Shown here: positions 1-23,284 of the stretch, one piece after another | Layout of the letters: the number at the start of each line of letters is the position of its first letter | How positions within the stretch are numbered: the first letter of the stretch is position 1 | Virus record (IMG/VR): IMGVR_UViG_3300028025_002817 | Coordinates: 1 to 23,284 of that record | Direction: 5' to 3' (one strand) | DNA length: 23,284 nt | Source of the DNA: a virus | Notes under the pieces: generated by a model | Database searches by the model: none | Told to the model about the DNA's origin: nothing | What the model saw: the letters and a program-made list of their open reading frames with translations, nothing else | Translations under genes and position numbers: made by a program

Positions 1-82
1 CTTTGCCTTGCTCTTTAAGTTTAATTGCTCTACGGGCTGCAGATTGCATCCCTGATGTTGGCTTATATCCTTCTTTACTCAT
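1..82 (-). CDS. Start of an unrecognised phage gene, cut by the window edge
   Basis: Only the first 27 codons are visible, beginning MSKEGYKPTSGMQSAARR and continuing Lys-rich. The ATG at 80-82 lies 7 bases after a TATACT box (90-95) that is itself preceded by TGG, an extended -10 form, so the mRNA probably starts at or next to the start codon. From memory, a G-Y-K-P-T...M...A-R-R opening resembles a small family encoded near phage head genes, but this is a weak recollection and the function is left open. The rest of the gene lies beyond the left end. Confidence 0.6.
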   Translation of the reverse strand, partial: MSKEGYKPTSGMQSAARRAIKLKEQGK

Positions 83-87
83 AAGTC

Positions 88-252
88 TTAGTATACCATT
101 TTGTCATTTATGATTCTTTTTATCTGGTAGAAACAATCTGGGCATTCCCCTATATGAAGCATTTTGCCTGACTCCAGGGCTACTATTTCATTTAGCTTCC
201 CTACCACGTTTTTTTGGCATAAAACACAATAGGCGCTAACCGTTATTGTCAT
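88..252 (-). CDS. Small zinc-ribbon protein (54 aa)
   Basis: The ORF starts MTITVSAYCVLC and ends DKMVY. Two cysteine pairs, C9-x2-C12 and C37-x2-C40, are spaced as in a single zinc ribbon, with 24 residues between them. The start ATG lies inside the end of the upstream gene (236-397), overlapping by 17 bases, a translational-coupling layout used throughout this genome. It resembles short zinc-ribbon phage proteins of unknown role; no enzymatic motif is visible. Metal binding is inferred from cysteine spacing only. It may act through protein or nucleic acid contacts. Confidence 0.75.
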   Translation of the reverse strand: MTITVSAYCVLCQKNVVGKLNEIVALESGKMLHIGECPDCFYQIKRIINDKMVY

Positions 253-397
253 CTACTACGCTCTCAAGAAAGGGCTCCATGATCAGGTCACACCCAGTTC
301 TTACGCATACTACCTCGAAATCCAATTCACGCTTTAATCTAATCTCCATCTGAAACTTACATTTACATACGCATCTATAGGTATATGTTTGTGTCAT
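236..397 (-). CDS. Small cysteine-rich protein (53 aa)
   Basis: The chosen start gives MTQTYTYRCVCKCKF; its ATG at 395-397 overlaps the stop of the upstream membrane protein gene as ATGA. A longer reading (from 430) would run back into that gene. Cysteines at positions 9, 11, 13, 31 and 36 could form a zinc site; the C-terminus is acidic. The N-terminal layout (Y-x-Y-x-C) is reminiscent of FmdB-like ribbons, but the spacing C-x-C-x-C is not standard. Function unknown. Confidence 0.65.
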   Translation of the reverse strand: MTQTYTYRCVCKCKFQMEIRLKRELDFEVVCVRTGCDLIMEPFLESVVDDNNG

Positions 398-630
398 AGC
401 CAGACGCCTTTTGTGGCTTCCCGCCTCCAAAGTAAGTAAGATTTAATATAAACTATTCCATAAGCAACTGCAGCAATAATAAACCCATACTGATTCGTTG
501 TTAGGGCATAAATAATCCAAAGACATTCATTAACGCAAAGTATTAGCCATCCCCATATAGTCTTGCGACCAACAAAGAATATTCCCGTTACGCCAATAGC
601 TGCTAATACATAGGACCAATACTCTGTCAT
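394..630 (-). CDS. Small integral membrane protein (78 aa)
   Basis: Three hydrophobic segments are visible at about residues 5-20, 25-43 and 48-66, followed by a basic tail (YLLWRREATKG). This gives a small three-helix membrane protein with a cytoplasmic positive end. The helix pattern with Trp and Tyr near the boundaries (GWLILCVNECLW) is weakly like one repeat of PnuC-type vitamin transporters, and similar small proteins occur in actinophages, but transport activity is not supported by any visible substrate motif. It starts in an ATGA overlap with the gene upstream (627-899) and ends in an ATGA overlap with the gene downstream. Confidence 0.75.
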   Translation of the reverse strand: MTEYWSYVLAAIGVTGIFFVGRKTIWGWLILCVNECLWIIYALTTNQYGFIIAAVAYGIVYIKSYLLWRREATKGVWL

Positions 631-899
631 TTAGACTCTTCTCTTGCCCATTGATCTTCCCATAAACCCATTAATGATTCATTACCAATATCATCAAAGT
701 AATAACGCTTTTTTTCTTTATTATATGTCCATCCATACCATCTATCGCCTTCCGCCCATGTTAAATTGGTGGGGCCTTCTTCTTTATATTCTGCAAGTCT
801 ATGTAGCAATTCATCATTTTCCCTGACTACCGCCTGAATTGCCTCTCTAAGGCGTTTAGGGCGCATTAAATATTTTTCTATTAAATTAGTTAGCATCAT
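627..899 (-). CDS. Hypothetical protein (90 aa)
   Basis: The protein has an amphipathic, charged N-terminal half (about residues 12-40, likely helical) and an aromatic-rich C-terminal half with several Trp and Tyr residues (TWAEGDRWYGWTY, then YYFDD and LWEDQW). Tandem ATG codons at 897-899 and 894-896 give two possible starts; an AAGGAT sequence sits about 6 bases before the first. The start overlaps the end of the 35-residue gene upstream by 14 bases. No family is recognised. Coding is supported by overlap with neighbours on both sides and ordinary codon use. Confidence 0.7.
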   Translation of the reverse strand: MMLTNLIEKYLMRPKRLREAIQAVVRENDELLHRLAEYKEEGPTNLTWAEGDRWYGWTYNKEKKRYYFDDIGNESLMGLWEDQWAREESK

Positions 900-993
900 C
901 TGGATCCTTTTCCCATGTAAGCTTTCCGTCTTTATATACAGGCCAATAGCCTAGTGGACGCCAGTCCATTTTCATAATTTTAGGCTCTCTCAT
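886..993 (-). CDS. Leaderless microprotein (35 aa)
   Basis: A 35-codon ORF, beginning MREPKIMKMDWRPLGYW, that is not cysteine-rich. A TATAAT box at 1000-1005 lies exactly 6 bases upstream of the ATG, so the transcript probably starts at the start codon. Its stop overlaps the start of the next gene. The aromatic-rich middle (WRPLGYWPVY) and acidic end (EKDPDDAN) look like a folded or binding peptide rather than noise, but no homology is recognised. The promoter and the coupled overlap are the main evidence. Confidence 0.6.
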   Translation of the reverse strand: MREPKIMKMDWRPLGYWPVYKDGKLTWEKDPDDAN

Positions 994-1011
994 ATAATCA
1001 TTATATAATAT

Positions 1012-1101
1012 TTAAACGGGAGAGTCAAGGGTCTCATCTATAGCGTCATCTATAGTTCTTGCTCCGTGTTCTGATGAACAGTTACCGCAATTTTTACACA
1101 T
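1012..1101 (-). CDS. Cysteine-motif microprotein (29 aa)
   Basis: The ORF begins MCKNCGNCSSEHG, giving C2-x2-C5-x2-C8 and His12, then an acidic tail. Such a cluster could hold zinc or another metal but is too short for a complete zinc ribbon. A start-proximal AAGGATAACT ribosome-binding site precedes the ATG by a normal distance. It lies between a terminator-like hairpin (1123-1141) and the leaderless gene 886-993. Short cysteine-start proteins of this type are frequent in actinophages; the function is unknown. Confidence 0.55.
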   Translation of the reverse strand: MCKNCGNCSSEHGARTIDDAIDETLDSPV

Positions 1102-1122
1102 AGTTATCCTTAAATAAATATA

Positions 1123-1141
1123 GCCCCACTATAAATGGGGC
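1123..1141 (-). terminator. Terminator-like hairpin
   Basis: A perfect 6-bp GC-rich stem (GCCCCA/TGGGGC) with a 7-base loop lies after the stop at 1158 and is followed on the minus strand by the T-rich TATATTTATTT. The tract is interrupted by A, so this may be a weak or partial terminator. Confidence 0.55.
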
Positions 1142-1157
1142 CATATCTAATATGTAG

Positions 1158-1358
1158 TTATACCTTTTTTGGTCTGCCTTTTTTCTGTGGCTTTGGGTCT
1201 AAAGATGTTTCTCTTCGTATACCATGCTTGTTCTGGTCGATTTTAATTCCAGATCTTGTTCCTTGTTTAGGATACTTTCTTGGTACTTCTCGACTTGTTA
1301 AAGCTCCTGATGGTTCATTATTTGGTGGAGTAGCCATTCCTGTGCCATTCTCACTCAT
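1158..1358 (-). CDS. Basic, probably disordered protein (66 aa)
   Basis: The sequence is rich in Pro, Lys, Arg and Gly and has almost no hydrophobic core, so it is probably disordered. The C-terminus (PKPQKKGRPKKV) contains a G-R-P core flanked by lysines, like an AT-hook, which could bind the minor groove of AT-rich DNA. The start ATG sits in an ATGAGTGA overlap with the preceding gene's stop. A terminator-like hairpin follows its stop, so it is the last gene of the short unit that begins at the promoter at 1719. DNA binding is inference. Confidence 0.65.
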   Translation of the reverse strand: MSENGTGMATPPNNEPSGALTSREVPRKYPKQGTRSGIKIDQNKHGIRRETSLDPKPQKKGRPKKV

Positions 1359-1500
1359 TGATAAATTGTCTTGTCTGCTCAGGTGTTGAAGTCATGTTTA
1401 GTGTTAAACCTGATTCACCATCTCTTGAAACATCAGTAATGGTTACTGGAACAATGCCAGTTTCGCTACCAAATGCTTCGCATCCACATTCAACGCACAT
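1351..1500 (-). CDS. Small protein with N-terminal cysteine cluster (49 aa)
   Basis: The ORF starts MCVECGCEAFGSETG, with C2, C5 and C7, and continues with a beta-like stretch (IVPVTITDV). It is placed directly between two other small genes, 3 bases after the upstream stop and with an 8-base overlap with the downstream start. The cysteine cluster next to the initiator Met resembles other tiny phage proteins here (1012-1101). No catalytic motif is visible and no family is recognised. Confidence 0.6.
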   Translation of the reverse strand: MCVECGCEAFGSETGIVPVTITDVSRDGESGLTLNMTSTPEQTRQFINE

Positions 1501-1502
1501 TG

Positions 1503-1661
1503 TTACTTACCGCCGTTACCAAGTCCTGCGCCATCTTGTGATGACTTGTCTGTTGATGGGAAAGCTGCAGCAGGGTCTGCTGCATATTGCTCACCATTCC
1601 ATGCTGTTGTTGTTGGTGCCTTTACTTCGTTAAATCCTGTTAGATCATTTCCGTTTGTCAT
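1503..1661 (-). CDS. Small Gly/Ala/Thr-rich protein (52 aa)
   Basis: The ORF starts MTNGNDLTGFNEVKAPTTT and ends with a glycine-rich GAGLGNGGK. It has a good ribosome-binding site (TAGGAGT, 6 bases before ATG). Low hydrophobicity and the Gly/Ser/Asp content suggest a flexible polypeptide. It is the first full gene after the promoter at 1719-1724 and a 9-codon leader ORF, and it begins a run of three coupled small genes. Function unknown. Confidence 0.65.
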   Translation of the reverse strand: MTNGNDLTGFNEVKAPTTTAWNGEQYAADPAAAFPSTDKSSQDGAGLGNGGK

Positions 1662-1682
1662 TGTATTACTCCTATAGGTTAT

Positions 1683-1712
1683 TTATTTAAGCGGGACTAG
1701 TATTCCGCTCAT
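1683..1712 (-). other. Possible leaderless 9-codon leader peptide
   Basis: ATG at 1710-1712 lies 6 bases after the TATAAT at 1719-1724 and opens the frame MSGILVPLK, then stop. The same bases form a hairpin with stem AGCGG/CCGCT. Either a leader peptide or simply a 5' hairpin of the mRNA for the gene at 1503-1661. Confidence 0.4.
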
Positions 1713-1718
1713 ACCTCT

Positions 1719-1724
1719 ATTATA
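1719..1724 (-). promoter_or_regulatory. Extended -10 promoter
   Basis: TATAAT preceded by TGC (extended -10, TGn) on the minus strand, 6 bases before the ATG of the 9-codon ORF. It should drive the three-gene unit 1661-1158. Confidence 0.65.
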
Positions 1725-1736
1725 GCATTTAGTTGA

Positions 1737-1859
1737 TTAAGATCGGTATTCCTTGTGCCAGCAGTCATCACATATATCTATGATTCCGCCCTCTGACTTG
1801 GCAGCTATTCTAGTAGACTTATTACTACATCCTGCCATTTCGCAGACTTCACCAAACAC
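1737..1859 (-). CDS. Small zinc-ribbon protein with GTG start (40 aa)
   Basis: A GTG start at 1857-1859 gives a protein with C6-x4-C11 and C30-x2-C33, a plausible four-cysteine zinc site. Starting at the internal ATG would lose C6, so GTG is preferred. AAAGGA lies 8 bases upstream, and the GTG shares a base with the previous stop (TAGTG). The last segment is CDDCWHKEYRS. No family name is recognised; metal binding is inferred from spacing. Confidence 0.65.
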   Translation of the reverse strand: MFGEVCEMAGCSNKSTRIAAKSEGGIIDICDDCWHKEYRS

Positions 1860-2002
1860 TATTTAGATCCTTTGGCTGTTTGGCCACGGTACCCTGTCTT
1901 TTTCTTATTCATTGATCCAGGCTTTTTAAACCCCGCTCCATTTGGCGTAGCAGCAATTCTTTGCTCTAAAGCTTTTTTAATTTTATCGTGGTGTTTACCC
2001 AT
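1859..2002 (-). CDS. Small very basic protein (47 aa)
   Basis: The ORF starts MGKHHDKIKKALEQRIAA and carries about a dozen Lys/Arg residues, with a Gly/Lys-rich end (QTAKGSK). It has a short helical N-terminus and a likely disordered tail. It overlaps the upstream gene by 8 bases and the downstream GTG gene by one base, which supports coding. The charge suggests binding to nucleic acid or membrane; no family is recognised. Confidence 0.6.
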   Translation of the reverse strand: MGKHHDKIKKALEQRIAATPNGAGFKKPGSMNKKKTGYRGQTAKGSK

Positions 2003-2138
2003 TGTTTTTTTCTATTATCCTAACTATATATCTTATTACTTCGTTTGGTCTCCACTCTGGAGGCAATTCTAAATATCTAATTTCGTCTGCTATTTTTTTT
2101 CTGTGCTTTTCATCTAAATAATCCTGAATCTTATCCAT
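1995..2138 (-). CDS. Leaderless small protein (47 aa)
   Basis: The ORF begins MDKIQDYLDEKHRKKIA and looks like two helices separated by LPPEWRPNE. The ATG at 2136-2138 lies 6 bases downstream of TAGAAT (2145-2150), which is preceded by TGC, so an extended -10, leaderless start is likely. It is the first gene after the terminator at 2163-2196 and begins a three-gene overlapping unit (1995-2138, 1859-2002, 1737-1859). Function unknown. Confidence 0.65.
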   Translation of the reverse strand: MDKIQDYLDEKHRKKIADEIRYLELPPEWRPNEVIRYIVRIIEKNNG

Positions 2139-2144
2139 GTGCCA

Positions 2145-2150
2145 ATTCTA
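2145..2150 (-). promoter_or_regulatory. Extended -10 promoter, leaderless gene
   Basis: TAGAAT with upstream TGC, exactly 6 bases before the ATG at 2138. It follows directly on the terminator of the preceding unit, a natural place for a new promoter. Confidence 0.6.
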
Positions 2151-2162
2151 GCATTTATAGGG

Positions 2163-2196
2163 TAAAGGGGCAAGACCCTAAAGTCCTGCCCCTTTA
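2163..2196 (-). terminator. Strong stem-loop terminator
   Basis: A 10-bp perfect stem (TAAAGGGGCA/TGCCCCTTTA) is extended internally by GAC/GTC across an A/C mismatch, with a 6-base loop. It lies 10 bases after the stop of the secreted protein gene (2206). It has the A-tract/T-tract flanks of an intrinsic terminator; the near symmetry means it could work in both directions. Confidence 0.85.
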
Positions 2197-2205
2197 ATAG
2201 AAGAT

Positions 2206-3228
2206 TTACTTCTTTAGTGCAACCTTTAGCTTAGGGAACTTCTTGTTCCACTTTGTTGCTAGAGCGTTGTACTCTTTGATGTATGTAGCCTTAGCAAGAT
2301 CTGATGCTGCCTTTGCTGTTGCAGTTGCAGAATCTGATGCTGCCTTATCGGCTGCACGTCCCGCTCTTTCTGCTGCAAGTGCTGCATTAGCGACTGCAAG
2401 TGCTGCATTAGCTGTTGCAAGTTCTGCGTTCTTTGCTGCAAGTTCTCCTGCAAGATCACGAACTACTACTGTTGCTGTTACCGCACCTACTGGTGCTGTA
2501 AGGCCAGTTACTGCTGTTGCAACTGTTGCGTATGCTGTAACAACAACTGAACCTGAAGCAGGAAGTGTTACTGTCTGCTCCTTTGTTCCTAGTGTTGCTG
2601 TTGCTGTATCTGTTGTAAGCGCTGTTGCTGTTGCAACACCATTTGAAGATACTAGAGTATTAATTGTTGCTCCACCCTTAACGTTTCCGAATACATCGTA
2701 TCCAGTTACTTTTAGTGTTGCTACTGTGCCTGCTGCTCCAGATGCTGGTGCAGTCAAAGCGATTGAGTTCAAAGCACCTGCGGTACCTTGTACATAATAA
2801 ACTGTTGTAGTTCCAGCACGTGTGATCGATACTGTTCCTACTGCTGTACTTTTAGTATATACATAAAAGTCTGCTGAGTTTCCAGTTCCTGTTGAAACTG
2901 AAAGTGTTGAAGATCCGCTTGATGCGGTTACTGGTGCTGCTGATGTTGCTAGAGCAGAAACAATTGTTGCATTAGTTGCAACTGCTGTTACTACTGTTCC
3001 AGTGTCTACTGATGTTACAGCAATCTTCAATGCATCTGCTGCATCGATACTGTTATCTGCTGGTACTGGTAGTGCTACAGGTGTTCCTACTACTGTTCCA
3101 CCTGTTGCTGCAGATCCCGCAACCGTTAGGGTTACAGTTCCAGCGTTAGCGATAGCTGCTGGTGATACAAGCATTGTGCTAGTCAGGGCTGCAGCGATGA
3201 TTAGCGATACTTTCTTAAATGAGTTCAT
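2206..3228 (-). CDS. Secreted Ig-like/coiled-coil surface protein (340 aa)
   Basis: Residues 1-29 form a clear Sec signal peptide (KK, hydrophobic core, then IANA before Gly30). Residues 30-256 are rich in Ala, Thr, Val, Gly and Ser in alternating beta-strand patterns, with Ig-like phrases such as VTGYDVFGNVKGGATI, as in bacterial Ig-like (Big) domains. Residues 259-316 form an Ala-rich heptad-like helix (AELATANAALAVANAAL), followed by a lysine-rich tail (WNKKFPKLKVALKK). This signal / beta / coiled-coil / cationic-tail order is like surface proteins of small freshwater actinobacteria, and the tail may stick to the cell wall. A good RBS (AAGGAG) precedes the ATG by 10 bases and a strong terminator follows. 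It could be a virion adhesin, but a signal peptide argues for export by the infected cell. Role inferred only. Confidence 0.75.
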   Translation of the reverse strand: MNSFKKVSLIIAAALTSTMLVSPAAIANAGTVTLTVAGSAATGGTVVGTPVALPVPADNSIDAADALKIAVTSVDTGTVVTAVATNATIVSALATSAAPVTASSGSSTLSVSTGTGNSADFYVYTKSTAVGTVSITRAGTTTVYYVQGTAGALNSIALTAPASGAAGTVATLKVTGYDVFGNVKGGATINTLVSSNGVATATALTTDTATATLGTKEQTVTLPASGSVVVTAYATVATAVTGLTAPVGAVTATVVVRDLAGELAAKNAELATANAALAVANAALAAERAGRAADKAASDSATATAKAASDLAKATYIKEYNALATKWNKKFPKLKVALKK

Positions 3229-3276
3229 TTAATTTATTCTCCTTATTTCTTCTGCCTCTTATGTGAGCACAGAAAC

Positions 3277-3477
3277 TTAGTGTAATTCATGTAACTTTAC
3301 ATGAAACGAGCAGGGATCTCCGCCATCATCCCATTCTTGCATTTCTTCATCTGACATTGGTGGAACATCATGCGTATTACAAAATACATCTGATACCCAA
3401 CCTCGATCATAACCATTCTTAAGCCATATTTCAAACTCTAAATGATTAGCATCTTCTGAATCAAATTCTAAATCCAT
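3277..3477 (-). CDS. Conserved-looking acidic phage protein (66 aa)
   Basis: A very acidic small protein with the segment FCNTHDVPPMSDEE and later EWDDGGDPCSFHV. I recall similar short proteins with an F-C-x-T-H-D...P...E-E-x...G-G-D-P-C pattern as conserved hypotheticals of actinobacteriophages, which supports the gene and host call but gives no function. The two Cys and two or three His could coordinate a metal. The start overlaps the end of the thioredoxin gene by 10 bases, and a GGAG site lies about 9 bases before ATG. Confidence 0.75.
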   Translation of the reverse strand: MDLEFDSEDANHLEFEIWLKNGYDRGWVSDVFCNTHDVPPMSDEEMQEWDDGGDPCSFHVKLHELH

Positions 3478-3770
3478 TCTGACAACTCCTTTAGCAAAAG
3501 GTGTTTAGGTTTAGCACCAGTAATCGTCTTAACTGGTTGACCAGACTTAAATAATACCATAGTTGGTATTGAATGTACAGAGAACTCCTCCATTTTTTGA
3601 GGATTCTCATCAACATTTAACTTACCGACCAGTAGACCACGCTCATTTGATATCTCATCAAGAATTGGAGACAGCTTCTTGCATGGACCACACCATTCGG
3701 CCCAGAAATCAATAAGGACTAGATCATTCGCTGATACTACTTCGTCAAATGAATTATCAGTTATGATCAA
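3468..3770 (-). CDS. Thioredoxin
   Basis: A full-length thioredoxin fold of 100 residues with the active site WAEWCGPCKK at about 23-32 and the cis-proline segment SIPTMVLF at about 67-74. It should reduce disulfides in the cytoplasm, as there is no signal peptide. The start is TTG at 3768-3770 with AGGGAT just upstream; it gives the usual N-terminus and no ATG is available. Phage thioredoxins may serve ribonucleotide reduction, polymerase processivity or redox repair. Here it sits in a cluster with a secreted subtilase whose sequence has cysteines suited to disulfides, but a link is only suggestive. Confidence 0.93.
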   Translation of the reverse strand: MIITDNSFDEVVSANDLVLIDFWAEWCGPCKKLSPILDEISNERGLLVGKLNVDENPQKMEEFSVHSIPTMVLFKSGQPVKTITGAKPKHLLLKELSEWI

Positions 3771-3771
3771 T

Positions 3772-3984
3772 TTAGTTATCCCTTAGTGCTTCTGCTGCTG
3801 CATTGAATCTATTCATAAATTCTTGAATAGTCCAGAAGGCGGTCTCGTTAGCGTTTGCTAACATTACTTTTGATGCCTCTTCGGTTCTATCTTCAATTGC
3901 AAGAGCGTTATACCATTTCTGATACAACTCTTTTCCAATATCTTGAATGATTCCTTCTAGAACTGTTGTCTTATCCTCAGCCAA
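3772..3984 (-). CDS. Hypothetical helical protein (70 aa)
   Basis: The ORF lies between the subtilase and thioredoxin genes. Its only reasonable start is TTG at 3982-3984, inside the last codons of the subtilase gene (8-base overlap), giving MAEDKTTVLEGIIQDIGKEL. No strong ribosome-binding site is seen, so translation may depend on coupling. The sequence is predicted helical throughout, with Asn/Ala-rich amphipathic turns (NRFNAAAEAL). It contains no Cys. No family is recognised. A chaperone or inhibitor role for the neighbouring protease is possible but it lacks a signal peptide. Confidence 0.6.
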   Translation of the reverse strand: MAEDKTTVLEGIIQDIGKELYQKWYNALAIEDRTEEASKVMLANANETAFWTIQEFMNRFNAAAEALRDN

Positions 3985-4933
3985 TTGCTTTTGCCAAGTC
4001 TATTAGCTTACCGCTGCCGACTCTTGAACTTGTTGTTACAAGAGCAGTTCTTGAAATTAAATCATATAGTTCTGTGTAAGTTAAATTAGGCTTAACAGAT
4101 TTAATGGTTGCCCAAGAAGTTGCTCCAACTAAAACAGATGCTGAAGTTCCAGCAAAGTTAGTTTTCTTAGCGTCAAGTCCGTATAGAACAGTTGTTCCTC
4201 TAGCATAGAAATCAATTAGTTTAGCATCGTAATTAGAATAGAATGCAATAGATCCAGTTGGCATTGTTGCACCCATAGAGATTGACTCTGGGATACAGGA
4301 AGGCCATGAAACTCTCTTGTAGTCGCTATTGTTACCTGCTGGAAAGAAAACTCCAACACCGAGGGCATTTAGAGACTTAATCTTCTCAACAGTTGTCGGA
4401 GTCTTTGGGCAATAATCTGTCCCAGCAACTCCCAGGGAGTGTGATCCTTGTGCCATTGCAACAGACTGAATATTAAATTTAGACTGATTATTAATTACCC
4501 ATTGAAGAGCATTGTAAACAGTTGCTTCGTTTGTATGCTCTCTATTTCCATTTACACGCTGTCCCACAATTCTAATAAAGACAATCTTTACATTTGGATT
4601 AGCTTGAAGTGCTTGATCTGCCATTAAAGTTCCGTGATCAAATCCACTTACAGCAAGCTTTTCTTTTGGAAGTGTGGCTGCGCCAGGACCTTCCATTTGA
4701 GTAAGTCCGTTCGGACAACGTGCTGCTGAATCAAAGAAGATTTCGATTAAACATACTTCGTGAACAACGCTATTCTTAAACTTACTTTGTGACATGTCAA
4801 TCGCTGTGTCTAGGATTGCTATCGTTGGTGCAGAAAATGATGTGCTCTTAAGGTTAACTTTAGGAGCAGCATTTGCAGTAATTGGTAGTGCTAGTGTAAG
4901 GGCTACAAGAGCCGTGATTAGTTTTTTATTCAT
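3977..4933 (-). CDS. Secreted subtilisin-like (S8) serine protease
   Basis: A 318-residue protein with a Sec signal peptide (residues 1-22, ending ANA-A) and a subtilase catalytic domain. The triad is Asp42 (IAILDTAID), His100 (GFDHGTLMA) and Ser264 (NFAGTSASV), with the oxyanion Asn201 (PAGNNS). All key residues are present and in family order. Unlike most secreted subtilases there is no room for an I9-type propeptide: the catalytic core begins about 15 residues after the signal peptide. Cys61/73 and Cys175/213 could form disulfides. The gene has its own promoter with a perfect dyad over the -35 and a start codon 7 bases after the -10, suggesting regulated leaderless expression. A phage-encoded exported protease could cut host surface proteins, receptors or other phage products; which one is unknown. 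Confidence 0.9.
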   Translation of the reverse strand: MNKKLITALVALTLALPITANAAPKVNLKSTSFSAPTIAILDTAIDMSQSKFKNSVVHEVCLIEIFFDSAARCPNGLTQMEGPGAATLPKEKLAVSGFDHGTLMADQALQANPNVKIVFIRIVGQRVNGNREHTNEATVYNALQWVINNQSKFNIQSVAMAQGSHSLGVAGTDYCPKTPTTVEKIKSLNALGVGVFFPAGNNSDYKRVSWPSCIPESISMGATMPTGSIAFYSNYDAKLIDFYARGTTVLYGLDAKKTNFAGTSASVLVGATSWATIKSVKPNLTYTELYDLISRTALVTTSSRVGSGKLIDLAKAIG

Positions 4934-4940
4934 AGTACCT

Positions 4941-4970
4941 ATTCTACTAAATATTGACAGGTTGTCAATA
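4941..4970 (-). promoter_or_regulatory. Subtilase promoter with overlapping operator-like dyad
   Basis: TTGACA (4963-4968), a 16-base spacer and TAGAAT (4941-4946), 7 bases before the subtilase ATG. An 8-bp perfect inverted repeat TATTGACA-GGT-TGTCAATA (4952-4970) covers the -35 and part of the spacer. A dimeric repressor on it would block RNA polymerase. No candidate regulator is identified. Confidence 0.7.
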
Positions 4971-4972
4971 GG

Positions 4973-5152
4973 TTATTCGTTGTCTAGTTTATCTAGCTTA
5001 GCCTTATACCACTTGCCAGCGTCAAGATGACTTGGCGATTGTAGGCCTTGAGATTCTAATAGATTAGTTAAGCTTTGTGTATACAACTCAACCAGCATTT
5101 CGAGTCTGACTACCTGCATTTCCAGCAGTCTTAGTCTTTCTGACTTTCTCAT
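4973..5152 (-). CDS. Small leucine-rich coiled-coil protein (59 aa)
   Basis: The ORF begins MRKSERLRLLEMQVVRLEML, with Leu/Met/Val at heptad-like spacing through residue 32, then LDAGKWYKAKLDKLDNE. It is an amphipathic helix likely to self-associate. It starts in an ATGA overlap with the preceding membrane-anchored zinc-ribbon gene and ends just before the subtilase promoter. I recall similar small proteins in actinophages without assigned function. It is too long and too well organised to be noise, but no activity can be given. Confidence 0.7.
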   Translation of the reverse strand: MRKSERLRLLEMQVVRLEMLVELYTQSLTNLLESQGLQSPSHLDAGKWYKAKLDKLDNE

Positions 5153-5508
5153 TCCAGTGCCTCTCTGTCTACAGGGGTAGGTGCCGTTGCAACACTACCA
5201 CAACTAACACATTCCATATCTAAGAAATATGTAGCAATTTCAAAATCTTCAAAAATAACCTTTAGGCTCCAGATGTTTGATCCGCATGGACATACGTGAG
5301 TGGGGGTTCCCCTCATATCCATAGAGTTATCATAACTTTCTGGGCGAAGCTTTAAGATATCGTCAGTATGTGTTCCTTGTCGCTCTATATCTTCTTTGTC
5401 TATAATTGCAATTTCATAGTTTTCCAGAAACAAGTTGACATTTCTTTTAATCTTTGATACCCAGCGGTATACTACTAATGCAAGTATGATTACTATTAGC
5501 CACTTCAT
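5149..5508 (-). CDS. Membrane-anchored zinc-ribbon protein (119 aa)
   Basis: Residues 2-16 (KWLIVIILALVVYRW) form one N-terminal membrane helix followed by positive residues, so the rest is probably cytoplasmic. The soluble part is acidic to about 65, then carries C73-x-C75 and C100-x2-C103, a likely split zinc ribbon, and a Pro-rich end. The ATG lies 6 bases after a TATAAT box, giving leaderless expression. No catalytic motif is visible; the protein could anchor a complex at the membrane. It overlaps the downstream coiled-coil gene by ATGA. Confidence 0.72.
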   Translation of the reverse strand: MKWLIVIILALVVYRWVSKIKRNVNLFLENYEIAIIDKEDIERQGTHTDDILKLRPESYDNSMDMRGTPTHVCPCGSNIWSLKVIFEDFEIATYFLDMECVSCGSVATAPTPVDREALE

Positions 5509-5514
5509 ACTACT

Positions 5515-5520
5515 ATTATA
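5515..5520 (-). promoter_or_regulatory. -10 box of a leaderless gene
   Basis: AGGTATAAT on the minus strand, 6 bases before the ATG at 5508; there is no good -35. It overlaps nothing coding except the gap after the Ntn-hydrolase stop at 5523. Confidence 0.6.
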
Positions 5521-5522
5521 CC

Positions 5523-6080
5523 TTAAACTTGGATGTATGTATAGGGGGCAGATACGCTCATATTAAACTCGCTTGCAGCTTCTAATGCAGCCTTTAAGCG
5601 TAGCCTTGGATTCTTTTGGTTCTTGGTAGCGTATAATGCTCCTAGCGCTATCATTCCACCACTGCCTTCCGCCATGTAGTTAACAACATTTTCTCCTACA
5701 TGAAAGTCTTCATCAATAGTAAATATTCTACCGCATACCCCAACTATAAAGATACCGCCAGTATCTTCTTCTGATGATGATCCGATGCTTCCGTATCCGT
5801 TGTCTTTAAATGCTTGCTTGACAGAATCAATAAACTTGGTTCTCATAAATTTATCTAAACCTGAGTTGGTTTTTGTGGGGGTATATTTTGGTGGGGTCCA
5901 GGAGTACTGAAGGATCTGCCCCATACGGAATGAGTCCGTGAATGCAACACCGTACTGTCCTACTTTAAAAACCTTGGGCTCTTTTCTTGCAAGAATCCAA
6001 CCAGTTTTATCATCTGACGCAGCATGATCTGATGCCATATAAACGACACCATTTTGGGCAATTGCTACTATACAAGTCAT
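5523..6080 (-). CDS. Proteasome beta-like Ntn hydrolase
   Basis: A 185-residue protein with the layout of phage/bacterial Ntn hydrolases related to proteasome beta and HslV. It opens M-TCIVAIAQNGVVYMASD: after Met removal Thr1 would be the nucleophile and Asp17 (proteasome numbering) is in place. The catalytic lysine is probably K36 of the precursor in KEPKVF, two residues later than the usual K33, a small insertion. The later segments AFTDSFRMGQILQY, TPPK and EGSGGMIALGALYA fit the same phage-borne family. There is no propeptide, so only Met removal would be required. Substrate unknown: peptide or amide bond cleavage is the family chemistry. The ATG is 6 bases after TATACT, a leaderless start. 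Confidence 0.85.
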   Translation of the reverse strand: MTCIVAIAQNGVVYMASDHAASDDKTGWILARKEPKVFKVGQYGVAFTDSFRMGQILQYSWTPPKYTPTKTNSGLDKFMRTKFIDSVKQAFKDNGYGSIGSSSEEDTGGIFIVGVCGRIFTIDEDFHVGENVVNYMAEGSGGMIALGALYATKNQKNPRLRLKAALEAASEFNMSVSAPYTYIQV

Positions 6081-6086
6081 ACTACT

Positions 6087-6092
6087 AGTATA
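6087..6092 (-). promoter_or_regulatory. -10 box of a leaderless gene
   Basis: TATACT on the minus strand, 6 bases before the Ntn-hydrolase ATG. No clear -35 is seen, but the spacing equals that of other genes in the window. Confidence 0.55.
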
Positions 6093-6112
6093 CTAAATAT
6101 AAATTCGAAGCG

Positions 6113-6415
6113 CTAGTCCTCGTGATGAACAATATGGCTTAGTTCAACTAGGCAATTTTCAAGCTCGCCCTTAACCTCAATAAGCTCTTGAACAGCCTCA
6201 TAATATTTATCTCGCCATTCAATTAGATCTTTCTCTAATTTATATAACTCAATTTTAAGGTCTTTTAATTCCATTTTGAGCATGTCTTGTTCACGCTCAG
6301 TACGCCTAATTTTTTCTTTTTTAGACTCCCTGATCCCATTAATCATCGCTGTTCCCATTCCGCTTAATAATGCGGCAAGAATAACAATAATAACGGAGTT
6401 GGAGTCTAGAGTCAT
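6113..6415 (-). CDS. Membrane-anchored coiled-coil protein (100 aa)
   Basis: An N-terminal hydrophobic helix (about residues 7-26, VIIVILAALLSGMGTAM) is followed by a long charged helix from about 30 to 95 with regular Leu/Ile/Met spacing, typical of a coiled coil. The topology suggests anchoring in the inner membrane with the coil in the cytoplasm or, if inverted, outside. Similar layouts occur in phage lysis accessory proteins (i-spanin-like) but the location away from the lysin makes that uncertain. TATAAT (6425-6430) is 9 bases before the ATG, so its leader is at most a few bases. Confidence 0.72.
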   Translation of the reverse strand: MTLDSNSVIIVILAALLSGMGTAMINGIRESKKEKIRRTEREQDMLKMELKDLKIELYKLEKDLIEWRDKYYEAVQELIEVKGELENCLVELSHIVHHED

Positions 6416-6424
6416 AATAGTTTA

Positions 6425-6430
6425 ATTATA
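6425..6430 (-). promoter_or_regulatory. -10 box near a start codon
   Basis: GGGTATAAT on the minus strand, 9 bases before the ATG at 6415. The spacing predicts a transcript with a leader of about 0-4 bases. Confidence 0.5.
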
Positions 6431-6455
6431 CCCTAAAATAAGTGCTAACTCTTAA

Positions 6456-6692
6456 TTATACAAACAATTCTGAGGCTGCAATGTCGGTTCCAAGATATCT
6501 TTTTTTGACAATAAATTCCTTTACTGCCTCTGGCCCCAATTGTCTTCCAGACAAAATAACAACCCACCTTGGCTCAAGTTTAGCGGCTATGCATGTTTCA
6601 CACAGTAACAGGTTGATTGGAATTAAAATTGATTTTCTTACACTTAATTTATTCTTACTCTTATTACAGGAGTAGCATAGTATTTTTTCCAT
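6456..6692 (-). CDS. Small protein with two CxxC knuckles (78 aa)
   Basis: C6-x2-C9 near the start and C31-x2-C34 make a four-cysteine zinc-binding site; the segment in between (KLSVRKSILIPINLLL) can form two strands of a ribbon. The C-terminal half (LSGRQLGPEAVKEFIVKK) looks helical. The ATG overlaps the upstream stop as TAATG. No enzymatic motif is seen. It resembles small HNH-less zinc proteins of phages but cannot be assigned to a family. Confidence 0.7.
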   Translation of the reverse strand: MEKILCYSCNKSKNKLSVRKSILIPINLLLCETCIAAKLEPRWVVILSGRQLGPEAVKEFIVKKRYLGTDIAASELFV

Positions 6693-6889
6693 TAATTAGA
6701 TTCCTCTATGTGTTCAAAAACGATTTCATCCATTATCGTAAACTCATCGTTTTCTAGCACTTCTTCTATTTCAATACCATCTTTTTGGTATTTAACTTTT
6801 GACGCATATATGCCCAGGCTCTCGACTGATCCATATACTCTTTCAGCGTGAATAAAAACAACCTTAATTACTTCGTAATATTCTCGCAC
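6692..6889 (-). CDS. Hypothetical protein with GTG start (65 aa)
   Basis: The start is GTG at 6887-6889, supported by AAGGGG about 6 bases upstream; it gives M-REYYEVIKVVFIHAERVYG. The sequence has alternating strands, then a very acidic C-terminus (IEIEEVLENDEFTIMDE). It overlaps the upstream gene by 26 bases and the downstream gene by a TAATG junction. It could be a DNA-mimic-like or small beta protein; that idea rests on acidity alone. No family is recognised. Confidence 0.65.
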   Translation of the reverse strand: MREYYEVIKVVFIHAERVYGSVESLGIYASKVKYQKDGIEIEEVLENDEFTIMDEIVFEHIEESN

Positions 6890-7193
6890 TTGGGACCCCT
6901 TCCAGTTCGCATCTTACCCCGTAAGACTCGATTATCTTTTTAACTTTTCCAACGTAATCAATTACTATTTCTTTTTTAATACCTTCGTATTGTAAAAAAT
7001 TGTCTTCATATAGTCTTATTGCTAAAAACTCTGGATATTTTACTATGTCCATTTGCAAACTCATAACAGGTTTTTTAATTTCCCTGATTCTTTTTGCCAT
7101 CTCTGGCGTATAAAAAACTGGTTTATTAGGTTCACCAGTCCATTCATTTATACCATACTTAAAATGGTCTTTATCTTTATTTATAAATTCCAT
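6864..7193 (-). CDS. Hypothetical protein (109 aa)
   Basis: The protein has an N-terminal part with FKYGINEWTGEPNKPVFYTP, then alternating strand and helix segments (VMSLQMDIVKYPEFLAIRLYED, IVIDYVGKVKKIIESYG). This resembles a small alpha/beta fold, but no signature is recognised. AGGATG lies 5 bases before the ATG, and the start overlaps the end of the WhiB gene by 17 bases. As the immediate partner of a WhiB-like regulator it may be co-expressed with it; a shared role is not shown. Confidence 0.68.
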   Translation of the reverse strand: MEFINKDKDHFKYGINEWTGEPNKPVFYTPEMAKRIREIKKPVMSLQMDIVKYPEFLAIRLYEDNFLQYEGIKKEIVIDYVGKVKKIIESYGVRCELEGVPSARILRSN

Positions 7194-7494
7194 TTTTCAT
7201 CCTAATCTTTTTCCAAGCTTCGGGTGTCTTGTGTAGATTTCTTGCCTTGTCTATAGATCCAGAATTTAAATAAATTCCTCCCCATACTCCTTGCTCATCA
7301 TTTTCTACACCTGCCTGATAACACATCTTTGAAACTGGACAACTAAAGCAAGCCTCATCAATACTTTTTGCTATATTGACATCCGCCTCATACTTGTCAT
7401 AAAATAAATTTGTATCCATTCCTCTGCAAATGCCTAGATGAAACCAATCTAAATCATCTTCATCCACACCTAGTTCATTTAAAATGTTTGACAT
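7177..7494 (-). CDS. WhiB-like Fe-S transcription factor
   Basis: A 105-residue WhiB family protein. Four conserved cysteines at 23, 49, 52 and 58 (GICRGMD, ACFSCPVSKMC) would hold a [4Fe-4S] cluster, and the turn GVWGG at 69-73 is diagnostic. A basic region follows. WhiB proteins occur in actinobacteria and their phages and act by binding the sigma factor region 4 of RNA polymerase. The phage copy could redirect host sigma-dependent transcription or affect superinfection, as described for mycobacteriophage WhiB proteins. It starts inside the end of the upstream gene (20-base overlap) without a strong ribosome-binding site. This is the best single indicator of an actinobacterial host. Confidence 0.93.
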   Translation of the reverse strand: MSNILNELGVDEDDLDWFHLGICRGMDTNLFYDKYEADVNIAKSIDEACFSCPVSKMCYQAGVENDEQGVWGGIYLNSGSIDKARNLHKTPEAWKKIRMKNGIYK

Positions 7495-7708
7495 ATTTTA
7501 TCGGCAGCTTCCAGATTCCTTGTTCGTTAGCAGCAATTCTTTCTGCAACGCCCCACTGATCTTTTCGAAACATCCCTTTTATATTAGTAAAGCCGCCTGG
7601 CGTCTCTTTCCAAATTAACAAATCATAATTGTCCCAGTACGATTCTTGACTTTTGGTTTTAGATCTTTGTATAAATACTTCTACACCTTTAAGTGTAAGG
7701 TTAAGCAT
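7475..7708 (-). CDS. Hypothetical protein (77 aa)
   Basis: Starts MLNLTLKGVEVFIQRSK and includes YDLLIWKETPGGFTNIKGMFRKDQWGVAERI, a pattern of strands and a helix with several aromatic residues. A TAGGAAAGAA site lies just before the ATG. It overlaps WhiB by 20 bases and is the first gene after tRNA-Asn. No motif or family is recognised. The gene is supported by its RBS and coupling to WhiB, and by ordinary amino acid composition. Confidence 0.68.
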   Translation of the reverse strand: MLNLTLKGVEVFIQRSKTKSQESYWDNYDLLIWKETPGGFTNIKGMFRKDQWGVAERIAANEQGIWKLPIKYVKHFK

Positions 7709-7745
7709 TTCTTTCCTATCTAGTAAGTCCGCCTAGATTGCTTTG

Positions 7746-7818
7746 CTGGCCCACTAGGATTCGAACCTAGGACCTAGAAGTTAACAGCTTCCCGCTCTGC
7801 CTGCTGAGCTATGGGCCA
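7746..7818 (-). tRNA. tRNA-Asn (GTT)
   Basis: A full cloverleaf: acceptor TGGCCCA/TGGGCCA, D stem GCTC/GAGC, anticodon stem GGAAG/CTTCT with loop CTGTTAA (anticodon GTT), T arm CTAGG-TTCGAAT-CCTAG. The discriminator is G and CCA is not encoded. It has its own promoter at 7846-7875. Confidence 0.95.
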
Positions 7819-7839
7819 AAGCAGAAACCGCAGCTTCTA

Positions 7840-7875
7840 TGTATTATTATACAGTAAAAACTGCGGCTCTGTCAA
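7840..7875 (-). promoter_or_regulatory. tRNA-Asn promoter with palindromic -10
   Basis: TTGACA (7870-7875), an 18-base spacer and TATAAT (7846-7851), about 28 bases before the tRNA. TGTAT-AATA-ATACA (7840-7853) is a perfect dyad over the -10, and a wider CCGCAG/CTGCGG pair (7828-7833 and 7859-7864) flanks it. Confidence 0.7.
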
Positions 7876-7880
7876 GGATT

Positions 7881-8030
7881 TTATTTATTCTTTTCTGTTA
7901 TTTTAACGATATTAACCTTTTTAATTTCATCGTCTATATTAAATATATCACCAACATAGTCTCTTGCATCAGTCTCATTAAAGGCAGTAACCTCTAACTC
8001 TACGTCCATTTTAACTTTATAGGTGTTCAT
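7881..8030 (-). CDS. Leaderless small acidic protein (49 aa)
   Basis: A 49-codon ORF beginning MNTYKVKMDVELEVTAFNE and ending in a lysine-rich tail. The ATG lies 6 bases downstream of TATACT (8037-8042), which is preceded by TGA, an extended -10. The sequence reads as two strands plus a helix (DARDYVGDIF), like many short phage proteins that begin with a strand rich in K/E-x-V alternation. Downstream is the promoter of tRNA-Asn. Function unknown. Confidence 0.65.
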   Translation of the reverse strand: MNTYKVKMDVELEVTAFNETDARDYVGDIFNIDDEIKKVNIVKITEKNK

Positions 8031-8036
8031 ACTCTA

Positions 8037-8042
8037 AGTATA
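8037..8042 (-). promoter_or_regulatory. Extended -10 promoter of a leaderless gene
   Basis: TGATATACT on the minus strand, with the TATACT 6 bases before the ATG at 8030. Confidence 0.6.
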
Positions 8043-8057
8043 TCACTAAATACTTAT

Positions 8058-8642
8058 TTATTTTATTGATTGACCGCAGGTCTCGCACACTTTTGCTTTA
8101 GGTGCAATTTTTTGAGACTTAGATGCAGCAGGCTTAGTTGCTCCGCCAAACTTTGGTCTTCCAAAACCTACAATTGAAATCATAACTCCTGCTTTATTTT
8201 TCTTGTATGCACGAAGTTGTTTGCAAACTTCTCCGCCATTTCTTTGACTTCCAGACTTCTTTGAAGATGTGTTTCCTTCTATACACCAAACAGTTCCGTC
8301 TTCATTGTCTTTAACAACAATACCTACGTGAGAAATTCTATCGACGCCATCTGATGGGAAATCAAAATAGGCAATATCTCCTGGCTCTGGATCTGCAATG
8401 TCTCCATCGATCCATGCCCCAGCCTTTTTAAATGCTGCGGCGCCACCTGGAGTATAAACGGTGTTAGGAATCTTTACGCCACTTTCCGACCCACACCAAT
8501 TTACAAAACTTCCGCACCATGGTTGGAAGTTAGCTTTCATAAAAGCACCATACTTAGTTTCGTTATCCTTTGGGCCTTCAATGGTTCCAATCTCTGCTGT
8601 AGCAACTTCTATTAAACGTGCTGCTGTACCTTGATCTGCCAT
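8058..8642 (-). CDS. CHAP-domain endolysin
   Basis: A 194-residue cell-wall hydrolase. The chosen ATG at 8640-8642 is in a TAATG overlap with the upstream gene; a longer start would lie inside that gene. The CHAP domain covers about residues 10-160, with the nucleophile Cys43 (QPWCGSFVNWC), His105 (SHVGIVV) and the polar residue region Glu122/Asn124 (IEGNTS). A Pro/Lys-rich linker leads to a C-terminal CETCGQSIK, a possible half zinc knuckle or wall-binding tail. It should cut peptidoglycan as an amidase or endopeptidase at lysis. There is no signal peptide, so release needs a holin; small membrane proteins directly upstream are candidates. Confidence 0.9.
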   Translation of the reverse strand: MADQGTAARLIEVATAEIGTIEGPKDNETKYGAFMKANFQPWCGSFVNWCGSESGVKIPNTVYTPGGAAAFKKAGAWIDGDIADPEPGDIAYFDFPSDGVDRISHVGIVVKDNEDGTVWCIEGNTSSKKSGSQRNGGEVCKQLRAYKKNKAGVMISIVGFGRPKFGGATKPAASKSQKIAPKAKVCETCGQSIK

Positions 8643-9052
8643 TAGTCTTTGTCCCAATCTGTATCAACTGGCTGCTCTGCTGGCATTTGTCCGTCTGGCT
8701 TTGCCGCTAAACGTGCTGCAGTTGCATCAATTTCTGCTTCTAATTTTTTGTCTGCCTGTGTATTCTTTGCATCTACTTCTTTATTTGCTATCTGAGCTGC
8801 CATAATATCCTTGGCCCCTGAATTGCCGATTAGAATTCCTGCAAGTGTTCCTGTAATAAATGTTGCAATACTTCCAAGCACATTGAAAAACATCTTGTCA
8901 TTTTCTGACTGTGCTCCAATAGGCTGTGTTACGAACAATAATCCGTAAATAATTCCGATTGCTGTTAGAAACAGAATGCTTCCCAGCGTTATTCCTAAAA
9001 TAAACTTTAAACGAGCATCTAGGTCTGCAGCCGTTAATCTTTCTTTAGCCAT
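8642..9052 (-). CDS. Two-helix membrane protein of the lysis cassette (136 aa)
   Basis: Two hydrophobic segments at about residues 16-41 and 58-78, separated by a short polar loop (QSENDKMFF), then a helical charged tail with Ala/Asp/Lys heptads and an acidic end. This looks like a class II holin or a holin partner, with the tail in the cytoplasm. It precedes the endolysin in a TAATG overlap, the usual holin-endolysin order. The long tail is unusual for a holin, so a lysis accessory protein is an alternative. Confidence 0.75.
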   Translation of the reverse strand: MAKERLTAADLDARLKFILGITLGSILFLTAIGIIYGLLFVTQPIGAQSENDKMFFNVLGSIATFITGTLAGILIGNSGAKDIMAAQIANKEVDAKNTQADKKLEAEIDATAARLAAKPDGQMPAEQPVDTDWDKD

Positions 9053-9260
9053 TTGTTATTTCCTGTTCTGGTGTAGTAGGTGTAATTTTTATTACATCTT
9101 TTGTACAAGTCTGTGAGGCTTCACATTCTGGAGGATTACATGCTGAAATTTCCCAATTCTTAGGATCTTGGCATTCATAGCGGTATCTGTTTAAAGAATC
9201 GCATCCAGTTAATGATAGCATTAATAGCCCAGATAGGGCAATAGTGATTAATTTCCTCAT
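9045..9260 (-). CDS. Small lipoprotein in the lysis region (71 aa)
   Basis: A short lipoprotein signal peptide ends in the lipobox SLTGC (residues 16-20) after MRKLITIALSGLLMLSL. The mature part is about 52 residues and cysteine-rich (C34, C41, C46, C52), so it probably forms disulfides outside the membrane. Small Cys-rich lipoproteins of this kind occur in lysis regions of phages; in diderm hosts such proteins act as spanins, but in a monoderm actinobacterium the role is open (wall contact or superinfection exclusion). The ATG is 6 bases after TATAAT, a leaderless start. Confidence 0.8.
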   Translation of the reverse strand: MRKLITIALSGLLMLSLTGCDSLNRYRYECQDPKNWEISACNPPECEASQTCTKDVIKITPTTPEQEITNG

Positions 9261-9266
9261 AACACT

Positions 9267-9272
9267 ATTATA
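9267..9272 (-). promoter_or_regulatory. -10 box of a leaderless gene
   Basis: GGGTATAAT on the minus strand, 6 bases before the lipoprotein ATG at 9260. It should drive lipoprotein, membrane protein and endolysin together. Confidence 0.65.
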
Positions 9273-9274
9273 CC

Positions 9275-9457
9275 CTAATCTGAGTTTCTATTTCTTATTG
9301 GGCTTGTAATTATCCAAAGAGCTGTGGTAGCCATGATTCCATAACCAACAATAGTCTTTGCACTTCCGTCCAGAACTACCCAAGCAATAAACATACCAAG
9401 AAGGGTCCATGCTTGGTCAACCATATCTTTTAGGATATTCTTTATTATTCTTACCAT
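9275..9457 (-). CDS. Small holin-like membrane protein (60 aa)
   Basis: Two hydrophobic stretches (about residues 15-30 and 33-51) with little space between them, a positively charged N-terminus (VRIIKNILKD) and a polar basic C-terminus (SPIRNRNSD). The size and charge pattern fit small holins. The start overlaps the stop of the 797-residue gene (ATGGTAA) with GAGGAAGAAA just upstream. It is the best holin candidate by size, next to a lipoprotein, a larger membrane protein and an endolysin. Confidence 0.75.
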   Translation of the reverse strand: MVRIIKNILKDMVDQAWTLLGMFIAWVVLDGSAKTIVGYGIMATTALWIITSPIRNRNSD

Positions 9458-11844
9458 TTTCTTCCTCCTCGTGAACCTGGTGAATTGGCACCTGAAGCGC
9501 CACCCCCACCAGAACTTCCTCCGCCTCCTGTGCCACTTCCAGTGGCCCCTCCTGTGGCAACTGCTGCTGCGTTAATTGCTGCACCTGCTGCTACAACTGT
9601 AGCAACCACCATATCTGTTGCTTCTTCTCTTTCTTCATCTGACATATCCGCACCTATGCTTCCAAATGCAGCCAATGCTGCTGCTGGGTTTGTAAACAGT
9701 TCTTCCACCAGCGCTCCTGGGTTTTGTAATAATTCTACTTGGGCAGCAACGGCTGCAGTAATTACAACAGCATTTCCATTTTCATCAGTACGAACATCTA
9801 CTGGTGTTGCTGGTGGCAAATCAGAATATGATACGCCTGCTGCTTTTATATCTGCAGATGAAACTGTTTCTCCAGGCTTAATCGACTCAAGAAGTTTTTC
9901 TACAACAACTTCCTTTTGCTCTTCAGTTAGTTTGCCTTCTTCTGCTGCTTTCTTTAATTCTTCCGCCTCTGCTTTAGCCGCTTCTAACTCTGCAGCTTTT
10001 GCTTCAGCTTCCGCTTTTGCATCTGCCGCTTCTTGTGCTTTAGCTTCTGCTTCTGCTTTAGCATCTGCTTCTGCTTGCGCTGCCGCTTTAGCCTCTGCCT
10101 CTAACCTATCCGCTTCCGCTTTTGCATCTGCTTCAGCTTGTTCTTTAGCTTCTTGTTCTGCTTGCGCTGCTGCTTCTTCTGCTGCTATACGATCAGCCTC
10201 TGCTTTAGCAGCGGCTTCTTCTGCGGCTACACGGTCTGCTTCAGCCTTAGCTGCTGCTTCCTCTGCGGCTTTAGCTTCTGCTTCTGCCTTTGCTGCAGCT
10301 TCCGCTGCTGCTTTGGCTTCTGCTTCTGCCTTTGCTGCAGCTTCCGCTGCTGCCTTGGCGGCTGCTTCTGCTGCTGCTGCTTGTGCAGCTGCTCTTTGTG
10401 CTGCAGCTTCCGCTGCTGCTGCTTCTTGTGCTGCTTGTGCTGCTGCAGCCTCTGCTGCGGCATTTGCAGCGGCTTGTGCTGCTGCTTGTTGCTCTGCATA
10501 ATAATTAACTGTAACCTGTGCTGCATTTGTCATTGCAGTTACTGCTTCATTTACCTTTGTTGTTGCTGTATTAGCAAGGGCATCTGCTGTTTGAACTGTT
10601 ACTGTAGCAGTTTCTGTAAGCTGATTCAGTGTAGCAACTTCTGCTGCTTTGACCTCTGTTTTATCTACAACTACTGCTTCTGCTGCAGTCTTCTGTGTAG
10701 TAAGAGTATTAAGTACTGCAGTATCAGTGTTAAGAGTTGTCTGTGCGGTGGCAACTGCGGCAACTAATACTGGATCTTTTGTTACTATTGTAGTTGCAAA
10801 TGCTGTTTGATTTGGAGTAGTAAAATATCCGCTTCCATCTTGTCTCATTATTAGCCAGCCAAGTATAACTTGTGATGCTCCACCATTTTCATAGTACCAA
10901 ATGGTAAAGTCCTGTTGTTTATCTACATCTGTGTTGTAGGTTGGAGAATATTGACTCCAACCCCCGCCCTTATCAATCCACTCATTGATTGCAAGCTGCC
11001 CATCGACATACATCTTTGCGCCATCATCTGAATGAATTGCATATTTTACCGTTACTGCTTCTTCTGGAACGGTAATAGTTCCTTCAAATTTAACAATTAC
11101 ATTGTCTACCCGCCCAGAATTAAATACCTGTCCGCTTCCAAATTGGTGAGCAATATAAGGAACTGTTGTTGTTGAAAGTGGTGTTGCATTTTCTGCTGGA
11201 AGTGGGGGCTGCTGTCCGCCAGGGGATGCGTATGTCGTTACTTCAATTCCATTAGTTGTGGTTTCTACGGCTGAAGCATCTGCAGCAGCTTGGGCTGCGG
11301 AAAGGTTTGTGGTGTCTGTAGCAACTACAGCAGTTTGTGATTCAACCTGTTGTGTTACTGTATTCAAATTTGTTTGAGCATTATTTAGATTTGTTGTTGC
11401 TGTGGCAACTACTGCAGTTTGTGATTCAACTGCTGTTTGGGCTGTCGCTGCAACTGTAACTGCTGTCTCAGCAGACTGTATTGCAGTGTTAGCCTCTTGC
11501 ACCTTAACTGTTGCTGATTCAACTGCTGCCTTAATTGGCTCTTGAGTTGTAGCAATTTGAGTAGCAGTCTGAGTATCTGTGTTTGGCACATTTGCTTGAA
11601 TTGTAGATATGATCGCATTGCCTTGTGCCTGGGCTGCCGCTTGTAGTGTTGTTTCTGCTGTCTCGACCTTAGCTGCAACTGTCTCAACTGTAATAGGAGT
11701 GGTTGCTGTGGCGGTATCTGAAGATGGATTTGCTGGTGTTACCTGAACTGTAACTTCCTCAGCATGGGCATTACTTGGCGCAAAAAGAAAGAGCCAGCCG
11801 ATTATAAAAAGGCTGGTTAAGGTATACTGTAACTTTCTAGTCAA
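9451..11844 (-). CDS. Secreted PA14-domain, alanine-rich surface protein (797 aa)
   Basis: The start is TTG (11842-11844) with AGGAGA 7 bases upstream. Residues 1-28 form a Sec signal peptide (ending AHA). Residues 50-195 are Thr/Ala/Gln-rich helix with a repeated QTAVVAT unit. Residues about 222-345 match a PA14 domain: FEGTITVPEEAVTVKYAI, HSDDGAKMYVDG, W, IWYYENGG. PA14 domains usually bind sugars. Another helical part follows, then an Ala/Glu/Lys coiled coil (about 449-635, EAAAKAEAEAKAAA repeats), a small folded part (about 640-745), a hydrophobic Ala-rich stretch and a Gly/Ser tail ending GGRKW. It could be an exported adhesin or a long stalk with a sugar-binding head. It has its own promoter (11888-11893). 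A virion fibre is possible, but fibres do not normally carry signal peptides. Confidence 0.8.
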   Translation of the reverse strand: MTRKLQYTLTSLFIIGWLFLFAPSNAHAEEVTVQVTPANPSSDTATATTPITVETVAAKVETAETTLQAAAQAQGNAIISTIQANVPNTDTQTATQIATTQEPIKAAVESATVKVQEANTAIQSAETAVTVAATAQTAVESQTAVVATATTNLNNAQTNLNTVTQQVESQTAVVATDTTNLSAAQAAADASAVETTTNGIEVTTYASPGGQQPPLPAENATPLSTTTVPYIAHQFGSGQVFNSGRVDNVIVKFEGTITVPEEAVTVKYAIHSDDGAKMYVDGQLAINEWIDKGGGWSQYSPTYNTDVDKQQDFTIWYYENGGASQVILGWLIMRQDGSGYFTTPNQTAFATTIVTKDPVLVAAVATAQTTLNTDTAVLNTLTTQKTAAEAVVVDKTEVKAAEVATLNQLTETATVTVQTADALANTATTKVNEAVTAMTNAAQVTVNYYAEQQAAAQAAANAAAEAAAAQAAQEAAAAEAAAQRAAAQAAAAEAAAKAAAEAAAKAEAEAKAAAEAAAKAEAEAKAAEEAAAKAEADRVAAEEAAAKAEADRIAAEEAAAQAEQEAKEQAEADAKAEADRLEAEAKAAAQAEADAKAEAEAKAQEAADAKAEAEAKAAELEAAKAEAEELKKAAEEGKLTEEQKEVVVEKLLESIKPGETVSSADIKAAGVSYSDLPPATPVDVRTDENGNAVVITAAVAAQVELLQNPGALVEELFTNPAAALAAFGSIGADMSDEEREEATDMVVATVVAAGAAINAAAVATGGATGSGTGGGGSSGGGGASGANSPGSRGGRKW
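10274..10353 (-). repeat. 42-bp direct repeat in the alanine-rich region
   Basis: Two nearly identical copies of a GCT/GCA-rich unit begin at 10274 and 10316 (period 42 bases, 14 codons, about 38 matching bases each). Weaker copies flank them. They encode the EAEAKAAAEAAAKA coiled-coil motif and are a place where copy number could change by slippage. Confidence 0.75.
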
Positions 11845-11887
11845 CTAGGTATCTCCTAAGTAATGCAATATCTTTGCCTACTTAATA

Positions 11888-11893
11888 ATTATA
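11888..11893 (-). promoter_or_regulatory. Extended -10 promoter of the PA14 gene
   Basis: TGGTATAAT on the minus strand gives a leader of about 37 bases with an AGGAGA ribosome-binding site (11852-11857) before the TTG start. This is one of the few genes here with a normal leader. Confidence 0.6.
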
Positions 11894-11901
11894 CCACTTA
11901 A

Positions 11902-12090
11902 CTATTTAGGATTATCTGTTTTATAAAAGCCATTACCTTTAAACTGTATTCCAAAAGGTGTGAAGTGTCTAGTCATTTCCGACTCACATTCAACGCATGT
12001 ATAGCCTGGGTCATCATCAACAATAGACCTGTGCACTGACATTGTTGCATGTGCATCATCATATGAGCATTTGTATTCGTATACTGGCAT
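11902..12090 (-). CDS. FmdB-like zinc-ribbon protein
   Basis: A 62-residue protein starting MPVYEYKCSYDDAH, the typical FmdB opening, and containing YTCVECESEMTRHF with C32-x2-C35. The first knuckle normally has two Cys; here only Cys8 is present and His14 may replace the missing one. The end FKGNGFYKTDN is also typical of the family. FmdB proteins are putative regulatory or metal-binding proteins with no firmly known activity. The gene lies 2 bases after the stop of the 2-oxoglutarate oxygenase gene, so it is probably co-expressed with it. Confidence 0.82.
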   Translation of the reverse strand: MPVYEYKCSYDDAHATMSVHRSIVDDDPGYTCVECESEMTRHFTPFGIQFKGNGFYKTDNPK

Positions 12091-12092
12091 TT

Positions 12093-12851
12093 TTATTTTG
12101 GGTGTCTTCCTGGAAAAACTTGTGAGTTTCCTGGAATTTCATACCAAGATTTCTTAGTCCAAAAAACAGAAAGCGTATGTCTGACTCCTGCTGTTATCTC
12201 ACGAACACCATGAAGATGCTTTGAGTCTCCCTTAAATGAAATAAGCATTCCTGGCTCTGGCTGAATTTCAAAATCGTATTGTGGCATGTAAAGAGATCCG
12301 CCTACATAGTCGTCATTAAAATAAACTAAGCTTGAATAATGTTTATCAAAAAATGTTTTACCAAACTTTTCTGCGCTTTCTGGCCATATCCTATAATTAG
12401 CTAGCTCTTCCCAATCATACTCTTCCTCTGGGTCAAAGTAATCAATGTGTGGCTCCTGAAGTCTACCAACTCTCCATCTATGAAGTCCCGATAGCTGGAC
12501 TAGCAGATCTTCTCCAAACATTTCTTCAGCAGTAGATTGCATTCTCTTTTCCATATCAAAAACAAGGTCTAGTGGAAAGTTTGGGTACATAAGTCTAGCT
12601 TGTTGAATATCTGTTGTTCCTATAGTCATTCCGTCCCAGGCATCTTTTCTACCAGTAGGGTTGCTTCCTGAAATTTCAGCTTTATTTTTCTTTAAATCCT
12701 TATATCTTTGAATTCGTCTTTCTGCATCAAAAGAATTCCAGTCAGATTCGGAAAGAGAACATAGAGCAGAGTTAATAGTTTCTACCTCTTCTGGGCTAAT
12801 AAAATTTTTAATAATCTGAACTTGAGGTATTGCAGTTTCTAAGATTTCCAT
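12093..12851 (-). CDS. Fe(II)/2-oxoglutarate-dependent oxygenase
   Basis: A 252-residue prolyl-4-hydroxylase-like oxygenase. The iron ligands are His135 and Asp137 (EPHIDYFD) and His214 (KHLHGV), with Arg224 (AGVRHTLSVFW) for binding the 2-oxoglutarate carboxylate. The N-terminus is the helix-rich region usual for such phage proteins. Phage members of this family are common in cyanophages and marine phages; substrates (protein, nucleic acid or small molecule) are mostly unknown. The ATG follows AAGGAG by 4 bases, and this ribosome-binding site can pair in a hairpin at the end of a structured 5' leader with its own promoter. That leader suggests regulated translation. Confidence 0.9.
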   Translation of the reverse strand: MEILETAIPQVQIIKNFISPEEVETINSALCSLSESDWNSFDAERRIQRYKDLKKNKAEISGSNPTGRKDAWDGMTIGTTDIQQARLMYPNFPLDLVFDMEKRMQSTAEEMFGEDLLVQLSGLHRWRVGRLQEPHIDYFDPEEEYDWEELANYRIWPESAEKFGKTFFDKHYSSLVYFNDDYVGGSLYMPQYDFEIQPEPGMLISFKGDSKHLHGVREITAGVRHTLSVFWTKKSWYEIPGNSQVFPGRHPK

Positions 12852-12955
12852 AATTCTCCTTTAATAATAAAGAGCAGTTTGAGGACATGCTCAGGTCCAT
12901 CCTGCGGGTAACGGCCCGCTATCTGCGACTCCCCAGTGACGGGGTGCAGATTTCT
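12852..12955 (-). ncRNA. Structured 5' leader RNA of the oxygenase gene
   Basis: The only GC-rich non-tRNA intergenic segment in the window. Transcribed from a TATAAT at 12956-12961, it can form: a hairpin with outer stem ATCTGC/GCAGAT (12946-12951 and 12921-12926) around CCCC/GGGG; a second hairpin GCGGG/CCCGC (12915-12919 and 12904-12908), two bases further on; a GAGCA/TGCTC stem (12888-12892 and 12872-12876); and a CTTTA/TAAAG stem (12868-12872 and 12859-12863) covering part of the AAGGAG ribosome-binding site. It is placed and built like a riboswitch or translation-control element, but I recognise no known class. Confidence 0.65.
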
Positions 12956-12961
12956 ATTATA
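12956..12961 (-). promoter_or_regulatory. -10 box before the structured leader
   Basis: AGGTATAAT on the minus strand, 2 bases after the heat-shock gene's stop codon. Transcription should start around 12949-12950, right before the first stem of the leader RNA. Confidence 0.6.
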
Positions 12962-12963
12962 CC

Positions 12964-13380
12964 TTACTTGATTTTAATTGTTTTAGGCTTCTTTTCTTCT
13001 GGAACAATACGATCCACATTAATATGTAGAAGACCATCCTTTAGCTCTGCACCAGACACTTCCATGTATTCACCTAAAGCAAAAGATCTGACGAACTTTC
13101 TGCCAGCAATTCCTTTGTGAACAACTTCTGCATCTGTAACTTCTACAATTTCACCCTTAATAATAAGTGTTCCATTGTCTACTGAGACACTGATATCTTC
13201 CTTGGTAAATCCTGCAATAGCAAGAGATAGCCTATATGTGTCTTCATCTAGTTTAAGAAGATCATATGGAGGATATGACTGAGAGTTGATTTTGTGTGCA
13301 GTATTTAGACGGGCTAGGTCCCTGTTGAAGCCAATAAAAAAAGGATCATTGAATAGATCCATTGCGAATTGTGTTACCAT
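12964..13380 (-). CDS. Small heat-shock protein (Hsp20/alpha-crystallin)
   Basis: A 138-residue Hsp20 chaperone. An alpha-crystallin domain spans about residues 36-125: YRLSLAIAGFTKEDISVSV, GIAGRKFVRSFAL and AELKDGLLHINV, the last being the family's A-x-x-x-G-L-L signature. The C-terminal TIKIK contains an I-x-I motif for oligomer contacts. It would bind unfolded proteins without ATP, perhaps stabilising virion or replication proteins. Hsp20 genes are known from cyanophages and T4-like phages. The ATG is preceded by AAAGGGG. A promoter and an 11-bp hairpin leader lie upstream, which may make expression temperature-sensitive; that is inference. Confidence 0.93.
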   Translation of the reverse strand: MVTQFAMDLFNDPFFIGFNRDLARLNTAHKINSQSYPPYDLLKLDEDTYRLSLAIAGFTKEDISVSVDNGTLIIKGEIVEVTDAEVVHKGIAGRKFVRSFALGEYMEVSGAELKDGLLHINVDRIVPEEKKPKTIKIK

Positions 13381-13392
13381 TATATTCCCCTT

Positions 13393-13437
13393 TCAAGCGA
13401 ATAAATTAATATATGGACCCTCTAATGAGCGATCCAT
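13393..13437 (-). other. Possible leaderless 14-codon leader ORF
   Basis: ATG at 13435-13437 lies 5 bases after TATAAT and opens MDRSLEGPYINLFA, ending TGA before the heat-shock RBS. Its codons form the 11-bp leader hairpin, so either peptide coding or RNA folding could be the constraint. Confidence 0.35.
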
Positions 13438-13443
13438 ATATTA
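13407..13443 (-). promoter_or_regulatory. Hairpin in the heat-shock gene leader
   Basis: An 11-bp perfect stem (TAATATATGGA/TCCATATATTA) with a 15-base loop begins at about the predicted transcription start, 27 bases before the start codon. It is AU-rich, with no run of U after it, so it is unlikely to be a terminator. It may protect the RNA end or respond to temperature. Confidence 0.6.
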
Positions 13444-13471
13444 TTATAGCAAAATATTTATATTTTGTCTA
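13443..13471 (-). promoter_or_regulatory. Promoter of the heat-shock gene
   Basis: TAGACA (13466-13471), a 17-base spacer and TATAAT (13443-13448), the latter preceded by TGC (extended -10). The -35 overlaps the stop codon of the nuclease gene. Confidence 0.7.
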
Positions 13472-13873
13472 TTTCTTCTTAGCCCTTACTTTAGCAAGTG
13501 CTTCAAAGTCCTTTACCTTGGTATCCCCTAGGTATCCCCAGGCATATCCATCGGCAATCATTTGTTCATTAACTGATACTTTAGATCCATCTAAGAATAG
13601 CCATCCAAGGATACGCCCGTATTTTTCTGATGAGTCCATTTTTTCTGTTTTAATAACAACAGTCTTAGATGCATCAATTGCTTTCTTTAAATACTCTTTA
13701 GATTCAAGGCCAAGCGCTTTTTCCATTTTGTCTGTAGTACGGCTTTCAGGAGTATCTATTCCCGCCAACCTAACTCGTGAGCTAAATGAGATATCAAATC
13801 CAAGATCAATATCTACATCGATGGTATCTCCGTCTACAACCTTTGTAACCTTTTTAACGTAGTACTCAAACAT
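13469..13873 (-). CDS. Staphylococcal-type nuclease (thermonuclease family)
   Basis: A 134-residue SNase-fold nuclease without a signal peptide. Positions match staphylococcal nuclease numbering closely: Asp16 (VVDGDT, equivalent to Asp21), Arg35, Asp40, Thr41 and Glu43 (RVRLAGIDTPES), and Arg87 (EKYGRILGW). All catalytic and calcium-binding residues are present, so it should be active on DNA and/or RNA. An intracellular copy may degrade host DNA or help in recombination. The start overlaps the upstream stop as TAATG, so it is translated with the Lys/Ala/Pro-repeat protein. Confidence 0.92.
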   Translation of the reverse strand: MFEYYVKKVTKVVDGDTIDVDIDLGFDISFSSRVRLAGIDTPESRTTDKMEKALGLESKEYLKKAIDASKTVVIKTEKMDSSEKYGRILGWLFLDGSKVSVNEQMIADGYAWGYLGDTKVKDFEALAKVRAKKK

Positions 13874-14082
13874 TACTTAGCCTTCTTATTTGGCGCTTTC
13901 TTAGCCACCTTCTTGACTGGTGCCTTTTTAGCTGTCTTTTTTGCAGGAGCCTTCTTGGCTACCTTCTTTGCTGGAGCTTTCTTGGCAGCCTTCTTGGCTG
14001 GTGCTAAAATCTCATCTATGTTTACAGAATAGACATCTTCTTTAACTCCAAAAAAATCCTTAAGCTTTTTTAAAACGTTCAT
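13873..14082 (-). CDS. Lys/Ala/Pro-repeat DNA-binding-like protein (69 aa)
   Basis: The N-terminal 28 residues (MNVLKKLKDFFGVKED) are followed by about 40 residues built from repeated KKAPAKKxA units. Such tails occur in histone H1 and in the mycobacterial nucleoid protein HupB, where they bind DNA. Here the tail is attached to a short unrelated head instead of an HU fold. It may compact or protect phage DNA, or modulate the nuclease encoded next (TAATG overlap). AAGGAG lies upstream of the ATG, with a promoter at 14117-14122. DNA binding is inferred from composition. Confidence 0.8.
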   Translation of the reverse strand: MNVLKKLKDFFGVKEDVYSVNIDEILAPAKKAAKKAPAKKVAKKAPAKKTAKKAPVKKVAKKAPNKKAK

Positions 14083-14116
14083 CTTGTTCTCCTTATTTTT
14101 TGTACTGCTTATGATT

Positions 14117-14122
14117 AGTATA
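14117..14122 (-). promoter_or_regulatory. Extended -10 promoter
   Basis: TGATATACT on the minus strand lies between tRNA-Gln and the Lys/Ala/Pro-repeat gene, giving a leader of about 30 bases with an AAGGAG site. Confidence 0.6.
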
Positions 14123-14134
14123 TCATTTTTTTAG

Positions 14135-14205
14135 CTTCTCACCATGGATTCGAACCACGATTCTCGCCTCCAAAGGGCGATGTCCTGCCGTTGGACGAGT
14201 GAGAA
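14135..14205 (-). tRNA. tRNA-Gln (TTG)
   Basis: Acceptor TTCTCAC/GTGAGAA, D stem GTCC/GGAC, anticodon stem TCGCC/GGCGA with loop CTTTGGA (anticodon TTG), T arm CGTGG-TTCGAAT-CCATG. CCA is not encoded. Confidence 0.93.
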
Positions 14206-14206
14206 A

Positions 14207-14280
14207 TGGAGCGGATGATGAGAATCGAACTCACCCCTTCTGCTTGGAAGGCAGAGGCACTACCAATATGCAACATCCGC
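14207..14280 (-). tRNA. tRNA-Gly (TCC) with encoded CCA
   Basis: Acceptor GCGGATG/CATCCGC, D stem GCAT/GTGC, anticodon stem TCTGC/GCAGA with loop CTTCCAA (anticodon TCC), T arm GTGAG-TTCGATT-CTCAT. The discriminator T is followed by CCA, unlike the other four tRNA genes. Confidence 0.94.
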
Positions 14281-14284
14281 ATTG

Positions 14285-14357
14285 TGCCCTCGGCAGGAAT
14301 CGAACCTGCGACGCAGACCTTAGAAGAGTCTCGCTCTATCCCCTGAGCTACGAAGGC
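14285..14357 (-). tRNA. tRNA-Arg (TCT)
   Basis: Acceptor GCCTTCG/CGAGGGC with one G-T pair, D stem GCTC/GAGC, anticodon stem AGACT/GGTCT with loop CTTCTAA (anticodon TCT), T arm GCAGG-TTCGATT-CCTGC. No CCA. It reads AGA codons, which are frequent in these AT-rich phage genes. Confidence 0.94.
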
Positions 14358-14362
14358 CTAAC

Positions 14363-14671
14363 TTAATCATTTGGAATATCGGTATCCATGTCCATTTGAA
14401 TTAAACCAAATTCTTTTGCTAGCTTTTTTCCTTCATCTGACATTTCAATTACTGCTTCAAGATCGTCATTATAAGTAACACTAATTAATCCTTTATTATA
14501 TAGTTCAACCAAAGATTCATCAACGTGCTCTTGGTGAGCTTTCCATAACTCTGGGGCAAGGACTTTTGCTTTGTCTGTTATATTAAATATAAATTCGCCG
14601 TCTGAGTCCATACCAGCCAACTCTATTGCACCTATTGAAATATAATATTCCATTCTGTCTTCGCTGTGCAT
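14363..14671 (-). CDS. Hypothetical protein between tRNA genes (102 aa)
   Basis: The first ATG (14669-14671) has AAAGG 6 bases upstream and is preferred to the in-frame ATG six codons later. The protein is acidic: a strand-rich region (YYISIGAIELAGMDSDGEFIFNI), then helix (ELWKAHQEHVDESLVELYNKG) and LISVTYNDDLEAVIEMSDEGKKLA, a pattern that fits a winged-helix fold (helix, then beta-hairpin wing). It could be a small DNA-binding protein, but no recognition helix is obvious. It is flanked by tRNA-Met upstream and tRNA-Arg downstream and may share their transcript. Confidence 0.72.
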   Translation of the reverse strand: MHSEDRMEYYISIGAIELAGMDSDGEFIFNITDKAKVLAPELWKAHQEHVDESLVELYNKGLISVTYNDDLEAVIEMSDEGKKLAKEFGLIQMDMDTDIPND

Positions 14672-14683
14672 ATTTACCTTTCG

Positions 14684-14757
14684 TGCAACAAGTAGGACTT
14701 GAACCTACGATTACCGAATTATGAGTTCGGGGCTTTAACCAACTAAGCTATTGTTGC
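14684..14757 (-). tRNA. tRNA-Met (CAT), elongator type
   Basis: Acceptor GCAACAA/TTGTTGC fully paired, D stem GCTT/AAGC, anticodon stem CCGAA/TTCGG with loop CTCATAA (anticodon CAT), T arm GTAGG-TTCAAGT-CCTAC. The paired first base and the anticodon stem without three G-C pairs argue against an initiator. An Ile-type CAT tRNA with modified C cannot be excluded. Confidence 0.93.
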
Positions 14758-14767
14758 TTAGAAGTCT

Positions 14768-14797
14768 ATTATAACGTGCCGTCTTCATTTTTGTCAA
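14768..14797 (-). promoter_or_regulatory. Promoter of the tRNA cluster
   Basis: TTGACA (14792-14797), an 18-base spacer and TATAAT (14768-14773). It lies inside the end of the upstream gene, and the stop codon TAA is part of the -10. Transcription should start about 4 bases before tRNA-Met. Confidence 0.75.
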
Positions 14798-15017
14798 TAG
14801 TTGATTCAACTATTTGCTGTACGTATTCAGAAAAATGTTTTCTAATATTTCCCATTGGCCTATGTCCAGCTAGCTTCCATATTCTCTTATACTCAATTAC
14901 ATTAGAGAATGTAGTTGGGCAAAGAACTATTCCATTATATTCTTTTAATACAGTAGGTAGCGGAACATGCTTTCCACAACACTTGCATTCTTTTGCTTTT
15001 TCTTGATACGTGCTCAT
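14769..15017 (-). CDS. Small cysteine/histidine protein after terminase (82 aa)
   Basis: The protein starts MSTYQEKAKECKCCGKHVPLP, with C11-x2-C14 and His17, then Cys33 in GIVLCPTTF, a probable zinc site at the N-terminus. The rest is basic and helical (YKRIWKLAGHRP, IRKHFSEYVQQIVES). A zinc finger followed by a helical part occurs in small HNH-like proteins, but the HNH catalytic residues are not evident. The start overlaps the terminase stop as ATGA, so it is translated after TerL. No family is recognised. Confidence 0.75.
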   Translation of the reverse strand: MSTYQEKAKECKCCGKHVPLPTVLKEYNGIVLCPTTFSNVIEYKRIWKLAGHRPMGNIRKHFSEYVQQIVESTIDKNEDGTL

Positions 15018-16816
15018 AGTATTTGCATCCTGTCCATTGCGTCTCTTAAATTTTCTGGCATTCTTGGTGCCCTTATAAGATTATAGGAGTTAGTTTCTCC
15101 GTCATTTTCTGTTCCAAAATCATTGTCGTAGCTCATAGATTCATATGTATGTATATTTACTTCTTGATTTGTATCAAACTTACTTCTACTTATTGAGTTA
15201 TAAATTGATCCACAAACTGCATCCGCCAAGTCTTTTGAGCCTTTTCTTGGGTGGTCTACCCTATCTCGCATAATTCTTAATTGCAATAGCTCATCAATTA
15301 GCAAAGGAATATGCGGACCAATTACTCTTTCTTCAGCAACAACCATTGCCATATCGTCATAATGCTTTTTAGCGACAGATAGAATTTCTGTATTGATGCC
15401 GTATTGTTTTAGTTGTTGCATCATATCATGTGAATTCCATCTGTCAAAGGTACATACACGAATTTTAAATCCTCGTGTTTTCAATGAAAGAATATAATCT
15501 TTAACTTCAGTAAAGTCTACAGACTTATCTTTTGTTGGTGTCCAAAATCTGACAGCATCTATTTCTACAATTGGAGCTGGCTGTGAATAAGTATCTGTTA
15601 CTTTTACATTTACCCATTTGTTAACATGTGCCATTGCAACGGCACAGTGGTCATGCTTTTGAGCAAGGTCAACGTGTATAAAATATTCTTTATCTGGATC
15701 TGGCAAGAACCAATCTTCTAGTCTGCCAAAGTTATCTACCGCAAGGTGCGCTTTATTAAATGCCTTCTCGACCTTCTCTTTTGATTTAAAGAATGCATCT
15801 ACAGCATCTGGTGGCATGCAGGCAAAACGTGACAGGGCATCAAGAGGGTTAGTAAAGAATGCAACCTTAAAATCATTAATGCTTCTAACTGGGTTTACTT
15901 CCCAAGTAGGCCTTTTTAAAGCATAAACTTTTGGTATTTTATATGAGATTATGTGATCTTCTTCCCATTGAATCTCAAACTCATTGCCAACAGTCCCGTC
16001 TGGTAGGTCCTCGTCCATCTTAAATTCATGATCACGAATAACGGTTTCAACTTCTGCAACAACGGCATTATATCTTTGCTGTATGTAATCGTTTTTGTAT
16101 CTTGGGAAAGACAAAAGTATTACCTTGCCAAAGTCTGGAAAACGGGAGTCCACTGATGCACGGTACATATCATATATACCTGCACCTGTTTTTGCCTGAT
16201 CGTGACCTGTTGTATTTTCAATTGCAAAGCCTGAAATCTCATCAAGGATAACTACTATAACGTTATATCCTTCCCAGGCTTCACGTTCTGAGTGACCTGA
16301 GTGTACTGTAATAGCCTTATCAAATTTAACTTCTGAAGCTTTGTCGTTATACTTTCCAGCAAACCAAGGTGACTTGTCGATGCGTGTCTTAAATCCTTTA
16401 AAGAAAACGTTGCTTGCCTGCTGAGCGTTGATAGCAATATTGATAATGTCAATGCTATCTCCTGGAGGTTTGCCATAATATGTTGCTGGATCTTTTAGGC
16501 ATAACAAAAGATATACAATGTATGCTACTGCAATTGTTGAGCAGTAATCTTTTCCAGAACCTTTTCCGAGCTGAGCAACTACTTCATTAGCAGTCTGTTT
16601 AAATCTTATTCTTCCTTCTTCTTCTCCAAATAGCTTGATGAGTGTTGACTCTTTGTAGATTTGCGAACTTTTTTCGATAAGCGTGTACTGATAGTCGGAA
16701 AGCTCTGGAAGCCCAAGGTATTCTGGACTTCTAACAAACGTTTTAAGATCGACTGGTTTTTCATCGAACTCCTCTCCATCGAGCATGTCGATAAGATCAG
16801 CAAACTCAAACGACAT
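15014..16816 (-). CDS. Terminase large subunit (TerL)
   Basis: A 600-residue packaging motor. The ATPase part has a Walker A variant at 81-90 (AQLGKGSGKD), a Walker B with catalytic acid at 186-193 (VIVVILDE) and a coupling motif region near 232-240 (VILLSFPRY). The nuclease part shows the acidic residues of an RNase H-like fold at Asp383 (FIHVDLAQKHDH), Asp458 (CTFDRWNSHD) and Asp532 (KDLADAVCG). It would translocate DNA into proheads and cut concatemers. It overlaps TerS by 11 bases, with AGAGGAAG before the ATG. This is the clearest proof that the window is phage DNA. Confidence 0.95.
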   Translation of the reverse strand: MSFEFADLIDMLDGEEFDEKPVDLKTFVRSPEYLGLPELSDYQYTLIEKSSQIYKESTLIKLFGEEEGRIRFKQTANEVVAQLGKGSGKDYCSTIAVAYIVYLLLCLKDPATYYGKPPGDSIDIINIAINAQQASNVFFKGFKTRIDKSPWFAGKYNDKASEVKFDKAITVHSGHSEREAWEGYNVIVVILDEISGFAIENTTGHDQAKTGAGIYDMYRASVDSRFPDFGKVILLSFPRYKNDYIQQRYNAVVAEVETVIRDHEFKMDEDLPDGTVGNEFEIQWEEDHIISYKIPKVYALKRPTWEVNPVRSINDFKVAFFTNPLDALSRFACMPPDAVDAFFKSKEKVEKAFNKAHLAVDNFGRLEDWFLPDPDKEYFIHVDLAQKHDHCAVAMAHVNKWVNVKVTDTYSQPAPIVEIDAVRFWTPTKDKSVDFTEVKDYILSLKTRGFKIRVCTFDRWNSHDMMQQLKQYGINTEILSVAKKHYDDMAMVVAEERVIGPHIPLLIDELLQLRIMRDRVDHPRKGSKDLADAVCGSIYNSISRSKFDTNQEVNIHTYESMSYDNDFGTENDGETNSYNLIRAPRMPENLRDAMDRMQIL

Positions 16817-17342
16817 CGGCTTCCTCTACTGGAACTGATTCAATTACTCCAGTGATTTGGGACAATCGTTTTGCAACTTCCATCTTACACTTAGGACATG
16901 TTGCCGTAGCTTCTTTTAATATCTTAACAAGAATATCTTGTTTACGTTCCGTCTCTGCAATCTGAGATGCAATCTCATTATTCTCAAGGACTCCGATTGA
17001 CTGAAGCATGGCTATTCTTTTGGTCTCTATATCAGCAATAAGCTTTAAGGCTCCCGACTTAACTGCCAGCTGTCCTGACTGATCTGCGTCTTCTACGGTC
17101 TTCCACGCCTCTTTAATAAGCATTGCGTAATGTTGATCAGCACCAGATATAGCTTCTTTGGCACGATCTCTGATGTTGCTATCGTTGTGTACTACATCTT
17201 TCCAGTCATCAATAAGCTCAAGGACTTCTTTGCGCTGGATTCCAGTAATTGTGGCGATCTGTGTAGGGGTGCTTCCTTTAAGGAGTTCTTCTACTACCCT
17301 ATTCATTCTGTCAAAATGCTGTGACAATTCTATTTCGCTCAT
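16806..17342 (-). CDS. Terminase small subunit (TerS)
   Basis: A 178-residue protein directly before TerL. Residues 14-48 form a helix-turn-helix (VVEELLKGSTPTQIATITGI, then QRKEVLELIDDW), as in the DNA-recognition domain of small terminases. The middle is long helices for oligomerisation. The C-terminus carries C149-P-K-C152, a CPxC knuckle that would need partner ligands. The ATG lies 6 bases after a TATAAT box in a near-perfect promoter, giving leaderless expression. The name rests on position, size and HTH; the sequence alone is not diagnostic. Confidence 0.85.
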   Translation of the reverse strand: MSEIELSQHFDRMNRVVEELLKGSTPTQIATITGIQRKEVLELIDDWKDVVHNDSNIRDRAKEAISGADQHYAMLIKEAWKTVEDADQSGQLAVKSGALKLIADIETKRIAMLQSIGVLENNEIASQIAETERKQDILVKILKEATATCPKCKMEVAKRLSQITGVIESVPVEEADVV

Positions 17343-17348
17343 AAGTAT

Positions 17349-17377
17349 ATTATACTTTCAGTCGACTAAAATGTCAA
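17349..17377 (-). promoter_or_regulatory. Consensus promoter of the terminase operon
   Basis: TTGACA (17372-17377), a 17-base spacer and TATAAT (17349-17354): a perfect sigma70-type promoter whose -10 ends 6 bases before the TerS ATG. The -35 overlaps the end of the upstream gene. The spacer includes the palindrome GTCGAC. Confidence 0.85.
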
Positions 17378-17706
17378 TTAGAATTAGCTTTAGCAATCTT
17401 AAGGAGAATTAAATATCCTATCATGTCATCAATATCATTGTCTCCAGCAAAGCCAGATCCATTCTTAATTCTATTTATCTTATCATCAATACGGATTTTA
17501 ATCTGCTCTTGATTGTCCGCCTGAGAAAATATACGAATTGGACTAAGCGCTGAGTCCCCGTAAGATATATTCTTTTCAATTAGCATTCCTGCTATTTCAA
17601 GACATTGTGTAATAATCTTATTACCCGATGGAGCAGATGTTGCCATCAGTTGCAGGTCTGTTACCCACATCTGAAAACCTTTTTCTTTTTCTGGATATGC
17701 CGCCAT
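17374..17706 (-). CDS. DUF1599-like (Nmad1-like) protein (110 aa)
   Basis: The ATG at 17704-17706 follows the previous stop by one base, with GAGGAAT about 6 bases upstream; a longer reading overlaps that gene and is less likely. The core IEKNISYGDSALSPIRIFSQ, then IRIDDKINRI and DIDDMIGYLILL matches what I recall of the DUF1599 family (nucleotide modification associated domain 1), helical proteins related by motif style to MazG/dUTPase-like nucleotide binders. A role in handling modified or free nucleotides is possible. It sits between an FkbM-like methyltransferase and terminase. Confidence 0.75.
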   Translation of the reverse strand: MAAYPEKEKGFQMWVTDLQLMATSAPSGNKIITQCLEIAGMLIEKNISYGDSALSPIRIFSQADNQEQIKIRIDDKINRIKNGSGFAGDNDIDDMIGYLILLKIAKANSN

Positions 17707-17707
17707 T

Positions 17708-18265
17708 TTATTCCTCATCTTTGTTATATATACTTGAATCGACCCACCAGTCTTCAAATATCTTTCCCTCGTGCTCTACATTTTCTTTTACAAGAACGTA
17801 GTTAAACTTTTTAAATATCTCTTTTGCCTTTTCCTTTATCAGCAAGTTGTTTTGATCTGCATAAAGGTCGTGTTCAAATGTTACAACAGAGAACCTATAT
17901 CTGTCAAGGGGTAAGGCCTCTAGAGCTTTTAAAGACTGAAATGCAGGCTCAATATCTATTTGTAAATAGTCTATACGGTCTGGAAAATTATTTTCTTGAA
18001 GATAATCTAGGTAGTTAAAAGTAGTTGCATCAGTAGTTAAACATATATTAGATCTATTTAAATTGTATTCATCTGATCTTGCTTTGTCTATCTCTAGTGC
18101 TACCCCAGACCACGCATACTGTGTTTCTAGAAGATATGTATTGCTATCATCTTTAGAATGATAACCGCCAATCTCTAAATAGTATCCGTTTCTTTTTTCT
18201 TTTAAATAACTAAGAACAAACGACTCTTGGCCAGCTTGGCTGTTGCTTCCCTCATAAACTCTCAT
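17708..18265 (-). CDS. FkbM-like SAM-dependent methyltransferase
   Basis: A 185-residue Rossmann-fold protein. It opens with SQAGQESFVLSYL, then motif I GYYLEIGGYHSKDDSNT (about 28-43), the acidic ribose-binding residue in GVALEID (about 58-60), and YLQIDIEPAFQSLKALEAL (about 100-118), the typical FkbM segment. FkbM enzymes O-methylate sugars and other small molecules or polymers. In a phage it might modify host surface glycans, virion glycans or DNA-linked sugars; no donor pathway is visible here. Start in an ATGA overlap with a small HTH gene. Confidence 0.88.
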   Translation of the reverse strand: MRVYEGSNSQAGQESFVLSYLKEKRNGYYLEIGGYHSKDDSNTYLLETQYAWSGVALEIDKARSDEYNLNRSNICLTTDATTFNYLDYLQENNFPDRIDYLQIDIEPAFQSLKALEALPLDRYRFSVVTFEHDLYADQNNLLIKEKAKEIFKKFNYVLVKENVEHEGKIFEDWWVDSSIYNKDEE

Positions 18266-18408
18266 CGTTTTTTAATTAATCCAAACTGATCTAGGTATCT
18301 CTGAATAGTCATAGCAGAGACTTTACACTCTTCGGCAATTTCCGTTATAGTTTTCTTTTGAATTATATATCTTCTGTGTAACCAATCTTTACTTTGATAT
18401 AGCTTCAT
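18262..18408 (-). CDS. Small helix-turn-helix protein (48 aa)
   Basis: The ORF starts MKLYQSKDWLHRRYIIQKK and contains TITEIAEECKVSAMTIQRYL (residues 20-39), a standard helix-turn-helix with A25, E27 and V30 in the usual positions and SAMTIQRYL as the recognition helix. It is the whole domain with little else, like HTH proteins that accompany phage endonucleases or act as small regulators. Both ends overlap neighbours as ATGA, so it is co-translated with RuvC and the methyltransferase. Its DNA target is unknown. Confidence 0.82.
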   Translation of the reverse strand: MKLYQSKDWLHRRYIIQKKTITEIAEECKVSAMTIQRYLDQFGLIKKR

Positions 18409-18971
18409 CGTTCTGTCAACACCTTATTAGCATAATGTGCAATCCCAAAACTATCTGCAACGTCAAAATCTAACACGTTTAAATTATACTTCTTGTTAAA
18501 GTAGTCAGCAGTCCTCTGCTTTCTCATATTTCTTAATTTGTTTTGATACCACGAGTCTGCATAACCTGGGTTTTGTGCTCTTATCATCTGCTTTTCTTCT
18601 TTAGTGGGGTTCTTATTTCCTATATATGCCTGCCAAGATGAGGGGGCTATTGTTATTACCTTTGCCCCAGTAGACATTAACTCCGCTATGACCACTCCAT
18701 AAACATATGATAATTTAATTACAGCATCTGCAGACTTAACAAATACTGCACCTTCAACAACAATATAATCTGACTTTAATTCTTCAAGCATAGAATGCAT
18801 TTTGTTTTTTGCATCATGGATCTTGTCATATATATCTTCGCCTATTAAGTTAACCTTGCCCCACTTTAATGGAATATCATTTTCCATTAAGCAGAAAGCA
18901 ATAGAGTTAGTAGAGGCGTCTATGCCTAAAACCCTATTTGCCTGAGTCTTCTTTAGACTAGCTAATGTCAT
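18405..18971 (-). CDS. RuvC-like Holliday junction resolvase
   Basis: A 188-residue protein with an RNase H-like/RuvC fold. Candidate catalytic acids are Asp18 (VLGIDASTNSIAF), Glu73 (YIVVEGAVFVK) and Asp170/Asp173 (FDVADSFGIAHYA). These follow the RuvC order and spacing. It would cut branched DNA from replication and recombination before packaging, a frequent phage need. It sits in the recombination block with a RecA-like protein and a Cas4-like nuclease. The ATG overlaps the upstream zinc-finger gene by 14 bases. Confidence 0.9.
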   Translation of the reverse strand: MTLASLKKTQANRVLGIDASTNSIAFCLMENDIPLKWGKVNLIGEDIYDKIHDAKNKMHSMLEELKSDYIVVEGAVFVKSADAVIKLSYVYGVVIAELMSTGAKVITIAPSSWQAYIGNKNPTKEEKQMIRAQNPGYADSWYQNKLRNMRKQRTADYFNKKYNLNVLDFDVADSFGIAHYANKVLTER

Positions 18972-19236
18972 CTATCATCCTAAACAATTTGCTTTTATTT
19001 TCAAGGTTAATATTCTTTTCGCATATAGCGCAGAAATCTCCCTTGTTGTATCTACTTAGTTGCTGCTTACATTTAGCGCATGGTCGCTCTGCACCATTTC
19101 TAATTGCTTTACGCTCATAATACTTTTCCATAATTCTTCGGTTAGTAGCAATTCTACAACATTCATCGGCGCAATATTTTTGATTATGAGTTTTTGGATC
19201 AAAATCTTTTTTGCAGGTTGAGTTAGCACAGATCAT
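18958..19236 (-). CDS. Double zinc-finger protein (92 aa)
   Basis: Two metal-binding modules are visible: the N-terminal C3-x4-C8...C22-x3-C26 (CANSTCKKDFDPKTHNQKYC) and the C-terminal C53-x2-C56...C69-x2-C72 (PCAKCKQQL, FCAIC), joined by a basic helix (NRRIMEKYYERKAIRNG). The first, with F-x-P...Q-K-Y-C, resembles phage zinc fingers found in replication/recombination blocks. It should bind DNA or a protein partner. The start overlaps the Cas4-like gene's stop as ATGA. Confidence 0.8.
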   Translation of the reverse strand: MICANSTCKKDFDPKTHNQKYCADECCRIATNRRIMEKYYERKAIRNGAERPCAKCKQQLSRYNKGDFCAICEKNINLENKSKLFRMIDDIS

Positions 19237-20024
19237 AGACTAGGCACCGAGAACAAATCAATTTCAACTGTGCCTACAGGACCATTCTTTGCATAGCATT
19301 CTTTCTTAACTGGGCAGTAAGTACAAGGCATCTTTGATTTAGTTGCACCTTCTGGTCTCTTTGGAAGATCTCCATCCTTAAAGTTATCCCAGACTTCGCA
19401 CAGCCAGGCAAAGGTGTGCTCAATAATCTTTGTATTCTTTTCATTCATAGAGATTGGAATAACTAGTATTTCTTGTGTATTCTTATTCTCATATAGGAAG
19501 AATCCTTCCTTAGCATTTTTTAACTTCATATAAGTAAGAAGCTGTAGCATATGGTTATCTGTAGGCTTCATCTCTGACTGTCTGGTATCCCAAACCTCTT
19601 GCTTAGCCGTTTTAATTTCACCTATTACTGTCTCGCCATCGTACTCCATAATAAGATCTATGAATCCTCTGATTGGTGGATACTCATTAACAATCTCTTC
19701 TTCTTCCGCTCTCCACTGTGGCATAGTAGAAATAAGCTTTTGCAATCTCTCATGGGCCTGAGTTCCCTGTGCCATGTTGGCAACCGCAACTGCATCGTTA
19801 TCATCAATAAAGACTGCACCAGAGAATGCCATGTACCAATATCTAGGGCACTTGCCGTGGCCGTAGCCCAAAGAACTTGGACTAAATGACTTCTTGGTCA
19901 TCTCTCCATCTGCACGTTTAGTATTTCGATATGACTCATCAAGCAGTTGAGCAAATAACTCTGGATCAAAGAACTTCCCAGTGTGCTTTTTAAACTTAAG
20001 GTTTTTTACAATTTCTCTAGCCAT
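19233..20024 (-). CDS. Cas4/RecB-like PD-(D/E)XK nuclease with Fe-S cysteines
   Basis: A 263-residue nuclease of the Cas4/AddB-like family. Nuclease residues: His91 (GTQAHERL), Asp123 (RGFIDLIM), Glu136-x-Lys138 (IGEIKTAK) and Gln161 (QLLTYM). Four cysteines for an Fe-S cluster: Cys59 (GKCPRYWY) and Cys234, 237 and 243 (PCTYCPVKKEC). It is probably a DNA exonuclease acting with the RecA-like recombinase in phage recombination. It is not evidence for CRISPR: no cas1, cas2 or array is present. TATAAT at 20031-20036, 6 bases before ATG, overlaps the last codons of the upstream gene. Confidence 0.9.
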   Translation of the reverse strand: MAREIVKNLKFKKHTGKFFDPELFAQLLDESYRNTKRADGEMTKKSFSPSSLGYGHGKCPRYWYMAFSGAVFIDDNDAVAVANMAQGTQAHERLQKLISTMPQWRAEEEEIVNEYPPIRGFIDLIMEYDGETVIGEIKTAKQEVWDTRQSEMKPTDNHMLQLLTYMKLKNAKEGFFLYENKNTQEILVIPISMNEKNTKIIEHTFAWLCEVWDNFKDGDLPKRPEGATKSKMPCTYCPVKKECYAKNGPVGTVEIDLFSVPSL

Positions 20025-20360
20025 TTATGAATTATACCTAACGACATACTTAAGTGCATCTACAAGTTTGTCTATGGACTCCTTTACTGAATAATATATG
20101 TTCTTCTTGTTATTATTTACTGTTCCAGCTTTGTCCTTAGCAATTGTAGAGTATACAGATGCAAGCACTGCAAATTTTGTAGACATAGCCTGAAGCTCCA
20201 TAATTAAATGAGGTGCCTTTGCAGAAGGCACATCAGGGTTCATGAGAAGTTTTACAACAATAGCCAAGGCCTTGTCTAGATGTTCGTCCTTCATAAACTC
20301 GTGAAGGTCGTTAAACTCTGTTATGTCACTAATAAGTTCTAGCGTGTTCTTATCACTCAT
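20025..20360 (-). CDS. Hypothetical helical protein (111 aa)
   Basis: The start MSDKNTLELISDITEF at 20358-20360 is preferred because GAGGAG lies a few bases upstream; a longer reading begins inside the preceding gene. The protein is mostly helical with a central FAVLASVYSTIAKDKAG and a C-terminal YYSVKESIDKLVDALKYVV. No catalytic or metal motif is seen. Its position between a recombination gene set and a Cas4-like nuclease hints at an accessory role in recombination. Its last codons (Tyr-Asn) carry the TATAAT used by the next gene. Confidence 0.7.
   Translation of the reverse strand: MSDKNTLELISDITEFNDLHEFMKDEHLDKALAIVVKLLMNPDVPSAKAPHLIMELQAMSTKFAVLASVYSTIAKDKAGTVNNNKKNIYYSVKESIDKLVDALKYVVRYNS
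20031..20036 (-). promoter_or_regulatory. -10 box inside the end of a gene
   Basis: AGGTATAAT on the minus strand, read as the codons for Arg-Tyr-Asn of the upstream gene and 6 bases before the Cas4-like ATG. It fits the leaderless pattern but could be chance. Confidence 0.5.
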
Positions 20361-20658
20361 GGTTCTCCTCATAAAACTCGATCAACTCTTCAAGAACTGA
20401 CCACTCAATAATGCCTAGTCTAACCTTAGACTCTGCCCCTATAATAATCTTTAATGCTGGATGCATATTTCTATTCACCTTAAAGGTATCTGTACAAATC
20501 TTTGCCCAGTTATCTTTATTTAAATTGAATGATGTTCCTGCTTCTTTATAATCAACAAGGAATTGCTTCCATTGAGCATCACCTTTTTGATAATCTCCTC
20601 TTCCGCTATTCTTTTGAGCCTTGGCCCCATCACGTTTTACTTCTGATCTTTCTGACAT
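20353..20658 (-). CDS. Conserved-looking hypothetical protein (101 aa)
   Basis: The N-terminus is basic (SERSEVKRDGAKAQKNSGRG), likely flexible, followed by a folded region with YQKGDAQWKQFLVDYKEAG, then LNKDNWAKICTDTFKVN and a helical acidic end (EWSVLEELIEFYEEN). I recall similar openings in phage proteins near recombination genes, without a secure function. It lies between a small zinc protein (TAATG overlap) and the helical protein that follows (8-base overlap). Possibly a single-strand-DNA or recombinase accessory; that is a guess from location. Confidence 0.72.
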   Translation of the reverse strand: MSERSEVKRDGAKAQKNSGRGDYQKGDAQWKQFLVDYKEAGTSFNLNKDNWAKICTDTFKVNRNMHPALKIIIGAESKVRLGIIEWSVLEELIEFYEENHE

Positions 20659-20846
20659 TATCCAACCACATATGAATTCTTATGTCCGTCTGGGCACTCC
20701 CAAGATATGGTCATAGTAGATGCATCCCAATAATACTCTGTAGAATCTTTTTCACACTTGTTGCAAGGCTTTGTTCCGCCTATTTTCTCAAGCTCTGGAG
20801 AAAAGATACGCTCTGGTTTACCAAGAAACTCATTAATGTTTGGCAT
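20658..20846 (-). CDS. Small zinc-ribbon protein (62 aa)
   Basis: C28-x2-C31 (KPCNKCEKD) and C51 with His55 (WECPDGHKN) form a likely zinc-ribbon, with strands YYWDASTMTISW between. The fold is like the zinc ribbons that read DNA or RNA polymerase parts, but only the cysteine spacing supports it. The start lies within the end of the recA-like gene (14-base overlap), so it is coupled to it. No family name is recognised. Confidence 0.75.
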   Translation of the reverse strand: MPNINEFLGKPERIFSPELEKIGGTKPCNKCEKDSTEYYWDASTMTISWECPDGHKNSYVVG

Positions 20847-21837
20847 TTATCTCGCCTATTAATTTGTCTACAACATCTTGATTTTCCTTTAAATACGCTA
20901 CAGCCTTTGCACGTCCTTGAAAACGTTCTCCATTTACTGTATACCATGCTCCACCTTTTTCTACTATACCGCACATTTCTGCAACATCTAGAGTTTCTCC
21001 AACGCTATCTACACCAAGAACGTTCCCTTGGTAGTAGAAGTCGTATTGTCCCGATAGATTTGGGGGGCCGAGTTTGTTGTAATCAATAATCCAGTTAACT
21101 GGCCTTCCAACTCTTTGTTCAATGATCTTGTCGCCAACCTTAATGCCAGCCTTAATAGCATTCGCTTCAGCTTCAGACGACCAGAGCTTGATGACAGTGG
21201 AAGAGAAGAACTTGACTGCCATGCCACCCGTGGGGATGTGACTAGCATGCATAGATCCAAACTGATTTCGTTGTTGTGAGATGAGAACAAGTAGTGTGTT
21301 TTTGTTTGCATAGTTTAACATTTTGACTGCGTGGGTCATATCCTTTGCTTCAGCGCCGATTTGCTTTGTATCTTGCAAATCTTTCATTTCATTTCCATCT
21401 TTTTCAAAATAAATAGCAGGCAGCAATGCAGATATAGAATCTACTACAATAAGGTCAACGCCTGCATCCATTAGCTTAGTAGCAACATCAACCATATCAT
21501 TAACGGTTTTTGCTGGAGAGTAAATAAGGGAAGATGAATCTACTCCTAGTTGCTCGGCCCATGACTGATCGTAAGAAGCTTCTGCATCAATCCAAGCACA
21601 CGTCTTACCTTCTTTTTGTGCAAGAGCAATCATCTGTAAGCAAAAAGAAGATTTACCAGCAGACTTATTGCCCCATACAAGGACCTGTCTACCGTATCCC
21701 AATCCGCCACGCAATGCAAAATTTAATCCAATGCTGGGTGTTAGTTGCTTTTCAACCTGCACATCCTGCGCTGATTGAACTCTTGCCCTTGTCTTCGGAT
21801 CTAGTTTTGCCAATATGTTATCAATATCTACGCTCAT
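20833..21837 (-). CDS. RecA-like recombinase
   Basis: A 334-residue RecA-family strand-exchange protein. Walker A GNKSAGKSS at 56-64, a catalytic Glu in WIDAEASYD (residue 86), Walker B VDLIVVDSISALLP at 127-140 and the L2-like segment HASHIPTGGMAVKF around 220. It should coat single-stranded DNA, pair it with homologous duplex and feed recombination-dependent replication. The C-terminal part is shorter than in bacterial RecA. It has an extended -10 promoter (21858-21863) and a GAGAG site before the ATG. Neighbouring MazG, polymerase, Cas4-like and RuvC genes fit this role. Confidence 0.93.
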   Translation of the reverse strand: MSVDIDNILAKLDPKTRARVQSAQDVQVEKQLTPSIGLNFALRGGLGYGRQVLVWGNKSAGKSSFCLQMIALAQKEGKTCAWIDAEASYDQSWAEQLGVDSSSLIYSPAKTVNDMVDVATKLMDAGVDLIVVDSISALLPAIYFEKDGNEMKDLQDTKQIGAEAKDMTHAVKMLNYANKNTLLVLISQQRNQFGSMHASHIPTGGMAVKFFSSTVIKLWSSEAEANAIKAGIKVGDKIIEQRVGRPVNWIIDYNKLGPPNLSGQYDFYYQGNVLGVDSVGETLDVAEMCGIVEKGGAWYTVNGERFQGRAKAVAYLKENQDVVDKLIGEINAKH

Positions 21838-21857
21838 TTATACTCTCTCTTTTTTAT

Positions 21858-21863
21858 AGTATA
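21858..21863 (-). promoter_or_regulatory. Extended -10 promoter of the recA-like gene
   Basis: TGCTATACT on the minus strand, 20 bases before the ATG, with purine-rich AAAAAAGAGAGAG between as ribosome-binding site. It lies at the very end of the MazG-like gene. Confidence 0.6.
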
Positions 21864-21866
21864 GCA

Positions 21867-22214
21867 TTAAAATAAATTGCCGTGAAGCCTTGGCCGTTCT
21901 TTATTTATATTAATTTTCTTTTCTAGAATTTCATCTAGGCTATGAATTAAATCTCCTGAATTTCTCATTGCTGCATAAATGTCTAGCAGTCTGATAATTA
22001 CATCTGCCATTTCCTCAACAACTTCTTCCGAGCTTTTGTTTTTTCTAATTGCTTCAAGAACTTCTGTTACCTCAGAATGAACTAAGGCTAGCTTATTGCC
22101 AACCTTGTCGTGGTTAATTGTTCCATCCCAAAATCCTTTTTCAATTGCAGTCTCATGAAGAACTGCTGAAAGAGCATCTAGTCCATATTCTGTTACTATG
22201 CTATTCGAAGTCAT
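21867..22214 (-). CDS. MazG-like nucleotide pyrophosphohydrolase
   Basis: A 115-residue all-alpha NTP pyrophosphatase. The metal-binding pattern is Glu48-x2-Glu51 (ALVHSEVTEVLEAIR) and Glu68-x2-Asp71 (VVEEMADVIIRLLD). Such enzymes hydrolyse (d)NTPs, dUTP or alarmone-like nucleotides to monophosphates; phage copies may adjust nucleotide pools or the stringent response during replication. It follows the small protein 22201-22443 with a 14-base overlap and precedes the recA-like gene. Confidence 0.88.
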   Translation of the reverse strand: MTSNSIVTEYGLDALSAVLHETAIEKGFWDGTINHDKVGNKLALVHSEVTEVLEAIRKNKSSEEVVEEMADVIIRLLDIYAAMRNSGDLIHSLDEILEKKININKERPRLHGNLF

Positions 22215-22443
22215 TAATTAATTCTTCCTTATTGGTATGTTCTGGAACATTTAATTTAAATATAAACGCTGGTCCATTCTCATCGTAATCTACAACAAGC
22301 TCTTTATCTTTATTTTCTGCGCCAACCAAGGTTTTGGTCTCAACTCTTACTTGGCCCAGTGTCTCTAGAATTGCAACCAGCACCTTGCTGGCTGTTAGTT
22401 GAGCCTGCACTTGATTAATATCAGGCTTTATTTCTTCTGTCAT
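22201..22443 (-). CDS. Hypothetical protein after the polymerase gene (80 aa)
   Basis: Helical first half (INQVQAQLTASKVLVAILETLG) followed by strands (VVDYDENGPAFIFKLNV). The ATG overlaps the polymerase stop as ATGA, with AAAGGAAAT upstream. No motif is recognised. Translation is probably coupled to DNA polymerase. It may be a small polymerase or nucleotide-metabolism accessory, judged only from position. Confidence 0.68.
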   Translation of the reverse strand: MTEEIKPDINQVQAQLTASKVLVAILETLGQVRVETKTLVGAENKDKELVVDYDENGPAFIFKLNVPEHTNKEELINDFE

Positions 22444-23284
22444 TTTATTTCCTTTACCATTAAAGTTCCATCGTCCAACGTAGACAGAACAACCTTACAT
22501 TTCATTCCTTCTCGCATTTTAGCAAGGGACATCTTATACATCGTGGGAAAAGCAATTACTCTAGTCAATTCTTTTTGTGAGTTTGAAAGAATTATGTGAC
22601 TCATTGTTTTTCCAGCTTTAGTTACATACGGAGTAAAGTCTACTACAACATACTCATCTTCGTCAAGATCATATTGCTTCTTGTATAAATAATCTACAAA
22701 TGAATTAGATCCAGTTGGATCAATATCGCTTACCTTTACATAACGAGCAATTCTATTGTCTCCAACAAGAATAAAATACATCTGACCAGTCTCAATTTGA
22801 GTTTGCTCTGTATGGAATAGGCCAATAGATCCTGTTTCATCTACCAACTCAATACGTGCCCAGCCATTTCCACGCTTGATTGATTTCACCATACCAAACA
22901 TAACGAAGGATCCTAAATCTTCAAACTCTTCAATAGGTCTTGCTTGAGATTTAATACGTGGGGGAATTCCTTCTAGGTTAAATGTAGGTATGCCTAGGTA
23001 TTCGTAATAACTATCTTTTTCATTTCCGCTTCTAGGGTTGTCTGGAAATGCCGCTCCACCAATTGCATTTAAAGCAGAGATAGCACGGCTATTGATTCCG
23101 CTACCTTTTTTAGAAGCCTTATCAATAAACTCTGAGTAAGAAGCAAATGGTCTTTGATCAATAATTTTGTTTGCAATACTATCTGAAATAAACTTTACTT
23201 CTCCGAGACCAAATCTAATCGAGTCTTCCTTTAAAGAAAAGAATACATCAGACTCGTTGATATGTGGAAGCTTAATACTTAACT
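22440..23284 (-). CDS. DNA polymerase III alpha subunit (DnaE-type), C-terminal part
   Basis: The visible 280 codons are open to the right edge, so the gene starts outside the window; an internal Met at 22901 is not its start. The fragment begins at the LPHINESDVFF, then DSIRFGLGEVKFIS, the end of the palm/finger core of DnaE. It continues with a helix-hairpin-helix region (IIDQRPFASYSEFIDKA, INSRAISALNAIGGAAF) and then an OB-fold (FVMFGMVKSI...WARIELVDETGSIGLF, IARYVKVSDI). It is the replicative polymerase of this phage; catalytic Asp residues lie beyond the edge. Phage DnaE genes are known in actinophages. Confidence 0.92.
   Translation of the reverse strand, partial: LSIKLPHINESDVFFSLKEDSIRFGLGEVKFISDSIANKIIDQRPFASYSEFIDKASKKGSGINSRAISALNAIGGAAFPDNPRSGNEKDSYYEYLGIPTFNLEGIPPRIKSQARPIEEFEDLGSFVMFGMVKSIKRGNGWARIELVDETGSIGLFHTEQTQIETGQMYFILVGDNRIARYVKVSDIDPTGSNSFVDYLYKKQYDLDEDEYVVVDFTPYVTKAGKTMSHIILSNSQKELTRVIAFPTMYKMSLAKMREGMKCKVVLSTLDDGTLMVKEIK

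Follow-up and report, generated by a model that had tools for sequence, protein, structure and literature searches.

A predicted exported subtilase without a prodomain in actinobacterial phages and their putative freshwater hosts

The stretch of viral DNA analysed here, referred to as the window, comprises 23,284 nt of the IMG/VR virus record IMGVR_UViG_3300028025_002817 (positions 1 to 23,284) and encodes a predicted secreted subtilase of peptidase family S8 which has no prodomain. The protein has 318 amino acids and is read on the minus strand (3977..4933), an assignment based on an open reading frame with an ATG start, Pfam and homologues. It is fairly probable that this S8 subtilase derives from a host, is exported by Sec and folds in the envelope with neither a prodomain nor a dedicated partner. 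The broader proposition, for which the balance is roughly even, is that a natural family of exported subtilases, present in phages and in tiny freshwater actinobacteria, has dispensed with the prodomain through the same loop deletion that engineers have used, together with disulfides, and that phages captured it at least twice. The novelty would lie in a natural, widespread, exported and prodomain-free family common to phages and hosts, and not in its fold or chemistry.

Every test run places the window protein in family S8, with proteolytic activity predicted from its sequence. Pfam PF00082 (Peptidase_S8) matches residues 35-303 of the open reading frame at 1.9e-16 (60.7 bits against a cut-off of 21.8), and the only PHROG to match, phrog_3677 'protease' (2.5e-16), does so at positions 598-849 of a profile of 1125. 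The catalytic triad and the oxyanion-hole asparagine are present in the order D-H-N-S, as Asp42 in ILDTAID (4808..4810), His100 in DHGT (4634..4636), Asn201 in AGN (4331..4333) and Ser264 in GTSAS (4142..4144), all on the minus strand. These residues had been placed correctly in the initial annotation, and none of them varies among the 78 distinct complete phage homologues. The homologues come from IMG/VR, where the window protein, proteins related to it and the motif DHGTxMAD, used as queries, brought up close relatives at 73-92% identity, grouped with the window protein in clade A, and a second phage clade at about 30% identity (clade B; L014, L101-L109); in a further scan with a third subgroup, at least 222 stretches were found to encode a relative, 80 being kept. 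Four cysteines are equally invariant in the 78 proteins, namely Cys61 (4751..4753), Cys73 (4715..4717), Cys175 (4409..4411) and Cys213 (4295..4297), again on the minus strand, the last of them lying two residues past the proline equivalent to Pro168 of BPN'. Between close phage copies in the window's subclade, dN/dS is 0.10-0.19, which indicates that the gene is under purifying selection. Retention of the subtilase fold as a binding or structural protein, with protease function lost, is very improbable: Pfam scores are weak in clade B and two of 14 members fall below detection, but Asp, His, Asn and Ser are kept in all 78 phage and all 11 host members, an invariance that would not be expected of a pseudo-enzyme among proteins as little as about 30% identical. 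The mycosins (TIGR03921), suggested at the outset for comparison, are also exported actinobacterial subtilases, but the sequence match is weak (29.1 bits against a cut-off of 278.75) and the phage protein has no C-terminal membrane helix, so that the comparison fails as a class assignment.

Export had likewise been proposed, and the N-terminus is indeed signal-peptide-like, with MNKK followed by a hydrophobic core (maximum 12-residue hydropathy 2.64) and then TANA|AP. Judged by hydropathy and sequence pattern, residues 1-22 (MNKKLITALVALTLALPITANA; 4868..4933, minus strand) are likely to form a Sec signal peptide cleaved after Ala22 (22/23), a residue invariant in the relatives aligned. About 13 residues separate this site from Pro36 of the core, close to the 15 or so first estimated, which upholds the earlier claim that no I9-type prodomain fits. 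This short linker (residues 23-35; 4829..4867, minus strand), recognised from alignments and a fold search, stands in place of a prodomain of about 75 amino acids, whereas the precursor of native BPN' carries a prosegment of 77 residues. In the 78 phage proteins, the catalytic Asp comes 31-44 amino acids after the earliest possible start. The Inhibitor_I9 domain was not found by Pfam in the window protein and 13 other family members (n = 14), nor did any of eight related phage records, 54-116 kb long, yield it. It was detected in the control subtilases L138 and L148, from the same bacterial order as the host copies described below, and 8 of 61 genomes from this host-like order also encode it, in open frames of 381-1584 aa. 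With the N-terminal Inhibitor_I9 missing, the window protein falls outside the I9-type prosubtilases.

Other ways of accommodating a prodomain were rejected. A start codon called too far downstream is contradicted by an in-frame stop 13 codons before the ATG with no start among these codons, and hence there is no longer form of the subtilase. In the fold search, residues 16-318 of the model align with residues 1-275 of mature subtilisin, which places the beginning of the mature phage protein slightly inside the mature subtilisin N-terminus. An internal stretch acting as a prodomain, which the initial annotation had itself set against its claim, finds no room in the window protein, where the largest insert, between Asp and His, is about 26 residues; nor does a C-terminal one, the 54 residues after Ser264 being as many as in BPN'. 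Prodomain loss may be wider in these bacteria, to go by four larger host subtilases (L133, L152, L134 and L135; 489-769 aa) with only 41-95 residues before Asp, of which L133, the sole one scanned, has no I9 by Pfam.

Subtilisin is the textbook example of a protein that needs its prodomain to fold, and loop 75-83 of BPN' forms its calcium site A. In the phage family, the stretch from His100 to Pro113 (4595..4636, minus strand) has a spacing of 13 residues in 78 of 78 phage and 11 of 11 host members, against 22 in BPN', which indicates that the 9-residue calcium-A loop is naturally missing; the family profile is ungapped between these two residues against the loop-deleted engineered subtilisin 6ube. 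An AlphaFold model of the subtilase, built from 15 sequences, shows the subtilisin fold when compared with the PDB, albeit with modest scores (mean pLDDT only 70.5, pTM 0.77) and low pLDDT in parts near the cysteines. Its best PDB matches are subtilisins (Foldseek E 1.2e-14; VIA Z 26.7 for 7am7_A over 250 residues at 3.0 A, level with 3ti7 and many others), and loop-deleted variants rank with the top matches (7am7_A, as well as 1suc and 1gns at Z 26.3), on a par with many further subtilases. BPN' and its loop-deleted variants (delta 75-83; 1suc, 1gns, 3f49, 6ube) have the same S8 fold and triad as the phage subtilase, and the variants share with it the absence of the loop, so that a likeness in folding is drawn by analogy. 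The phage family differs from them in being natural and not engineered, in an identity of about 20%, and in having four cysteines, an insert between Asp and His and a shorter N-terminus. For an engineered calcium-loop-deleted BPN' mutant, it has been reported that the prodomain is not strictly needed for folding (PMC4865297).

A mechanism can be proposed on this basis, in which the subtilase would be exported by Sec and its signal peptide removed, and the short core would then fold unaided for want of the calcium-A loop that raises the folding barrier of BPN'. Two disulfides among the four invariant cysteines, of putative pairing, would probably assist folding, and the enzyme would be active as soon as it arrives, without autoprocessing. 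Loss of the calcium loop was rejected as a sufficient explanation, since the loop is likewise missing from some actinobacterial relatives (L113-L117), which retain three of the four cysteine columns and yet have a long N-terminal region, judged to be a pro-region by length and position (the Pfam I9 model did not score L113); loop loss and the cysteines are thus better regarded as permissive. Proteinase K is a similar counter-example. Given that most cysteine positions are also found in L113-L117, loop loss and most of these positions probably preceded prodomain loss. The larger set of prodomain-bearing actinobacterial S8 proteins (L113-L122) has the Cys61, Cys73 and Cys213 positions in common with the phage subtilase, and L113-L117 among them the short His-Pro spacing, but these proteins have 144-361 residues before Asp and mostly large C-terminal extensions.

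The initial annotation had put forward, as a candidate folding factor, the 70-residue protein encoded next (3772..3984, minus strand, with an 8-nt overlap with the subtilase gene), provided that it reaches the same compartment. This caveat is decisive against it, as the protein has no signal peptide: in 37 homologues, the maximum 12-mer hydropathy is 0.5-1.7, against 2.2-3.2 in the subtilases, and nothing in the sequence would bring it to the exported enzyme. The possibility of an I9-like prodomain supplied in trans was discarded, with hhalign giving a probability of 0.1% and no profile similarity to I9 prodomains, and a search against solved structures by sequence giving no relative (best E 0.83). 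The gene is constant in clade A only, where it occurs in 51 of the 51 loci with enough flank (37 by ORF search and 14 more by frame search), but the HslV-like, 119-aa, 59-aa, thioredoxin and 66-aa genes are retained there almost as consistently, and since the entire surrounding gene block is syntenic in this clade, such constancy says little. It is absent beside the subtilase in clade B (0 of 5) and in the four host loci examined, which indicates that it is not required for folding across the family, and between the window and L004 it has diverged more rapidly than the subtilase gene (dN 0.26 against 0.16). Although the gene overlap and the presence throughout clade A speak for the 70-residue protein being a partner nonetheless, whether it assists folding or inhibits the protease in the cytoplasm and so shields the cell from unexported enzyme, these observations make it quite improbable.

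A folding partner in trans might instead be another exported protein of the phage or the host. The precedent is the ASP protease of Aeromonas sobria, an exported propeptide-deficient subtilase followed, as in the phage, by a small gene, which needs ORF2 encoded just downstream (PMC5638518). ASP is a 65 kDa, kexin-like, ORF2-dependent enzyme, however, against 318 aa for the phage subtilase, and the small neighbour in the phage, having no signal peptide and not occurring family-wide, does not correspond to an exported downstream chaperone. Several other neighbours in clade A are exported or membrane-anchored, such as the 119-aa protein, which has an N-terminal hydrophobic segment and is found in 51 of 56 loci, but no homologue of this protein or of a 340-aa exported protein was detected near the gene in clade B, and the eight phage records mentioned above hold no I9 domain. 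A partner in trans is considered unlikely; it would need to be either a general factor of the host or a different protein in each clade. An envelope chaperone of the host or phage, unrelated to I9, may also aid folding. The 340-aa protein itself (2206-3228, minus strand) has an Ala-rich coiled region and a conserved C-terminus, KEYNALATKWNKKFPKLKVALKK, and two of 101 genomes from the host-like order encode relatives 40-44% identical to it (L321, L322).

The preferred reading, an exported enzyme that folds unaided, also includes a host origin. The designation 'phage subtilase' in the initial annotation stands in so far as the gene is phage-borne, but the family has cellular members as well. Among 395 genomes of a single actinobacterial class, to which an Arthrobacter locus had led, two (1.4 and 1.3 Mb) contained a strong single-domain match, and 11 host copies were found in 10 of the 201 genomes of their order, these genomes being about 1.1-1.5 Mb in size. 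All 11 have 28-46 residues before Asp, the four cysteines, the 13-residue His-Pro spacing and the catalytic residues. Genomes of roughly 1.3-1.4 Mb, of which 50 of 61 carry a rhodopsin gene, lead us to infer that this order fits 'Ca. Nanopelagicales'. One host copy sits 980 kb into a 1.4 Mb genome, on a long contig of the chromosome, and adjoins acyl-CoA dehydrogenase-like and phosphotransferase-like genes (named by eye), a setting which indicates that this copy is cellular. The window carries a WhiB gene (4.3e-11), a marker of actinophages (PMC10202952, PMC6802176). Phylogenetic analysis placed 33 prodomain-free sequences on one side of a branch with 100/96 support and 27 other subtilases on the other. 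The phage copies sit in two places among the host copies, with well-supported branches forcing at least two changes of the phage label, so phages have probably captured the gene twice; given the long branches of the tree, exact placements are less sure than this split into two clades. As to direction, we infer transfer from host to phage.

Within the phages, the subtilase gene is present in at least 8 of 18 contigs picked by a related terminase, a lower bound because these are fragments. The window's own terminase (15014-16816, minus strand) is 62-65% identical to those of Streptomyces phages of 121-130 kb, e.g. BillNye and Gilson. A close relative of the subtilase occurs in none of 50,697 phage records, scans of genome contigs gave no match with clade-A patterns and no convincing relative with the motif (best E 0.05), and none was found in viral contigs scanned with the host protein L111. 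One match, L110, filed under 'Acinetobacter phage MD-2021a' (CAKLQH020000003.1), was set aside as the region looks like bacterial chromosome, with astB, astE and further genes of bacterial type flanking the subtilisin gene. In clade A, L236-L240 and most of L241-L320 carry an Ala/Lys-rich C-terminal extension of 60-90 residues ending in ARLNG, which is probably helical; it is lacking in the window's subclade and in clade B, the window protein stopping before it, and several close relatives of the window protein end in common with LNG.

Directly upstream of the subtilase gene lies a promoter-like site, TTGACA-16-TAGAAT (4941..4968, minus strand; 11 of 12 positions), with both the -35 and -10 elements kept in 6 of 6 aligned phages, which suggests that the gene has its own transcription start. 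Overlapping the -35 element is a perfect palindrome, TTGACA-NNN-TGTCAA (4954-4968), the sole copy in the window and kept in 5 of 6 phages, which is a possible operator. Further upstream, an HslV/proteasome-like Ntn hydrolase is encoded (5523-6080, minus strand; phrog_1040, 6.2e-19) in 52 of 56 loci, and a similar gene stands beside the subtilase in three clade-B contigs, so that an intracellular protease-like phage gene adjoins that of an exported protease. The gene for a 66-aa protein without a signal peptide (3277-3477, minus strand) keeps close to that of the subtilase in phages of either clade (49 of 56 loci), and in clade B it lies directly upstream. The window also encodes an exported protein of 797 aa, rich in Ala and with a PA14 domain (2.2e-6; 9451-11844, minus strand), and a CHAP endolysin (8058-8657).

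That the subtilase is predicted to be exported, is under selection and probably came from a host suggests that it cleaves proteins outside the membrane while infection is under way, although this carries less weight than the folding proposal: the phage may use the subtilase to cut surface or released proteins outside the host, with receptor or envelope proteins, or peptides for nutrition, as candidate targets. Proteolysis at the surface or in the envelope, by receptor removal or help in lysis, is placed first among the roles as a tentative assignment, and nutrition on peptides second, as a rather doubtful one. Freshwater phages have been proposed to carry genes important inside grazing flagellates (PMC6802176), and the protease might accordingly be directed at eukaryotic grazers that ingest the infected cell instead of at the bacterial surface, but the same enzyme is found on host chromosomes and no eukaryotic target is indicated by the sequence, which leaves this role with hardly any likelihood. 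No mention of a subtilase was found in the open-access literature searched on these freshwater phages. If folding without a prodomain is true, the question of what replaces the prodomain becomes directly testable, with the prodomain-bearing relatives as controls, and exported proteolysis would constitute an unstudied part of infection in an abundant group of freshwater phages, represented by at least 222 IMG/VR stretches.
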